Positions 1 through 64,000 of a DNA stretch of 64,000 bases are shown piece by piece. The translations under genes were made by a program, and so were the position numbers. The notes under the pieces were generated by a model. The model did no database searches and was not told the DNA's origin. It saw nothing but the letters and a program-made list of their open reading frames with translations. Numbering within the stretch: position 1 is the stretch's first letter; the number at the start of each line of letters is the position of its first letter. This stretch comes from Gluconacetobacter sacchari (GTDB lineage Bacteria > Pseudomonadota > Alphaproteobacteria > Acetobacterales > Acetobacteraceae). The DNA is taken from NCBI RefSeq assembly GCF_014174255.1, contig NZ_JABEQJ010000001.1, positions 1 through 64,000 on the forward strand, written 5' to 3'.

Positions 1-107
1 TCAAGGAGTGGCGCGCTGTCGCAACCAGATACGAAAAAACAGCAACGTCATTCCTCGCCGTCATACACATCGCTGCCGCTGCAGACTGGATCAAGATCTA
101 ACAGGCC

Positions 108-2525
108 CTAGAACTCGACGCTGACGGTGCCGAAATAGGTACGCGGCGAACCCGCGAGCGCCGACTGATAATCGCCCGAAAGCGGCAGACCATTCTCGCC
201 GATCTGGGAAATATAGGAAATATTGGTCAGGTTGTAGATATTCAGGTCGAATTTCAGATTATGCAGCGGCCCGACCCTGCCGAAACGGTAGCTGGCCCCC
301 AGCGACGTCAACCAGTAGCCGGGCACCGACATATCGTTGATGTAGCTGAAATAGCGCTTCGACATATAGTTGGCATTGGCATAAACGGTCGCTGCGCCAT
401 AAGTATAGGAAATATCGGCTTTGTACATGAATTGCGGAAACGCCACCACCTTCTTGCCCGCCAGCCCGTAGCTCATCCCCTCCGACATGATATTGTCGTC
501 ATATGTCGAGTGATTGTAGCTGATACTGTTGGTAATCGAGAGGTTCCGGATCGGACGCAGCGTCAGGGCCGCATCGACGCCATACATGCCGACTCCGCCG
601 ACATCGATCGGGGTCGATACCGGGTCGGTAATCGGGCCGGATGTCAGGTTCTGGATTCTGTTGGAAAAATCGGCATGATACAGGTTCAGCGACCCGCTGA
701 CGATCCGCGCGTTATAGCGATACCCGACATCATAGACCCAGGCCGTCTCGGGCCGCAGCGTATTTTTCAGGCTGTCGAACGTCGCCTGGTTGGCAAATCC
801 GCCGAAGGTCGAACCCAGTTGATACCCGCCATAGCTATAGGCCCGCATGTTGCGGGCAATATCGAAATAGAGTTCATGGCCGGGCAGAAACCGCCACACG
901 CCGTTGAAATGCGGCAGAAACGCCTTGGCGCTGGTCATGCTGCCGTTCACAAGCTGGTCCTGCCCGGTATAGGCGGCGTCATTGGCCGTGGCGCCGCCCA
1001 CCGTCGTCACCAGCATGGATTTGAACCCGGCCTTCAGCGTCAGGCTGGCCAGCGGCCGATAGGTATCCTCAAGATGGAACTGGAAACTATTGGTATTGAA
1101 ATTCTCGCCCCAGTTGTGCTGGAACGGCGCGCCGAAATTCCCCAGCACCCCGCTGACCGGCGTCCCCTGGCCCAGGAGCGGCTCCTGATACATGTTCTGA
1201 TCGATACCATACCGGTTATTCTCGTACCAGACGCCGGCATCGATCGTATGCCGCGCGACCTCGTATTCCAGCGCGGTCGTAAAGCCGAATTTCCGGTTGC
1301 CTGAGGCATTGACCTGTTCGGACAGCGGCGCGCCGTCGGGCGAGCGAACGTAAGGCGTCGTCCAGGTTCCCCACTGGTTCGCGGCCTGACCATAGGCCAC
1401 GGAATTCCACGCCAGATGCCGGGTCAGGACCAGATGGGCATTGATGCCCCCCAGATAGCCGGAGGAATGCGTCACGCCGTCGAAATAGGAAGCATCGAGC
1501 GCATCGCCGCCCGCCGCGTCATAGGCGGCGAGCGCGCCGCTGAACGTGCCTTCAGCCGCCAGATAGGCGCGGGTATAATCGGGATAATAATAATCGTTGC
1601 GATGGCCCAGATCCCTCAACATGCCGATCGTCTGGTCGGCATAATTGAACTGGGTCGCGTCATTCCAGTTGAAGAATATTTTTACAGTGCTCTCCTGCCC
1701 GATGGGCTGGACGAGCTTGGCATTCACCTGCTGGTCGAACTGCTCGCCGTGCCCTTTCCATTTATCGCCGTCGGACCGGGCATAGGAAACGGTGAATTTG
1801 GTGCCCGAGGCATTCAGCCTGCCGCTGTCGACCCGTCCGAAGGTCCGAAAGGAATTGTAGCTTCCGAACATCTGCGCGATCTTGCCGCCGAAATGGTCGG
1901 CGGGGTCGCGCGAGACGATCTGGATCGAACCGCCGAGATTCGTCGTCGCCGGCAGCGCCACGTCCCCACCGCCGTCCGAGACATCCATCCGCTCGATATT
2001 GTCCGACAGGATCGAGAAATTGATGCTCTGGCCGTTATACGGCAGGTACGTCTGCGCCCCCAGCGGCACGCCATCCAGCGTCACGCCCAACTGGTCCTGC
2101 TGGAAACCGCGCATATACAGGCTGGAGCCCCACGTATCGACACCCAGCGGATCGTTGGCCACGAAATTGATGCCCGGCCTGCGCGCCAGCATCATCATCG
2201 GGCTGCTCCCCTGCACGAACCTGTCCATTTCCACGCGGGTCATGGTTTCCGTCGCGCCATAGCCGCTACGCCGCATCGTGGTCACCGTAAGGTCTTCGCT
2301 CGAAGGCGAACGAACAGCCACACGCTTCCCGGCCGGCCGCCCCGCCGCGACAGCCTTGCCGCCCGGCGCCCCGGACGACACCGCCCGCACCCTCGGTACC
2401 GGGCGATGCTTCGATCCGCCCACCTTGCCGGCGCCAGAAGCCGCGTGCGCGCGAAAAGCGGCCCCTGGCGGCACGGCGATACACGAGGTCAAAAGAAGGA
2501 ACGACAGGATTTTTCTCGCATTCAT
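108..2525 (-). CDS. TonB-dependent outer-membrane receptor, candidate member of the choline regulon
   Basis: Outer-membrane active transporter of about 805 residues. From the chosen start (MNARKILSF...) it has a hydrophobic signal peptide, a low-complexity Ala/Gly/Arg linker, a plug domain with the segment YMRGFQQDQLGVTLDGVP, and a long beta-barrel ending in a terminal Phe (SVEF), as is usual for barrel proteins. The frame stays open to 2597, but that upstream start codon falls inside a BetI-like palindrome (2581-2598), so I take the ATG at 2525, which precedes the signal peptide. It is transcribed away from choVW. The substrate cannot be read from the sequence. Its position beside choline transport, and the operator-like site in front of it, suggest a choline-related compound (inference). 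The receptor fold is certain; the ligand is a guess. Confidence 0.85.
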   Translation of the reverse strand: MNARKILSFLLLTSCIAVPPGAAFRAHAASGAGKVGGSKHRPVPRVRAVSSGAPGGKAVAAGRPAGKRVAVRSPSSEDLTVTTMRRSGYGATETMTRVEMDRFVQGSSPMMMLARRPGINFVANDPLGVDTWGSSLYMRGFQQDQLGVTLDGVPLGAQTYLPYNGQSINFSILSDNIERMDVSDGGGDVALPATTNLGGSIQIVSRDPADHFGGKIAQMFGSYNSFRTFGRVDSGRLNASGTKFTVSYARSDGDKWKGHGEQFDQQVNAKLVQPIGQESTVKIFFNWNDATQFNYADQTIGMLRDLGHRNDYYYPDYTRAYLAAEGTFSGALAAYDAAGGDALDASYFDGVTHSSGYLGGINAHLVLTRHLAWNSVAYGQAANQWGTWTTPYVRSPDGAPLSEQVNASGNRKFGFTTALEYEVARHTIDAGVWYENNRYGIDQNMYQEPLLGQGTPVSGVLGNFGAPFQHNWGENFNTNSFQFHLEDTYRPLASLTLKAGFKSMLVTTVGGATANDAAYTGQDQLVNGSMTSAKAFLPHFNGVWRFLPGHELYFDIARNMRAYSYGGYQLGSTFGGFANQATFDSLKNTLRPETAWVYDVGYRYNARIVSGSLNLYHADFSNRIQNLTSGPITDPVSTPIDVGGVGMYGVDAALTLRPIRNLSITNSISYNHSTYDDNIMSEGMSYGLAGKKVVAFPQFMYKADISYTYGAATVYANANYMSKRYFSYINDMSVPGYWLTSLGASYRFGRVGPLHNLKFDLNIYNLTNISYISQIGENGLPLSGDYQSALAGSPRTYFGTVSVEF

Positions 2526-2580
2526 GACGATACCCATCTCCGGTTGATCCGCTACGCGATCCGGCAGAACGCCGCCAGGA

Positions 2581-2598
2581 GCTGAATGCTCGTTCAAT
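2581..2598. promoter_or_regulatory. Imperfect BetI-type operator in front of the TonB receptor
   Basis: Read on the minus strand this is ATTGAACG-AG-CATTCAGC. One half-site is identical to the perfect palindrome at 4911-4928 and the other matches at 5 of 8 positions, with the same 2-base spacer. It lies 56 to 73 bases upstream of the preferred receptor start, a normal place for a repressor site. Similarity to the other site is seen directly; binding by the BetI domain is inferred. Confidence 0.5.
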
Positions 2599-2750
2599 TA
2601 TTGCCATTTCGAAATAATGAATCCGCCAGTTTCCGGAAGAAATACGACACCTCCCGCCGGATGGAAAACGGGAGCCAACCGACCTGAACATCTATTCAAT
2701 ATACGATCGAAACCACGCGCGGAGCCGCAGCCGGCCATGCGAACAGGCCG

Positions 2751-3935
2751 CTATTCAGGCCGGAAGCGCGCCTCGCCGCACAGCGCCTGAAGAATATCGG
2801 CATCGTCGCACAGGCCGGCAAGCCGCCCATCGACCTCCACCAGCACCGGCAGGCCGCTGCGCTGGCGCAGGGCGACGATCTCGCCCAGGCTCAACTGGGC
2901 GGGCACGACACACAGCGCCCCCGGCTGCCATTCGCCATGCGGCCGGATCGGCAGCGGCCGGCCGGCCAGTCGCGCGGTCGCACTTTCCGGCGCGACGGCG
3001 ATGCGCCCACCATCCAGCATCCCGTCCGCCAGACGCGGCAGATCCTCGAAACGCCGCATGACGGCGGTGGCCACGATGGTCGGCAGCGGGTTCATGTGCC
3101 GGATGAATTCCGCGACATAGGCATTGACCGGGCGCAGGGCGATATCGTCGGGCGTGCCGGTCTGGACGATCCGCCCCTCGCGCATGATCGTGATGCGACT
3201 GCCGATCTTCAGCGCCTCGTCGATATCGTGGCTGACGAACAGGATCGTCTTCTTCAGCCGCTTCTGAAGATCCATCAGCTCGTCCTGCAATTTCCGGCGG
3301 ATCAGCGGGTCGAGCGCGGAAAACGGTTCGTCCATCAGCAGGATGTCAGCATCGGTCGCGAACGCGCGCGCCAGGCCGACACGCTGCTGCATGCCGCCCG
3401 ACAATTCATGGACATAGGCATCGGCCCAGTTCGACAGGCCGACCAGGTCCAGCTTCTCGGCGACGACATCGCGCCGGATCGCGGGCGCCATGCCGCGCAG
3501 TTCCAGGCCGAACCCCACATTGTCGCGCACGGTCCGCCACGGCAGCAGGCCGAATTGCTGAAAGACCATGGCGATGCGCGTCTTGCGCAGGGTGCGCAGC
3601 GTATCGTCGTCGCAGCGCGCGATATCCAGCCACGCCAGGCCGTTGCCGATCCGCACCTCGCCGCGCACCGGCCGATTCAGCCGGTTGGCCGCCCGCAGCA
3701 GGGTCGATTTGCCCGAGCCGGACAACCCCATCAGCACGCTGATCTCACCCCGCGCCACCGCCAGGTTGGCGCCCGCCACCCCCACCGTCACCTTCAGGGC
3801 ACGGCCGATCTCCTCGCGCGTTTCGCCGGCGTCCAGCCGCGCCAGCGCCGCCTCGATCGCGCCCCGGCGATTGCCGCGGTCGAACAGGATATCGACATCG
3901 CGGAATTCGAGCGCCGCGTTGACCTCCTCACTCAC
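2751..3935 (-). CDS. choV: Choline/glycine betaine ABC transporter, ATP-binding subunit
   Basis: Cytoplasmic ATPase of the ProV/ChoV family, 394 residues. Walker A (GLSGSGKST) is at about residues 70-78, followed by the ABC signature LSGGMQQRVGLARA, Walker B ILLMDEP and the switch His (FVSHDIDEA). A C-terminal extension of roughly 130 residues looks like the CBS region typical of ProV proteins. The start is GTG at 3935, overlapping the choW stop by four bases (GTGA). The reading frame continues upstream through choW, but that stretch is a shadow. No CBS or substrate data can separate choline from betaine specificity; the divergent bet operon favours choline. No periplasmic binding protein gene follows. 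Confidence 0.9.
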   Translation of the reverse strand: MSEEVNAALEFRDVDILFDRGNRRGAIEAALARLDAGETREEIGRALKVTVGVAGANLAVARGEISVLMGLSGSGKSTLLRAANRLNRPVRGEVRIGNGLAWLDIARCDDDTLRTLRKTRIAMVFQQFGLLPWRTVRDNVGFGLELRGMAPAIRRDVVAEKLDLVGLSNWADAYVHELSGGMQQRVGLARAFATDADILLMDEPFSALDPLIRRKLQDELMDLQKRLKKTILFVSHDIDEALKIGSRITIMREGRIVQTGTPDDIALRPVNAYVAEFIRHMNPLPTIVATAVMRRFEDLPRLADGMLDGGRIAVAPESATARLAGRPLPIRPHGEWQPGALCVVPAQLSLGEIVALRQRSGLPVLVEVDGRLAGLCDDADILQALCGEARFRPE

Positions 3936-4780
3936 GATGCCTGGTCCTTCGGGCGACAGACCCGGTCGAGCATGATGGCCATCAGCACGATGACGAACCC
4001 GGACTCGAACCCGACATCGACCTGCACGGTATTGAGCGCCCGCACCACCGGCACCCCCAGCCCGCCGGCTCCGACCAGCGCCGCGATCACGACCATCGAC
4101 AGGCTGAGCATGATGCACTGCGTCAGCCCCGCCTGGATCATCGGCATGGCGGCGGGCAGCTCGATCTTCCACAGGATCTGGCGCTCCGTGGCGCCGAAGG
4201 CCTCGCCGGCCTCGATCAGCGACCGGGGCACCCGGGTAATGCCCATCTGGGTCATGCGGATCGGCGCCGGCACGGCGAAGATGATGGTGGAGATCATGCC
4301 CGGCACGGTCCCCAGGCCGAACAGGATCAGGGTCGGAATCAGATAGACGAATGTCGGCAGGGTCTGCATCAGGTCCAGCAGCGGTTGCAGCACATGCGCC
4401 AGCCGGGGCCGATGGGCACAGGCGATTCCCAAAGGCACGCCGATCACCATGCAGAACAGGGTCGAGAACAGGATGAGCGACAGCGTCGCCATCGTCTCGT
4501 TCCAATAGCCCTGATTGATGATGAACAGCAGCCCCAGCGCAACCATCACCACCAGGCCCGCCGACCGGCGCGCGTACCACGCCCCGGCCATGGCCGCCGC
4601 CACAAGCAGCAGGGGCGGCATGTCCAGCAGCAGCATGGTCAGGCCGTCGGCGCAGAAACCGACGACATCCGTAATGACATCGAACACGCCAAGACCATGT
4701 TTCTTGATGACGTCCACCACGGCCGCCATGGCGGCTCCTACCGGAATCTTATGATTCGCAATCCAATGTTCCGGCGCCAT
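3932..4780 (-). CDS. choW: Choline/glycine betaine ABC transporter, permease subunit
   Basis: Inner-membrane permease of the ProW/ChoW family, 282 residues, usual length. Several hydrophobic helices are visible, and the cytoplasmic EAA-type loop reads [20 protein letters not shown]. It should form the channel of the complex with ChoV. The ATG at 4780 gives an N-terminus ([15 protein letters not shown]) like other ChoW proteins. It is transcribed divergently from the betI-betB gene; the intergenic region of 166 bases holds a perfect palindrome at 4911-4928, so both directions probably respond to choline through BetI (inference). Confidence 0.9.
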
Positions 4781-4910
4781 GATCCGCGCGACCCCCGCCT
4801 GTCGGTGTGCGATATCGCAGAGTCGATACCCCTTCGAACCCGGTACATATAACGATATGAAACCGGAACATGATAGAGATGATTCCGACCTTCATCGGGA
4901 TGAAATCGAC

Positions 4911-4928
4911 ATTGAACGTCCGTTCAAT
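4911..4928. promoter_or_regulatory. Perfect BetI-type operator palindrome
   Basis: ATTGAACG-TC-CGTTCAAT is a perfect 8-2-8 inverted repeat, starting 36 bases and ending 19 bases before the betI-betB start and lying in the shared region between the divergent choW and betI-betB genes. TTGAAC/GTTCAA half-sites are typical of BetI repressor operators as I know them. The regulator encoded next door has a BetI-like TetR domain, so autoregulation and co-control of choWV are the natural reading. Confidence 0.75.
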
Positions 4929-4946
4929 TCATGCCAGATTGCGCGC

Positions 4947-7040
4947 ATGAAACAGCCCATCCCCTCCCTCACGCCGATCGAGCTGAAACGTCGCGGGGAG
5001 CTCGTGGCCGCGACGCGCGACGTTCTGGTCTCCCATGGCTATGCCGGGGCGACGGTGGCCCGCATCGCCCGCCATGCCGGCGTTTCCCCCGCCCTTCTGG
5101 TCCATTATTTCGGCGACAAGGATACGCTGCTGGCGCTGGCCTTCCGGGGCACGGCCGCCGCCCTGTCGGCCGACGTCGCGCGGGCCGTGCGCGCGGCCCG
5201 CGGGCCACGGGCCCGGCTGGAGGCCCTGGTCGGCGCCTGCCTGGGGGGGGACCAGTTCACCACCCGCCAGGTCGCCATCTGGCTGGCCCTGTGGGGCCAG
5301 GCGGTCCATGTCCCGACACTGGGCCGGATCCAGCATGCCTACCAGTCCCGCATGCTGTCGAACCTGCGCTACGATCTCGGGCACCTGCTGCCGCCGCAGC
5401 AGGCCCGTGCCGTCGCCGACACGCTGGCCTCGCTGATCGACGGCACCTGGCTGCGCGCGGCCCTGGCCCCGCCCGCGACGTTCGACAGCCGCCTCCCCCG
5501 CCAGCAGGTCCTCGCCTTCCTCCATGGCCAGATCGGTACCGAAACGGCCTCCTCGCCACCTCCCGCGATCCTGCGCGGCGCGCCGGACGCGCCATGCACA
5601 AGCTGGATCGACGGCCGCCCCGTCACCGGCGGCGGCCCACGGTTCGAAACCCGCAATCCGGCGACGAACGCGGTCCTGGCCGAGGTCGAGGAAGCCGGCG
5701 AGCTCCTGGTCGCCCAGGCCATCGAGGCGGCGGCGCGCGGGCAGGTGGAATGGGCGGCCCGCACCGGCGCCGAGCGGGCGCGCATCCTGCGCCGCGCCGC
5801 CGACCTGCTGCGCCGCGACAATGCGGCCCTCGCCCGGCTCGAAACGCTGGACACCGGCAAGCCGATCGCCGAGACATCGAGCGTGGACGTCGCGTCCGGC
5901 GCCGACGCGCTGGAGTATTTCGCCGCCCTGGCCGCGACGATGACCGGCGATTGCGTCGATCTCGGCCCCACGGCCTTCGGCTACACGCGGCGCGAGCCGC
6001 TGGGGATCGTGGCCGGCATCGGCGCCTGGAACTACCCGATCCAGATCGCATGCTGGAAGGCCGCGCCCGCCCTCGCCTGCGGCAACGCGATGATCTTCAA
6101 GCCCGCCGAGCTGACGCCGCTGACGGCGGCCCGCCTGGCGGCGATCTTTAGCGAGGCCGGCCTGCCCGACGGCGTCTTCAACGTCGTGCAGGGCACGCGC
6201 GAAACCGGGCAGTTGCTCACCCGCGCCCCGCGCATCCGCAAGGTCTCCCTGACCGGCGAGGTCGGAACCGGCCGCCGGGTGATGGCCGACGCGGCGGCGA
6301 CGCTCAAATATGTCACGCTGGAACTGGGCGGCAAATCGCCGCTGATCGTCTTCGACGACGCCGATCTCGACAACGCGGTCTCCGCCGCGCTGCTGGGCAA
6401 TTTCTATTCGGCCGGCGAGGTCTGTTCCAACGCCACCCGCGTCTTCGTGCAGGCCGGCATCCGCGACCGCTTCCTGGCCCGGTTGAAGGCACGCGTCTCG
6501 GCGATGACGGTGGGCGACCCCCTCGACCCGAAGACCGATGTCGGCGCGCTGATCTCCGAGGACCATATGCGCAAGGTCCTGTCCTATATCGCGGCGGGCC
6601 GGAAGGAAGGCGCCACGCTCCTGGCCGGCGGCCGGCGCGTGCAGCGCGGCACCCTGCGCCACGGCGCCTTCGTCGAGCCCACGGTGTTCGCCAACTGCCA
6701 CGACGACATGACGATCGTGCGCGAGGAAATCTTCGGCCCCGTGATGGCGGTGCTCGATTTCACCGACGAGGACGAAGCGGTCGCCCGCGCCAACGCCACC
6801 CCGTTCGGCCTGGCCGCCGGCGTCTTCACCCGCGACCTGGCCCGCGCGCACCGGGTGATCGCGCGGCTGGAGGCCGGCACCTGCTGGATCAACCAGTACA
6901 ACGTCACACCGATCGAACTGCCGTTCGGCGGCTACAAACAGTCCGGCCTGGGCCGCGAGAACAGCCGCGCGGCGCTCGATCACTATACCCAGATCAAGAG
7001 CGTCTACGTGGCGCTGGGCGATATCGAGGCACCCTACTGA
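4947..7040 (+). CDS. betI/betB: Fused BetI transcriptional repressor - betaine-aldehyde dehydrogenase
   Basis: One uninterrupted frame of 697 residues joins two normally separate proteins. Residues 1 to about 200 are a BetI-like TetR regulator, with a helix-turn-helix at about 34-55 ([21 protein letters not shown]). Residues about 217-697 are a complete aldehyde dehydrogenase that oxidises betaine aldehyde to glycine betaine with NAD(P)+: the motif WNYP, the general base Glu459 in LELGGKSP and the nucleophile Cys493 in GEVCSNATR are all present. I see no in-frame ATG, GTG or TTG in the linker (about 5500-5640) that could start a separate betB. The frame is open from 4779, but the ATG at 4947 gives a normal TetR N-terminus and lies downstream of the operator. 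An out-of-frame ATG at 5594 (MHKLD) hints that betB once had its own start. The stop overlaps the betA ATG by one base. Confidence 0.9.
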
Positions 7041-8707
7041 TGCGGGAATTCGACTATATCATCGTCGGCGCCGGCTCGGCCGGCTGCGTGCTGGCCAACC
7101 GCCTGACCGAGGATGGGCGCAGCCGCGTGCTGCTGCTGGAATTCGGCGGCAGCGACCGCTCGGTCATCGTGCAGATGCCCAGCGCCCTGGCCATGCCGAT
7201 GCATTCCAGACGCTTCAACTGGTTCTACGAAAGCGAGCCGGAACCGCACCTGGACGGCCGGCGCATGCACACGCCGCGCGGCAAGGGTCTGGGCGGCTCC
7301 TCCTCGATCAACGGCATGGTCTATGTGCGCGGCCACGCCCTGGATTTCCAGGAATGGGAGGATATGGGCGCGGCCGGCTGGGGCTACCGCCATGTCCTGC
7401 CCTATTTCCGCCGCGCGGAGGATTGCGCCGAGGGCGAGGATTCCTATCGCGGCCGCGGCGGCCCGCTGCACACGCAGTACGGCACGCTGGACAATCCCCT
7501 GCACGAGGCCTGGATGAAGGCGGGCGAGCAGGCCGGCTACGGCCGCACCGGCGATTACAACGGCTTCCGCCAGGAAGGCTTCGACCGGATGAGCATGACG
7601 GTCCATCGCGGACGGCGCTGGAGCACCGCCAACGCCTATCTGCGCCCGGCGCTCGGGCGCGCCAATCTCACGCTCGAAACCCACGCCCGCGCCACGCGCC
7701 TGCTGTTCGAGGGCACCCGCGCCACCGGCCTGGTCTATACGCGCCACGGCACGTCCCACACCGCACGCGCGACGCGCGAAATCATCCTCTGCGGCGGCCC
7801 GATCAATTCGCCGCAGCTCCTGAAACTGTCGGGCATCGGCCCGGCGGCGGAACTGCGCGCCCACGGCATCGCGGTCCTGGCCGACCGGCCGGGCGTGGGC
7901 GAGAACCTCCAGGACCATCTGGAATTCTATTTCCAGGTCGCCTGCCGCCAGCCGGTCACCCTCTATTCGGCCATGTCGCCCTGGGCGAAGGCGCGGATCG
8001 GCCTGCGCTGGCTGCTGTTCAAGGACGGGCTGGGCGCGACCAACCATTTCGAAAGCTGCGGCTTCATCCGCAGCCGCGCCGGCATCCGCTACCCCGACAT
8101 CCAGTTCCATTTCCTGCCGCTGGCCGTCACCTATGACGGCAAGGGCCTGGCCCGGGGCCACGGCTACCAGGCCCATGTCGGGCCGATGCGCTCCAGGAGC
8201 CGGGGCCGGGTGCGCCTGCGCTCGGCCGACCCGGCGGAAAAACCGGTCATCCAGTTCAACTATATGAGCCACCCGGACGACTGGACGGACATGCGCGCCT
8301 GCGTGCGCCTGACGCGCGAGATCTTCGCCCAGCCGGCCTTCGACCCCTACCGGGGCGAGGAACTGCAACCCGGCGCCGCCTGCCAGACCGACGAGCAGAT
8401 CGACGCCTTCATCCGCCGCAAGGTCGAAAGCGCGCTCCACCCCTCCTGCACCTGCAAGATGGGCGCGGAAGACGACCCGATGGCCGTCGTCGATCCCCAG
8501 ACGCGCGTCATCGGGGTGGAGGGGCTGCGGGTGGTCGATTCCTCGATCATGCCGCGCGTCACCAACGGCAACCTCAACGGCCCGACGATCATGATCGCGG
8601 AAAAGGCCGCCGATCACATCAGAGGTCTGCCACCGCTCCCCGCCTCCAACGCCCCGTTCTTCGAAGCCCCTGACTGGCAGACCCGGCAACGTACCGGCGC
8701 CCCCTGA
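7040..8707 (+). CDS. betA: Choline dehydrogenase (GMC flavoprotein)
   Basis: FAD enzyme of the GMC oxidoreductase family, 555 residues, that oxidises choline to betaine aldehyde at the inner membrane. The ADP-binding loop [14 protein letters not shown] is at the N-terminus, the GMC signature region reads [18 protein letters not shown], and the C-terminal catalytic part has HPSCTCKMG and the TNGNLNGPT loop. It is translationally coupled to betI-betB (TGATG overlap), so both steps from choline to betaine are made together. Length and motifs are normal for BetA. Other GMC alcohol dehydrogenases look alike, but the operon makes choline the best substrate. Confidence 0.92.
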
Positions 8708-8792
8708 CCGGCGCGCATCCTGTCGCTTTCCGCATGGAAGGTGACGCGCGCCTCCTTGTGCCGAGCGGGCCACCGGCGCACCATCGCGCCCC

Positions 8793-10151
8793 ATGATCAG
8801 TCTCTTCGACCTCTTCAAGATCGGCATCGGCCCGTCCTCGTCCCATACGGTCGGGCCGATGCGGGCCGCCCGGCGTTTCACCGCGACTCTCGATCCCGCG
8901 ATGCCGGTCGCGCGGCTGCGCGTCACGCTCTATGGCTCGCTGGCCTGGACCGCCAGCGGCCACGCCACAGACAAGGCCGTCATCCTCGGCCTGGCCGGCG
9001 AAACGCCGGAGAACGTCGATCCCGATGCCGCCGATGAAATCGTCCGCCGGATCGGTACCGACCGCACGGTACTGCTCCACGGCCGCGCCGTGGCGTTCGA
9101 CCCTGCCCGGGATATCGTGCTTGACCGCGACACGATCCCGCCGGTCCACCCCAACACCTTGCAGTTCGAAGCCCTCTCCGCCGAGGGCGCGGTGCTGGAA
9201 ACCGCGCGCTTCTGCTCGGTCGGCGGCGGCTTCATCGTGTCCGAGGATGCGACGAAACAGGCCGGCTACGCCCAGCCCGACATGAAGCTGGATTTCGCCA
9301 GCGGCATTGAACTGCTGGAACGCACACGCGAAAGCGGCCTGAGCATCGCGGGCGTCGTCCTGGCCAACGAGTCCGCCCTGCGCCCCGATGCCGAGGTCGC
9401 CGCCTATCTGGACCGGATCATCGACACCATGATGGCCTGCGTCGAGCGCGGCCTGGTCCAGCACGGCACGCTGCCCGGCCGGATCAAGGTCCGTCGCCGC
9501 GCGGCGGCGCTCTACGAACGGTTGCAGGACCGCGCGCGCCTCAACCAGCGCCCCCCACATGAGGCGATGGACTGGGTCAGCCTGTTCGCCATCGCGGTGA
9601 ATGAGGAAAACGCCGCCGGCGGCCGCGTCGTCACCGCACCAACCAACGGCGCGGCAGGCGTGATCCCGGCCGTCCTGCGCTATTACCGCGATTTCTGCCC
9701 CGATGCCTCGCGCCAGGGCCTGCATGATTTCCTGCTGACGGCAGCCGCCATCGGCGGATTGTTCAAGCTCAACGCTTCGATCTCGGGCGCCGAAGTCGGC
9801 TGCCAGGGCGAAGTCGGGGTGGCCTCATCGATGGCGGCGGCGGGTCTGGCAGCGGCACTGGGCGCGACCCCACTCCAGATCGAGAACGCCGCCGAGATCG
9901 GTATGGAACATCATCTGGGCATGACGTGCGACCCGGTCGCGGGCCTGGTGCAGATCCCCTGCATCGAACGCAACGCCTTCGGCGCGGTGAAGGCGATCAA
10001 CGCCGCCTCGCTGGCCATGCATGGCGACGGCGCGCATCATGTCTCGCTGGATCAGGTCATCCGCACCATGGCGGAAACCGGGCGGGACATGAACCATCGC
10101 TACAAGGAAACGGCGCTGGGCGGTCTCGCGGTCAATTTCCCCGAATGCTGA
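8793..10151 (+). CDS. sdaA: L-serine ammonia-lyase (iron-sulfur type)
   Basis: Single-chain [4Fe-4S] L-serine dehydratase, 452 residues, converting serine to pyruvate and ammonia. The N-terminus ([20 protein letters not shown]) is diagnostic of the family; cluster cysteines lie in EVGCQGEVG and in [14 protein letters not shown]. It follows betA by 85 bases on the same strand. Glycine from betaine demethylation plus a one-carbon unit gives serine, so this enzyme would carry betaine carbon to pyruvate, as the sda genes beside betaine-degradation genes of Pseudomonas do. Confidence 0.93.
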
Positions 10152-10191
10152 GTCTCATCCCCACTCCCGGCACGTCAGCACGCCCCGCCCC

Positions 10192-11022
10192 TCAACTCCC
10201 GATACGAACCGGCGATACCAGATCGCGCAGGCAGGAAACGATGGAACGCGGCGTCAACTGACCGCTGCGGGGATTCTCCGCATTAGGCACGATTTCGATC
10301 GTCGCGATGAAACGCGCGGAATCGGCGTCGACAGTAATGGTGTGGATATTGCGATCCACCGCCGGGTCGGCAATCACGCAGACGGTCGTGCGCTCCGGCC
10401 CCACCCCGGCCAAGGCCAGGGCAGCCGCCACGTTGGTATTGGCCGGGAACGCGATGGCCGCTTCATCCGCCGTGCCGGAAAAGATCACGGCAGGCGCGGT
10501 CATGGCGTGGAGATCGATCCCATGCGCGACGATATGCGGCGCCCCCGCCAGGCTGTCGGGCGATTTGCGGGTATCGATCCGGATCGAAACGACCTGGCCC
10601 TCACAGACGGCCTTGATCGCATCCAGCCCCGGAATGGCCCCGCTGGGCACCAGAATCCGCCCCCCACTGGCACGGGCCAGATCGATCAACGCCATGTTGG
10701 ACAGAAGCGCCCCCGCCGACGCCACGACCAGCGTCGCTCCCCGCTCCAGGGTCGGCCGCGCGACATCGGCGAGCAGGCGCGACGGCAGCATTTCGACCAC
10801 CACGTCACACGCCGCCAGCGAGGCCAGATCCCCAACGGGCGGCGGATGCACCAGAGCGGCCAGCCGCTCGCGCGCCCGCTCCTGATCGGCAGCCGCAACA
10901 GCCGCAAGCTCAAGCCCCGGAATCCCGGCATCCAGCAGCCTCGCCACCTGAATGCCGATGGAACCAAGGCCGGCCAGCCCGATACGCAGGGAACGGGAAC
11001 CCGGATAAGGGGCAAAGTGCAT
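10192..11022 (-). CDS. nadX: Putative L-aspartate dehydrogenase (NadX-like)
   Basis: NAD(P)-binding protein of 276 residues. A Rossmann glycine motif (GLAGLGSIG) opens the protein, and the C-terminal segment DRNIHTITVDAD fits the catalytic region of aspartate dehydrogenases, with the His of the family. Such enzymes turn aspartate reversibly into iminoaspartate for NAD synthesis or deaminate it. I start at the ATG at 11022 because the extra 25 residues up to 11097 have no family-like character. It is convergent with sdaA, 40 bases away. The role could be catabolic for another amino acid; function is moderately sure. Confidence 0.7.
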   Translation of the reverse strand: MHFAPYPGSRSLRIGLAGLGSIGIQVARLLDAGIPGLELAAVAAADQERARERLAALVHPPPVGDLASLAACDVVVEMLPSRLLADVARPTLERGATLVVASAGALLSNMALIDLARASGGRILVPSGAIPGLDAIKAVCEGQVVSIRIDTRKSPDSLAGAPHIVAHGIDLHAMTAPAVIFSGTADEAAIAFPANTNVAAALALAGVGPERTTVCVIADPAVDRNIHTITVDADSARFIATIEIVPNAENPRSGQLTPRSIVSCLRDLVSPVRIGS

Positions 11023-11061
11023 GGTCGGAATTCCAGACAAGGAAGAGAAACCGAAAGCAGA

Positions 11062-11089
11062 CCCTGCGTGGATCAGATTCCACGCAGGG
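11062..11089 (-). terminator. Hairpin downstream of the second TonB receptor gene
   Basis: CCCTGCGTGG and CCACGCAGGG form a perfect 10-bp stem with an 8-base loop. It starts about 40 bases past the stop of the receptor gene on the minus strand. No clean T-run follows (TCTGCTTTC), so it may be a weak terminator or an mRNA-end stabiliser; it also sits in the leader of the nadX-like gene. Confidence 0.45.
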
Positions 11090-11130
11090 CTCACCACTTC
11101 ATTTCAGACGGCGGAACCAGAGTTCCAGCA

Positions 11131-13524
11131 TCAGAAATTGGCCGTCAGGCTCAGGCCGATCGTGGCCGGCGGTGACGAGTTCACATAGAGCGGCTGCGCG
11201 GAAGAACTGACGCGTCCCGACACACGGGTCTGGCGATTGAGGATGTTGTTGGCATAGAGCTGCGCGCTGTAGCGCCCGAACGTGATGCCCATATTGATGT
11301 TCGCGATGAACCATCCTCCCAGATAGGCATAGTTGGGGCTGGCACGGTCGAAGGCCGTCGTGCGACCGCTCTGATAGGCGACGTCACCGCGAATGAAGCT
11401 CTCATGCCTCATGACGTCGAACGTATAGGTGGCATTTCCATTCAGGGTCCAGCGCGGCACATAGGGCAGATCATCGCCCGCATGCGTCTGGTTGACCGGG
11501 TCCGGCTGGTAGGGCTGGCTGCCGACCAGATGCGCATCGGTATAATTCACGCCCATCCCGATCTGGAGCGCCTGAACAGGGCGCGCCGCCAATTCGGCCT
11601 CAAAACCGGTGGCCTCCGCCGAACCGGCATTCACGATATAGGCGAACGCCCCCGTCGGATCTGTGCCCTGCTGCTGCATGTTCGACCAGTTCATGCGATA
11701 GAATGCACCATCGAGCGTTACACGATTATGCCACCACGCCGTTTTCCAGCCAAGTTCGTAATCCCAGACAGTATCGGGCGCATACGGCGCCGGCTGGAAG
11801 ACGGCAAAGCCCACCGGCAGGTTCGGCCCCCCGATGCGATATCCTTCCGCCGCTTCGACATAAACCATGGCATGCGGCATGATGTCATAGGAAATCAGCG
11901 CTTTTCCGGTTGCCGAATTTTCCGAATCCGATTGCGACGGATAGAATTGCGGGTCATAGGGCCCCTGATAGGACCGCAATTGTTCCGACGCGACATCACG
12001 CTGCACCTGGAAGACCCGGACGCCACCCGTTATCTTCAATTTTTTCGTTATAGGATAAGTTAACTCGCCGAATTCCGCGATCTGCTGGGTATTGTCCCAG
12101 TTCGCCCGCGCCAGCACCGATGTCGGTGCCCAGCCGTCACTGTTCCTGTCGAAATAACCGTACGGATCCACCCCGCCGTAATTGAGGGCGAACTTGTTCT
12201 GGCGCATCTGGTAGAAGACGCCACCGGTCCACTGGATCCTGCTGTGAGCGGGTGCCGAAAGCCGCACTTCCGCCGTCCACGCATTGACAACCTGATTGTC
12301 CTGGACCGCATTGATCTTGCCGTCGGCAAGGTTCGTCATGTATTCGGACAGGGGATAGCACGCCAGAAAATTCGCGTCGGCTCCGCTGCAATTGCTGTTC
12401 GTATAATTGTACGACGTGTCGTGGGTATAGGTCATCTTGCGCTCCTGCCACGACGCGGTCGCGGTCAGGGTCGCCCACTTCATATGGGTGGTCGAAATCA
12501 GGTTGTATGCCTGGAACTGGTCTGTATATGGCTGCTTGATCATGCTCGCCGCAGCCCATTTGTTGTGGGCGGCATCGATATAGGACGGATTCAGATTGGA
12601 CAGATCACCGACACTGGTATTCTGACGATAGCCGATGAAATCGATGGTCCACTTCTCCATCGGCTTGTAACGGATATTCAGCCGCCCGCCCGCATTCTCA
12701 ACCCAGTTCGTCTTGTCCTGCTGGAGATAATATTCCTTGATCCAGCCGGAATTGCTGTCGCGATAGGCCGACAGACGAATGGACAGCTTGTCCTTGATGA
12801 TCGGTATGTTGATTGTACCATTTTCGGAATTATTGAACCCTCCCCCGGCATAGGTGGAAAGGGACGTGTTGACCTGACCACTGAATTTTTCCAGATTCGG
12901 CCTTTCCGAGATGATCCGGATCGTTCCCCCCTCGGAGCCGGAACCGTAGAGCGTTCCCTGAGGCCCTTTCAGAACCTCCACCTGCTGCATGTCCCATAAT
13001 TTGACATCGGGTTGTGCCGCTCCGGCGTCCGTATTTTCGCCGGTAAACCCGACGACGGGAATTTCATCGAGATACAGGCCGACCTGCGGCTCCCCCGCGG
13101 CGGTCAGATTGCGAATGGCATATCGCTTCTGGCCCGGCCCCTGGTCCTGAATGCTCAGTCCCGGCACCTGAACGAAATAATCCGAGATCGTCTGGGCATG
13201 AATCTGCTCCAGAGTACGCCGGCTGATCGCGTCGATCGCCATCGGCGTATGCTGAACGCCGGTGTTGCGCCGGGTTGCCGACACCGTCACCTCTTCCAGC
13301 CCCTGGGCCTCGTGGCGCGCCGGCACGGTGGGAACAGCCGCAACGACAGGAGCCGAATGGGCTGGCGGATGGACCGTGGCCACCGGAGAGGCCCGCCCTT
13401 TCCCACGGGTCTGATCCGGCGCCGTCGCCGCCAGGGCGGGCAGTGCGAACGCGCAGGGGCCGACGCCCAGTAGCAGGGCCGTCCGCAGGGTCTGGCGCGT
13501 TATACCAAATAGGGCGTTACGCAT
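11131..13524 (-). CDS. TonB-dependent outer-membrane receptor of the catabolic island
   Basis: Outer-membrane receptor of about 797 residues: signal peptide (MRNALFGITRQTLRT then a hydrophobic core to ALPALAA), a Pro/Ala-rich linker, then EEVTVSATRR leading into the plug, with a barrel ending in Phe (LTANF). The frame extends to 13578, but the ATG at 13524 has GGGG seven bases upstream and begins the signal peptide directly. This EEVTVSATRR type is common among receptors next to catabolic genes for plant or aromatic compounds. Its promoter region carries the TGTATnCAT motif (13643) also found between the divergent catabolic operons, so it is probably the uptake pore for their substrate (inference). 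The barrel family is certain; the ligand is unknown. Confidence 0.85.
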   Translation of the reverse strand: MRNALFGITRQTLRTALLLGVGPCAFALPALAATAPDQTRGKGRASPVATVHPPAHSAPVVAAVPTVPARHEAQGLEEVTVSATRRNTGVQHTPMAIDAISRRTLEQIHAQTISDYFVQVPGLSIQDQGPGQKRYAIRNLTAAGEPQVGLYLDEIPVVGFTGENTDAGAAQPDVKLWDMQQVEVLKGPQGTLYGSGSEGGTIRIISERPNLEKFSGQVNTSLSTYAGGGFNNSENGTINIPIIKDKLSIRLSAYRDSNSGWIKEYYLQQDKTNWVENAGGRLNIRYKPMEKWTIDFIGYRQNTSVGDLSNLNPSYIDAAHNKWAAASMIKQPYTDQFQAYNLISTTHMKWATLTATASWQERKMTYTHDTSYNYTNSNCSGADANFLACYPLSEYMTNLADGKINAVQDNQVVNAWTAEVRLSAPAHSRIQWTGGVFYQMRQNKFALNYGGVDPYGYFDRNSDGWAPTSVLARANWDNTQQIAEFGELTYPITKKLKITGGVRVFQVQRDVASEQLRSYQGPYDPQFYPSQSDSENSATGKALISYDIMPHAMVYVEAAEGYRIGGPNLPVGFAVFQPAPYAPDTVWDYELGWKTAWWHNRVTLDGAFYRMNWSNMQQQGTDPTGAFAYIVNAGSAEATGFEAELAARPVQALQIGMGVNYTDAHLVGSQPYQPDPVNQTHAGDDLPYVPRWTLNGNATYTFDVMRHESFIRGDVAYQSGRTTAFDRASPNYAYLGGWFIANINMGITFGRYSAQLYANNILNRQTRVSGRVSSSAQPLYVNSSPPATIGLSLTANF

Positions 13525-13642
13525 GTTTTTACCCCGAATCATCATGTGGTTTTGTTTTATCGCATATCGAAACGACATTACGATATCGTTTTGACATCGT
13601 CATGTAGGCATATACGAATATAAAAACTATTTGAAGTTTTTT

Positions 13643-13653
13643 TGTATACATTT
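13643..13653 (+). promoter_or_regulatory. Shared TGTATnCATwT motif, site 1
   Basis: TGTATACATTT, with the core palindrome TGTATACA, lies 119 bases upstream of the TonB receptor start in an AT-rich stretch unlike the GC-rich surroundings. Two near-identical copies lie at 17363-17373 and 17495-17505. GntR regulators of the FCD class often bind GTATAC-type palindromes, and such a regulator is encoded at 19002; the link is inferred. Confidence 0.45.
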
Positions 13654-13806
13654 GGAAATTATAAAATACTTTTGAGTCAGAAAACATGCAGGCAGCCGAA
13701 AGCCGGGCCGATTGAGCCCGGATCGGGACATCCCAGCTTCAAGGACAGTCGAAAAAATTCCGCTCAAGAAACAAATAAGTCCCGGCGATGCCGCCGGGCC
13801 CCGCTA

Positions 13807-15117
13807 TCACGCCGCCGGGCGCGCCCTCTGTCCGGTCTCGGGCAGCAGCATGGTCGCGATCATCACCAGCAGATAACTGGCGAGACAGACCCAGAGCAGC
13901 GCCGCGCCGATCCCGATCCCATGGGCAAGCGCCCCCACCAGCGCGACACCCGAAGCAGCCCCCAGGCGCCCGGCGCTGTAAGCGAAGCTGGTACCGCTGG
14001 CACGAATCTGCGTGGGAAACAGTTCGGAAAAGAAGGTGCCCATGCCGCCATAAAGCCCCTGGGAGAAGAAGCCGAGCGGGAACCCCGCCACCAGCAGCGC
14101 CCAGCCCGGCATCGGGATACAGAGATAAGCCGTCAGGATGGCGATGCTGCCGGTCACGTAGATGAAGAAATTGGGCCGCCGGCCCCGGGCGTCCGACAGA
14201 TAGGCGCTGCCGATATACCCGAAGAACGCACCCGCCGTCAGCACGATCACATAGAGCCCGGTCGCAGCGGGGGAAAGGTGGCGCGACAGGGTCAGATAGG
14301 CGGGCAGCCAGGTCGAGATGCCCAGGCCGCTGGTCTGCACACCCAGCGCCAGAAGCGTGGACAATGTCGTGTGGCGCAGAATGGCAGGGCGGAAGATGTC
14401 GTGGATCTTCATCCGCGCAGCGCGCTCGATCGCCTGCTCGCGGCATTCCTTGTAGATTTCGGGTTCGTCCACATGGCGGCGGATGACGATCAGCAGTAGG
14501 CCAGGGAGGATGCCCGACCAGAACACGGCACGCCAGGCAATGGTTTCGGGCAGCAGCGCGATCGCGACACTGGCAATTACGGCCGCCAGAGCCCAGCCTA
14601 CGGCCACGCCACTCTGTAGGCACCCTACGGCACGCCCCCGATTCTGATGTCCCACGATCTCGGCCATCAGCACCACACCCGCGGTGATCTCGCCGCCGAA
14701 GCCGAACCCCTGGATCGTCCGGCAAATGAACAACTGGTCGTAGCTGGTGGCGAATCCGCTGAGAAAAGTGAACACGGAATAGATGACGATCGTAAACTGC
14801 ATCGCCTTCACGCGCCCGAACCAGTCGCCCAGCAGGCCCGTGATCCAGCCGCCGGCCGCCGCCGCATACAAGGCGGCACTGCCCAGCAGTCCGGCCTGCG
14901 CCGGGGCGACATGCCAGGCCTTCATCAGCACGGGGATCAGGAAGCTGAAGATGCGCAGGTCCATCGCATCCAGCGCCACGCCGCCATAGCAGCTCCAGAA
15001 CGTAATCTTCTCGACCTTCGACAGGCCCGTGTACCAGGCGAAGGGGCCGGCACCGAACCACACGCTCGGCGATGCGGTCACGGGGACGGCGGACGTCTCG
15101 ACATCGACGAGGGGCAT
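13807..15117 (-). CDS. MFS transporter, aromatic-acid/sugar-acid type
   Basis: Inner-membrane permease of the major facilitator superfamily with about 12 hydrophobic helices, 436 residues. The loop between helices 2 and 3 reads GDWFGRVKAM, the classic MFS signature, and the helix 1 segment GGVALDAMDLRIFSF has the Asp-Asp pair seen in aromatic-acid:H+ symporters. I prefer the ATG at 15117, which has AGGA seven bases upstream, over the ATG at 15147. It is the last gene of a minus-strand operon with the hydroxylase and hydrolase, and probably imports their substrate. Exact substrate unknown. Confidence 0.85.
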   Translation of the reverse strand: MPLVDVETSAVPVTASPSVWFGAGPFAWYTGLSKVEKITFWSCYGGVALDAMDLRIFSFLIPVLMKAWHVAPAQAGLLGSAALYAAAAGGWITGLLGDWFGRVKAMQFTIVIYSVFTFLSGFATSYDQLFICRTIQGFGFGGEITAGVVLMAEIVGHQNRGRAVGCLQSGVAVGWALAAVIASVAIALLPETIAWRAVFWSGILPGLLLIVIRRHVDEPEIYKECREQAIERAARMKIHDIFRPAILRHTTLSTLLALGVQTSGLGISTWLPAYLTLSRHLSPAATGLYVIVLTAGAFFGYIGSAYLSDARGRRPNFFIYVTGSIAILTAYLCIPMPGWALLVAGFPLGFFSQGLYGGMGTFFSELFPTQIRASGTSFAYSAGRLGAASGVALVGALAHGIGIGAALLWVCLASYLLVMIATMLLPETGQRARPAA

Positions 15118-15163
15118 GCTGCGATCCTTTTCCGGGGGCATGGGCATGGAGCGGCGCGGCGTA

Positions 15164-16375
15164 TCAGGACACGGAAGCCGCTGCCTTCAGGCTGTCGGCA
15201 AGCGATGCGCGCCGCATGAAGGCCCGGGCCCGTTCGGGGTCGGATGCCGCGTCACGCAGGTCGCGCAGATGCTGGGCGCGGATTTCAGGGGCGCGTTCTT
15301 CCAGCAGGCGCTTGTTCTGGATGGTCTGGGCCTGGACGAAATCCACCGCGGCCTTGCGCCGCTGGCGGCTGTATAGGTCCAGCAACGCCGCGTCGGCCTC
15401 GCCACGCAGAACGCGGCCCAGCTTCTCGCCCAGATTGACGGCGTCATGGATGCCGCCATTCATGCCCATGCCGCCGATCGGATTGTTCACATGGGCCGAA
15501 TCACCGGCCAGCAACACACGGCCCTTGCGGAAGGTGGCGGCAACGCGCTGGTTGACGGCATAGACGTTGGAATAGGCGATCTGATAGTCGCCCGCCTTGG
15601 GAAAGAATTTCTGCAACCGCTCCTGGATGCCGGCATGGCTCAGCGCCTCCTCCTCGGACTCACCGACCCGGGTCGGGAAGATCGCGCGCCACAGGCCACT
15701 GCCATCCGCGCCGCGCACCTTGAACAGGTTGCACCATTCGCTCGGGTCCGAGAAATAGTTGCGGAATGCGTAGTCCGGCCGTTCGGCACCGAAATCGAAG
15801 AAGGTTGCAATCTTCACGAACCGCTCGTCATAGGTAAAGCCTTCGAAGGCAATGTCCTGCGACTTGCGCACGATGCTGCGCCCACCGTCGGCACCGATCA
15901 GGTAATCGTACTCCCGCACCTCCTGCGCACCGTCCTGTTCCAGCGTGACCGTGACGCGGTCATCATGCTGGACGATCTGCGTCGCCTCGGTCGAGAACAG
16001 CACGGCGATGCCAATCTCGTCGGCATAACGGGTGCTGACATCGTCGGTGAATTTGTACTGCTCGTATTGCAGCACGTACGGGTAGCGGAATTCGTCCGCC
16101 ATGGTCGACAGGTCGAATTCGGCCACGATCCCGCCACTGACGCGGTCATGATACTGGTATTTCGGCGCGATCAGCCCCTTGTCGATAATCGTCTCGCCGA
16201 TACCCAGATCGCCCAGCATCGCCAGCGTGGTCGGATGCAGCGATGCCGCGCGCTGGTCCATCACCGGGCCGGCCTCGCGTTCGACGACGGTAACGTCGAA
16301 TCCCTGCCGCCCCAGAGCCAGGGCGCAGACCATGCCCACAGGGCCGGCACCGACGATCATGATCCGTTTCTGCAT
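15164..16375 (-). CDS. FAD-dependent aromatic hydroxylase (group A flavoprotein monooxygenase)
   Basis: Cytoplasmic NAD(P)H- and FAD-dependent monooxygenase of 403 residues. The N-terminal GAGPVG nucleotide-binding loop, the DG motif (LIGADGGRS) at mid-length and the GD motif (VLLAGDSAHVNNPIGGMGMN) define the p-hydroxybenzoate-hydroxylase class, which hydroxylates phenolic or N-heteroaromatic acids. It lies 5 bases after the hydrolase gene and just before the permease, so the three form one transcription unit. The ring substrate cannot be named from sequence; 6-hydroxynicotinate-type or hydroxyphenyl-type substrates are both possible. Confidence 0.85.
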   Translation of the reverse strand: MQKRIMIVGAGPVGMVCALALGRQGFDVTVVEREAGPVMDQRAASLHPTTLAMLGDLGIGETIIDKGLIAPKYQYHDRVSGGIVAEFDLSTMADEFRYPYVLQYEQYKFTDDVSTRYADEIGIAVLFSTEATQIVQHDDRVTVTLEQDGAQEVREYDYLIGADGGRSIVRKSQDIAFEGFTYDERFVKIATFFDFGAERPDYAFRNYFSDPSEWCNLFKVRGADGSGLWRAIFPTRVGESEEEALSHAGIQERLQKFFPKAGDYQIAYSNVYAVNQRVAATFRKGRVLLAGDSAHVNNPIGGMGMNGGIHDAVNLGEKLGRVLRGEADAALLDLYSRQRRKAAVDFVQAQTIQNKRLLEERAPEIRAQHLRDLRDAASDPERARAFMRRASLADSLKAAASVS

Positions 16376-16380
16376 CTGTC

Positions 16381-17370
16381 CTACGAGGCTCCTGTTCGGT
16401 TCCGTTCCGATTCGATCTCGGAACCATGTAAGCGGAAGAAACTGTCCAGCGCGCGGCCGAATCCTTCTTCTCCGGTATTGAGATGGGCGACGATCGATGT
16501 GTGGTTGTGCTCCGCCAGGCGGACCCAGCGCACGGGTACCCGCCCCGCCCGCGCCACGGCCTGCGCGAATTCCGCCCCATATTCGTCCAGGTGGCGGTTC
16601 TCGAATTCCGCGACGGCCACCAGCACCGGCAGCGGACAGTCCGCCGCGCGGCTGACAGGCGAGCGCGCGGCATACAGGCTCTCGTCCGCGCCGAAATAGG
16701 CCGCGACATTGTCGGCGTTCGGGTTATCCGGGCGCCGATCGGCGCGCAGACGGCCGCTGACCAGTGCCAGACTGCGAACCCCCGCCGGCAATCCACCCAG
16801 GCCAGGTTCCAACGCGGCGGTCGCCAGATGGCTGCCGCCCGCCGAATGGCCGATCACATGCACCCGTGCCGGATCGCCCCCATGCGCGGCGATCGCATCG
16901 CGCACCCAGGCCAACGCATCCAGGACATCCCGCGCGCCATCGGGCCAGGTGATGTCGGGCGCCAGACGATATTCGACATTGACGCCGACATAACCCAGCC
17001 GGGCGAACCAATGCAGGACATTGTCATAGATCTCGCCATTCGCGCTCTTGGCGCCACGGGTGAAGGCGCCCCCATGGATAAAGACGACCACCGGGCACGC
17101 CCCGTCATGGCCATCGGGGCGGAAGACGTCGAGCACCTGCCGCGCGCCGGGCCCATAGGCAATATCGCGGACCACCGTCGCAGCCTTGGGCATGCGCGCG
17201 GCCAACGGGGAATATAGCGCCACCATTTCCGCGCGATGGGCGACGATATCGTCGTTCCAGCAGTTCCCGATCGCGCGCATGCGGGCGCGCTGATCAGGTG
17301 TCAGATGAGTCAACGCCGTCGAATTGCACAGACAATCATCAATTGCCAATCGGTTACTCCATATATGCAT
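16381..17370 (-). CDS. Alpha/beta hydrolase, HSL/arylformamidase-like
   Basis: Esterase or amidase of up to 329 residues. The oxyanion motif is HGGAF, the nucleophile elbow is GHSAGGS, and a late acid and His (EHNHTS) complete the triad. Architecture fits the hormone-sensitive-lipase group that includes kynurenine formamidase. The first ATG at 17370 overlaps a regulatory-looking repeat (17363-17373) and has no ribosome-binding site, so translation may begin inside, for example at the ATG at 17280 (MRAIGNCW), where family similarity seems to start. First gene of the operon with hydroxylase and permease. Confidence 0.8.
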   Translation of the reverse strand: MHIWSNRLAIDDCLCNSTALTHLTPDQRARMRAIGNCWNDDIVAHRAEMVALYSPLAARMPKAATVVRDIAYGPGARQVLDVFRPDGHDGACPVVVFIHGGAFTRGAKSANGEIYDNVLHWFARLGYVGVNVEYRLAPDITWPDGARDVLDALAWVRDAIAAHGGDPARVHVIGHSAGGSHLATAALEPGLGGLPAGVRSLALVSGRLRADRRPDNPNADNVAAYFGADESLYAARSPVSRAADCPLPVLVAVAEFENRHLDEYGAEFAQAVARAGRVPVRWVRLAEHNHTSIVAHLNTGEEGFGRALDSFFRLHGSEIESERNRTGAS

Positions 17371-17373
17371 ACA
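17363..17373 (-). promoter_or_regulatory. Shared TGTATnCATwT motif, site 2
   Basis: On the minus strand this reads TGTATGCATAT. It covers the first possible start codon of the hydrolase gene and lies in the 200-base divergent promoter region of the island, next to site 3. Confidence 0.45.
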
Positions 17374-17494
17374 TTTAAGTCATATGATATTATTTTAATC
17401 ATAATCGGCCGTGAGTCGATATGCGCCTCCACTGCCCTGCTCGCACGTTAGGCAAAAATACAATTATCTGTCAAAGTATTTTGTAGCGACAGAT

Positions 17495-17505
17495 TGTATT
17501 CATAT
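17495..17505 (+). promoter_or_regulatory. Shared TGTATnCATwT motif, site 3
   Basis: TGTATTCATAT lies 66 bases before the start of the plus-strand operon beginning with a VOC gene. With site 2 it brackets the AT-rich divergent promoter, as expected if one regulator controls both operons. Confidence 0.45.
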
Positions 17506-17570
17506 GCATAATGAAGCTCCGTCCTGATGAGGGTCAGGCGGCCCGCGCGTATATCGAGGATGAGTGATCG

Positions 17571-17984
17571 ATGAGTGAGACGAGCAAGCTGAGACATATC
17601 GCCCTGTCCGTGCCGGACCCCGAGGCGGCAGCGACATTTTTCGAACAGGCTTTCGGCATGCAGCGCGCGGGCCGCGCCATGCGGGGCATCTACATGTCGG
17701 ACGGCACCGTGAACGTCGCGCTGCTGAATTTCGGCGACGAGCCGGTGCCGGGCTTCGAAGATCAGAAGGGTTATTACGGCCTGATCCATTTCGGCGTGTG
17801 GGTCGACAATCTGGAAGAGGCCGGCACGAAGGTGACCGAGGCCGGCGGCGCCTATGTGACCGGCCGCAAGGAAACCGATCCGAACGTCTTTTACGAGGTC
17901 AAGTACAAGACTCCCGAGGGCATCGTCTTCGACATGACAGAGAGCGGCTGGCGCGGCGCGGTCAAGAACGTGGTCGCGGCCTGA
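17571..17984 (+). CDS. VOC-family (glyoxalase/extradiol dioxygenase-like) protein
   Basis: Small cytoplasmic protein of 137 residues with the paired beta-alpha-beta-beta-beta modules of the vicinal oxygen chelate fold. Candidate metal ligands are His in KLRHIALSV near the N-terminus and His in YGLIHFGVWV. The family includes lyases, isomerases and ring-cleaving dioxygenases, and at this length it would act as a dimer. First gene of the plus-strand operon of the catabolic island, so it may act on a ring-cleavage or hydroxylation product; the reaction is not known. Confidence 0.75.
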   Translation: MSETSKLRHIALSVPDPEAAATFFEQAFGMQRAGRAMRGIYMSDGTVNVALLNFGDEPVPGFEDQKGYYGLIHFGVWVDNLEEAGTKVTEAGGAYVTGRKETDPNVFYEVKYKTPEGIVFDMTESGWRGAVKNVVAA

Positions 17985-18038
17985 CATCGTGACGCGCCTG
18001 CGCCTGCCCCAGCCCCTTCCCAACCCGGACCCGACACC

Positions 18039-18974
18039 ATGACGATCCTGACATGCATTCCGCTGACAGGGCCTGCCCGGATGATGCTGGCCCGGTACGG
18101 GGCCGTGATCGATCGGCCGGGACCGACCTTGCCGGTCGCGATGCTCGACCAGGGGCTCCGGGAGCAGGTGCGGCTCGTCGTCACCAACGGTTCGGCCGGG
18201 CTGTCGGCCGACGACATGGCGGCACTCCCTGCCCTGCGCTGGGTACTCTGCACCGGGGTTGGGCACGAGAACGTGGATCTCGACGCGGCGCGGTCCCAGG
18301 GGGTGCGGGTCTCCAACACGCCCGGCGCGAACGGCCAGACAGTGGCCGATCACGCCATGGCGCTGCTGCTGGCCATCTCGCGCGATCTGCTCCGGCTGGA
18401 CCAGGGGGTGCGCGCGGGCCGGTGGGAAGATCTGCGCCAGCCCCGCCCGGCGCCGCACGACCGCACGCTCGGCCTGCTCGGCTTCGGGCAGATCGGTCAG
18501 GCGATCGCTACACGGGCGCTGGGGTTCGGCATGCGCGTGCTCTATCACACCCGCGTGCCGCGTCCCTTCCAGGGTGCGGAACACGCGGCCGATCTGAAGA
18601 TGATGGCCGCGCGCGCGGACTATCTGGTGGTGGCCTGTCCCGGCGGGGCGGCGACGCGCCACCTCGTCGATGCCGCTTTGCTGCAGGCGCTGGGGCCACG
18701 CGGGTTCCTGATCAATATCGGGCGCGGCAGCGTGGTGGACACCACGGCGCTGGTCGCGGCGCTGGAGGATGGCGTCATCGCAGGCGCCGCGCTGGACGTA
18801 TTCGAGGGCGAACCGGTCGTGCCGCCCCGACTGCGCACGCTGCCCAACGTCATTCTCACGCCGCATCTGGCCGGCCGATCGCCCCAGGCGCAGGCCGCCC
18901 AGCTATCGGCCTGGGAAACACATATAGCAGCTTGCACGCAGGGCAGGTCTCCGCCGAATCTGGTACACAGTTGA
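18039..18974 (+). CDS. D-isomer-specific 2-hydroxyacid dehydrogenase
   Basis: NAD(P)-dependent dehydrogenase of 311 residues. The Rossmann motif GLLGFGQIG is central, and the catalytic triad of the family is complete: Arg in NIGRGSVVD, Glu in DVFEGEPVV and His in TPHLAGRS. It would interconvert a 2-oxo acid and a D-2-hydroxy acid. It lies 54 bases after the VOC gene and 27 bases before the GntR gene, so it belongs to the island operon. Substrate unknown. Confidence 0.85.
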   Translation: MTILTCIPLTGPARMMLARYGAVIDRPGPTLPVAMLDQGLREQVRLVVTNGSAGLSADDMAALPALRWVLCTGVGHENVDLDAARSQGVRVSNTPGANGQTVADHAMALLLAISRDLLRLDQGVRAGRWEDLRQPRPAPHDRTLGLLGFGQIGQAIATRALGFGMRVLYHTRVPRPFQGAEHAADLKMMAARADYLVVACPGGAATRHLVDAALLQALGPRGFLINIGRGSVVDTTALVAALEDGVIAGAALDVFEGEPVVPPRLRTLPNVILTPHLAGRSPQAQAAQLSAWETHIAACTQGRSPPNLVHS

Positions 18975-19001
18975 AGCTGGATTGAACGCAGGGAGCCCCG
19001 C

Positions 19002-19688
19002 ATGTCGACATATGCCGAAGATATATATAATCGCCTGGCCGAACAGATCATCCATGGCCAGTTACAGCCCGGCCAGAAGCTGGATGAGCAGGGCCTGGCC
19101 GCCAGCTTCGGCGTGTCGCGCACTCCGGTTCGCGAAGCGCTGAAGGAACTGGCGGCACGGGGGCTGATCGAATTCCTGCCCCGGCGCGGGGCGGTGGTCA
19201 CGCAGATCAGCCTGGACCAGTTGGCAGACATGCTGGACGCGGAATGCGAGATCGAGGCGCTCTGTGCCCGGCTGGCATCGCAGAAGATGAACGCGCTGGA
19301 AAAAAGCCTGCTGCAGGATCTGTACGAGCAGGGCAAGGACGCCGCCGCGCGCGGTGACCGCACGGCGTACTGGGCCATCAACCAACAGTTCCACGACCTG
19401 ATCGGGCGCGGGGCCCACAACGACACCCTGGCGGGACTGATGCGCGACCTGCGCACCCGCCTGGCTGCCTTCCGCCAGGCCCAGCCGCAGGAAAACGGCG
19501 ACCGCCTGCACAAGTCGCATGACGATCACGGCGCGGTCATGCGGGCGATCGTCGCCGGCGATCCCGAGGCCGCCTACACCGTCATGCGCGATCACAATGC
19601 CCGGCTGGCGGCCGGCGTGCTGCAATTGCTGCGCGCGCGCGAACAGCAGAACGCACGGCCCTACGCCACACTTCACGCCACTGTCTGA
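19002..19688 (+). CDS. GntR-family transcriptional regulator (FCD domain)
   Basis: Regulator of 228 residues. The winged helix occupies about residues 1-70, with ASFGVSRTPVREALKELAARG as the recognition part; the rest is an all-helical FCD ligand domain with candidate metal ligands (Asp/His in QFHDLIG and the late His of RDHNARL). FCD regulators usually repress neighbouring catabolic operons and release DNA on binding an acid intermediate. It sits in the middle of the plus-strand island operon and is the best candidate to bind the three TGTATnCAT sites. Confidence 0.88.
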   Translation: MSTYAEDIYNRLAEQIIHGQLQPGQKLDEQGLAASFGVSRTPVREALKELAARGLIEFLPRRGAVVTQISLDQLADMLDAECEIEALCARLASQKMNALEKSLLQDLYEQGKDAAARGDRTAYWAINQQFHDLIGRGAHNDTLAGLMRDLRTRLAAFRQAQPQENGDRLHKSHDDHGAVMRAIVAGDPEAAYTVMRDHNARLAAGVLQLLRAREQQNARPYATLHATV

Positions 19689-19730
19689 CACCGCCCGGCA
19701 GCGCCGGGCCTTTGCAGGAAGGACGCATCA

Positions 19731-20183
19731 ATGTCGGTCACATTCAGCCTGAACGGCAAGCCCGTCACCTTCGACGGGCCCGACGATGTGCCCCTCCTGT
19801 GGGCGGTGCGCGAACATTTCAGCCTGACGGGCAGCAAGTTCGGCTGCGGGATCGGCATGTGCGGCGCCTGCACCATGCATCTGGACGGCGCGGCCGTACG
19901 CACCTGCGTCATGGCGGTCGGCCATGTGCGCGGGCGCGCCGTGACCACGATCGAGGGATTGCCGACCGACGAGACCAATCCCGTGCATCAGGCCTGGAAC
20001 GAACTGGACGTACCGCAATGCGGCTACTGCCAGTCGGGCATGATCATGGCCACGACCTCCCTGCTGGCCCGCAATCCCAACCCCACCGATCAGGATATCG
20101 ATCAGACCATCACCAATCTCTGCCGCTGCGCGACCTATATCCGCATCCGCGCGGCCATCCACGCCGCCGCTCGGCGGGCGTAA
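19731..20183 (+). CDS. Molybdenum hydroxylase, [2Fe-2S] subunit (isoquinoline 1-oxidoreductase alpha-like)
   Basis: Electron-transfer subunit of 150 residues carrying two [2Fe-2S] clusters. The N-terminal ferredoxin-like cluster has FGCGIGMCGACTMH and a fourth Cys in VRTCVMAVG; the C-terminal helical cluster has QCGYCQSG and CRCATYIRIR. Length and motifs match IorA-type small subunits. It precedes the large subunit by 13 bases. Electrons would pass from the molybdopterin site to an acceptor; no FAD or cytochrome subunit is encoded nearby. Confidence 0.9.
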   Translation: MSVTFSLNGKPVTFDGPDDVPLLWAVREHFSLTGSKFGCGIGMCGACTMHLDGAAVRTCVMAVGHVRGRAVTTIEGLPTDETNPVHQAWNELDVPQCGYCQSGMIMATTSLLARNPNPTDQDIDQTITNLCRCATYIRIRAAIHAAARRA

Positions 20184-20196
20184 GAGGAGCACGGTC

Positions 20197-22392
20197 ATGT
20201 CGCACCACGCATCCCCTGTCCTGCTGGGCCGGCGCCGTTTCCTCGAGGTCGCGGCCGCCTTCGGCGCGGTTCTGGCCGTCCCGCTGGATGCCGCCATCGC
20301 TCGGCGGGGCGAAGTCGCGGACTCCGAGCTGACGGACTGGGTCTTCATCGACCAGGCGGGTACCGTCACGCTCGGCCTGTGCCAGCCGGAGGTCGGCCAG
20401 GGCTCGTACACCGTCCTGCCCAGTATCCTGGCCGAGGAGCTGGATGCCGACTGGCCGGCCATCGCCGTGCGCTGGGTGATGGGGCGCGACGCCTACAAGA
20501 TCCAGTTCCGCAACGAAAAACCGTCGCAGAAGGAAGGCGCCTCCACCTCGACCACCAAGCTGTACGCCCGGCTGCGCACGGCCGGGGCGGCGGCACGCAT
20601 CATGTTGGTCAGCGTCGCCGCCGCGCGCTGGGGCGTGGCAGCCGGACAATGCGAGACGCGCGACGGCTGGGTACACAACCGGGCGACGGGGGAAAAACTG
20701 GCCTACGGCACGCTGGCCCCCGACGCGGCGAAGCTGCCCGTGCCGTCCGATCCGCCGCTGAAGGAGCGCAGTGCCTTCCGGCTGATCGGCAAATCCCTGC
20801 CCCGCCGCGACACGGCGGCCAAGACCAATGGTTCGGCCATCTTCGGGCTCGACGTCACGCTGCCGGGCATGCTCAACGCCGCCATCCGCATCGCGCCGGC
20901 CATCGGCGGCTGGCTGGTCGATGTCCGCAACGAGGCCGAGGTGCTGAAGCAGCCCGGCGTACGGCATATCCTGAAACTGGACGACGCGGTCATCGCCGTC
21001 GCCGATCGCTACTGGCAGGCCCAGCGCGCCGTCGACCTGCTCGATGTCGTCTTCTCGCCCGGCGAGAACGGCCATCTGTCGACCGCGCTGATCGACAATC
21101 TGGCCGAGGCCGGGCTGGAGGCCGAAATCGGCGTGCCCGCACTCTCGCAGGGCGACGCGCTCAGGATCATCGGCCAGCATCCCGACCGGGTCATCGAAAG
21201 CCGCTTCAGCGTCCCGCATCTGGCTCACGCCGCGATGGAGCCGATGAACGCGACGGTCCATGTGCAGAAGGACCGCGTGGACGTCTGGGGCTCGATCCAG
21301 AGCACGGACGCCACCGTCACCGCCGTGGCCAAGATCTGCGGCCTGCACGAGGATCAGATCCATCTGCATGTCGGCTTCCTGGGCGGCAGTTTCGGCGGCA
21401 AGATCGTGCCCAGCTTCGTCGCGCAGGCGGCCAAGGCAGCCAAGGCGCTTGGCCGGCCGGTCAAGCTGATCCGCACGCGCGAGATGGATATCCAGCACGA
21501 TCATTTCCGGCCCAACAACAAGGGCCGGCTGCGGGCAGTGCTGGATGCGGACGGCTATCCGCTGGCAATTCACGCGCGGGTGTGCGGCCAGTCGCTGTTC
21601 GCCACCACCCGGCCGTACTGGCTCACCAGGACGCCGCTGGGCGATTACGACGAAAGCATGGTCGACGGCCTGTACCAGCAGACCTACGCCATCCCCAACC
21701 TCCATGTGGACGTCATCCAGACGCCGCTGCCGATCCCGGTCTATTTCATGCGCTCGGTGGGGTCGAGCGCCGGCGTGCTGTTCTGGGAAAGCTTTATCAC
21801 CGATCTCGCCCATCATGCCGGCATCGACCAGTACGCCTATCGCCGGCACCTGCTGCGCGACTATCCCGCCGGGCTGCGGGTGCTGGACGCGGCCGCCCGG
21901 GCGGCGGGGTGGGACCGGCCGGCAGGCCCGGACATCGCGCGCGGCATCGCCTTCAACACCTATTTCGGGCGCGGCGGCTCGTTCGTGTCGGAATGCGCCG
22001 AGGTGGTGGAACTCAAGCGCGTGGGCGACCGCTGGAAGGTGGCCCGCGTGGTCTGCGCAATGGATGCCGGGCTGGTCGTCAACCACAACACCTTCAACGC
22101 CCAGATCCAGGGCGGAATCGGTTTTGCCCTGACCTCCGCACTGAAAAGCGAAATCACCTTTCGCGACGGCGCGGCGGAACAGTCGAACTTCACCGACTAT
22201 CCGCTGCTGTCCATCGCCGAAATGCCCGAAATCGTGCCGGTCATCGTCGAAAGCGACCGGCCGCCCCAGGGCGCGGGCGAGATCATGGTGGCGCCGCTGG
22301 CCCCCGCCCTCTCGCAGGCCCTGCTGCACGCCACGGGCCGCCGTCCGGACCGCATGCCGTTCCGCGCCGAATGGTTCCAGGCGCACGCCTGA
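20197..22392 (+). CDS. Molybdenum hydroxylase, molybdopterin-binding subunit (isoquinoline 1-oxidoreductase beta-like)
   Basis: Large catalytic subunit of 731 residues. The N-terminus carries a twin-arginine-like [17 protein letters not shown] segment, as in IorB-type enzymes of the membrane or periplasm. Molybdopterin-binding glycine motifs (FLGGSFGGK) and the catalytic Glu in [10 protein letters not shown] are present. Such enzymes hydroxylate carbon next to a ring nitrogen or oxidise aldehydes with water as the oxygen source. It fits the reading of this island as degradation of an N-heterocycle or aromatic aldehyde. The substrate is not defined by sequence. Confidence 0.88.
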
Positions 22393-22442
22393 CACTGCAC
22401 CAAACAGCCGAACCATCCCGGATTCATCAGGAGAAACAGACA

Positions 22443-22880
22443 ATGTCCGCACCATTCCATCTCGCCTTCCCCGTGGACGATCTCGATGCCGCCCGCCATT
22501 TCTATGGCGAGGTCCTGGGCTGCCCCGAAGGGCGGAGTTCCGATAGCTGGATCGATTTCGACCTGTTCGGCAACCAGATCGTCACCCATCGCACCGGCCT
22601 CCGCGACCCCCAGGGCGGCACGGGCGGCGGCACGGGCAGCGGCGCGGTCGACGGCCACAACGTGCCGATCCCGCATTTCGGCGTGGTGCTGGACATGGCA
22701 AGCTGGGAAGCCCTGGCCGAGCGCGTGCGCCGGCACGGCATCCCCTTCGGCATGGAACCGCAGGTCCGCTTCAAGGGCCTGCCCGGCGAGCAGGCCACGA
22801 TGTTCTTCTGCGACCCGGCCGGCAACGCCCTGGAATTCAAGGCGTTTCGTTCGATGGACCGGCTGTTCGCCAAACAGTGA
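22443..22880 (+). CDS. VOC-family dioxygenase-like protein
   Basis: Protein of 145 residues starting [20 protein letters not shown], with AGGAGAAAC as ribosome-binding region. The N-terminal His and the C-terminal [15 protein letters not shown] segment (Glu as metal ligand) are typical of glyoxalase/bleomycin-resistance/dioxygenase proteins. A Gly/Thr-rich loop ([10 protein letters not shown]) interrupts the middle. It ends the plus-strand island operon, 50 bases after the molybdenum subunit. The exact reaction is unknown. Confidence 0.78.
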
Positions 22881-22903
22881 GCGGCCTGCCGCCGATCGCG
22901 GCC

Positions 22904-23317
22904 CTACCCGCCCGTCACCTGCCGCATCCATTCCGGCAGGTTGTAGTAATTCGCAATCCGCGCGACCTTGCCGTCGCGCAGGGTAAAGAACGCCCCCGCC
23001 GGCAGCACATAGGTCTGGCCGGCGGCCTCCGGCAGCCCGTCGTCGGTGCTCAGATACGTGCCATGGACGACGAATTCCGCCGCCGCCCGGCTGCCATCCT
23101 CATTGACCATCACCACCACGTCGCGGATCTCCTCGCGATAGCACCGGTCCATCCGCTCCAGAAAGACGCGGAACGCCGCCACCCCGCTCTCGCTGCCCCC
23201 CTGGTTGATGTCATGCACCACATCCTCGGCCAGCAGGGCCAGAAAGGCCTCGCGATCGCCGTCATTGAAGGTGCGGTAATAGGTCTCGATGGCTGCGCGC
23301 GCGGTATCGACGGACAT
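22904..23317 (-). CDS. SnoaL/ketosteroid-isomerase-like protein
   Basis: Protein of 137 residues of the NTF2-like fold: an N-terminal helix with TYYRTFNDGDREAFL, followed by LLAEDVVHDINQGG and a C-terminal sheet with FFTLRDGKVARIANYY. Members include polyketide cyclases and ketosteroid isomerases, and small proteins of this kind commonly accompany aromatic or nitrogen catabolism. It is convergent with the VOC gene, 23 bases apart. Function is known only at the fold level. Confidence 0.8.
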   Translation of the reverse strand: MSVDTARAAIETYYRTFNDGDREAFLALLAEDVVHDINQGGSESGVAAFRVFLERMDRCYREEIRDVVVMVNEDGSRAAAEFVVHGTYLSTDDGLPEAAGQTYVLPAGAFFTLRDGKVARIANYYNLPEWMRQVTGG

Positions 23318-23670
23318 GACGGGCTCCGATCAGTCTGGCGGATCTATCCGATTGTGTGAACACGCCCCTCAATAAGCGCCGGCCCGCGCCGAGGGAATGT
23401 CCCGCCGCCCGCGTCACGGCAAAAAAATCGACCCCGACCGGCCTTTCGGTCCACCATGTCGGAATCGAACCAACATCCGGCGCGAACGTTCGGTTCCCGG
23501 GCGGAACGGCCCGGCGGGACGCCATGACGCGCCTCGATGGAAACCTGACGGACTTCAATAGATTTATGTCGGATCGGGACAAGAATTGCCTGCCTTCCGC
23601 TCCCTATCCTCATTTCGCATAAGAAATCAAAGCCGCCCGGTACCGACCGGGCCCGATCGGGAGAACGATC
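23318..23670. other. Structured intergenic region without a convincing gene
   Basis: This 353-base divergent region holds no protein I can support. On the minus strand it shows in sequence a GC hairpin (23497-23514), the palindrome CGAACGTTCG (23483-23492), a 7-bp stem with a tRNA T-loop-like loop (23456-23476) and a small hairpin followed at a distance by seven Ts (23436-23451, T-run at 23421-23427). It may be the leader of the SnoaL-like gene or a small RNA; promoters of both flanking genes must lie here. Confidence 0.4.
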
Positions 23671-24693
23671 ATGTCAGAAGGGGCTCCGGCCGGCATCAAG
23701 CCGCGCCTGCGCGTCGGCTTCATTCTCGCCGGCGACAAGGACGATCGCAGCCGCCCCATCCACTGCTCATGGCAGGTCCTCTCCGCCTCGGTCCATCCGG
23801 TGCGCTCCAGTTGCGGCGTCGCCATCGCGCGCGACGCGCCGCTGGGCGACCCCAGGGCCTTCGACCATATCGTCGTGGTCGGCGGCCTGCTCCACGGGCA
23901 GGAGCAGATCGATTACGTCACCACCGCCTGGCTGCGCCGCGCGGCCGCGATGGGCATCACGCTGATCGGCGTCTGCACCGGCACCTTCGCCCTGTGCCGC
24001 GCCGGGCTGATGGACAATCGCCGCGTCTGCGTCAGTTGGTATCACCGGCAGGATTTCCTCGAAGCCTTCCCGACGCACGAGCCGGTCAGCGACCAGATGT
24101 TCCTCGATGACGGCGACCGCATCACCTGCTCGGGCGGCGGCGCGGCGGCCGACGTGGCGATGCACCTGATCGAACGCAGCATCGGCCGCCCGGCGGGGCT
24201 CAAGGCCAGCCATATCCTGCTGATGGAACGCGCGGGCGCCAATGGCGGCCAGACCCGCCTGCAACCCCAGCCCCCGACCCTGGCCTCGGCGACCCGCTTC
24301 GCCGACCCGCGGGTGCGCCGCGCGGTGCTGCACATGGAACAGAACATGGCGCGCCCCCTGCCGATCGCGCAACTCGCCGCCCGGCTGGGGATTTCCAGCC
24401 GCCAGCTCGAACGGCTGTTCCAGGCCACGCTGGGCCGCAAGCCGCAGGATTTCTATCGCACGCTGCGCCTGCGCCACGCCCGCGCCCTGCTGGAAGCCGG
24501 CGAGATGAGCGTGACGGAAATCGCCATTGAGATGGGATTTTCCGACTGTTCGCATTTCTCGCGCCATTTCAAGAATATCTTCGGCATCAGCCCCAGCGCC
24601 TGCCACCGCATCGCCACCCCCGATTTCGCCGCCCGCCGCGCCGCGCCGGACGTGCTGTCGCATGGCGGAATCCGATTGTTCTCCGACAGATGA
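23671..24693 (+). CDS. GlxA-type transcriptional regulator (amidotransferase-like and AraC domains)
   Basis: Regulator of 340 residues of the family that includes GbdR, CdhR and ArgR. The N-terminal half is a class I amidotransferase/DJ-1-like sensor (nucleophile-elbow segment GVCTGTFALCRAG); residues about 220-320 are an AraC DNA-binding domain with ARLGISSRQLERLFQ and FSDCSHFSRHFKNIFG. It lies 13 bases before purU and is probably co-transcribed with it. It is distinct from the gbdR gene at 32707-33672 and may sense another methylated amine or an intermediate. Confidence 0.85.
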   Translation: MSEGAPAGIKPRLRVGFILAGDKDDRSRPIHCSWQVLSASVHPVRSSCGVAIARDAPLGDPRAFDHIVVVGGLLHGQEQIDYVTTAWLRRAAAMGITLIGVCTGTFALCRAGLMDNRRVCVSWYHRQDFLEAFPTHEPVSDQMFLDDGDRITCSGGGAAADVAMHLIERSIGRPAGLKASHILLMERAGANGGQTRLQPQPPTLASATRFADPRVRRAVLHMEQNMARPLPIAQLAARLGISSRQLERLFQATLGRKPQDFYRTLRLRHARALLEAGEMSVTEIAIEMGFSDCSHFSRHFKNIFGISPSACHRIATPDFAARRAAPDVLSHGGIRLFSDR

Positions 24694-24706
24694 AGATATC
24701 CTGACG

Positions 24707-25558
24707 ATGGCCTATTCCGCCGCCCATGTCCTGATCGTCACCTGCGCCAGCCAGACGGGGCTGGTCGCGGCCTGGTCGGGCTGCCTGTTCGAATCCGGCG
24801 CCAACATCATCGAAATCCACCAGCACGCGGACCTGGCGGAAGGCCAGTTCTTCATGCGCATCGCCTTCACCGCCGACACCCCGCCCGACCGCGCGACGCT
24901 GGCCGGCGTGGCGGCGCGGTTCGACGCGCGCTGGCAGTTCTACCCCGCCGGCGCGCGCCAGCGGGTGCTGATCATGGTGTCGAAATTCGACCATTGCCTG
25001 GCCGACCTGCTCTATCGCTGGCGCATCGGCGAACTGGCGATGGACCCGGTGGCGGTGGTGTCGAACCACCCGCGCGAAGCCAGCCGCGCCGCCGCGCCCG
25101 ACGACATCCCGTTCCACTACCTGCCCGTCACCCCGATGACCAAGGCCGCGCAGGAAGAACAGCTCTGGCGCCTGGTCACCGAAACCCGGGCCGACCTGGT
25201 GGTGCTGGCGCGCTACATGCAGGTGCTGTCCAACGAGATGGCGGCGAAACTGTCCGGCCGCTGCATCAACATCCACCATTCCTTCCTGCCCAGCTTCAAG
25301 GGCTCGCGCCCCTATCACCAGGCCCAGGCGCGCGGCGTGAAGCTCATCGGCGCCACCGCCCATTACGTGACGGCCGACCTCGACGAAGGCCCGATCATCG
25401 AACAGGATGTCGAACGGATCTCGCACGCCGACACGCCCGAAGACCTGATCCGCAAGGGCCGCGACGTGGAGCGGCGCGTGCTGTCCAAGGCCGTGCATTA
25501 CCACCTGCAACGGCGGGTGATCGTCAACGGCCGCCGTACCGTGGTGTTCCCGGATTGA
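24707..25558 (+). CDS. purU: Formyltetrahydrofolate deformylase
   Basis: Enzyme of 283 residues that hydrolyses 10-formyl-THF to formate and THF. An N-terminal ACT domain (about 1-85, LIVTCASQTGLVAAWSG) is followed by a formyltransferase-like domain with the characteristic NIHHSFLPSFKGSRPYHQA and the catalytic Asp in VTADLDEGPIIEQD. The frame opens earlier, inside the regulator gene; the ATG at 24707 gives the usual PurU N-terminus. Demethylation of dimethylglycine and sarcosine loads THF with one-carbon units, so PurU here would regenerate free THF, as purU2 does in the Pseudomonas betaine cluster. Confidence 0.93.
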   Translation: MAYSAAHVLIVTCASQTGLVAAWSGCLFESGANIIEIHQHADLAEGQFFMRIAFTADTPPDRATLAGVAARFDARWQFYPAGARQRVLIMVSKFDHCLADLLYRWRIGELAMDPVAVVSNHPREASRAAAPDDIPFHYLPVTPMTKAAQEEQLWRLVTETRADLVVLARYMQVLSNEMAAKLSGRCINIHHSFLPSFKGSRPYHQAQARGVKLIGATAHYVTADLDEGPIIEQDVERISHADTPEDLIRKGRDVERRVLSKAVHYHLQRRVIVNGRRTVVFPD

Positions 25559-25618
25559 GAACCGCCTTCTTCCCCCCGGCAGACCCGTCTATGATCGCGA
25601 AAATTTCGCGGGCGGCGC

Positions 25619-26527
25619 ATGGTGTCGATAAAGAACGTCCTGGTCATCACCAACCCGGCGGCCGGCCATCATAACCCGTCGTCCATCGCCCGGTTCGTCC
25701 GCCATCTTCGCCACGCCGGCCTGCACCCGACGGTGGTGCCGACACGGTATCGGGGCCACGCCACCATCCTGGCCCGCGACGCGGCGGCAGGCGGCTGCTA
25801 TTCCCACATCGTGGCGGCCGGCGGCGACGGCACGATCGCCGAGGTCGCGGCGGGCCTGGCCGGCACCTCCGCGATCCTCGGCATCCTCCCCCTCGGCTCG
25901 GCCAACGTCCTGGCGCACGAATTGCGCATCCCCTTCGATCCGGCGCGGAACGCCGAACTGATCCGGGGCGGCCATGCCGCCACCCTGTGGCCCGGCACGC
26001 TCCACACCCCGGCCGGCAGCCATCTTTTCGTGCAGATGGCCAGCATCGGGTTCGACGCGCATATCGTCCACACCACTTCGACGCGGCTGAAGGCGCGGAT
26101 CGGACGCGCCGCCTACGCCGTCAGCACGCTCTCGTCGCTGGCCAGATACCGGCTGACGGCATTCACCGTCATGATCGACGATGTCCCCTACCGGGCCACG
26201 ACCGTCATCGTGTCGAAAGGATCGCTCTATGCCGGGAAATATCGGCTGACGCGCCATTCCGCGCACCAGCACAACAGGTTTTCCGTCATCCTGTTCGACA
26301 TGTCGGACAGGATGACGCTGGCCAGGACCATCCTCTCCCTGTTCCTCGGCCGGATCGAGCGGCAGAAGGGCACGCGGACCGTCACCGCCACGACCGTCCA
26401 TGTCCCCGCCGCGGCTCTCCCCATCCAGAGCGACGGCGACGCCAAGGGATCATCCCCGGTCCATCTCGCCCTTTCCCCGTCGCCCCTGCGCGTGGCCATG
26501 CCGCCCCTCACGGCGCGGGCAGGGTAA
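25619..26527 (+). CDS. Diacylglycerol kinase-family lipid kinase
   Basis: Cytoplasmic or membrane-associated kinase of 302 residues. The catalytic motif is AAGGDGTIAEVAAG near residue 70, preceded by the nucleotide-binding NPAAGHHN, with LGILPLGSANVLAHEL following; this is the DAGK catalytic/LCB5 arrangement. It could phosphorylate diacylglycerol or another lipid alcohol. Its 3' end overlaps the convergent proX gene by 20 bases. No link with betaine metabolism can be seen. Confidence 0.82.
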   Translation: MVSIKNVLVITNPAAGHHNPSSIARFVRHLRHAGLHPTVVPTRYRGHATILARDAAAGGCYSHIVAAGGDGTIAEVAAGLAGTSAILGILPLGSANVLAHELRIPFDPARNAELIRGGHAATLWPGTLHTPAGSHLFVQMASIGFDAHIVHTTSTRLKARIGRAAYAVSTLSSLARYRLTAFTVMIDDVPYRATTVIVSKGSLYAGKYRLTRHSAHQHNRFSVILFDMSDRMTLARTILSLFLGRIERQKGTRTVTATTVHVPAAALPIQSDGDAKGSSPVHLALSPSPLRVAMPPLTARAG

Positions 26528-26996
26528 AGACCACCGGCTCCACGCCCAGTTCGGCCAGCAGGCGCACCAGCACGGCCCGCGGGATCACCCAGGTCTCGGT
26601 ATTGTCCAGCGGATGGCAGGTGATGGCATCGGCCTCCAGCAGCGAGGCCTCGATGGCGAAGCGGACCTGCCTGCCGGTATCGGCGGCCAGGCTCAGCGGC
26701 CCCAGCGCCCCCGGCTCGGTGTCCAGCACCGCGCGCATCACCTCGGGGCTGGCGAAGGACAGGCGCCTGGTGCCGATCAGCGCCGGCAGGGCCTTCATGT
26801 CCAGCCGACACGCCGCCGGCACGGTGACCAGCACCAGCACCCCCTTGGCATCCTTCAGAAAGGCGTTCTTCGTATGCGCGCCCTCCAGCCCGGCATAATG
26901 CGCGTGCGCCTCCTCCACCGTGCGGACGGGCGGATGGCTGACACCACGGGGCTGGAAGTCCAGCCGCTCCAGCAGCGCACGCAGGTCCTCACGCAT
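26508..26996 (-). CDS. proX: ProXp-ala-type aminoacyl-tRNA deacylase
   Basis: Free-standing editing domain of the YbaK/INS family, 162 residues, related to proteins that clear Ala-tRNA(Pro). The signature GAHTKNAFLKD with the catalytic Lys, TRRLSFAS and the C-terminal HPLDNTETW are all present. The ATG at 26996 lies inside the 3' end of etfB (8-base overlap), making it the last gene of the gbc-dgc-etf operon; an upstream ATG at 27104 would add a shadow of etfB. Why an editing factor sits in a betaine operon is unclear; a link through proline betaine is conceivable. Confidence 0.88.
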   Translation of the reverse strand: MREDLRALLERLDFQPRGVSHPPVRTVEEAHAHYAGLEGAHTKNAFLKDAKGVLVLVTVPAACRLDMKALPALIGTRRLSFASPEVMRAVLDTEPGALGPLSLAADTGRQVRFAIEASLLEADAITCHPLDNTETWVIPRAVLVRLLAELGVEPVVFTLPAP

Positions 26997-27723
26997 CGGC
27001 GGCACCCTCCCGTGGCGGCGCCAGCATCCCGAGCGCCCGAAGATGGTCGCGCAGCACCCGTGCCGCCTCGGCGGGGTCCGGATGCTCCAACACCGTCCCG
27101 CCACCGCCCGACGCCGTGCCGATCAGGCGGGGCCGGGCCCGGTACGGGCGCTCGGTTCCCTCCACCGCGACCATGCCCGGTCCCTCCTCGCCCGTCACCG
27201 GGACGACCCGCAACACCGCCCGCCGCGCGCGATCGAAGACGAAAGGCGGCGCCGGCGCGGCATCATGGGCGCACAGGATGCAGGGCAGCCTGATCTGCGC
27301 CGGCCGCCGGGCGCCCTGCGCCAGCCCGATCGTCACCGCCAGCCAGCCCTCCGCCGTCGCGCCGATCGCCACCACGCCCGACAGCAGCGGCCAGTCGAGC
27401 CGCTCGGCCAGCAGATAGGGCAGCATGCCGCTATCCTCGCCGCCACGGGCCTGCCGCCCGGCCAGTACCAGGTCGGGCGGCGCGGCGAACAGCGCCTCGG
27501 CCAGCACCGCAACGGCATCACCCCCGCCTTGCAGGCAATCGACCTGTTCCAGCCCATGGCCCGCCGCCTGCCGCAAGGCCGGCACGGGCGCTCCCGCATG
27601 CAGCCCGCCGACGGCTCCGCCCACCGACAGCGCCAGCCCGATGGCCGCGATCTCGCCGGCCGGCGGCGCCGGCCGGCCCGAAACCGGGTCGATCCCGCCC
27701 GAGAGCAGCACCACGCTCCGCAT
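26989..27723 (-). CDS. etfB: Electron transfer flavoprotein beta subunit of the dimethylglycine demethylation system
   Basis: Subunit of 244 residues of an ETF-like heterodimer. The segment LAGRQARGGEDSGMLPYLLAE corresponds to the nucleotide-binding region of EtfB proteins, and the Pro-rich N-terminus differs from housekeeping EtfB, as in DgcAB-linked ETFs. The ATG at 27723 overlaps the etfA stop (TGATG). The frame is open to 28170, but that part is a shadow of etfA. It should carry electrons from dimethylglycine oxidation towards the quinone pool. Confidence 0.83.
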   Translation of the reverse strand: MRSVVLLSGGIDPVSGRPAPPAGEIAAIGLALSVGGAVGGLHAGAPVPALRQAAGHGLEQVDCLQGGGDAVAVLAEALFAAPPDLVLAGRQARGGEDSGMLPYLLAERLDWPLLSGVVAIGATAEGWLAVTIGLAQGARRPAQIRLPCILCAHDAAPAPPFVFDRARRAVLRVVPVTGEEGPGMVAVEGTERPYRARPRLIGTASGGGGTVLEHPDPAEAARVLRDHLRALGMLAPPREGAADA

Positions 27724-28781
27724 CAGCCTTCCTCCCGCAGCAGGTCCAGCAACGCCGGCATCACCGCCTGCGCGTCGGCGATGATCGACAGCCCGGCCCG
27801 CGCGACGATCGCCGCATGCAGGTCGGTATTGACCGCGACCACGTGCTCGACCTTGCCCAGCCCCTGGAGATGCTGCGGCGCCCCGGCAATGCCGAAGGCC
27901 AGATAGCAGCGCGCGTCCAGCACGGTGCCGGACGCGCCGACCTGCGCCGCGCGCGGCATCAGCCCGGCATCGCACACCACGCGACTGGCGCCCTCGGTCG
28001 CGCCCAAAAGGCGCGACAGCGCATGGAACCGCTCGAAATCGACCACGCCCTGCCCCGCCGCCATCACGAACGGCGCCTCGGCCAGCGGAATGCCGGCCGC
28101 CGTTGCCGTCACCACCGGCCCGACCCGCATGCGTCCCCTGTCCGCCGGCCTCTCCGGCGCCGGGCACCACCGGCCCTCCCGACGCGTCCCGCCATGGGAG
28201 GCAACCCGATCGCGCGGCAGCGTCAGCACCCGGGCCGGCGCGGCCGCCCGCTCGCGGCGCATGCCGCCGACCGGCCGGATCGCCTGCCGCGCGCTCAGCA
28301 TTTCAACCCCGGTCTGGATCGGCCACCCCGCCCGCGCGGCCAGGCGACGGGCCCAGTCGCCACCAGCGGGCGTCTCCGCCAGCACCACATGGCGCGGCAC
28401 GAACGGCGCCAGCGCCGCCAGCATCATCTCCGGCATCGCGTCGGGCCCGATCCCGCCATCCAGCGGCACCACCCGATCGGCCCCGGCCTCGCCGAGCGCG
28501 TCGCCCCCCGCCGTCCCGGCCAGCAGGGCGACGACACCGCCCTCCGCCCCCGCCAGCACCCGCGCCGCACCCACGCTCTGGCGCGCCCAGCGATCCAGCC
28601 GCCCGTCCGGCGCCTCGACAACCACGGCGACCCAGAAAGCGGGCGCCTCGATGCTGATCACCGCCCGCTCGCGCGGCCCGGCACCCACCACCGCCTCCCC
28701 CGCCCGCGCCAGGCGCGGCCGGGCACCGCCAGGCACCAGGCAGCGCGCGCGCTCGGCACGCGGATCGCGCCTGGCCCTCAT
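27723..28781 (-). CDS. etfA: Electron transfer flavoprotein alpha subunit of the dimethylglycine demethylation system
   Basis: FAD-binding subunit of 352 residues. The C-terminal third has the EtfA FAD site: VGASGTVLDARCYLAFGIAG, then HLQGLGKVEHVVAVNTD and a final DLLREEG. The N-terminal domain is diverged and rich in Arg. The ATG at 28781 overlaps the dgcB stop by four bases. In pseudomonads the same order, dgcA-dgcB-etf genes, serves N-methyl oxidation. Confidence 0.85.
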   Translation of the reverse strand: MRARRDPRAERARCLVPGGARPRLARAGEAVVGAGPRERAVISIEAPAFWVAVVVEAPDGRLDRWARQSVGAARVLAGAEGGVVALLAGTAGGDALGEAGADRVVPLDGGIGPDAMPEMMLAALAPFVPRHVVLAETPAGGDWARRLAARAGWPIQTGVEMLSARQAIRPVGGMRRERAAAPARVLTLPRDRVASHGGTRREGRWCPAPERPADRGRMRVGPVVTATAAGIPLAEAPFVMAAGQGVVDFERFHALSRLLGATEGASRVVCDAGLMPRAAQVGASGTVLDARCYLAFGIAGAPQHLQGLGKVEHVVAVNTDLHAAIVARAGLSIIADAQAVMPALLDLLREEG

Positions 28782-30643
28782 GCCACCACCGCCGCCAGCA
28801 CCAGTTCCGCCACATCGCGAACGTCCGGGCGCGGCCCGGTCACGCCTTCCAGCATCGCGGTGCAGCCGGGGCAGGCGACCGCCACCATTCCAGCCCCCAC
28901 GGCCCGCGCCTGCGCCATCCGCAAATCGGGAATCCGCGTCACGGCATCGACATCGCTGGCCGGCCCGCCGCCGCCGCCGCCGCAGCACATCGCGCGCATG
29001 CCATGGCGCTCCATTTCCACCCGCCCGGCGCACGACGCGTCCAGCAGCCGGCGCGGCGCATCGATCTCACCATTATAGCGGCCCAGGTAGCAGGGATCAT
29101 GATAGGCGACACGCACCCCTTCCCGCCGTTCCAGGCGCAGCCGGCCATCGCGTACCAACTCGTCCAGCAGGCCGGTATGATGCTGGACCCGCCATATGCC
29201 ACCCAACGCCGGATATTCGTTGCGCAACACATGCAGCGCATGCGGATCGGCGGTGACGATCTTCGCGAAACGCCGGGTCTTCAGCGCCGCGATGGCCTCC
29301 GCCGCCAGGGACTGGAAGCCCGCCTCATCCCCCAGCCGGCGCGCCAGGTCGCCGCAATCGACCTCATCCGCCCCCAGGGTCGCGAACCGCAGCCCCGCCC
29401 GGCGCATCAACGCGACCAGCGCGCGCAGCGTCCGGCCATAGCGCGCATCGAACGCCCCCTCGCCCAGCCAAAGCAGGATATCCGTCTCGCCCCCCGGCGC
29501 CAGCACCGGCACATCCAGGGTCGCCAACGCATCGCCCCGCGCCGCCAGGTCCCGCCCACCCGGCTCCGCCCGCGCGCGCGACGCCTCCAGCACGCGCGCC
29601 GCGCCGTCGCGCACCTGCCCCAGCATCAGGGTCTGCCCCCGTCGCAGCGACACCACGGCATCGACATGCTCGATCAGCATCGGGCACTCCTCGACACAGG
29701 CACGACAGGTGGTGCAGGCCCAGAGCGTGTCCGGATGCAACACATTGCCCACGATCGGCTGCGCCATTCCGCCCGTGCCAAGCAGCACCGGCGCCATCGG
29801 CGCGGGCCGGCCGGCATAAGGCGGCGGCACGACACGCATCGCGCCCGACAGGATCTGGATCAGCGCCTTGGGGTTCAGGCGCTGGCCCGCGGCAAAGGCG
29901 GGGCACGCCTCCTCGCACCGCCCGCACTGGATACAGGCATCGAAACTCGCGAGTACCGGACCCGGGAAATCGGCCGGCACCAACACCCCCAACCGCGCCG
30001 CAGCCAGATCGAGCGGCCGCAGCCCCGTATCGCGTCCATCGCCCGCAAAGCGTCCCGGCCGCGTATGGCCGGCCAGCCAGGCCACGCCCGCCAGCGCATG
30101 CCGCATCGGCCCCAGCTCCACGAGCCGCAACAGCGCCACCCCGCCCGCGCCCCCCAGCACCACCGCCCCGACTATCGCCGTCATCGGCGCGCCAACCGCC
30201 ATGAACAGCGCCGCCAGCCCATTCCCCACACACCAGGCCGCCAACGCGGCCGGCAGCCACAGGAACGCGCCACCCGACAAGGCGGGCGGTGTCCCCGGCA
30301 CCCGCCGACGCCACGCCAGCAGCGCTCCCATACCCCCCACGCCAAAGGCCAGCGCGACCAACGCCCAGACACTCCACCCCAGGCCCGATACCGCTGCCGC
30401 CAGGGCCAGCACCGAGCCGCCCAGCACACCCCCCGCCGCGAGGGCGTGCATCCGCGCCGCCACCGGACGGCGCGCGACGACATGATGCACATCGACCAGA
30501 TAGCGCCGGGGCACATGCCGCAACCCCGCCAGCCACGATCCGGCCGCCGGCCGCCCTCTCAGCCAGCGTGCCAGCAGAACCAGCCACCCCACGGCGGCAG
30601 CCAGCGCGACGCCCCCGATCTCGCCCGCGATCAAGGCCCGCAT
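28778..30643 (-). CDS. dgcB: Dimethylglycine demethylation protein DgcB, membrane Fe-S oxidoreductase
   Basis: Membrane protein of 621 residues. About five hydrophobic helices fill the first 210 residues; then come two ferredoxin-type clusters, CIQCGRCEEACP and CTTCRACVEECP, and a heterodisulfide-reductase-like region with HDPCYLGRYNG, MCCGGGGGG and CPGCTAML. It should pass electrons from DgcA or ETF to quinone. It starts four bases after the dgcA stop and overlaps etfA. Length and layout match DgcB. Confidence 0.9.
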   Translation of the reverse strand: MRALIAGEIGGVALAAAVGWLVLLARWLRGRPAAGSWLAGLRHVPRRYLVDVHHVVARRPVAARMHALAAGGVLGGSVLALAAAVSGLGWSVWALVALAFGVGGMGALLAWRRRVPGTPPALSGGAFLWLPAALAAWCVGNGLAALFMAVGAPMTAIVGAVVLGGAGGVALLRLVELGPMRHALAGVAWLAGHTRPGRFAGDGRDTGLRPLDLAAARLGVLVPADFPGPVLASFDACIQCGRCEEACPAFAAGQRLNPKALIQILSGAMRVVPPPYAGRPAPMAPVLLGTGGMAQPIVGNVLHPDTLWACTTCRACVEECPMLIEHVDAVVSLRRGQTLMLGQVRDGAARVLEASRARAEPGGRDLAARGDALATLDVPVLAPGGETDILLWLGEGAFDARYGRTLRALVALMRRAGLRFATLGADEVDCGDLARRLGDEAGFQSLAAEAIAALKTRRFAKIVTADPHALHVLRNEYPALGGIWRVQHHTGLLDELVRDGRLRLERREGVRVAYHDPCYLGRYNGEIDAPRRLLDASCAGRVEMERHGMRAMCCGGGGGGPASDVDAVTRIPDLRMAQARAVGAGMVAVACPGCTAMLEGVTGPRPDVRDVAELVLAAVVA

Positions 30644-30647
30644 CGCG

Positions 30648-32696
30648 CTACAGATCCTTGCACAGACGCAGCGCGTCATAGAGGGCTGCATGAATGTTGC
30701 GCGCGGCCACCGCATCGCCGATCCGGAACAGCGCATAATCGCCGGTCCCGATTCCTTCCATCACCGGCTGCGGCCGCCCGGCCACCAGCGCGTGCGCGTC
30801 AGTCTGGCCCGCATTGGCCGAGCCCGCCTTCAGCACATCATAAAGCGTGGTATCCGGCGACCCACCGCGATCGACCACGACATGATCGACCACCCGTTCC
30901 TCTTCCACACCCGTCATGGTGTTGCGCAGCAGAGCGACCAGCCGGTTGCCCTCGCGCCACGTCTCGGTCAGTTCCATGTTCGGCGTCGTCACAACATCGA
31001 GCCGATAGAATTCGCGCAGATGCACCGGCTGGTTGGTGGTGCCGACCTCCTGCGCCACCAGCCGATCATGCGTGACCAGCTCGACCAGACAGCCACGCGT
31101 GGCCAGCAATTCCGCCACCGAAGAGGCATTATGCTGCCCCATCTCGTCGAAGATCAGCACGCTGCCCGTCGGCGCAGCGCGGCCGGCCAGCACATCGCGC
31201 GTCGTCTGGTGCAGGTCGCTGCCCGGCTCATCGCCCCGGATCGCGTCGCCCCCGGTCGCCACGATCACCACATCGGGCGCACAGAGCAGGATGTCGGCCG
31301 CCGTCGCCTCCTCGCCCAGCCGCAGATCGACCCCCAGCTTGCGTATCTGGCCGTCCAACCACCGCACGATGCCCGACAGCGCCTCGCGCCACGTCGCGCG
31401 CGCCGCCAGATTCACCTGTCCGCCAGTACGGTCCTCGCGCTCGAACAGCGTCACCTTATGCCCGCGCAGGGCACAGACCCGCGCCGCCTCCAACCCCGCC
31501 ACCCCCGCACCGACGATCACCACCCGCCGCACCACCGGAGCCGGCGGGATATCGTGCGGCATCGTCGCCTCGCGCCCTGTCGCCGCGTTCTGGAGACACA
31601 GCGCATCACCGCCGACATAGATCCGGTCGATGCAATATCCCGCCCCCACGCACTGGCGGATATCGTCCTCGCGTCCGTCCGCCAGCTTGCGGACCAGATG
31701 CGGATCGGCGATATGCGCGCGGGTCATCGCCACCATGTCGACATGGCCTTCCGCCACCGCACGCGCCGCCGTCGCCAGCTCGGTGATGCGCTGGGCGTGA
31801 AACACCGGGATATCGACCGCACGCTTGATCGCGCTGGCCAGGCCCAGAAACGGTGCGACGGGAAATGCCATGTTGGGCAGCGAGACCGCATGCGCCATCT
31901 CGTCACGCGCCTGCCCACCGATGACGTTGACGAAATCGACCAGCCCCCGGCGCGCATACTCCTCGGCGATCGCGATGCAATCGTCCTGGGTCAGGCCGCC
32001 CTTCAGCAATTCGTCGCCCGACATCCGCATGCCGATCACATAATCATCGCCGGTCGCCTCGCGGATCGCGCTCAGCACCTCGATGCCAAACCGCATCCGA
32101 TGCTCCAGGCTGCCGCCATAGCCATCCCGCCGATGATTGACCGACGGACTCCAGAACTGGTCCAGCAGGTGTCCATGCGCGCCCGAGATCTCCAGCCCGT
32201 CCAGCCCACCCTCCCGGCAGCGCCGCGCGGCGGCGCCAAAGGCGCGCACGACGCGCGTGATATCCTCCGGCTCCATCTCCTTGGGGATCGAGCGCGAGGC
32301 CGGCTCGCGCCGCACCGACGGCCCGATCACCGGCAGCCAGGCATCGGTATCCCATCGGGTGCGACGGCCCATATGGGTCAACTGGATCATCAGCCGGGCA
32401 CCATGGCCATGCACCCGATCCGCGAACTGGCGGAAATACGGAATCACGCTGTCGTCGGAAACCGCGATCTGACTCCACGGCGTGGCCGGACTGTCCAGTT
32501 CGACGGACGAAGAGCCGCCGAACATGGTCAGCCCAATACCGCCCCTGGCCTTTTCGGCATGATAGAGCTGGTAGCGTTCCTGCGGCTTGCCATCGACGCC
32601 ATAGCCCGGTGCATGGCTGGTGCTCATCACCCGGTTGCGGATGACCATCGACTTGATGCGCAACGGTTTCATCAGGGCGTCGGCATGGGGGATCAT
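30648..32696 (-). CDS. dgcA: Dimethylglycine demethylase catalytic subunit
   Basis: FMN/FAD flavoenzyme of 682 residues of the trimethylamine-dehydrogenase/old-yellow-enzyme type. The first 370 residues form the TIM barrel with the SGAHGHLLDQFWSPSVNHR motif; then comes an NAD/FAD-binding half with VVIVGAGVAGLEAARV. It removes a methyl group from N,N-dimethylglycine to give sarcosine. The iron-sulfur region has Cys349, Cys355 and Cys367, but the position of the second Cys is Ala352. The ATG at 32696 has AAGGA six bases upstream, ten bases after gbdR. Confidence 0.9.
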   Translation of the reverse strand: MIPHADALMKPLRIKSMVIRNRVMSTSHAPGYGVDGKPQERYQLYHAEKARGGIGLTMFGGSSSVELDSPATPWSQIAVSDDSVIPYFRQFADRVHGHGARLMIQLTHMGRRTRWDTDAWLPVIGPSVRREPASRSIPKEMEPEDITRVVRAFGAAARRCREGGLDGLEISGAHGHLLDQFWSPSVNHRRDGYGGSLEHRMRFGIEVLSAIREATGDDYVIGMRMSGDELLKGGLTQDDCIAIAEEYARRGLVDFVNVIGGQARDEMAHAVSLPNMAFPVAPFLGLASAIKRAVDIPVFHAQRITELATAARAVAEGHVDMVAMTRAHIADPHLVRKLADGREDDIRQCVGAGYCIDRIYVGGDALCLQNAATGREATMPHDIPPAPVVRRVVIVGAGVAGLEAARVCALRGHKVTLFEREDRTGGQVNLAARATWREALSGIVRWLDGQIRKLGVDLRLGEEATAADILLCAPDVVIVATGGDAIRGDEPGSDLHQTTRDVLAGRAAPTGSVLIFDEMGQHNASSVAELLATRGCLVELVTHDRLVAQEVGTTNQPVHLREFYRLDVVTTPNMELTETWREGNRLVALLRNTMTGVEEERVVDHVVVDRGGSPDTTLYDVLKAGSANAGQTDAHALVAGRPQPVMEGIGTGDYALFRIGDAVAARNIHAALYDALRLCKDL

Positions 32697-32706
32697 GTGT
32701 GTTCCT

Positions 32707-33672
32707 TCAGCCTGCCTGACGCTGGCGTTCCTGGCGCGGGGCGTAGCCGAACCGGTTGCGAAAGGCGGTCGAGAAATGGGCCAGCGACATGAAGCCGCAG
32801 GCGATGCCGATCTCGGTGACCGACATGCCGGTCTGCCGCAGCAGGCGCCGCGCGCGTTCCAGCCGGGTCGCGGCCAGATAGGCGACCGGCGTCGCGCCGG
32901 TATAGGTGCGAAACAGCCGCTCAAGCTGGCGTTCCGACAGGCCGGCGGCACGCGCGATCTCGCCGACGCTCAACTTCTGGTCGATACGGCTTTCCATCAA
33001 CTGTACCGCCCGGCCCATCGATGGCGGCAACGGGTCCAGCGCGGCAAGCGGTTGCGCCTCGCTGCCGGCCCGATCGCGGTCCAGCAGGAACTGCGTGGCG
33101 ATTTCACGCGCCCGTGCCGGGCCGACATGGGCGGCGACGATCCGCAGCATCATGTCCAGCGGCACCGCGCCGCCGGTGCAGGTAATGCGGTCGCGATCGA
33201 TCACGAACATCTCGTCCACGATGTCGATTTCGGGAAACTCCTCGCGGATCGCCCCCAGATTTTCCCAATGGATCGCACAGCGATAGCCCCGCAGCAGCCC
33301 GGCTTCGGCCAGGACGAAGGTGCCCGTGCATAACGCCCCGATCACCATTCGCTGCCGCGCCAGCCGGCGCAGCACGACCCGCAATTCCTGGCTGGTGGCG
33401 GCGCGGACATCGATCCCGCCACAGACGAACAGTACGTCCAGCCCCTCGGCATCGCCCAGCGCCCCGGTCGGATGCAGCGACAACGCGCTGCTGGCAGCGA
33501 CGGGCGCCCCATCCAGGCTCAGCACCCGCCAGCTATAATCATCGCGCCCGGTCACCCGGTTGGCCATGCGCAACGCCTCGATCGCATTGCTGACGGCAAT
33601 CAGCGAATAGCTCTTCAGCGTCAGGAACCCGAAGCGGCGCAGGCTGGCGAGGTCGCTGGCGCGTGGAGCCAT
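32707..33672 (-). CDS. gbdR: Glycine-betaine-responsive activator, GbdR-like
   Basis: Regulator of 321 residues with a DJ-1/amidotransferase-like sensor (segment GALCTGTFVLAEAG) and a C-terminal AraC domain (AAGLSERQLERLF, then FMSLAHFSTAFRNRFGYAP). In Pseudomonas, GbdR senses betaine and dimethylglycine and activates gbcA, gbcB, dgc, sox and related genes. Here it sits inside the operon it should control, between gbcB (3 bases) and dgcA (10 bases), which implies positive autoregulation (inference). Confidence 0.88.
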   Translation of the reverse strand: MAPRASDLASLRRFGFLTLKSYSLIAVSNAIEALRMANRVTGRDDYSWRVLSLDGAPVAASSALSLHPTGALGDAEGLDVLFVCGGIDVRAATSQELRVVLRRLARQRMVIGALCTGTFVLAEAGLLRGYRCAIHWENLGAIREEFPEIDIVDEMFVIDRDRITCTGGAVPLDMMLRIVAAHVGPARAREIATQFLLDRDRAGSEAQPLAALDPLPPSMGRAVQLMESRIDQKLSVGEIARAAGLSERQLERLFRTYTGATPVAYLAATRLERARRLLRQTGMSVTEIGIACGFMSLAHFSTAFRNRFGYAPRQERQRQAG

Positions 33673-33675
33673 CGC

Positions 33676-34761
33676 CTATCGCTCGATCACGAGGTCGCTG
33701 GTCGGCCGCGCGCAGCAGATCAGGATCATCCCTTGGTCGATCTCGCGCTGGCGGATACCGCCATCATGCTGCATCTCCACCGTGCCCGACAGCAATTTGC
33801 ATTTGCACGTCCCGCACATGCCCCGCGCGCAAGACGCCGGCAGGCGCATCCCGGCCGCCCGCGCGGCGGACAGAACCGGCGTGTCGGTGCCGCAGACGAT
33901 CTCGCGCCGGCTGCGGGTAAAGCTGACCGTATATTCCACGGCACCGGACGCAGCATCCGGATCGGGCAGTTCGGCCTCCTGCGCCAGCAACTCTCCGAAA
34001 TCGAAACTTTCCTCGTGAAAGCGGGTCATATCCAGGCCCGACTGCGCCGCCAGCCCCCGCACCGCCCGGCGATACCCCTCGGGTCCACAGACGAACCAGC
34101 GGCGCTCGAGCAGGTCCGGCACCTCACGCGCCAGCAGCGCCGCGTCGATCCGGCCCATCGCGCCCGCCCAGCGCCGCCAGGGCGTGTCATGCTCGCAGAT
34201 CGTCCGGACCCGCAGCGACGGCGCCTGGCTTTCCATCCATGCCAGCTCACGCGCGAAGATCAGGTCGTCAGGCGAACGGGCGGCATGCAGGAACACCGCA
34301 TCGACATCGAAACACGTATCGACCCGATGCCGCGCCATCGACATCACCGGCGTAATGCCGCTGCCCGCCGACAGGAACAGATATTTCTCCGCCGCCCCGT
34401 CGCGCGGCTCATCCAGCACGAAATCCCCCGCCGGCCCCAGCGAAGCGATCTCCATTCCCGGCCGAAAATGGTCGTGCAGCCAGTTCGAGACCGGGCCACC
34501 GGGCACACGCTTGACCGTGATCGCCACCGCGTCCGGCCGACTGGGCGACGAGGACAGCGTGTAACAGCGATGATGCGCGACGCCGCCGATCACGACGGTA
34601 AAGGTCATGAACTGGCCCGGCCGGTAGCGGAACCGGCGCGGCTGCGGCGCGGTCAGGATAAAGGTCATGACATCATGGGTCTGCCGCCGTACCGCGCGGC
34701 AGACCAGCACCTCGTCATGTTCCGGGTCCCAGAAGGGCGGCAAGACCTCGGCGATCGCCAT
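33676..34761 (-). CDS. gbcB: Glycine betaine monooxygenase, reductase component
   Basis: Reductase of 361 residues: an FAD domain (about 20-110, with RCYTLSSSP), an NAD(P)H domain (LSAGSGITPVMSM) and a C-terminal plant-type [2Fe-2S] domain with CARGMCGTCKCK and a last Cys in ILICCARP. It supplies electrons to GbcA. A TTG at 34773 overlapping the gbcA stop is a possible start, but the ATG at 34761 is simpler and gives the normal N-terminus. Confidence 0.9.
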   Translation of the reverse strand: MAIAEVLPPFWDPEHDEVLVCRAVRRQTHDVMTFILTAPQPRRFRYRPGQFMTFTVVIGGVAHHRCYTLSSSPSRPDAVAITVKRVPGGPVSNWLHDHFRPGMEIASLGPAGDFVLDEPRDGAAEKYLFLSAGSGITPVMSMARHRVDTCFDVDAVFLHAARSPDDLIFARELAWMESQAPSLRVRTICEHDTPWRRWAGAMGRIDAALLAREVPDLLERRWFVCGPEGYRRAVRGLAAQSGLDMTRFHEESFDFGELLAQEAELPDPDAASGAVEYTVSFTRSRREIVCGTDTPVLSAARAAGMRLPASCARGMCGTCKCKLLSGTVEMQHDGGIRQREIDQGMILICCARPTSDLVIER

Positions 34762-34769
34762 GCCGGCGG

Positions 34770-36026
34770 TCAACCCAGATGCGCGCGCAGGCGCGCGGCG
34801 TACCAGAGCATGAATTTCTCGACCAGCCCCTCGGTATAGGGCGAATAGGGACCAGGCACATAGGCCGGGTCGGCGACCCCGCGCTGCGTGATCTCCACCA
34901 GGTCGGCATCCTGCCGGTTGGTCGCGTTCCAGATTTCGGTCAGCTTCTCCAGGTCGTAATCCACGCCTTCGACCGCATCCTTATGGACCAGCCATTTGGT
35001 GCGTACCAGCGTGCGCCCTTCATCCAGCGGCAGCGCGGTAAAGGTCACGACATGATCGCTCATCAGATGATGCCAGGAATTGGGCTGGGTCCAGAAATGC
35101 AGGCCGCCCGCCGCCTTGTCGCGGATCGTACCCAACGGCATGCGGCAGGCCGCCATCGTGTCCATGGTCTGGCTCTCGCCCGCGCCGTCCAGCGGCAGGC
35201 GCTCGGTGCGGAAGCCGGTCGGACGGTCGTCCAGATGCTCGATCAGGCGCGAAGGCAGGCCGGCGGCCTCCCACTGCGCATGGGACGATTGGCGCAATGT
35301 TTCGTACCGCGCGGCCTGTTCCTGTCCTTCCGGCTCCAACTCGCCGGGGGCGAAGCCGAACCCGTAGGCGAACAGCGGAATCGTCAATTCCGGATGGTTG
35401 GGCGTGCAATGGTAGCATTCGCGATTATTTTCCATCACGAGCTTCCAGTTGCCGTATTCGATCAGGTCCGCCGAATGCGCGACGCGCGTGTTGCGCAGAT
35501 CGTGCGGCGCCAGATACGGCTCGATCTGCCGCGCCAGGTCGTCGATATCGTCCGGCGGCGTGTCCGACAGGCAGATGAACAGCAACCCACCGACCGAACG
35601 CAGCGCCACCGGGCGCAACCCGTGGCACGACGGGTCGAACCCCTCGCCCATATGCTCGGCGAATTTCAGGGCACCATTCAGCCCATAGGTCCAGGCGTGA
35701 TAGGGACAGACCAGATTGCCGACGATGGACGGCCCCGGCGGCAGCAGCCGCGCGCCGCGATGACGGCAGACATTATGGAAGGCCCGGACCTGCTCGTCGT
35801 CGCCCCGGACGATCACGACCGACGCGGTGCCGACATCCACCGCCAGCGCATCGCCGGGCTCCGGCACCTCGCATTCCACCGCGACATAGAGCCAATGCCG
35901 ATGGAAGATGGCATCCATGTCGGCCCGGAAGACGTCCGGATCGGTATAGAACGCGCTCTCCAGCGCATATCCTGGCCGCCGACGGGCGATCAGCGCCCGT
36001 ACCGCCTCGACATCGTATTTCGGCAT
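34770..36026 (-). CDS. gbcA: Glycine betaine monooxygenase, Rieske oxygenase component
   Basis: Rieske non-haem iron oxygenase of 418 residues that demethylates glycine betaine to dimethylglycine and formaldehyde. The Rieske ligands are Cys87 and His89 (NVCRHRG) and Cys107 and His110 (VCPYHAW); the mononuclear iron site is in ENNRECYHCTPNHPE. I use the ATG at 36026, which has GGAG nine bases upstream, not the ATG at 36041. It is the first gene of the eight-gene operon down to proX. Its promoter region is the 130-base gap to soxG. Confidence 0.92.
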   Translation of the reverse strand: MPKYDVEAVRALIARRRPGYALESAFYTDPDVFRADMDAIFHRHWLYVAVECEVPEPGDALAVDVGTASVVIVRGDDEQVRAFHNVCRHRGARLLPPGPSIVGNLVCPYHAWTYGLNGALKFAEHMGEGFDPSCHGLRPVALRSVGGLLFICLSDTPPDDIDDLARQIEPYLAPHDLRNTRVAHSADLIEYGNWKLVMENNRECYHCTPNHPELTIPLFAYGFGFAPGELEPEGQEQAARYETLRQSSHAQWEAAGLPSRLIEHLDDRPTGFRTERLPLDGAGESQTMDTMAACRMPLGTIRDKAAGGLHFWTQPNSWHHLMSDHVVTFTALPLDEGRTLVRTKWLVHKDAVEGVDYDLEKLTEIWNATNRQDADLVEITQRGVADPAYVPGPYSPYTEGLVEKFMLWYAARLRAHLG

Positions 36027-36156
36027 GACACAATGCTCCATCGGCCGGCGGCCGTCCTGCTGCGAAAGGCGACGGACCTCGTCCGCCCCCGCTCCACCTC
36101 GGACATTACGATTTCGATATGCTGTTCCGGTTCCTTCTTTCCGTCATCCGTTTTTT

Positions 36157-36681
36157 TCAGACCGACAGAAGAGAAAAAGAAATGCCGCGCCCGACTTCAC
36201 GCAGTTGTGCCTCCACATAAGGGGCGAACGACCGCCAGACCTCGATATGGAAGGTCTGCGCACCGGTCCGCCAGATCGCGGCTCCTGCCTTGTCCAGCAG
36301 CGTCCGCGTCACCATCCCGACCGGAAACGACGACGGCGCGAAATCCAGCGGGCACAGCCCGGCCAGGATATCGGCCGCACGCGCGCCCTCCAGCACGAAG
36401 CCGACATGCCGGTCGCTGACGTCCACCAGACTGTGGGGCAGGGCAGCCAGGGCGGCATCCAGCCCCGCACGGCTCCCCAACGCGGGCAGGATCATCAGTT
36501 CGAACGGCCCCAGCCGCAACGCCTGCCCCCCCGCGCCCGACGCCGCGCGCAGCAGCGGCGGCACGGCATCCAGCCCCAGCGCCCCGGCGGCGGCGTCCAG
36601 CGCGGCCGCGCGCCCCTGCAACACCAGCCGGATCATGGGCGGCAGGCTGTCCAGCGTGCAGCCTTCTGCGATCTCAACCAT
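36157..36681 (-). CDS. soxG: Sarcosine oxidase gamma subunit
   Basis: Smallest folded subunit (174 residues) of heterotetrameric sarcosine oxidase. The C-terminal half (SFPVGMVTRTLLDKAGAAIW, then FHIEVWRSFAPYVE) has the conserved pattern of SoxG proteins. It overlaps the end of soxA by eight bases, which implies coupled translation, and closes the soxBDAG operon. Confidence 0.9.
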   Translation of the reverse strand: MVEIAEGCTLDSLPPMIRLVLQGRAAALDAAAGALGLDAVPPLLRAASGAGGQALRLGPFELMILPALGSRAGLDAALAALPHSLVDVSDRHVGFVLEGARAADILAGLCPLDFAPSSFPVGMVTRTLLDKAGAAIWRTGAQTFHIEVWRSFAPYVEAQLREVGRGISFSLLSV

Positions 36682-39667
36682 TCAGGCGCGCTCCCTCGGG
36701 ATCGTAGAAGACAGGATCGACCAGCGTGACCTTCAGCGGCGGGCCGTCCAGACACGGCGCATACAGTCCGGTCCCCATCCGACCTCGTCCGCCCTTCACC
36801 ATCGCCAGCGCGATGGACCGGCCCAGAGCCGGACTGAAATAGGACGAGGTCACATGTCCCTCCGCCGACGTTGGAGCCGGGATATGCGCGGCGGCGACAA
36901 GCTGCATGCCTTCTTCCAGCATGCTGAGCGGGTCGTCGGTCAGCACACCCACCATCTGCAACCGGTCCGGCGCATTCATCGCCGGCAGGGCCAGCGCCCG
37001 CTTGCCGATGAAATCCGGCTTGACCTTGCTGACCGCCCAGCCGCAGCCGACATCGCCGGGGGTCATGGTGCCGTCGGTTTCCTGCCCGACGATCAGATAG
37101 CCCTTCTCGGCGCGCAGCACATGCATTGCCTCGGTGCCGTAGGGCGTCAGGCCGCATGCCGCCCCGGCCTGCCACACCCGGTCCCACACCGCCCGCGCCT
37201 GACCGGACGGCACATTGATCTCATAGCCCAGTTCGCCGGTGAAGCTGACGCGGAACAGCCGCATCGGTACCCCGCCGATACTGCCCTCGCGCAGCGTCAT
37301 GTGGGGCATGGACGCGGCCGAGATATCCAGCCCATCCACCAGCGGCGCCAGGATCTCGCGTGCCCTGGGGCCTTGCAGGGCGATCACCGCCCATTGCTCG
37401 GTGACCGAGGTCAGCCATACATCCAGGTCGGCCCATTCGGTCTGGAGGTAATCCTCCATCATGTTCAGCACGCCCGCCGCCCCGCCGGTGGTCGTGGTGA
37501 CATGGAACCTGTCGGCGGCAATCCGCCCGACCACCCCGTCATCATAGACGAAGCCACTATCCCGGCAGACCAGCCCGTAGCGGCATTTCCCCACCCCGAG
37601 CTTGGTCCACGCATTGACATAGAACCGGTTCATGAACTCGGCCGCATCGGGACCCGCCACCTCGATCTTACCCAGGGTCGAGGCATCGAAGATCCCGGCC
37701 GCGCTCCGCACCGCCCGGCATTCTCGCGCCACCGCCGCCGCCATGTCCTCGCCGGCGCGGGGGAAATAGCGCGCCCGGCGCCACTGCCCGACATCCTCGA
37801 ATACCGCCCCGCGCGCGCGCGCCCACCCATCCATCGGCGGCAGGCGCAGCGGGTCGAACTGGTCGCCGCGCGCATGGCCGGCAAAGGCACCGAACGTCAC
37901 CGGCGTATAAGGCGGCCGGTAGGTGGTCAGCCCGATCTCCTCCGGCCGGCGCCCCAGCACGTTGGAGACGATGGCCAGCGCATTGACGTTCGAGCCCTTG
38001 CCCTGGTCCGTCGCCATGCCGGTGGTGGTGTAGCGCTTCACATGCTCGATGGAGCGGAACCCCTCGCGCACCGCCAGCTTCACGTCCTTGGCCGTGACGT
38101 CGTTCTGGAAATCGACGAAGGCCAACGCCAGATGACCCGGTCCACGGCGCGGCAGCGCACCGGCGAAGCCGCCCGTCCCCGGCGCGTCCTGGCGCGTCAC
38201 GCGCCACTCCGGCCCATTCTCCCCACCTGCCGCCGCCAATCCGGCCGCAACCCCGTCGCGTAGCACCGCATCCAGCGCGAACACGCCCCGGCACGCACCA
38301 GCCGAACGCACGCGCTCGATCGCCTCACCGGGCAGGTAGACACCCAGCGCATCGTCGAAGCGCAGAGCCCCGCGCGCCTGGCTGTGCAGATGCAGGCTGG
38401 GCGTGAAACCGCCCGACATCAGCACCAGGTCGCACGCGACCGCCCGCCCCTTCCCGACCGCGCCGCCCTCTCCGACCGGTGCCAGTTCGGCCCCGGTCAC
38501 CCGCAGATGGCCATGCGCCCGCTGGATGGTGGTGGCGGGCAGGATCCGAATGCCCCGCGCCCGCGCCGCCTCGACCAGCGTCCCGCCCGGTACCGGGCGC
38601 AGATCGGCGATCGCCGCGATCTTCACCCCGGCTTCGGCCAGGTCCAGCGCCACGCGATAGGCCGCGTCGTCGGCCGTCACCACCACCGCCTTGCGGCCGC
38701 AGGCCACGCCATAGCGATGCAGATAGGTCCGCGCGGCGCTGGCCAGCATGATGCCGGGGCGATCATTGCCCTCGAATACCAGCGCCCGCTCCAACGCGCC
38801 GGCCGCCAGCACCACCTCGCGCGCCCGCACCTGCCATATCCGCTCGCGCGGCATGTCGGCGGGCGGCATGGCCAGATGGTCGGTCAGGCGCTGGTTCAGC
38901 GCCACCATATTGTGCGGTCCGTAATGAAAGGCCGAACAGCGCGTCAGCAATTGCACGTTCGGCAGCCGCTCCAGTTCGGCCACCATGCGCGCCACCCAGT
39001 CCATGGCGGTCAGGCCATCGATCCGGCTGTAGGCATCCGCCAGCAGGCTGCCGCCGAACTCCGCGTTCTCGTCGCACAGGATCACCCGCGCGCCCATCCG
39101 CCCCGCCGCCAGCGCCGCCGCCAGTCCGGCCGGACCGCCGCCCGCCACCAGCACGTCGCAATGGGCATAATGCAGGGCATAATGATCGGGGTCCGGCGCC
39201 TCGGGCGCGCGGCCCAGCCCGGCGGCGCGGCGGATCAGCGGCTCATAGACCTTGTCCCAGAAGCCGCGCGGCCACATGAAGGTCTTGTAGTAGAATCCCG
39301 CCGGCAGCAGCGGCGCCGCCAGCGTGTTCAGCGCGCCGATATCGAAACGCAGGCTCGGGGCGCGATTCTGGCTGACCGCAACCAGGCCGTCATGGATCTC
39401 GACCTGCGTCGCCCGCAGATTGGGCGTATACCGCCCCCCTTCGCCGACACCGATCAGCGCGTTCGGCTCGTCCGACCCGGCGGAAACCGGACCGCGCGGC
39501 CGGTGATATTTGAACGAGCGGCCCATCAGATGCCGCCCCTCGGCCAGCAGGGCCGACGCTACGGTATCGCCCGCATAGCCCCTGATCAGTCGCCCGTCGA
39601 AGCGGAACGCGACCGGGCGCGACGGGTCGATGCGCCCGCGTCCGGCCAGCCGGAAGACGCCGCTCAT
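36674..39667 (-). CDS. soxA: Sarcosine oxidase alpha subunit
   Basis: Large subunit of 997 residues, usual length. The N-terminus has a ferredoxin-like fold with RPVAFRFDGRLIRGYAGDTV; next comes an NAD/FAD-binding part (VLVAGGGPAGLAAALAAGR), and the C-terminal 400 residues resemble the T-protein of glycine cleavage, which binds THF and forms 5,10-methylene-THF. It oxidises sarcosine to glycine together with SoxB. The start overlaps the soxD stop by four bases. Confidence 0.94.
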   Translation of the reverse strand: MSGVFRLAGRGRIDPSRPVAFRFDGRLIRGYAGDTVASALLAEGRHLMGRSFKYHRPRGPVSAGSDEPNALIGVGEGGRYTPNLRATQVEIHDGLVAVSQNRAPSLRFDIGALNTLAAPLLPAGFYYKTFMWPRGFWDKVYEPLIRRAAGLGRAPEAPDPDHYALHYAHCDVLVAGGGPAGLAAALAAGRMGARVILCDENAEFGGSLLADAYSRIDGLTAMDWVARMVAELERLPNVQLLTRCSAFHYGPHNMVALNQRLTDHLAMPPADMPRERIWQVRAREVVLAAGALERALVFEGNDRPGIMLASAARTYLHRYGVACGRKAVVVTADDAAYRVALDLAEAGVKIAAIADLRPVPGGTLVEAARARGIRILPATTIQRAHGHLRVTGAELAPVGEGGAVGKGRAVACDLVLMSGGFTPSLHLHSQARGALRFDDALGVYLPGEAIERVRSAGACRGVFALDAVLRDGVAAGLAAAGGENGPEWRVTRQDAPGTGGFAGALPRRGPGHLALAFVDFQNDVTAKDVKLAVREGFRSIEHVKRYTTTGMATDQGKGSNVNALAIVSNVLGRRPEEIGLTTYRPPYTPVTFGAFAGHARGDQFDPLRLPPMDGWARARGAVFEDVGQWRRARYFPRAGEDMAAAVARECRAVRSAAGIFDASTLGKIEVAGPDAAEFMNRFYVNAWTKLGVGKCRYGLVCRDSGFVYDDGVVGRIAADRFHVTTTTGGAAGVLNMMEDYLQTEWADLDVWLTSVTEQWAVIALQGPRAREILAPLVDGLDISAASMPHMTLREGSIGGVPMRLFRVSFTGELGYEINVPSGQARAVWDRVWQAGAACGLTPYGTEAMHVLRAEKGYLIVGQETDGTMTPGDVGCGWAVSKVKPDFIGKRALALPAMNAPDRLQMVGVLTDDPLSMLEEGMQLVAAAHIPAPTSAEGHVTSSYFSPALGRSIALAMVKGGRGRMGTGLYAPCLDGPPLKVTLVDPVFYDPEGARLNG

Positions 39668-39945
39668 GCCGCCTCTCCCGTTTCAGGACGCGGCGTCCCG
39701 ATTTCATAGAAGGCAAGAAACCGGTCGGTCCGCGTGTCGCGCAGGGCGTTGAAGAAACGGCCGCAGCCATGCGAATGGCGCCAGCGCTCGGCCAGCACGC
39801 CCTTGGTATTGTCACGCAGATACAGAAAGGCCTCCCATTCCGCCTCGGACACATCGGCGGCGGGACGGACGATATGCGCCTCGCCCCCATAGGCGAACTC
39901 GATTTCGGCCCGGGGACCGCAATAGGGACAGTCGATCAAAAGCAT
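39664..39945 (-). CDS. soxD: Sarcosine oxidase delta subunit
   Basis: Small zinc-binding subunit of 93 residues. The N-terminus MLLIDCPYCGPRAEIEF holds the CxxC pair, and the C-terminal part has WRHSHGCGRFFNALRDT with the remaining ligands. The frame is open upstream into soxB, but the ATG at 39945 gives the standard SoxD start. It lies 17 bases after soxB. Confidence 0.92.
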   Translation of the reverse strand: MLLIDCPYCGPRAEIEFAYGGEAHIVRPAADVSEAEWEAFLYLRDNTKGVLAERWRHSHGCGRFFNALRDTRTDRFLAFYEIGTPRPETGEAA

Positions 39946-39962
39946 GACCAGTCTCCGCCGCT

Positions 39963-41216
39963 TCAGTGCGCGACCGCCGCCGCGGCGGCTTCGTCGATAA
40001 GGGTACCGTCGCGAAAACGATCGATGGTGAAAGGCGCGTTGATCGGGTGCGGCTCGTCGCGCGCGATCGTCCAGGCGAACAGGTTCGCCGCCCCGGGCGT
40101 CGCCTTGAATCCGCCGGTGCCCCAGCCGCAATTGACATACAGGCCCGGCACCGACGTCTTCGCCGTGATCGGCGAGCGATCAGGCGTGTTGTCGGTAATC
40201 CCGCCCCACGAGCGCAGCATCCGCAGCCGGCGAAAATCCGGCACCAGCTCGCAGATCGCCTCCAGCGTATGAGCCGGGATATGCAGCCCGCCGCGCTGGG
40301 TATAGGAAACATAGGAATCGGTACCGGCACCGATCACCATCTCGCCCTTGTCGGACTGGCTGATATAGGCGTGGATGGTGTTGGACATCACCACGCACGG
40401 AAAGGCCGGCTTCACCGGTTCGGACACCAGCGCCTGCAATGGATTGACCTGCAATGGCAGGCGAATCCCCGCCATAGCCATGACCACCGAACTATGGCCC
40501 GCCGCCGACACGCCGACCTTGGCCGCGCGGATCGGCCCGCGCGTCGTCTGCACGCCCGTCACCTTGCCCGACGGATCGCGGTCGATGCCCGTGACCTCGC
40601 AGTTCTCGATGATATCGACGCCCAGCTCGCTGGCCGCCCGCGCGAAGCCCCAGGCCACCGCGTCATGCCGCGCGGTGCCGGCCCGGCGCTGTAGCGCGGC
40701 CCCCAGGACGGGATAGCGGATATTGGGCGAGATATTCAGCGGCGGGCAGAATGCCTTGGCCTCCTCCGGCGTCAGCCATTCATTGTCGATGCCGTTCAAC
40801 CGGTTGGCATGGACATGGCGCTTGAAGACCTGCACGTCATGGACCGTATGTGCGACCATCAGACAGCCGCGCTGACTGAACATGACATTGTAGTTCAGTT
40901 CCTCCGACAGGCCTTCCCACAATTTCAGCGCGTGCTCGTAATAGGACGAGCTTTCCTCGAACAGATAGTTCGAGCGGATGATGGTGGTATTGCGCGCGGT
41001 ATTGCCACCCGCCAGCCATCCGCGCTCGACCACGGCGATATTGCGCAACCCGTGCTGCTTGGCCAGGTAATAGGCGGCGCCGAGCCCATGACCGCCGCCG
41101 CCGACGATAACGATGTCATAGCTGGGCTTCGGCGCCACCGAGCGCCATTGGGGCCGCCACCCGAGATGACGCCCGAACGCCTCGCGAGCCAGGGAAAACA
41201 CGGAAAATTTCTGCAT
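39963..41216 (-). CDS. soxB: Sarcosine oxidase beta subunit
   Basis: Catalytic flavoprotein subunit of 417 residues. The dinucleotide loop is [17 protein letters not shown], followed by the [17 protein letters not shown] region of SoxB; the FAD site at the C-terminus reads [16 protein letters not shown]. The subunit binds FAD and takes part in covalent FMN attachment with SoxA. It is the first gene of the operon, and its upstream region holds an inverted repeat (41302-41318) that may be a GbdR site. Confidence 0.94.
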
Positions 41217-41301
41217 GGCGATCTGACTTCACCTCCGACCCGACACGCGCGATCGATGGCGATGATGGAAGCCGCGACCGGCAAAATCTTTCACAAAAAT
41301 G

Positions 41302-41318
41302 ACATGCCACTTGCATGT
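41302..41318. promoter_or_regulatory. Inverted repeat upstream of soxB
   Basis: ACATGC-CACTT-GCATGT is a perfect 6-5-6 inverted repeat 86 bases before the soxB start, with a further GACATG close by at 41323. It is a candidate activator site for GbdR or for RNA polymerase helpers; no such perfect copy was seen before gbcA. Confidence 0.4.
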
Positions 41319-41357
41319 TCGCGACATGACGGCAATCGCGGCCGCAGGCCGCCCGCG

Positions 41358-41744
41358 TCAGTCGCCGCGACAGACGACATGCAGCTTGTTGCCGTACGGA
41401 TCGCGGAAATAGGCGCCGAAATAATGAGGCCCGTAATGGGGTCGCGGCCCCGGCGCCCCCTCGTCACTGCCACCATGCGCCATCGCGGCCTCCCAGGCGG
41501 CGCGCACCGCCTCGTGGCTGTCGGCCGCCAGCGCGCACATCCAGCCATTGCCCCGCGCCGCAGGCCGGCCATCGAACGGGCGGGTCAGATAGAGCTTCGC
41601 TCCCCCCGCCTCCCTACCCCAGCCTGCAAAACCCCCATCCCCGGCGGTCCAGATCCTGACAATGCCCAACGGCGCCAGGACCGCGTCGTAAAACGGAATC
41701 GCATGGGCGACGTCATCGACGCCAATCGTCACATGGCTGAACAT
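41358..41744 (-). CDS. VOC-family glyoxalase-like protein
   Basis: Protein of 128 residues. The N-terminal MFSHVTIGVDDVAHAIPFY with its His ligand and the C-terminal HYFGAYFRDPYGNKLHVV fit single-domain glyoxalase/bleomycin-resistance proteins. It is 52 bases downstream of rlmB on the same strand and 141 bases upstream of soxB. Formaldehyde or methylglyoxal defence is possible, but the substrate is not known. Confidence 0.78.
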   Translation of the reverse strand: MFSHVTIGVDDVAHAIPFYDAVLAPLGIVRIWTAGDGGFAGWGREAGGAKLYLTRPFDGRPAARGNGWMCALAADSHEAVRAAWEAAMAHGGSDEGAPGPRPHYGPHYFGAYFRDPYGNKLHVVCRGD

Positions 41745-41795
41745 CGCGCGCGCTCCTTCAATCTCGACAGGCCCATCCTCATGATCGACCTGCCG

Positions 41796-42629
41796 TCAGC
41801 GCCGGCGGGTCACCTCGTACAACGCCACCGCAGCGGCGTTCGAGACGTTCAGGCTCTCCATGCCGCCCGGCATCGCCAGTCCGGCGATCTCGTCGCAATG
41901 TTCGCGGGTCAGGCGGCGCAACCCGTCTCCCTCGGCCCCCAGGACCAGGGCCGGGCGCCGCTGTCCGAATGTGCCTCCATCCAGCACGCCCCCGCCGGCA
42001 TCCAGCCCGACGACCCAGAACCCCCGATCCTTCAGCAGATCCAGAGTGCGGGCCAGATTCACCACACGCACCAGCGGCACGACATCCAGCGCGCCGGAGG
42101 CCGCCTTGGCCAGGGCCCCCGTTTCGTCAGGCGCGTTGCGGTCCATCACCACGACGGCGGCGGCACCGAACGCGGCGGCCGAACGCAGGATCGCCCCGAC
42201 ATTGCGCGGATCGGTCACCTGATCCAGCAACAGCAGCGGACCCGGACGGTCCACCGCGTCCTCGATCGCCAGCGGCGGCAGGATATCGGTCAGGATCGCA
42301 ACCCCTTGATGCACGGCGTCACGCCCGCACAGCATGTCGAACCGCGTCCGGTCGGCCCGCTGGGGCTGCATCGGCAGCGGCTGGTCCAGCCGCTGCCGCA
42401 GCGCGGCCTCGCCCTCTTCTGTCACCAGGATCTGGCGGATTCGCCTATCCGGATTGGCCAGGGCCGCCAGCGCCGGGTGCAGCCCATATAACCAGTACGT
42501 CCCGCGCGGCGCGGTTCCGCCGCTGCGCCGGGGCGGACGAGACGACTCGCGGCTGGCGACGTCGGCCCGCTGATCGGTCGAATGGGAAGGGTTTCGGGCG
42601 TCCGGACGACGCGGAGGGCGGGTGCGCAT
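41796..42629 (-). CDS. rlmB: 23S rRNA (guanosine-2'-O-)-methyltransferase, RlmB-like
   Basis: SPOUT (TrmH-family) methyltransferase of 277 residues. After a basic, disordered N-terminus come the substrate-binding domain (WLYGLHPALAALANP) and the knotted SAM domain with LLLDQVTDPRNVGAILRSA, LVLGAEGDGLRR and the closing SLNVSNAAAVALYE. It modifies a guanosine in 23S rRNA. The ATG at 42629 is preferred over the open frame to 42737, which would run almost into the tRNA gene. Confidence 0.9.
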   Translation of the reverse strand: MRTRPPRRPDARNPSHSTDQRADVASRESSRPPRRSGGTAPRGTYWLYGLHPALAALANPDRRIRQILVTEEGEAALRQRLDQPLPMQPQRADRTRFDMLCGRDAVHQGVAILTDILPPLAIEDAVDRPGPLLLLDQVTDPRNVGAILRSAAAFGAAAVVVMDRNAPDETGALAKAASGALDVVPLVRVVNLARTLDLLKDRGFWVVGLDAGGGVLDGGTFGQRRPALVLGAEGDGLRRLTREHCDEIAGLAMPGGMESLNVSNAAAVALYEVTRRR

Positions 42630-42737
42630 TTCCCCGATATAGGACGAACCGCCCGGCCCGTCACGACATGGCGCAAGGGCAGGCGCGACAAGACCATTGA
42701 CACGTCCGGCGGATGGCCTTAACCAGCCTTCCCACAC

Positions 42738-42823
42738 GGAAGGGTGCCCGAGTGGCTAAAGGGGGCGGACTGTAAATCCGCTGGCGTACGCCTACGTTGG
42801 TTCGAATCCAACCCCTTCCACCA
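42738..42823 (+). tRNA. tRNA-Tyr (anticodon GTA)
   Basis: The acceptor strands GGAAGGG (42738-42744) and CCCTTCC (42813-42819) pair fully, and the CCA end is encoded (42821-42823). The anticodon stem GCGGA/TCCGC encloses the loop CTGTAAA with GTA at 42772-42774. The T-arm is GTTGG-TTCGAAT-CCAAC. The long variable arm, giving 86 bases in total, is right for a class II tyrosine tRNA. Confidence 0.97.
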
Positions 42824-43262
42824 TTTCATGCATCGTCGGGCACAGCCTAAGGCACGCCAGATTGATGGTATGTAATGCGGCTCCAAGCACAAGTGAAGCC
42901 ACAGAAAATCCCTCCTCCCGCCTGGGGGGGGTCACCGTGTCGATTCGATGAAAAATGTCCGCCCAACCAGGGTCCGGCTTGACAAAGGGTCCCATGTTCA
43001 GCCATTCCGTTAATATGGCGTTATAAGAACATCTATCCGGACTGCGGCGAAGTGCAGCGTCAAGTCCATCAGATGTCTGTGGAGACCCCATGACTTGCAG
43101 AACAGCAAGCCGGATCGAAATTTCAAAATCAGCCGTTACAGAGACTAAGAAGAAATCAGGACTGGATTTGTCCACTTCAAGCGTTTTATTGCCCGCACGT
43201 CCGAATTGTGCGAACATGATTGCAATCATATCGACAGAACCCCGAAAGGCGATCAGGTTAAG
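42824..43262. other. Intergenic stretch after tRNA-Tyr, with one doubtful minus-strand frame
   Basis: Base composition here is less GC-rich than the neighbours. A minus-strand frame of 145 codons runs from 43229 to 42792, but its last codons read through the tRNA (ending VEGVGFEPT), I recognise no family in it, and it has no good ribosome-binding site. It could be an orphan gene or a decayed remnant next to a tRNA, a common insertion site. No integrase or direct repeat of the tRNA end is seen. The promoter of motE must be in the last part. Confidence 0.35.
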
Positions 43263-44150
43263 ATGCTGATACCCCGCCTGTCATTCGGGAAGCTGGTGCA
43301 TGTTTCGTCAATTCTGATGACTCTGCTGCTGGCGATGAACATGCACGCGCTTGCCGGCCACCTGAAGAACGACACCATAGAGGCCGACGATCCGGCGGCG
43401 CAGGCCGTGAACCCGCCCCCGCAAGCGGCCCGAAGCCAAACGACGGACGCCCCCGAGTCCCGTGCGAGCGACACAAGGAACGCGATCGAAGGGTGGACAT
43501 CCATCGTGTCCGTCGATGATCACGATATAGCCAGACAGACCAGCGCCACGCCACCGGAGACATCCGGAGCCGAGGCGGCGGCAACGGCCGCCACGCCAGG
43601 GCAAGGCACCGATCCCGAAGTCACCAAGGCCGAGACGGCTCTGATCCGCAACATCGTGGCAAGGCAATCCACCTTCGATACCGAACAGAAAAGTCTCGAA
43701 GAACAGAAACGTATCATCGACGCAGCCCAATCGGCCCTCAATGAGAAGATGCGCGACCTGGACAGCACGATGGCGGCCCTGGCCGAACGGCAGGCCGCTC
43801 ACCGCGAAACGATGTCGGCCGAAACCGACAGGCTGGTGCGGATCTACGAGGAAATGCCTCCCAAGGAAGCCGCCGCGGTCTTCAACATCATGGACATCCA
43901 TGTGCTTGTTTCCGTTGCCAACCGAATGAACCCGCGGAAGATATCGGCCGTCATGGGGTATATGATGCCCGAACGGGTCAATATCGTATCGCAATACATG
44001 GCAGGGATCAGGACATTCCACCCCCTTCGCGCCGCGTTCGACGGTACGACCGGCCAACCCGCGGAGGCTGGGGCCCTGTCCCTGTGGTCCAGAGCCAGGC
44101 CGGACGCCAGGCCATCCGACAGCGATCCCCTGAAATTGTCGCGCCAGTGA
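43263..44150 (+). CDS. motE: MotE-like flagellar motility chaperone
   Basis: Exported or membrane-anchored protein of 295 residues from the ATG at 43263: one N-terminal hydrophobic segment (SILMTLLLAMNMHALA), a long Ala/Pro/Thr-rich linker, a coiled coil (EQKSLEEQKRIIDAAQS onward), and a C-terminal MgtE-N-like domain (YEEMPPKEAAAVFNIMDIHV, then NPRKISAVMGYMMPERV). This is the layout of alphaproteobacterial MotE, which helps MotC fold in the periplasm. It is placed before the flagellar genes on the same strand. The linker is unusually long. Confidence 0.78.
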   Translation: MLIPRLSFGKLVHVSSILMTLLLAMNMHALAGHLKNDTIEADDPAAQAVNPPPQAARSQTTDAPESRASDTRNAIEGWTSIVSVDDHDIARQTSATPPETSGAEAAATAATPGQGTDPEVTKAETALIRNIVARQSTFDTEQKSLEEQKRIIDAAQSALNEKMRDLDSTMAALAERQAAHRETMSAETDRLVRIYEEMPPKEAAAVFNIMDIHVLVSVANRMNPRKISAVMGYMMPERVNIVSQYMAGIRTFHPLRAAFDGTTGQPAEAGALSLWSRARPDARPSDSDPLKLSRQ

Positions 44151-44388
44151 CCGTCTGCCCACGGTCGGATCCATGACATCCTGCGCGAACGGGGAACGAT
44201 CACGCCTGCCTCCCGGGAGGCTCCGCTCCCACAAGCATCGAAAATAGACTGTTTTCTTCTGGAATGTTCCACGCTGGAAAAATGGCGTCGCCGGTTGTGA
44301 AGGCGCAAACGCACGGGCATATTCGGGATCATTCGTCCGCGCACCGCGCAACCCGAGCACGTCTCCATCAACGCAGGAACTGGCAGTC

Positions 44389-44724
44389 ATGACGATCAAG
44401 CGCGGGGTGATGCTGCTGATGACCACACTTCTCGCAGGATGCGCCGCCGACACCGTCGCTCGGCATCTGACCGGTCGCGAATGCAATGCCGGCTATATCC
44501 AGGAAGGCGAGGATTGGTGCGCGCCGCCGGAAAGACCACCCGCTCCCCAGCCTTACTGTACGCAAAGCTGGAACGGCGTCGATTGCTGGGGCCGGCCGGA
44601 CCAGATGCCGAACGTCGCGCGGCAGGTCGCACAGGGGCCGACGGGCCTGACCCAGGACCAGAACGCGGACAGGCTGAACATGCCTGTCAAACAGGTCCCC
44701 CCGACCAACGATTATATTCCCTGA
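44389..44724 (+). CDS. Small putative lipoprotein
   Basis: Protein of 111 residues with a lipoprotein signal peptide: MTIKRGVMLLMTTLLAGC gives lipobox LLAGC, with Cys18 as the lipidated residue. The mature part has further Cys (REC, DWC, PYC, VDC) that could form disulfides, and is Pro-rich. I do not recognise the family. Its place between motE and fliF, same strand, suggests a cell-envelope part of motility but does not prove it. Confidence 0.7.
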   Translation: MTIKRGVMLLMTTLLAGCAADTVARHLTGRECNAGYIQEGEDWCAPPERPPAPQPYCTQSWNGVDCWGRPDQMPNVARQVAQGPTGLTQDQNADRLNMPVKQVPPTNDYIP

Positions 44725-44971
44725 CCATCCCTGCCATCCAAGGCGAAAATCGGTTTTTTCGTGTTTTCGGCATGAATTGGCGTTTCACCCTTCCTGAGAA
44801 GGCTGGCTGCGTTATGATAGCCGCACAGTGCTCCGGATCGCTTCGATGCGCCTGACAGCGCGATGGCAACGCGAACTGCGGAGATTACGAATGATCAGGT
44901 CCCGATGATCAAACGCCCTGGGGATTGTCCGGGTTCCCGCTCCAGCGCTGTATCAACGTAACGGTTTCCTT

Positions 44972-46627
44972 ATGCAGAATTTCTTGGCTGGCCTTCAGGG
45001 GCTCGGGCGCACGCGATTGATGGTGATGGGGGCCGCGGCGGCGGTCCTCCTCGCGGCGATCGGCCTCTTCGCCTTTCGGGGCAGCGGCCAGCCAATGGCC
45101 CTTCTCTATGGCGGTGTCGACCTCAATGAAGCCGCCCGCATGATCGACGACCTGACCAAGGCGCATATCCCTTCCAGGACCAGCAGCGACGGCACGAACG
45201 TCTACGTACCGCAGGACCAGGTCGCCAGCGCGCGGCTGCTGCTGGCCAAGGACGGTCTGCCGAGCGGTGGCAGCGTCGGATACGAGTTGTTCGACAAAAG
45301 CGCGACCCTCACCAGCACGCAGTTCGAGCAGACGATCAACGAGACCCGGGCCCTGGAAGGCGAACTGGAACGATCCATCCGTCTTCTCCAGGGGGTACGC
45401 AACGTCCGGGTCCATCTTGTCCTGCCCCACCGCGACCTGTTCTCGACCCAGACCAGCCCGTCCCAGGCCAGCGTCGTGCTCGATATCGGACACGGAGGGC
45501 GCATCGCGCCGGACGGAATCCAGGCGATCCAGAATCTGGTGGCGGCAGCAGTCCCCGGCCTGCGGCCGCAGAATATCTCGATCGTCGACACACGCGGCGA
45601 CGTCCTGGCCAAACCCGGCGATCCGGACAGCACGGATGGCCAGGCCGCCGCGCTCGACAAGTTCCGTCACGCCGAAGAACAGCGCCTCGCCCAGGCCGCG
45701 GAAGAGATCCTGGTGCCGACACTCGGTGCCGGCCATGTCCGCGCACGCGCGGCCGTCACCATCAATACGGATGAAATTCGCGAAACCGAGGAAACGTACG
45801 ACCCCAACCAGCAGGTCCTCAGATCCCAGCAGACGACATCGGACAAGAGCACCAACACCGAAGCGACCCCGAACACTTCGGTTGCGAACAATCTGCCGAA
45901 TGCCAATGCCAACCAGAACAACCGGACCGGGTCCAACGACGATCGCGAAGAAGAAACCGACAATTACGAGATCGGCAAACGAGTCCGCGTCGTCAACCAG
46001 GCCAGACCCCGCGTCTCCCGCATCAGCCTCGCCGTTCTGGTCGACGGAACGTACAGCAAGGACAAGAACGGCAACGATCTCTGGAAGCCCCTGGACTCCG
46101 CCGAGATCGAAAGGTTGACGGCGCTGGTCCGAACGGCCGTCGGCTATGACAAGAATCGCGGCGACGAAGTCGATGTCGTCTCCATGCGCTTCACGGCGGA
46201 GAGGGATGGCGGATTCGCCGCCGAGAACTCCAGCCTGTTCAACCGCGATACCCTGGTCTACGTGGCCGAGTGGGTCGTGCCCATTCTTCTGGCCAGCGGC
46301 GCCCTCTTCCTTGCCATCCGCCCCATGCTGCGCCGTGGCAAGGACGATGTGCCGGCCCTGGCGGGCCCGACGCCTCTCGAAGCACTGCCGGGCGGCACGC
46401 CAGCCCTGGCCGGCGGCCAGACCGCAAGCCAGTCAACGGCCGCCCTGCCCGCCGCCGGGGGCGAAGGAGAGGAGACGGTGTCCATCGAGGGCATCGAAGG
46501 CAAACTGCAGATGGAGGCGCTCACGAAAGTGTCGGACCGCATAGAGCAGAACCCGCGCGAGACGATCTTCATCATCCGCAACTGGCTGGCATCTCCCGAC
46601 ATCAGGAAGGGACGGGACCGTGAGTGA
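44972..46627 (+). CDS. fliF: Flagellar MS-ring protein FliF
   Basis: MS-ring subunit of 551 residues. Two membrane helices flank a periplasmic region: one at about residues 18-36 (MVMGAAAAVLLAAIGLFAF) and one at about 430-450 (VVPILLASGALFLAI). The ring-building motif region FEQTINETRALEGELERSI and RVHLVLPHRDLF are well conserved. The Asn/Thr-rich loop near residues 290-330 is typical. The C-terminal tail binds FliG. It begins the fliFGHNOP operon and overlaps fliG by eight bases. Confidence 0.95.
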   Translation: MQNFLAGLQGLGRTRLMVMGAAAAVLLAAIGLFAFRGSGQPMALLYGGVDLNEAARMIDDLTKAHIPSRTSSDGTNVYVPQDQVASARLLLAKDGLPSGGSVGYELFDKSATLTSTQFEQTINETRALEGELERSIRLLQGVRNVRVHLVLPHRDLFSTQTSPSQASVVLDIGHGGRIAPDGIQAIQNLVAAAVPGLRPQNISIVDTRGDVLAKPGDPDSTDGQAAALDKFRHAEEQRLAQAAEEILVPTLGAGHVRARAAVTINTDEIRETEETYDPNQQVLRSQQTTSDKSTNTEATPNTSVANNLPNANANQNNRTGSNDDREEETDNYEIGKRVRVVNQARPRVSRISLAVLVDGTYSKDKNGNDLWKPLDSAEIERLTALVRTAVGYDKNRGDEVDVVSMRFTAERDGGFAAENSSLFNRDTLVYVAEWVVPILLASGALFLAIRPMLRRGKDDVPALAGPTPLEALPGGTPALAGGQTASQSTAALPAAGGEGEETVSIEGIEGKLQMEALTKVSDRIEQNPRETIFIIRNWLASPDIRKGRDRE

Positions 46628-47672
46628 TTCCACCATGCAGGCCACGTCGGGATTCCTGGCTCAGGCGCCCCTGGCGCCCCATCTGACCGGCAAACAGAAG
46701 GCCGCCGTCCTGATGCTGGCGGTCGGACGCGACAAGGCAGCGAAACTGTTGAAGATGCTGCATGAGGACGAAATCCGCGACATCTCCATCGCGATGGCCG
46801 GCCTGGGCCTCGTCAAGGCCGAAACGGTCGAGAGCGTCTGCCGCGAATTCACCAAGAATTTCGAATCGCCGGATGGGCTGGTCGGCACGTACGAGACCAC
46901 CGAGGAATTCCTGCGCCGGGCCCTGCCGGCCGACCAGGTCGAAAAGATCATGGACGAAATCCGCGGTCCGGCCGGCCGGACGATGTGGGACAAGCTGGGC
47001 AACGTGCAGGAAACCGTGCTGGCCAGCTACCTGCGCAGCGAATATCCGCAGACCGCCGCCGTCATCCTCACCCGTCTCCAGCCGGCTCACGCCGCACGCG
47101 TCCTGGCATTGCTGCCCGATGATTACGCGACCGACGTCATGATGCGGATCCTGCATATGGAAACGGTCCAGCGCGACGTCCTGGACAGTGTCGAAGCCAC
47201 GCTGCGGTCCGAATTCATCGCGACCCTCGGGCGCTCGACCCGGCGCGACAGCTACGAATTGCTGGCCGAAGTCTTCAACAATTTCGACCGCAAGACCGAA
47301 AGCCGCCTGATGGAGTCGATGGACAGGCGCAACCACGACGACATGGAAAAGGTGAAGGCACTGATGTTCACCTTCGAGGACATCAAGCGCCTGCCGCACG
47401 AATCGCTCATGCGGATCGTCAACGAGATCGACCGCGAGAAGCTGCCGCTGGCCCTCAAGGGCGCGTCGGACACGATCCGGAAGCTGTTCCTGCAATGCAT
47501 GTCCAAGCGCGCCGGCAGCATGCTGATCGAAGAGATCGCGGCCCTGGGACCTGTCCGCGTCAAGGATGTCGAGGCGGCACAGGTCGAAATCGTCGCGACG
47601 ATCAAGAATCTGGCGAATGTCGGTGAAATCGATCTGACCGACAGCGCCGGCAATGACGAGATCATTCCGTGA
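46620..47672 (+). CDS. fliG: Flagellar motor switch protein FliG
   Basis: C-ring protein of 350 residues that contacts FliF with its N-terminus and MotA with its C-terminal charged helix. The N-terminal LTGKQKAAVLMLAVGRDKAA and the middle EYPQTAAVILTRLQPAHAA (EHPQ-like) regions are clear; the C-terminal FTFEDIKRLPHESLMRIVNE carries the torque residues. The start is GTG at 46620, inside the end of fliF, with GGAAGGG upstream; ATG at 46635 is the alternative. Confidence 0.95.
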   Translation: MSDSTMQATSGFLAQAPLAPHLTGKQKAAVLMLAVGRDKAAKLLKMLHEDEIRDISIAMAGLGLVKAETVESVCREFTKNFESPDGLVGTYETTEEFLRRALPADQVEKIMDEIRGPAGRTMWDKLGNVQETVLASYLRSEYPQTAAVILTRLQPAHAARVLALLPDDYATDVMMRILHMETVQRDVLDSVEATLRSEFIATLGRSTRRDSYELLAEVFNNFDRKTESRLMESMDRRNHDDMEKVKALMFTFEDIKRLPHESLMRIVNEIDREKLPLALKGASDTIRKLFLQCMSKRAGSMLIEEIAALGPVRVKDVEAAQVEIVATIKNLANVGEIDLTDSAGNDEIIP

Positions 47673-48346
47673 CGGGCACCACCCCTCGCCGCCTGATCGA
47701 CCTGGAGGATTTCGGCGCGGCGCCGGGGCTGGACACCGACGGCATAGCAGCCACTGACGCCGCGTCCGCAGAGCCCGAGCTCGACCCCAACCTGGTCACG
47801 ATCCATCGCGACGACATCGCCTCGATGCGCGACGCGGCCTTCCGCGAGGGCCAGGCCCACGGCGCGCGGGAACGGGAGGAGACGCTGCACGCGGAATTTG
47901 CCGCCCGGATATCCGCTCTCGCCACGTCGTTCGAGGCCGAGAGCATCCGGCGACAGCAGGTCGTCGCAGATGCCACCGGGTCCTTCGTCGCAACGGTGGT
48001 CGCGATCATCCGTGGCCTGACCGCCCTGGACGGCACGGTACTGGAGGGGCTGGAGCGCGACCTGGTGGCGGACGCCGCCTGTTTCGCCAAAGACTGCGAA
48101 GGCGATGTCACGATCCGCTGCCAGCAGGCCGACGCCCGCTCCCTGCAACCGCTCATCGGGGCGGAGGGGCGCATCCGGATCGACATCGTGCCGGATACCG
48201 AACCAGCGACCATCGGCATCGTTTCGGCGGCGAACAGCATTGTCATCGACCCGGAACAGTGGCGACAATCTGTTGCGGACAAGATCGTCACCGCTGTCGC
48301 GGCATTGGCCGGCCAGCGGGCGGCCCAGCGAACACCGAAGCCATAG
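47669..48346 (+). CDS. fliH: Flagellar assembly protein FliH-like
   Basis: Protein of 225 residues: an acidic N-terminus, a helical middle (DDIASMRDAAFREGQAHGAR) and a C-terminal domain like the V-ATPase E subunit. FliH regulates the export ATPase FliI at the base of the flagellum. The start is GTG, overlapping the fliG stop by four bases. Sequence conservation in this family is weak; the call rests on position between fliG and fliN plus the helix pattern. fliI is not in the window. Confidence 0.75.
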   Translation: MTGTTPRRLIDLEDFGAAPGLDTDGIAATDAASAEPELDPNLVTIHRDDIASMRDAAFREGQAHGAREREETLHAEFAARISALATSFEAESIRRQQVVADATGSFVATVVAIIRGLTALDGTVLEGLERDLVADAACFAKDCEGDVTIRCQQADARSLQPLIGAEGRIRIDIVPDTEPATIGIVSAANSIVIDPEQWRQSVADKIVTAVAALAGQRAAQRTPKP

Positions 48347-48363
48347 ACCAGGCGGAGAGAAAC

Positions 48364-48750
48364 ATGAACTCGGACAGTGGACATATCGGATTGGAGGATT
48401 TCGCCACCAGCGCGGCGGCGTCGGCAACGCCCTCCGCGCCCGCCGGTGCGCCGCCACCTGACGACAAGGATCCGACGACCGTCGGCACCAGCCAGATGGA
48501 AGCGGTCTACGACATCCCGGTCAAGATCACGGCCGTCATCGGCACGGCCACGATGCCGGTCAGCCAATTGCTGCGGCTGGGGCGTGGCGCGGTAGTGGAG
48601 TTGAACAGGAAGCTGGGCGAAGCCGTCGATATCTACGCGAACAACCGGCTGATCGCACGCGGGGAAGTCGTGGTCGTCGATGACAACCATATCGGCGTGA
48701 CGATGACGGAAATCCTGTCCGCGTCTCCGACCCCGACCGCCCAGGGCTGA
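48364..48750 (+). CDS. fliN: Flagellar motor switch protein FliN
   Basis: C-ring protein of 128 residues with a disordered Ala/Pro-rich N-terminus and a SpoA domain: YDIPVKITAVIGTATMPVSQ, then LGRGAVVELNRKLGEAVDIY and the closing EVVVVDDNHIGVTMTEI. The ATG at 48364 has GGAG upstream. It lies 17 bases after fliH. fliM is not seen next to it. Confidence 0.93.
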   Translation: MNSDSGHIGLEDFATSAAASATPSAPAGAPPPDDKDPTTVGTSQMEAVYDIPVKITAVIGTATMPVSQLLRLGRGAVVELNRKLGEAVDIYANNRLIARGEVVVVDDNHIGVTMTEILSASPTPTAQG

Positions 48751-48760
48751 AAGGGACGAC

Positions 48761-49129
48761 ATGTCCGGGACAGGCCTTCTTTCCGCCTCCCAGACGGGGT
48801 CACTGGCGCAGGGTGGTGGCAGTTTCGCCGCCACGTGGCTTGCCTATCTCGCATCGTTCGCGATCGTCATCGTGCTGATTCTCCTCAGCCGCCATGGCCT
48901 GAAATTCCTGGAGCCCTATCTGCTGAAAGGGCGCCGGACCCGCAACCTGGCGATCGTCGAGAGCCTGGCCATCGATCAGCGCCGGCGGCTCAGCATCATC
49001 CGGTACCACGCCAGGACCGGGCTGATCCTGACCGGCGGCGGAAACGACCTGTTCCTCGGATGGGTGGACGAGGAACAGGATCAGGACCGCCATCGCGGTC
49101 GAGCGGAACAAGAGGGCACGACGCATTGA
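48761..49129 (+). CDS. fliO: Flagellar biosynthetic protein FliO-like
   Basis: Small membrane protein of 122 residues: one helix (WLAYLASFAIVIVLILLSRH), then a basic cytoplasmic part with NLAIVESLAIDQRRRLSIIRY and LILTGGGNDLFLGWV, the conserved FliO pattern. It helps FliP assemble in the export gate. It sits between fliN and fliP, as expected, and overlaps fliP by four bases. Confidence 0.85.
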   Translation: MSGTGLLSASQTGSLAQGGGSFAATWLAYLASFAIVIVLILLSRHGLKFLEPYLLKGRRTRNLAIVESLAIDQRRRLSIIRYHARTGLILTGGGNDLFLGWVDEEQDQDRHRGRAEQEGTTH

Positions 49130-49905
49130 CACTCCGGTTGTTCACGGGCCGTCCTGCCGGTACCAGGGCCATCATCACAGGCATCCTGGCCTTCGCGACG
49201 CTGGCGATCCTGCCGGACCTGGCCCACGCGCAGGCACTGACCCTGGACCTCGGCAGAGGTACCGGAGACACGGGAACGACCAGCCGCCTGATTCAACTGA
49301 CGGCGCTCATCACCCTGCTGTCCCTCGCCCCCAGCCTGCTGGTGATGGTCACCGCGTTCACGCGCATCATCATCGTCCTGTCGCTGCTGCGCGGCGCCAT
49401 CGGCGCGCAGGGAACGCCGCCGAACACGGTGCTGATCGGCCTCGCGCTGTTCCTGACCTTCTTCGTCATGCAGCCGGTCCTCGAACAATCCTGGACCCAC
49501 GGCATCGCTCCGATGATGGACGGCCAGGTCAGCGAGATGGATGGCCTGAAGGCGGCGGCCGAGCCCTTCCGCACCTTCATGCTGGCCAATGCCCGACCGG
49601 CCGACATCGCCACCTTCCAGCATCTGGCCAGCCTGCCGCCCCCGAAGACAGCCGCCGAAACCCCCTGGCGGGTCATCATGCCGGCCTTCATGATCGGCGA
49701 ACTCAGCCGTGGCTTCGAAATGGGTTTCCTGCTCTACCTGCCCTTTCTTGTCATCGATATCGTCACGTCCAGCGTGCTGATGAGTCTCGGCATGATGATG
49801 CTGCCACCGGCGACGATCTCGTTGCCCTTCAAGCTCATCTTCTTCGTGATGGTCGATGGCTGGCAGATGGTGGCGGGCGGCCTGGTCCGGAGCTTTGGAA
49901 GCTGA
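49126..49905 (+). CDS. fliP: Flagellar export gate protein FliP
   Basis: Core export-gate protein of 259 residues with a cleavable signal peptide (ending LAHAQA) and membrane helices. Conserved stretches include MVTAFTRIIIVLSLLRGAIG, ALFLTFFVMQPVLEQ and IGELSRGFEMGFLLYLPFLV. The best start is an unusual TTG at 49126 that overlaps the fliO stop (TTGA), with GAGGG nine bases upstream; the open frame further upstream is a shadow of fliO. Last gene of this operon. Confidence 0.93.
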   Translation: MTLRLFTGRPAGTRAIITGILAFATLAILPDLAHAQALTLDLGRGTGDTGTTSRLIQLTALITLLSLAPSLLVMVTAFTRIIIVLSLLRGAIGAQGTPPNTVLIGLALFLTFFVMQPVLEQSWTHGIAPMMDGQVSEMDGLKAAAEPFRTFMLANARPADIATFQHLASLPPPKTAAETPWRVIMPAFMIGELSRGFEMGFLLYLPFLVIDIVTSSVLMSLGMMMLPPATISLPFKLIFFVMVDGWQMVAGGLVRSFGS

Positions 49906-50226
49906 CCGGATCCCACCGGATCCATAACGGAAATTAACGACTTATTAATTGATTTACATCATGCACAAGGACAGGCTCTCAAGGGTAAGAGAAGCCGTCT
50001 CCCTGCATTTCTCCTCGACAGGCGATGCAGGCGTTCGAAGTGGGCGGGCAAGATCAGGGGGTCAGGACCAGCGTCTCTCCGGCGGCCCCGCACCGATGGC
50101 CCGGAACGGATATCCATATAAAAAACATCTCTTTACAAGGTATCCAAAGGCCTTGGAGAACCAGCGTCGGCCTATTATCCTCGGCAAGACACACCTCGCC
50201 GGGTGTGCAAGGAAAGTTAAGTCAGC
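49906..50226. other. Promoter region of the chemotaxis operon
   Basis: A gap of 321 bases. It starts with a direct repeat ACCGGATCC (49905-49913 and 49915-49923), then an AT-rich stretch (about 49928-49965), and ends just before the receptor gene. No protein or RNA gene is supported. The che operon promoter is expected here; I cannot point to a clear sigma site. Confidence 0.5.
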
Positions 50227-51729
50227 ATGTTGAATTGGCTGTATCGGGAAGCACCGTTCCGAAGCAAGATCCGAGTGGTCATGCTGGGTCTGGAAGCCTA
50301 TCTGCTGCTCCAGATCGTCGTCGAGGCCGTCGGGTACCTTATCCACGAGCCGATCCAGCATATGTTCATCGTCAACATGTGCGCCCTCGCCTTCGGTGCG
50401 GTGGTCGTCCAATGGGTCTGGTTCATGCTGACCCGCGTGGTGACCGGGCCGCTGGAAACGCTGACCGACCTGGGCGAACGGCTCGGCCGGGGAGAAATCC
50501 GCGATGACGTGCCCTTTCTCGAATACAAGGACTGCACCGGCCGCCTGGCGCGCGTGATGGTCGAATTCGCCCGCAGCCTGCAGGAACAGCAGCAGGCGCG
50601 CACCCGCCAGACCGCAATGGCAACGGAAATCCAGCAATCGCTCGAACGCAGCCAGACCCGCGACAAGCAGACCCACGACGTGATCGACGCCCTGGGGTCC
50701 GCCCTGGCGGACATGGCGCGCGGCGATCTGCAAACCCGCATCACCTCCAGCATCTTCGATGGCGAGTTCGCGCCCCTGCGCGACGCGTTCAACAATTCGG
50801 CGTCGCATCTGAATGATGCGTTGCGCGCCGTCGCCAGCAATTCCGAACTGATCGCGACCGGCGCCATCGAAATTTCGACCGCGTCCGACGACCTGGCGAA
50901 ACGCACCGAGAAACAGGCCGCCAATCTCGGCCAGACGGCGGCGGCGGTCCGTACCATCACCGACGGCGTCCAGCGTACGGCCAAGGCCAGTTCCGAAGCC
51001 AGCGCCGAGGCGAAACAGTCGTTGGCCAAGGTAAAGTCCGCCACCGATGTCATGACCGAAACGACGCAGGCGATGGACGGAATCAAGACGTCCTCCGACG
51101 CGATCGGCGAGATCATTTCGGTGATCGACGGCATCGCCTTCCAGACCAACGTGCTGGCCCTGAACGCGGGCGTCGAGGCCGCCCGGGCCGGCGACGCCGG
51201 CCGAGGCTTCGCCGTGGTGGCGCAGGAGGTCCGGTCCCTTGCCGAGAAATCAGCCAAATCGGCCAGCGAGATCAAGCGCCTGATTTCCGTCTCGGCCGAC
51301 CAGGTCGACAAGGGCGTCGACCTGGTGCAGCAGACAGGACGCTACCTGACCGAATTCGCCGGCAGCACGCAGAATATCTCGACACGGGTCGAGGAGATTT
51401 CCGTCTCCACCCGCGAGCAGGCACAGCGCCTGTCCGAAGTCACGGCGTCGATCGGCGACATGGACCAGGTCACGCAGCAGAATGCCGCGATGGTCGAGGA
51501 AACGACGGCGGCCAGCCATAATCTCACGGCGGAAACCAGGACGCTGACCCAGACCATCAGCCGGTTCAGAGTCGGCGGCGACCATGCGGAGAGCCAGTTC
51601 GACCGCCGCACCATGCCCCTGCCTCCGGCGCGGACGGAAGTGCCCAGGCCCGTGCGCCCGGCCGCGACCGGCACGCTGGCGACGCCGCTCCTGACCACAT
51701 CCTCCGATCAGGGCTGGGAAGATTTCTGA
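50227..51729 (+). CDS. Methyl-accepting chemotaxis protein with C-terminal CheR/CheB tether
   Basis: Chemoreceptor of 500 residues. Two hydrophobic stretches (about 18-42 and 47-70) anchor a receptor without a large periplasmic domain, so it senses something inside the cell or in the membrane. A HAMP-like segment follows, and the signalling tip is well conserved ([20 protein letters not shown], then [19 protein letters not shown]). The C-terminus GWEDF resembles the NWETF pentapeptide that tethers CheR and CheB in E. coli. First gene of the che operon, comparable to icpA in Sinorhizobium meliloti. Confidence 0.92.
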
Positions 51730-52028
51730 TGACCGCCGACGCCGAGACGGCTCCAGCCCACGCCACCACGCCGCTGATCTTGCCGGAACGGCTGGACAGT
51801 GCGGCGGCCGGGGCGCTCAAGAGCCTCGTGGAACAGGCCGCGGCGACGGAGTCCGCTCTCGACGCCTCGGGCGTCGCGTATGTCGGCGGCCTGTGCCTCC
51901 AGATTCTTCTGGCAAGCGGTCGCCCCCTGGCCGCACCGTCAGAGAAAGTCAGGGAAGCGTTCGCCCTTTTCGGGGTCGGTGAATTCCTGTCGGAACCCTC
52001 CACCTCCTCCAGCGAGCCCTCAGCATGA
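51729..52028 (+). CDS. cheS: STAS-domain chemotaxis protein, CheS-like
   Basis: Small protein of 99 residues. The middle (LPERLDSAAAGALKSLVEQA, then LDASGVAYVGGLCLQILLAS) has the STAS fold pattern of anti-sigma antagonists, but the usual phosphorylated Ser is not obvious. In Sinorhizobium meliloti the gene at this exact place, between the first receptor and cheY1, is cheS, whose product binds CheA and speeds decay of CheY1-P. The call rests mainly on position and length. It overlaps both neighbours. Confidence 0.6.
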   Translation: MTADAETAPAHATTPLILPERLDSAAAGALKSLVEQAAATESALDASGVAYVGGLCLQILLASGRPLAAPSEKVREAFALFGVGEFLSEPSTSSSEPSA

Positions 52029-52408
52029 CAGAAAAAAAAAATTTGCGTGTCCTGACGATCGATGATTCCCGAACCATGCAGGGCATGCTGCGCAAGGCTC
52101 TGGAAGAAGCCGGCTACGACGTCATTCAGGGAGCGGACGGCATAGAAGGGCTCGAAGTCTTGGAATCCGCCAACCCACCCCCGAACGTGATCATTACGGA
52201 TATCAACATGCCGCGCCTGGACGGATTCGGGGTGATCGAGGCGGTTCGGAAAATGGCCGCGTTCAAGCATCTGCCGATCATCGTGCTGACCACGGAAAGC
52301 GATCCGGAAAAGAAGGCCAGGGCCAGGGCCGCCGGGGCGACGGGCTGGATCATCAAGCCGTTCAGTTCCGACAGTCTGGTTACGGCAATCCGTCGGGTAA
52401 CAGCCTGA
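52025..52408 (+). CDS. cheY1: CheY-type response regulator (first copy)
   Basis: Single receiver domain of 127 residues: acidic pair in LTIDDSRTM, phospho-acceptor Asp in VIITDINMPRLDG, Thr in IIVLTTESD and Lys in IIKPFSSD. In the equivalent Sinorhizobium meliloti operon the first CheY acts as a phosphate sink for the motor-binding CheY2. It overlaps cheS by four bases and is followed by cheA after 16 bases. Confidence 0.93.
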   Translation: MTEKKNLRVLTIDDSRTMQGMLRKALEEAGYDVIQGADGIEGLEVLESANPPPNVIITDINMPRLDGFGVIEAVRKMAAFKHLPIIVLTTESDPEKKARARAAGATGWIIKPFSSDSLVTAIRRVTA

Positions 52409-52424
52409 AAAAAGCGGGGACGGC

Positions 52425-54686
52425 ATGAGTTCCGATATGGACGATATCCTCCAGATCTTTTTCCAGGAATGTGACGAACAGCTCCAGGAGCTCGAAGGCG
52501 GGCTTTCGGCCCTGTCGGACGGCGTATCCGAGCACGAGACCGTCAATGCCGTCTTTCGCGCGGTGCATTCGATCAAGGGGGGCGCCGCGTCGTTCGGGCT
52601 CGACAATCTCGTGCGGTTCGCCCACGTCTTTGAAAATGCCCTCGACGGCCTGCGGTCGGAGCGTTTCGCGCCGACCCACGATGTTGTCAAAATCTTCCTC
52701 AAGGCGATGGACGTCCTGAGCGACCTGGTCAACGAGGCCCGTGGCGGGGCCGCGGTCGATCCGGCGCGCGTCGCGGAGAGCCACGCCGAACTGGCGGATA
52801 TCGGCGCCACCGGGAGCCAGGCTTCCACGGCGCCGACAGCCGCGGGCGAAGACGCCATTCCCGCGGATTTTTCTCCCGTCCCCATGGATTTCGAGCCGGT
52901 CCCCTTCGATTTCGACTTCGGGGAGGAAGAGGAAGCCACGCCGGTCGCGTCTCCCCTGGTGGTCACCTTCCGTCCCCATGACGCGCTGTACCAGCGTGGG
53001 GACGATGCCAGGAACATCCTGATCGGCCTGGCCGACATCGCCCACGCCTGCGGTGGCGAGATCCAGACCCTGTGCGACCGCACGACCCTTCCTCCCCTCG
53101 CCGACCTCGGTGTCGACACCTCCTACCTGTCGTGGCGGGTGGTCCTGCCCGCCGAGGTCGCGGAAGAAAGCGCCCAGGCTGTGTTCGACTGGGTCAGCGA
53201 CGATTGTGACTTCTCGATCGCCCGTGAAGCCCCCCAGGTCGATCCGTCCATGACCGATCCGTCCGTGGCCGATCCATCCCCGGAACCGGACGACGCGCGC
53301 GCGCGGCCGATCGAAGCGCCCGAAGCGGTGTCTCCCGTCCCGGCCGAGGACGAACACGCAGCCGAACCTCCCCGCACCACGCCCATTCCGGCACCGCTCG
53401 ATCTCCATGCCGGCGCTCAGTCGACCACCGTCCGCAAGCCCGAGCAGGCGTCGATACGCGTCGACCTGCATCGAATCGACGACCTGATGGATCTGGTGGG
53501 CGAACTGGTGATTGCGCAGGCGGCGATCGAATCCCTCTCCCGCCGGACCGACCCCGCCGGACAGCAGGAACTGCTCCAGAGCATCGGCAGCATGCAGTCC
53601 CTGACGCGCGATATCCAGGACGCGGTCATGGCGGTGCGGGCCCAGCCTGTCCGCGCCGTCTTCCAGCGCATGCAGCGCGTGGTGCGCGAAGCCTGCTCGA
53701 TGACCGGCAAGGAGATCGCCCTGACGCTCGAAGGCGAGGATACCGAGGTCGACCGCACGCTGATCGAAAAACTGACCGATCCCCTGACCCACATGCTGCG
53801 CAACGCCGTCGATCACGGTATTGAAAGCACCAAAGCCCGCATCGCCGCCGGCAAGCCGGCGGAAGGCCGCATCGTCCTGTCCGCCGAACATCGCTCCGGG
53901 CGGATCCTCATCACCATCAAGGACGACGGTGCCGGCATCAACCGTCAACGCGTCTTCGAAACGGCGGTCAAACGGGGCATCGTCCCGGCGGACGCCGCCC
54001 TGTCGGATGATGAAATCAACAATCTGATCTTCATGCCCGGCTTCTCGACGGCATCGACGGTGTCCGACCTCTCCGGCCGCGGCGTGGGCATGGACGTCGT
54101 CCGGCAGGCCATCCAGAGCCTGGGCGGACGGATCACGATCAGCAGCACTCCCGGCAGGGGCACGACATTCGGTTTCAGCCTCCCCCTGACCTTGGCGATT
54201 CTCGACGGCATGCTGATCGCCGCCGGCGGATCGACCATGGTGATTCCGATCGCGTCGGTCATCGAAACCATGATCGCCAGTCGGGGCGATATCTATGCCC
54301 TGCCCAACGGGCGCAACGTGATTTCCATCCGTGGCGACTGCATGCCGCTGATTCCACTGGCCACGGCCCTGAAACTGCCCGGCGCGCCATCGCACAATCA
54401 TCCCGCCGCGCCGCCGCGCGACGCTCTCGACGCCTCGGTCATTCTCGTCGTCGAGAACGAATCCGGTGCCCGGGCCGCGCTCATCGTCGATGAAATCCGC
54501 GACCAGACCCAGGTCGTCATCAAGAGCATCGAGAGCAATTACCGGCAGATCTTCGGTGTTTCGGCGGCAACGATCCTCGGCGACGGCAGCGTTTCCCTGA
54601 TTCTCGACGTCTCGGCGCTCGTGGCCTCCGCCATTGGACAGATCGACGGCAAGCCATCGAACATCCGCGCGGAACTGGCAGCCTAG
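52425..54686 (+). CDS. cheA: Chemotaxis histidine kinase CheA
   Basis: Kinase of 753 residues. The P1 Hpt domain has the phosphorylated His48 in AVHSIKGGAASFG; after a Pro/Asp-rich linker with short DPS repeats (near residues 270-285) come the dimerisation domain (RVDLHRIDDLMDLVGELVIA), the ATPase domain with the N box HMLRNAVDHGIES and G boxes (KDDGAGI, GRGVGMDVV), and the CheW-like P5 domain. It phosphorylates CheY and CheB. Length is slightly above average because of the linkers. Confidence 0.96.
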   Translation: MSSDMDDILQIFFQECDEQLQELEGGLSALSDGVSEHETVNAVFRAVHSIKGGAASFGLDNLVRFAHVFENALDGLRSERFAPTHDVVKIFLKAMDVLSDLVNEARGGAAVDPARVAESHAELADIGATGSQASTAPTAAGEDAIPADFSPVPMDFEPVPFDFDFGEEEEATPVASPLVVTFRPHDALYQRGDDARNILIGLADIAHACGGEIQTLCDRTTLPPLADLGVDTSYLSWRVVLPAEVAEESAQAVFDWVSDDCDFSIAREAPQVDPSMTDPSVADPSPEPDDARARPIEAPEAVSPVPAEDEHAAEPPRTTPIPAPLDLHAGAQSTTVRKPEQASIRVDLHRIDDLMDLVGELVIAQAAIESLSRRTDPAGQQELLQSIGSMQSLTRDIQDAVMAVRAQPVRAVFQRMQRVVREACSMTGKEIALTLEGEDTEVDRTLIEKLTDPLTHMLRNAVDHGIESTKARIAAGKPAEGRIVLSAEHRSGRILITIKDDGAGINRQRVFETAVKRGIVPADAALSDDEINNLIFMPGFSTASTVSDLSGRGVGMDVVRQAIQSLGGRITISSTPGRGTTFGFSLPLTLAILDGMLIAAGGSTMVIPIASVIETMIASRGDIYALPNGRNVISIRGDCMPLIPLATALKLPGAPSHNHPAAPPRDALDASVILVVENESGARAALIVDEIRDQTQVVIKSIESNYRQIFGVSAATILGDGSVSLILDVSALVASAIGQIDGKPSNIRAELAA

Positions 54687-54727
54687 CCAGGCCATATGGG
54701 CAATCGATATCCAATCAGGGAACCGAA

Positions 54728-55198
54728 ATGACGGACCAGACCGAACTCAGCCAGGTCACCGATACCAAGATCGTCAAGATGATCGTGTTCGCCATCGGCG
54801 TGCAGGAATATTGCATCCCGATCCTGAGCGTTCGCGAGATCCGTGGTTTCGAGAAGACGACCACCCTGCCCTTCGCGCCCCCCTATGTGTGCGGAGCCAT
54901 CAATCTGCGCGGCATCATCCTGACGGTGATCGACCTCGCGATCTACCTGAACGTACCGCCCCAGGCCGACAATCCACGCCGGGTCGTGGTGATCGTCGAA
55001 TCGAAGAACGGCATCGTCTGCGGATTGCTGGTGGATCGCGTCATCGACATGGCCGATATCGACCTGAACGACGTCCAGGCCGTGTCAGAAGAGAGCAGTT
55101 GCCTGGGCGGACTCGTCCTGGTCGACGAGCGGATGATCGGTATCCTGCGCCTGGAGACCGTCGTCGGGCAGTTGGTCGGGGATACGGTTTCCGAATGA
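54728..55198 (+). CDS. cheW: Chemotaxis coupling protein CheW
   Basis: Adapter of 156 residues linking receptors to CheA. The typical pattern runs IVFAIGVQEYCIPILSVREI, then FAPPYVCGAINLRGIILTVI and CGLLVDRVIDMADI. It overlaps the cheR start by four bases and follows cheA by 41 bases. Confidence 0.95.
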   Translation: MTDQTELSQVTDTKIVKMIVFAIGVQEYCIPILSVREIRGFEKTTTLPFAPPYVCGAINLRGIILTVIDLAIYLNVPPQADNPRRVVVIVESKNGIVCGLLVDRVIDMADIDLNDVQAVSEESSCLGGLVLVDERMIGILRLETVVGQLVGDTVSE

Positions 55199-56037
55199 AA
55201 GACCACATGACGGTCAGTGAGTCTGAATATACCGATGCAGATTTTCAGAAAGTAAGGCAGATCGCGCGCGAGAAGGCCGGCATTCACCTTCCTGCGACCA
55301 AGAAAGCACTCGTCTACTCCCGCGTCTCCCGCCGGGTACGGGAACTGGATCTGGGCTCGTTCCAAGCGTATCTCAGTTTCGTGACCTCGCCCGCCGGCGA
55401 AGACGAAATGCAGAACCTGATCTTCGCCCTGACCACGAACGTCACCAGTTTCTTCCGCGAAAAAAGCCATTTCGATCATCTCGAATCGATCGTGGTCCCG
55501 CAGATGATCTCCAGGGTGCGTGCCGGAAAGCGCGGGCGGATATGGTCGGCCGCCTGCTCGACGGGCCCGGAACCATGGAGCATCGCCATGTCGGTCATGA
55601 CGGCGTTCCCCGACGCCGCCACGCACGATTTTCGCATCCTGGCCACCGACATCAACGCCCATGTCGTCGCCCGGGCCACCGAGGGCGTCTATGGCGCCGA
55701 GGATGTCGAAGGCATCCCCACGGCCTGGAAAGCGCAGTTCATGGAGCGCACCCCCAGCGGGGATTATCGGTTTACCGGCCCGATCCGGCGCCTGCCCGCC
55801 TTCCGTGTCCTCAATCTCAACGCGTCATGGCCGATCCAGGGCTCCTTTTCGGCCATCTTCTGCCGGAATGTCGTCATTTATTTCGATGATTCCACCCGCG
55901 AACATCTGTGGCAGCGCCTGGCGGACAAGCTCGACCCTGGCGGCTTTCTGTATGTCGGCCATTCCGAGCGCGTATCCTGTGCAAACCAGTGCGGCCTGAC
56001 CCAGGTTGCCCCGACCATCTACCGAAAGGACCATTGA
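55195..56037 (+). CDS. cheR: Chemotaxis protein methyltransferase CheR
   Basis: SAM-dependent methyltransferase of 280 residues that methylates receptor Glu residues. The N-terminal helical domain (DFQKVRQIAREKAGIHLPAT) is followed by the SAM site (IWSAACSTGPEPWSIAM), the ILATDINAHVVARA strand and FCRNVVIYFDD. The start overlaps cheW (ATGA); the frame is open upstream only as a shadow. The receptor encoded in this operon ends in a CheR-tether-like pentapeptide. Confidence 0.95.
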   Translation: MKDHMTVSESEYTDADFQKVRQIAREKAGIHLPATKKALVYSRVSRRVRELDLGSFQAYLSFVTSPAGEDEMQNLIFALTTNVTSFFREKSHFDHLESIVVPQMISRVRAGKRGRIWSAACSTGPEPWSIAMSVMTAFPDAATHDFRILATDINAHVVARATEGVYGAEDVEGIPTAWKAQFMERTPSGDYRFTGPIRRLPAFRVLNLNASWPIQGSFSAIFCRNVVIYFDDSTREHLWQRLADKLDPGGFLYVGHSERVSCANQCGLTQVAPTIYRKDH

Positions 56038-56040
56038 AGC

Positions 56041-57078
56041 GTGGAGAAGCCGATAAAGGTTCTCGTGGTTGACGATTCGCGGACGGCAAGGGCATTGATC
56101 CGGCGCTCCTTCGCGCAGCATCCCGACCTCGTCATCTGCGGCGAGGCCGCGAATCCGATCGAAGCCCGCGACCTGATCATCAAGGACCAGCCGGACGTCA
56201 TCACGCTCGATGTCGAGATGCCGAGCATGAACGGCTTGCAGTTTCTCGACAAGATCATGAGATTGCGCCCGATTCCCGTCGTCATGGTGTCCGGCCTGAC
56301 GGCACGGGGGGCGGATATCGCGATCACGGCCCTGCAAATGGGCGCGTTCGACTGTTTTCCCAAACCCTCCTCCGTGGTCCCCGGCGGTGATGCCTATGCC
56401 GGCCTGGCCCGCCTGGTCCGCCAGGCCGCCCATTCTCCGGTCGCGAAATTTCCGCGCAACGATCCGGACGATGCGCGCCACCAGCAAAAAACATGGGCCC
56501 ATGATTTCGGACTGGTAGCGATCGGCGCATCGACGGGCGGCGTGGAAGCCTTGGAACAGGTCCTGTCGGGTTTCCCGCGCCACAGCCCTCCGATCGTCGT
56601 CTGCCAGCATATGCCGGCCCTGTTCACCTCGAGCTTCGCCAGTCGGCTGAACCAGAAGATCGAACCTCTCTCCATCGGCGAAGCCCGGAATGGCGAGGTC
56701 CTGCTCCCCGGCACCGTCCACATCGCCCCCGGCGGCGACCGGCATACGGCCGTGGAACGGCGTGACGGCCGGTATGTGACACGCCTGCTGAAAGCCGCCC
56801 CGGTCAACGGGCATTGCCCATCCGTCGATGTCCTGTTCGACTCCGTCGCCGAATGCGCGGCCAATGCCGGCCTGGGCATCATCCTGACCGGCATGGGGCA
56901 GGATGGCGCTGAGGGCCTGCTTGCAATGCACAGGGCGGGAGCCTGGACAATTGCACAAGACAAGGCGTCTTCGGTCGTCTATGGAATGCCGCGGGTTGCC
57001 GCCGAGCTGGGCGCGGCCTCCCAGATCGTCCCCCTTGATCAGATCAGTGCCGCCGCCATGACCGCCCAGATGCGCTGA
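56041..57078 (+). CDS. cheB: Chemotaxis methylesterase/deamidase CheB
   Basis: Protein of 345 residues: a receiver domain (about 1-125, phospho-Asp in VITLDVEMPSMNG) controls a C-terminal methylesterase whose catalytic Ser lies in GASTGGVEAL, His in VCQHMPALF and Asp in LTGMGQDGAEG. It removes methyl groups from receptors. The start is GTG at 56041, three bases after cheR. Confidence 0.95.
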   Translation: MEKPIKVLVVDDSRTARALIRRSFAQHPDLVICGEAANPIEARDLIIKDQPDVITLDVEMPSMNGLQFLDKIMRLRPIPVVMVSGLTARGADIAITALQMGAFDCFPKPSSVVPGGDAYAGLARLVRQAAHSPVAKFPRNDPDDARHQQKTWAHDFGLVAIGASTGGVEALEQVLSGFPRHSPPIVVCQHMPALFTSSFASRLNQKIEPLSIGEARNGEVLLPGTVHIAPGGDRHTAVERRDGRYVTRLLKAAPVNGHCPSVDVLFDSVAECAANAGLGIILTGMGQDGAEGLLAMHRAGAWTIAQDKASSVVYGMPRVAAELGAASQIVPLDQISAAAMTAQMR

Positions 57079-57192
57079 CACGACAGATACGCTGATACGA
57101 GCCGGCCGGCGCGCGATCACGCACGAAAGCCATGCGCACCTGTTGCGCACGATAGCCATGCGCCAGCCACGAACAGGAAAGAGGAGGAAAAA

Positions 57193-57582
57193 ATGCCCGC
57201 GGCTTCACAGATCAGGGTCCTCATCGTTGATGACCAGTCTTCCATCCGTCAGATTCTGGCCAACAGCCTGGCACAACTCGGTTTCGCCCATATCGCGCAG
57301 CGAAAGGACGGCAAGGAAGCCGTCGATTATCTCGCACAGAATCCGACGCACCTCGTGATTTCCGATTTCAATATGCCCGTCATGGACGGGCTGGCCCTGC
57401 TGCGCGCCGTCCGCGGCAATCCCAAGACCCAGAAGGTCGCGTTCATCATCCTGACCGGCGAGGCCAGCCGTGACCTGGTTCAGGAGGCGGTCAAGGCGGG
57501 GGTGAACAATTTTCTCGCCAAGCCCTACACGGTCGCGAAACTGCGCGAAGTTCTCGAGAAGGTCTTCGGACCGATCACGTGA
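57193..57582 (+). CDS. cheY2: CheY-type response regulator (second copy)
   Basis: Receiver domain of 129 residues: LIVDDQSSIRQIL, phospho-Asp in LVISDFNMPVMDG, Thr in FIILTGEAS and Lys in FLAKPYTVAK. By analogy with Sinorhizobium meliloti this copy, next to cheD, should be the one that binds the flagellar switch. A gap of 114 bases separates it from cheB. It has a purine-rich ribosome-binding site (GAGGAGG) and overlaps cheD. Confidence 0.93.
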   Translation: MPAASQIRVLIVDDQSSIRQILANSLAQLGFAHIAQRKDGKEAVDYLAQNPTHLVISDFNMPVMDGLALLRAVRGNPKTQKVAFIILTGEASRDLVQEAVKAGVNNFLAKPYTVAKLREVLEKVFGPIT

Positions 57583-58139
57583 CCGATCCGCTGCCCTCCA
57601 CGACGGTCGTACAGGGCGAGGTCGTCGTTTCGGACGATCCGTCAGCACTTCTCATGACCCTCCTGGGGTCATGCGTGTCGGTGTGCATGTTCGATCCGGT
57701 GGCCCGACTCGGCGGCATGAATCACTTCCTCCTGCCGGGCGGGGGCGAGCGCGAAGACGAGGGCGCCCTGCGTTTCGGTGCCAACGCCATGGAAAAACTG
57801 GTCAATGGCATCCTGAAGGCAGGTGGCAAGCGCGACCGGCTGCGCTGCAAGGCCTTCGGGGGCGCGGCGATCGTTCCATCGCTGGGCCGCATCGGGCAGG
57901 AAAACAGCCTCTTCGTGATGCATTATCTGGCGGATGAAGGCATTCCCTGCATCGCCCGGAGCCTCGGGGGCACCCAGGCCAGGCGCGTGAGGTTCTGGCC
58001 GGTATCGGGAAAGGCCCAGCAGAGCCTGATCCAGGATGACCAGGCCATCGTCCGCCAGGAAGAAGCCTATAGCCGGCAAGAGACGGAAGCCGAACGGCAA
58101 TGGGCACGCGAAGCCGGTTCCGGCGTCGAACTGTTCTGA
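57579..58139 (+). CDS. cheD: Chemoreceptor glutamine deamidase CheD
   Basis: Deamidase of 186 residues that converts receptor Gln to Glu. The catalytic Cys is in TLLGSCVSVCMFDP and the His in GGMNHFLLPGG, both at the family positions; KAFGGAAIVPSLGRIGQEN follows. Start GTG overlaps cheY2 (GTGA). The tail ends in an acidic-hydrophobic GVELF. Confidence 0.93.
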   Translation: MTDPLPSTTVVQGEVVVSDDPSALLMTLLGSCVSVCMFDPVARLGGMNHFLLPGGGEREDEGALRFGANAMEKLVNGILKAGGKRDRLRCKAFGGAAIVPSLGRIGQENSLFVMHYLADEGIPCIARSLGGTQARRVRFWPVSGKAQQSLIQDDQAIVRQEEAYSRQETEAERQWAREAGSGVELF

Positions 58140-58167
58140 TCGTCAGAGCGTGGAAAGAAAGACAGCG

Positions 58168-58578
58168 ATGACCATGCAATCCGCCACCACGCCAGGATCA
58201 CGACACGGATCGCAACACCGGTCGCCCCAGTCGGAAATAACGGTGCATGACACGGTCTCCAAGGTCACGCAACTCCTGGACATGGCGGGTGAGGAACTGA
58301 CAAGTGCCCAGCAGGCGGTCGCGGACTGCATGCGGAACTCCGCCTTGACCAGCGCGGAAATCTGCCGCCTGCAAAAACTGGATCTGGCGACACAGACTGT
58401 CGCCTCCGCGGCAACCGTGCTGAAGAACCTGATGTCTCTGTCCCCGATCGGAATCACGGACACCCTCAACGTGGCCAGCCTGGCCAAGGGGGTCACGCTC
58501 AGCGAAGTCGTCCAGGTCCTGAAAGGGGAGGACGGTTCGGGCCAATCGATGGGCACCGGTGAAATGGACCTCTTCTGA
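58168..58578 (+). CDS. cheT: CheT-like protein with a CheZ-type DxxxQ phosphatase motif
   Basis: Mostly helical protein of 136 residues, 28 bases after cheD, the last gene of the che operon. The helix LQKLDLATQTVASAATVLKN carries DLATQ, which matches the DxxxQ phosphatase motif of E. coli CheZ (DLTGQ); the C-terminus GTGEMDLF is acidic then hydrophobic, like the CheY-binding tail of CheZ (inference). In Sinorhizobium meliloti the gene after cheD is cheT, a small protein reported to have a DxxxQ helix and to dephosphorylate CheY1-P. Overall sequence similarity to known families is low. The ATG at 58168 is the first in-frame start after cheD. Confidence 0.6.
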   Translation: MTMQSATTPGSRHGSQHRSPQSEITVHDTVSKVTQLLDMAGEELTSAQQAVADCMRNSALTSAEICRLQKLDLATQTVASAATVLKNLMSLSPIGITDTLNVASLAKGVTLSEVVQVLKGEDGSGQSMGTGEMDLF

Positions 58579-58624
58579 TCCACCGGACCGGCGCCTCATC
58601 GCGGCCAGCGAGTCTTGTCAGCGA

Positions 58625-59026
58625 TCAGACCATCCTGTCGGCGCCGCTGCCCCGTTCGTTTCCTTCCGACACCATCTCAAGCCCGGCAAGCACGTTTTCC
58701 GCGATTTCGATCAGCGGCGCCAGGGACAGGTCGGGATGCAGGATGGCCCTGATGCCATATTTCTGGGCCTGGTCGGCCAGCCGGACAAAGAGCGTCCGGT
58801 CTTCTTCGGACGCCAGGCCGTTATCCAGGATATTCGCCTTCATGATCATCGACCACAGGCGCTGATGTCGGTCCAGCGCCCGATTGCGCGCCTGCGGATC
58901 GCCCCCGCGCGCCGCGGCCTCAAGATCCTCGATAAGCATTCTGAAACAGACGGCCTCGGCCTCCCTTCCGGTAAGGGACGTTTCAGTCACGGCTTGATAG
59001 GCTTTGAGTGCTGGATGAATCATCAT
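58625..59026 (-). CDS. flaF: Flagellar biosynthesis regulator FlaF
   Basis: All-helical protein of 133 residues. The N-terminus KAYQAVTETSLTGREAEAVC and the middle LDRHQRLWSMIMKANILDN are typical of FlaF, which in Caulobacter promotes flagellin translation and secretion, opposing FlbT. flbT, its usual partner, is not in the window. It is divergent from the flagellin gene, with 236 bases between them. Confidence 0.88.
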   Translation of the reverse strand: MMIHPALKAYQAVTETSLTGREAEAVCFRMLIEDLEAAARGGDPQARNRALDRHQRLWSMIMKANILDNGLASEEDRTLFVRLADQAQKYGIRAILHPDLSLAPLIEIAENVLAGLEMVSEGNERGSGADRMV

Positions 59027-59223
59027 CTTACCGTCTGCGATTTCTCATACTCGACGCGTGTCATTCTAACCTACTCCTCTGCCCGAGGCTATCCTGTGCC
59101 GAAAACATGGGGATCGGATGCCGTCCAACCGGTCCGGTTTCATCCACGCCGTCGCCATGAAAATTCTCGCCGGGATCGTGCTGGTAACCTTCTCTTAGCC
59201 ATTTCCCGATTTTCTGACCATGA

Positions 59224-59239
59224 CCTGGCGCATACCAGG
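59224..59239. promoter_or_regulatory. Inverted repeat in the flagellin leader
   Basis: CCTGG-CGCATA-CCAGG is a perfect 5-6-5 inverted repeat ending 23 bases before the flagellin start codon. It may form a leader hairpin in the mRNA, where FlbT/FlaF-type control acts in related bacteria, or be a DNA operator. Confidence 0.35.
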
Positions 59240-59262
59240 ATATGCAGCATGGAGAAAATGCG

Positions 59263-60249
59263 GTGAGCCTTTCCATCAACACCAATGCCTCGGCGAAAGT
59301 CGCCATCGAGACGCTGAACGCGACCCAGAGTCAGTTGAGCAACACGGAAAACATGGTCTCGACGGGCCTCAAGGTTTCCACCGCCGCCGACAACGCCGCT
59401 GCCTTCGGCATCGCGCAGCAGATGCAGGGCAACGTGTCCGGCCAGAGCGCGGTGAATGACGGCCTGACCTTCGCCTCCCAGACCGTCAGCTCGACGGCCA
59501 GCGCCGCCAATCAGATCCTCAGCGTTCTGCATGAAGTGCAGGATGCGGTGACCTCGCTCGGCAACAATCAGGGCAGCCCGGCGTCGTTGGACCAGATCGG
59601 CACGCAGATCACCGGTTACCTCAACCAGATCGACACCATCGCCCGCAACGCGACGTTCAACGGCGTCAACCTGCTCTCCGGCAGCACGACGGACGGCCTG
59701 GGCATCACGTCCAGCGACCTGACCTACGTCACGGGCTTGCAGGGCGACAGCACGACCATCACCGGCTTCAATTCGACCATTGCCAGCTATCTGTCCAATG
59801 CGTCGGGCGGTCTGCTCACGAACGCCACCAGCTTTGTGCAGGGCACGACCGGCACGAGCCTGACGGACGCCCTGGGCCTGACCGTCAACAGCACCGCCGG
59901 CGTCTCCCCGACCAGCAACGTGTTCGAAAGCACCGGCGGAAAGCTCGGCACCGGCTTCACCGGAACCGCGTCGATCTCCGACATGATCGCCCAGGTTCAG
60001 GCCGCCATCAAGGCGATGACCTTCGTGACGTCGACGCTGGGCTCCAACTCCAACGTCATCACCAACATGACCACCTATGGCGCGACCATCTCCGACAACC
60101 TGACCAACGGCATCGGCGCGCTGACCGACGCCGACATGTCGGCCGCCAGCGCCCAGCTGACCTCGCTGCAGACCAAGCAGTCGCTGGCCATCAAGTCACT
60201 GACCATCGCCAACTCGCAGTCGCAGAATATCCTGTCGCTGTTCCAGTAA
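59263..60249 (+). CDS. fliC: Flagellin
   Basis: Filament subunit of 328 residues. The conserved N-terminal D0/D1 helices (SLSINTNASAKVAIETLNAT) and the C-terminal helices (QTKQSLAIKSLTIANSQSQN, ending LLF-type SLFQ) frame a Ser/Thr/Gly-rich central domain that would be surface-exposed. The start is GTG at 59263 with GGAG eight bases upstream; the in-frame ATG at 59242 overlaps the leader and would spoil the usual N-terminus. Followed by a strong terminator, so a single-gene unit. Confidence 0.93.
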   Translation: MSLSINTNASAKVAIETLNATQSQLSNTENMVSTGLKVSTAADNAAAFGIAQQMQGNVSGQSAVNDGLTFASQTVSSTASAANQILSVLHEVQDAVTSLGNNQGSPASLDQIGTQITGYLNQIDTIARNATFNGVNLLSGSTTDGLGITSSDLTYVTGLQGDSTTITGFNSTIASYLSNASGGLLTNATSFVQGTTGTSLTDALGLTVNSTAGVSPTSNVFESTGGKLGTGFTGTASISDMIAQVQAAIKAMTFVTSTLGSNSNVITNMTTYGATISDNLTNGIGALTDADMSAASAQLTSLQTKQSLAIKSLTIANSQSQNILSLFQ

Positions 60250-60280
60250 GTCCTTTCGGGCCAGCGGCCTGAAAGGGGAG

Positions 60281-60313
60281 ATGCCCCCGGCGATCGCGCC
60301 GGGGGCATTTTTT
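60281..60313 (+). terminator. Strong rho-independent terminator after flagellin
   Basis: ATGCCCCCGGCG and CGCCGGGGGCAT form a perfect 12-bp stem around the loop ATCG, and a run of six Ts follows (60308-60313). It starts 31 bases after the flagellin stop. Confidence 0.95.
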
Positions 60314-60361
60314 ATGTCTGGCAGACTACCTGAAAACGCGCTCCCGACACGCGTCCAGCCC

Positions 60362-60958
60362 TTATTCCACGGGTCCGTTCAAAATCCTGACGGCCAGGAC
60401 GATCGGATTACCTGCCGAATCGGCTCCCGCCTGAAAACTCTGCCACGTTCCCGGCGAAAACACCCAGGTGCCGGCAAAGCTCGTCACAAATCCATGCGGC
60501 CTGCATGGTGCGCCCCCGCCATCCGGCTGCTGGCCCTCGTCGCGCTGGCTGCATTGCGCGATATCCGCTTCGGCCAGGGGGGCATAGACGGTCGCATCCA
60601 TCTGCGCGGTCCGGCCGCGTATCTGTATCGTTCCGTTGACACCCGTCTTCTGCCCGACCGCGCCACCGGCCGCCGAATCGTCAGGTGCCCCACGCGTCAC
60701 GACATCCGAAAATTTGGTGGCGTCCGTCGCGCAGACCTCCACCGAGGCCTCGCCGATCGGCAGGTTCGGATCGGCGGGATTGTTCTGTCGCGTGATCGCA
60801 TGAACTTCCGCGATATGGACCGGCCCCGCCGGACAGCGGAGACCGTCCTCTCCGGTATGCGCGGTCGCGCTGCTGCTCCCCCTGGCAATGGCCGCTCCGC
60901 AACCACCCATCCCCAGCAAAGCGACCACCGCCGTGGCACCGCTCACCAAACGTCGCAT
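60362..60958 (-). CDS. Putative lipoprotein of unknown function
   Basis: Protein of 198 residues beginning MRRLVSGATAVVALLGMGGC: a signal peptide with a lipobox-like LGMGGC (Cys20 lipidated, if correct). The mature part contains several Cys and ends in a beta-rich region (FVTSFAGTWVFSPGTWQSFQ, then VLAVRILNG). I know no family for it. The open frame extends to 61132, but only the ATG at 60958 gives a signal peptide. It lies on the opposite strand within the flagellar region, so it may be a separate insertion or an envelope protein unrelated to motility. Confidence 0.65.
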   Translation of the reverse strand: MRRLVSGATAVVALLGMGGCGAAIARGSSSATAHTGEDGLRCPAGPVHIAEVHAITRQNNPADPNLPIGEASVEVCATDATKFSDVVTRGAPDDSAAGGAVGQKTGVNGTIQIRGRTAQMDATVYAPLAEADIAQCSQRDEGQQPDGGGAPCRPHGFVTSFAGTWVFSPGTWQSFQAGADSAGNPIVLAVRILNGPVE

Positions 60959-61276
60959 ATGCACTCTATATGATATGAATGACCTATCAACGTCGCACTT
61001 CAACGTCGCACTCCATGCACGCGCGACCCGACACTCTCCCGCCGCCATGCCACGACTGCTCCCACCTCCCGATGATGCCGGAGCGTGCAGGACACTCTCT
61101 ATCATGATCCCAATCCGCCGCCCAGCATCCACTCAAAACCATTCCCGCTCCGTCATTTTATATTAATCAAAGGTAAAAACGCCGCTCTTGCCGTCGCGCC
61201 AGGACTGGGTTAGGCACTGAATGGCAGTGGCATGCCGGGATACCCAGCCAGGCAGAAGGGGCGCAGCACCGACACG
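60959..61276. other. Divergent intergenic region between lipoprotein and fliE
   Basis: A gap of 318 bases with no supported gene. It contains a tandem repeat (60987-61012) near the lipoprotein start and an AT-rich stretch (about 61155-61185) that may hold the fliE promoter. Frames here on both strands are short and unlike proteins. Confidence 0.5.
60987..61012. repeat. 13-bp tandem direct repeat
   Basis: TCAACGTCGCACT occurs twice back to back (60987-60999 and 61000-61012), 29 bases upstream of the lipoprotein start on the minus strand. A regulator binding direct repeats, or a recent duplication, could explain it. Confidence 0.8.
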
Positions 61277-61609
61277 ATGATCAGCGATATCACCACCCGC
61301 AGCTTCGATGCGCTCAATGCCTACGGGCAGACCCAGAAGGCCTTGCAGCCATCGGCCGACGACACGCGGAACGATTTTTCCTCCGATTCCGTATCCAGTT
61401 TCGGCGACGTCCTGAATGGCGCGCTGCAAAACGCGGTCCAGACCGGCAAGACCGCCGAGACGATGACGGCGCAGGGCCTGTCCGGCAAGGGCAACCTGAC
61501 CGATATCGCAACGTCCGTGGAAGAAGCAAAACTGACCCTGCAAACCGTCACCACGGTGCGGGACCGTATCGTTCAGGCCTACCAGGACGTCATGAAGATG
61601 TCGATCTGA
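61277..61609 (+). CDS. fliE: Flagellar hook-basal body protein FliE
   Basis: Basal-body protein of 110 residues joining the MS ring to the rod. The C-terminal half (NLTDIATSVEEAKLTLQTVT, then VRDRIVQAYQDVMKMSI) is the conserved FliE pattern. The ATG at 61277 gives the usual length; the ribosome-binding site is weak. First gene of the fliE-fliQ-fliR-flhB group. Confidence 0.9.
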   Translation: MISDITTRSFDALNAYGQTQKALQPSADDTRNDFSSDSVSSFGDVLNGALQNAVQTGKTAETMTAQGLSGKGNLTDIATSVEEAKLTLQTVTTVRDRIVQAYQDVMKMSI

Positions 61610-61610
61610 A

Positions 61611-61658
61611 GACGCTGTGTGCAAAGTCGCCGTGCCGGCCGGCCTTGCACACAGCGTC
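61611..61658. repeat. 14-bp inverted repeat between fliE and fliQ
   Basis: GACGCTGTGTGCAA (61611-61624) and TTGCACACAGCGTC (61645-61658) are perfectly complementary around a 20-base GC-rich loop, starting just after the fliE stop. No T-run follows, so it is not a standard terminator. It may protect the fliE end of the mRNA or slow the polymerase before fliQ. Confidence 0.85.
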
Positions 61659-61756
61659 CAGGCGCGGACATTCGGAACGACATGCCGGGCACGGCCCCGA
61701 TGGGCCGTTCTCGCTCACCGGCCCTTTTTTCCAGCCAGGCTCCAAGTCCCGAACAG

Positions 61757-62032
61757 ATGCAGCATACGGTCGACATCCATGAAATATTGCGCCAGACGCT
61801 GATCGTGGCGGTCAAGATGGGCGCGCCGTCCCTGCTGGCGTCGTTATGCGCCGGCATCCTGGTTTCCCTGTTCCAGGCCGTGACCCAGGTGAACGAGGCC
61901 ACCCTGTCTTTCGTGCCGAAATTCATGGCCGCTGCGGCAGCCCTGATGCTGACGGGCTCGTTCATGTATTCCACACTGCATACTTACGCCCAGACCATCT
62001 TCGATCAGATGATCATGGTGGGCGGCTCGTGA
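61757..62032 (+). CDS. fliQ: Flagellar export gate protein FliQ
   Basis: Small membrane protein of 91 residues with two helices (LIVAVKMGAPSLLASLCAGI and KFMAAAAALMLTGSFMYSTL) linked by the conserved FQAVTQVNEATLSFVPK loop. It forms the export gate with FliP and FliR. The ATG at 61757 gives the standard start; the frame is open upstream without family similarity. Confidence 0.92.
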   Translation: MQHTVDIHEILRQTLIVAVKMGAPSLLASLCAGILVSLFQAVTQVNEATLSFVPKFMAAAAALMLTGSFMYSTLHTYAQTIFDQMIMVGGS

Positions 62033-62066
62033 AGACGGGCCGCGCGCCGGCAACGACCATCGTGGA

Positions 62067-62882
62067 ATGAGCGGAGATCCGTTCTTTCCCGGCGGTTCCA
62101 TCCCCGTCCTGGCCGCGATGTTCCTGATGACCCTGTGCCGGGTCAGCGCGATGGTGATGACAGCCCCCGGTTTCGGCGAAATGACCTCCCCCATGGTGGT
62201 CAGGGCCGGGATCGCCCTGGTCGTCACGATCACCATCCTGCCGGTGGTACAGGGTCATCTGGTGGCCGTATCCGGTCCGGCGCTTCATCAACCGTCCATG
62301 GTGGTCGCCATCATCGCGGGCGAACTGCTCTGCGGCGCCTTCATCGGGCTGCTGGCGCGCCTCGTCTCCATGGCGCTGATCATCGCGATGCAGATCATCG
62401 CCCTTCTCACCGGCCTCGCCAGCATCCTGCAACCGGACCCGGAACTCGGGGCATCCAGCACGGCCGTCAGCCACATGGCCTCCTCGCTGACACCGGTCAT
62501 CTTCCTCTCCACCGGCCTCTACGTCCTGCCGCTGGTCGCGGTGACGGGCTCGTACCACCTGTTTCCACCCGGCCATATGCCGATGCTCGGCGACATGACG
62601 AAAAGCGTGGTGACCGCAACGGCACAGACATTCGTCCTGGCACTTCAACTGGCCGCGCCCTTCATCCTGATCGGCACCCTGTGGCCGGCCATGCTCGGCG
62701 TCCTGAACCGCCTGATGCCCTCCATCCAGGTCTATGGCATCGCCATGCCGGCCCAGTTACTGGGCGGCATCCTTCTGCTGGCCCTGCTGATCCAGGTCAT
62801 GACCGGCGTCTGGCAGGAAAGGATGAGCGACCTGCTCGTCACCTTGCCGGGCGTGGGCGCAACCCCCGCACCACACGGATAG
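62067..62882 (+). CDS. fliR: Flagellar export gate protein FliR
   Basis: Membrane protein of 271 residues with about six helices. Recognisable family stretches are FGEMTSPMVVRAGIALVVTI, GELLCGAFIGLLARLVSMAL and LPLVAVTGSYHLFPPG. It completes the FliP-FliQ-FliR gate. It follows fliQ by 34 bases and precedes flhB by 12. Confidence 0.92.
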   Translation: MSGDPFFPGGSIPVLAAMFLMTLCRVSAMVMTAPGFGEMTSPMVVRAGIALVVTITILPVVQGHLVAVSGPALHQPSMVVAIIAGELLCGAFIGLLARLVSMALIIAMQIIALLTGLASILQPDPELGASSTAVSHMASSLTPVIFLSTGLYVLPLVAVTGSYHLFPPGHMPMLGDMTKSVVTATAQTFVLALQLAAPFILIGTLWPAMLGVLNRLMPSIQVYGIAMPAQLLGGILLLALLIQVMTGVWQERMSDLLVTLPGVGATPAPHG

Positions 62883-62894
62883 GGGCCGGCCCAC

Positions 62895-63980
62895 ATGGCG
62901 GAGGAAGGATCGGCCAGCGACGACCGGACGCAGGCGCCGACCGGGAAAAGACTGGAAAAGGCGCGCGAAGACGGCAATGTCGCGCAATCCCGCGAAACGC
63001 AGATGCTCCTGGTCCTGGGGGCGTTCCTCACCGTCTTCACCATGACGACCACGTTCTCGGGCGGCCTGTTTCTACGACACATGCGCGGATTGATGGAGCG
63101 GTTCGATACGATCCCACCGGATGGCAACGCACTCTACCTGATGCTCCGGCAGGCGGTGCGCGAAGGGGCCCTGCTGGCAGCGCCTCTGGTGCTGGTCTGC
63201 ATGGCTGTCGTCATTGCTTCCAGCATGCTGCAGACGGGCCTGCTGTTCCGGCCCCAGGCTCTCATCCCCGATATCACACGCCTGTCTCCCCTGTCGGGGA
63301 TCAAACGCGTGATCAGCGTCACCAACCTGATCGAAATGCTGAAAAGCCTGGTCAAGTTCGTCGTCTTCGGGGCCGTGCTCTATGGCGTGGCGCAAGGAAC
63401 TCTGCACATCGCGCCCGAGGCCGAACGCTGGACCCTCCGCCACCTCACCGCGGAACTCATCTCCTGGTTCGTCTATGCCACACTGATCATCCTGGCGATC
63501 CAGGGCGTGATCGCCGTCCTAGACGAGATCTGGACACGCTACCACCGGCTACAGAAACTGCGCATGAGCCATCAGGACATCAAGGAAGAAGCGCGCGAAG
63601 CCGACGGCGATCCCAAGGTCAAGGCCAAGCAGAAACAGATCCGCATGCAGCGCGCCCGGCAACGCATGATCCAGGCGGTCAGGAAGGCCACGGTCATCGT
63701 CACCAACCCGACCCACTATGCCGTGGCGCTGTCGTATGAAAACAGTTCGGATGCCGCACCCCGGGTCGTCGCCAAGGGTTCGGACGAACTGGCCGCCCGG
63801 ATCCGCGAGGCGGCCGAAGATTCAAAAGTCCCGATCGTCTCCAATCCACCGCTGGCCCGCGCGCTCTATACCCTGCCGGTGGATTCCGAAATCCCGCCGG
63901 ACTATTTCCAGCCGGTCGCCGCGATCATCGCGTACATCATGAAGCTCAAGACCCCGGGCTCACGCGCGCCCCGACAGTAA
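62895..63980 (+). CDS. flhB: Flagellar export switch protein FlhB
   Basis: Protein of 361 residues: four membrane helices in the first 220 residues, then a cytoplasmic domain with the self-cleavage motif N271-P-T-H274 in IVTNPTHYAVALSYE, which switches export from hook to filament subunits. The N-terminus DDRTQAPTGKRLEKAREDGN is typical. The stop lies 20 bases before the window end. Confidence 0.96.
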   Translation: MAEEGSASDDRTQAPTGKRLEKAREDGNVAQSRETQMLLVLGAFLTVFTMTTTFSGGLFLRHMRGLMERFDTIPPDGNALYLMLRQAVREGALLAAPLVLVCMAVVIASSMLQTGLLFRPQALIPDITRLSPLSGIKRVISVTNLIEMLKSLVKFVVFGAVLYGVAQGTLHIAPEAERWTLRHLTAELISWFVYATLIILAIQGVIAVLDEIWTRYHRLQKLRMSHQDIKEEAREADGDPKVKAKQKQIRMQRARQRMIQAVRKATVIVTNPTHYAVALSYENSSDAAPRVVAKGSDELAARIREAAEDSKVPIVSNPPLARALYTLPVDSEIPPDYFQPVAAIIAYIMKLKTPGSRAPRQ

Positions 63981-64000
63981 AAGACGGCCCGACTGGTCGG

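Follow-up and report, generated by a model that had tools for sequence, protein, structure and literature searches.

Autogenous repressor-enzymes are, to our knowledge, few, and the textbook case among them is PutA, whose P5CDH domain is a member of the aldehyde dehydrogenase (ALDH) superfamily. According to excerpts of two published accounts, PutA combines an N-terminal DNA-binding domain with a catabolic enzyme and acts as the autogenous repressor of its own pathway (PMC5293562), and its regulatory activity is shifted by its substrate and cofactors (PMC9132996). The locus analyzed here, from Gluconacetobacter sacchari, lies in a 64,000-nucleotide stretch of contig NZ_JABEQJ010000001.1 (hereafter, the window) and contains a gene, termed betIB, that encodes a choline repressor (BetI) and a betaine-aldehyde dehydrogenase (BADH, BetB) as one protein. 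Its repressor half resembles BetI of E. coli, Sinorhizobium meliloti, Acinetobacter and Ruegeria in HMM family, operon and operator sequence; in the described cases, as far as the available portions of those descriptions go, BetI of these species is a separate gene, whereas in betIB it is joined covalently to BetB. The enzyme half is about 58-60% identical, in structural match, to BetB of Pseudomonas aeruginosa (2wme) and Agrobacterium (3r31) and keeps the catalytic residues, and it differs from stand-alone BetB in forming the C-terminal part of a longer polypeptide. Judged from its sequence, betIB has the architecture of a trigger enzyme or autogenous repressor-enzyme, that is, a repressor domain and an enzyme encoded in their own operon. 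A naturally occurring BetI-BetB fusion was not described in the literature searched, which did not extend to most subscription journals, so that this is weak evidence of absence, and there is no fusion-specific NCBIfam model among 25 of the 68 families listed for 50 members.

The features of the locus are collected in Table 1. Pfam recognizes TetR_N, TetR_C_6 and Aldedh, and these only, in the betIB product, all of them above their gathering cut-offs, and the protein resolves into a BetI-type TetR repressor at residues 19-195 and a complete BADH at residues 219-697. The original prediction, made from the sequence alone, had been that a single open frame encodes a TetR/BetI domain and a complete BADH with Glu459 and Cys493 in place, and in this the translation and the Pfam and NCBIfam results agree; its further claim that the linker offers no in-frame ATG, GTG or TTG for a separate BetB is confirmed. 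Against the NCBIfam BADH models, the product scores 781 bits with PRK13252 (cut-off 593) and 679 bits with TIGR01804 (cut-off 668.6), and the catalytic Glu459 and Cys493, together with Asn362, are invariant across 50 aligned fused proteins. By the full-length equivalog model and the catalytic Glu/Cys pair, the BetB half classifies as a BADH and is predicted to oxidize betaine aldehyde. The BetI half alone passes the PRK00767 BetI model (162 bits, cut-off 118) and lies below the stricter TIGR03384 BetI equivalog cut-off (175.3 against 201.3 bits), which just one of five other fused BetI halves passes (L124, 208.1), two falling just short (199.6 and 198.5) and two scoring 173-177; by the PF00440, PF13977 and PRK00767 cut-offs, it classifies as a BetI-type repressor. 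The frame can be extended in the 5' direction to ATGs at 4857 and 4779. The ATG at 4947 is the start common to the four nearest congeners, and the operator-like palindrome lies 5' of it.

Table 1. Features of the betIB locus, in positions of the window.
Feature	Position	Strand	Remarks
betIB, BetI repressor/betaine-aldehyde dehydrogenase fusion	4947..7040 (including stop codon)	+	697 aa, no internal stop
TetR_N helix-turn-helix DNA-binding domain, residues 19-63	5001..5135	+	Pfam PF00440, 45.8 bits (cut-off 24)
BetI-type C-terminal domain TetR_C_6, residues 87-195	5205..5531	+	Pfam PF13977, 87 bits (cut-off 27)
Linker, residues 196-219	5532..5603	+	No ATG, GTG or TTG in frame; evolves fast; modelled with low confidence
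Aldedh, betaine-aldehyde dehydrogenase domain, residues 231-686	5637..7004	+	Pfam PF00171, 583.7 bits
Operator-like palindrome ATTGAACGTCCGTTCAAT	4911..4928		18 bases 5' of the betIB start codon
betA, choline dehydrogenase	7040..8707	+	TIGR01810, 831 bits (cut-off 732); ATG overlaps the betIB stop by one base
choW, choline ABC transporter permease (transcribed away from betIB)	3932..4780	-	TIGR03416, 385 bits (cut-off 363)
choV, choline ABC transporter ATPase	2751..3935	-	TIGR03415, 470.7 bits, just below the cut-off of 483.75; start inferred from sequence
Second weak operator-like site before TonB receptor, 11/14	2683..2700		No congener counterpart of at least 10/14 recognized
Weak operator-like site before TonB receptor, 11/14	2581..2598		10-11/14 counterpart in each of four congeners
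TonB-dependent receptor	108..2525	-	Pfam PF00593 and PF07715

The original prediction had proposed a search for the fusion in other species; the search revealed it in congeners and in many alphaproteobacterial genera, and the fusion is not peculiar to this genome but old and widely spread. Of the 13 same-genus genomes, eight share the unbroken frame, with identities of 70-90%; in one more, BetB appears as no more than a fragment at the end of a contig, and the remaining four lack a listed ALDH match above 44% identity. Close relatives with split betI and betB, named beforehand as grounds for abandoning the idea of a fusion, were not found among these 13. A stop-free match that crosses the linker and extends as far as residue 269 or 270 is present in 25 genomes (own included) of a family-wide sample of 397, and a match across the linker in three (own included) of a class-wide sample of 385. 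The phylum sample, of 398 genomes, holds 111 with a strong BetB, at least five of which (own included) are fused, the best 30 loci having been examined. When named genomes were scanned, BetI ran into BetB in one stop-free frame in all of the best 80 of 239 relatives, a result that gives no frequency because the ranking query includes the linker and so favors fusions; many of these 80 named loci are closely related, and counts over them are non-independent. The alignment extends to residue 697 in 72 of them, the other eight being one that reaches 694, three cut by contig ends, two that reach only 570 and 595, one with a very divergent ALDH half (L155) and one with a frame break at ORF residue 414 (L117). 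This last locus comes from a Parvibaculaceae MAG, and an assembly error is the probable reason why its fused frame is interrupted after 414 codons, with the rest of the ALDH lying in a different frame. Among the carriers of the fusion are Gluconacetobacter, Acetobacter, Komagataeibacter, Acidocella, Ancylobacter, Azorhizobium, Aureimonas, Methylobrevis, Kaistia, Faunimonas, Sphingorhabdus and Caulobacterales MAGs, as well as gammaproteobacterial (Steroidobacteraceae) MAGs.

Phylogenetic analysis of BetB points to an old fusion of mostly single origin. In a C20-mixture tree of 39 BetB rows, hand-picked for spread from a larger set of 123 and with a bootstrap that is not fully settled, all 26 fused rows and one BetB-only row fall on one branch (95/98). 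The quick tree of all 123 BetB domains (87 fused), which are what was left of 159 loci with a BetB match once fragments, identical sequences and second copies of named genomes had been set aside, needs three state changes, and in it the sphingomonad fusion L182 falls outside; a separate origin for L182 was rejected, since it appears in the quick tree only and the C20-mixture tree groups L182 with the other fusions. The rule used to call fusions missed L117 and L132, the latter, with a 668-aa frame, being labelled as fused by hand for the quick tree; L136, L139, L155 and L166 had no strong enough BetB match. The BetB-only gene nested among the fusions (L183, genome G1018) has a short N-terminus, and its BetI half was probably lost secondarily. 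In L067, which the quick tree places nearest among the split relatives, betI and betB lie in the same frame and are parted by a TGA, which makes loss of a stop codon the likelier route and suggests that the fusion arose in this manner, the sister position of L067 being taken from the quick tree and not settled by the C20-mixture tree. The route originally proposed, a recent small indel near 5594, is ruled out by the age and spread of the fusion and by the lack of conservation of the out-of-frame ATG invoked in its favor. This ATG does exist at 5594, but it is a GTG in the four nearest congeners and its frame does not encode BetB.

A same-strand betA gene lies downstream of the fusion in 75 of the 80 named fused loci. 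The betIB product is the sole TetR_C_6 (PF13977) protein found in the 4.83-Mb genome, and the remaining ALDHs of the genome are at most 45% identical to its dehydrogenase; hence, no second BetI or BetB of the same type was found. The gene for the choline-binding protein, choX, is located away from choWV (L208, contig C13; TIGR03414, 367 bits, below the cut-off of 379), and its 3.9-kb orphan locus shows no operator-like site of at least 10/14. Following betA on the same strand (8793-10151) there is a gene for a single-chain L-serine dehydratase, encountered also in four of the 80 named fused loci, those of the nearest congeners, and perhaps linking betaine demethylation to serine use. Beyond it, on the opposite strand (10195-11097), lies an aspartate-dehydrogenase-like gene (Asp_DH_C).

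The sequence upstream of betIB, ATTGAACGTCCGTTCAAT, is the sole perfect match in the 4.83-Mb genome to ATTGAACNNNNGTTCAAT (pattern ATTGAAC-N4-GTTCAAT), and sites with up to three mismatches number 62 in the genome, against 13 for a control pattern. With this pattern, derived from the window, we surveyed 78 of the 80 named fused loci, two with short upstream DNA being excluded. At least one site of 11/14 or better is found upstream in 72 of the 78, where dinucleotide shuffles predict 1.1, and two such sites are found in 32, where they predict 0.0. Among 39 split control loci, a set that includes weak TetR homologues, 21 have at least one site and one has two. The palindrome is also similar to the Ruegeria betI box, given as ATTGACG*CGTCAAT in an excerpt of its description (PMC12442346). 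A sigma-70 promoter scan of 4740-4990 returned no match. In fused loci, the presence of two operators is associated with a divergent cho operon (25/49 vs 5/21, p = 0.04, the loci being non-independent), and paired operators can be explained without bridging, because one operator per divergent promoter suffices. The window holds just one strong operator, and DNA looping between two operators is speculation. Four operator matches are seen within the window (0.77 expected), two of them preceding the gene for the TonB receptor and one elsewhere. The two receptor sites are rated weak because of the many comparable sites in the genome; from their position, the receptor is possibly an outer-membrane component of the choline regulon. 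In Komagataeibacter saccharivorans (L209), the fusion and a TonB receptor gene are direct neighbors in divergent orientation.

The best explanation for these observations, and one that we regard as probable on balance, is that a single polypeptide serves both as the choline repressor and as the second enzyme of the pathway, with the BetB half also aiding the repressor in a non-catalytic manner. This reading draws on the fusion and its conservation, its old and mostly single origin, the conserved operator, the selection acting on both halves and the retention of the dehydrogenase half in Kaistia. As the operator suggests, the BetI half would bind the palindrome and repress its own operon, betIB-betA, and it would probably repress the divergent choWV too. 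By analogy with BetI in general, binding of choline would make the BetI half release the operator, and the BetB half would convert betaine aldehyde into glycine betaine. Provided that the single chain accumulates in vivo, each enzyme molecule would also be a repressor molecule, and the induced cell would therefore contain a large pool of repressor, capable of shutting the operon once choline runs out. The dehydrogenase half would aid the repressor without catalysis, most simply through oligomerization, and a tetramer would bear two BetI dimers, enough for two operators.

An alternative view is that the two halves act independently through a flexible linker, so that the gain lies in fixed 1:1 expression and neither DNA binding nor catalysis is affected. 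Between the window and four congeners, and among the latter, dN/dS ranges from 0.06 to 0.32 in BetI, from 0.25 to 0.83 in the linker and from 0.09 to 0.22 in BetB, values indicative of purifying selection on both halves and of a fast-evolving linker. In an AlphaFold monomer model of betIB (50 sequences; mean pLDDT 81, pTM 0.65), linker residues 198-213 have pLDDT below 50 and the linker models as flexible; four stretches of the ALDH half (341-347, 493-496, 645-651 and 654-683) likewise fall below 50. The Foldseek matches listed for the ALDH half are to ALDHs of known structure, with BADHs at the top, and no TetR-ALDH fusion is named among the matches listed (60 of 284; 50 of 1617 in the structure search); this search adds little beyond sequence, because the model is a monomer with low-confidence stretches in its ALDH half. 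The rapid evolution and low model confidence of the linker favor independent halves, and so do its variable length, from 11 to 42 residues across fused genes (in the aligned region), and the normal occurrence of BetI and BetB as separate proteins in relatives; a variable, low-confidence linker argues against a precise interface formed through it. On the other hand, three species of Kaistia keep a catalytically dead ALDH half open, with substitutions milder than those of neutral simulations, whereas a mere tether would allow that half to be lost by a stop codon. We view independent halves as a less likely reading, though one of appreciable weight.

The Kaistia evidence comes from the genus of Kaistia adipata, in which six of 14 genomes have the fusion, three of them in intact form; a seventh, weaker match (L223) was excluded from the comparison. 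The other three are those of K. adipata itself (L217, equivalent to L155) and of two further species (L218 and L219). They retain two operators and a BetI half that shares 82-92% identity with its congeneric counterparts, but their ALDH half shares only 40-66% with the intact ones. Asn362 and Cys493 are lost in all three and Glu459 in two, L218 keeping a Glu at 459. The three retain 79, 102 and 88 of the 154 ALDH columns that are invariant in 50 intact fusions, against all 154 in the three intact Kaistia, and a betA of the 69-70% class is absent from their genomes and found in two of the three intact ones. Relative to an intact copy, 30-46% of the bases in the dead halves differ and there are 28-41 codon gaps, and in none of the three is there a stop or frameshift, gaps being of whole codons only. 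Under random substitution, stop-free runs amounted to 0.4% at 20% divergence, 0/500 at 25% and 0/500 at 30%. The mean BLOSUM62 score of the dead halves is -0.32, 0.0 and 0.03, against neutral simulation means of -0.76, -0.61 and -0.66, and all of the best neutral runs (-0.56, -0.45 and -0.43; 60 stop-free runs each) are harsher; the substitution model is crude, divergence is counted against an intact copy, and the figures overstate the case somewhat, because part of the divergence and of the mild substitutions predates the loss.

These dead domains might alternatively be decaying remnants, or have acquired an unrelated new function, and in either case they would be uninformative on the role of the ALDH half elsewhere. 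Selection on their amino acids is clearly relaxed, to judge from pairwise dN/dS values of 0.26-0.63 against intact congeners; L217 is very divergent, with an end branch of 1.28 changes per site in the ALDH-half tree; and the retention of hydrophobic positions beats all simulations in L217 only, L218 and L219 lying within the simulated range. Against decay stand the stop- and frameshift-free state of the domain in three species at such nucleotide divergence, with whole-codon gaps only, and substitution classes milder than in every neutral run, and we consider this alternative unlikely, though far from negligible. The three loci with dead domains group together in the tree of ALDH halves (100/100) but not in the DNA tree of BetI halves, so that a single loss is not proven. 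The fusions of L217, L218 and L219 are candidate pseudo-enzyme regulators of choline uptake. From a half that is catalytically dead and nonetheless open in three species, we infer that the attached fold is still needed by the repressor, and that the dehydrogenase fold serves the repressor beyond catalysis. On the sensing and coupling roles suggested in the original prediction, in which enzyme state or substrate would alter DNA binding, these domains have only an indirect bearing.

A more elaborate role for the ALDH half would be that of sensor and clamp, in which binding of betaine aldehyde and NAD(P)+ in its active site, or else tetramer formation, would directly alter the grip of the attached BetI dimers on one or two operators, and the Kaistia enzyme would have become a pure pseudo-enzyme regulator of choline uptake. 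We deem this improbable as it stands, albeit worth stating: if true, the pathway would be read at two steps, with choline sensed by the TetR pocket and the toxic intermediate by the enzyme.

It could also be argued that the fusion is mostly a coding arrangement, and that BetB is made alone as well, through internal initiation or proteolysis of the linker. A survey of linker starts in 71 of the 80 named loci plus the window, which excluded truncated, broken, divergent and near-duplicate loci, lends this some plausibility, for 27 of the 72 fused genes have an in-frame linker ATG, in some of them close to the ancestral betB start. The same survey also weighs against it: in 13 of the 72, among them those of the window and of its four nearest congeners, the linker lacks ATG, GTG and TTG altogether, and a linker start with a Shine-Dalgarno match of at least 5 occurs in only two. 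Sphingomonad linkers, moreover, span 11 residues of the aligned region, and the ancestral BetB N-terminus is missing from them. A second product from the same frame appears very unlikely, although proteolysis may still occur. That a sequencing or assembly artefact joined two genes can be dismissed, because eight of the 13 congeners and dozens of further assemblies show the same unbroken frame.

Taken as a group, these genes comprise a widespread TetR-type repressor-enzyme of mostly one origin, alongside split homologues and what seem to be natural pseudo-enzyme descendants. Such a set would make it possible to test directly why repressor and enzyme merge, and whether an enzyme can turn into a regulatory domain. 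It illustrates as well how automatic annotation can hide proteins of this kind. In Komagataeibacter saccharivorans, the fusion is borne by a plasmid (NZ_CP023037.1, L209) and is annotated only as betB, betaine-aldehyde dehydrogenase (WP_254058047.1), its repressor half being left unnamed.

Among known systems, PutA is the closest in working, though it belongs to another family. Both proteins fuse a DNA-binding domain to a catabolic enzyme and act on their own pathway, which in the case of betIB would occur through the repression proposed above. PutA, in its trifunctional form, unites a ribbon-helix-helix domain, the PRODH flavoenzyme and P5CDH, and switches between DNA and membrane, whereas betIB has a TetR/BetI domain, a single enzyme domain and no indicated membrane role. 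Since Pfam finds neither a ribbon-helix-helix nor a PRODH domain in it, betIB is not itself a PutA; by analogy, it may work like one, as the TetR counterpart of PutA in the choline pathway.
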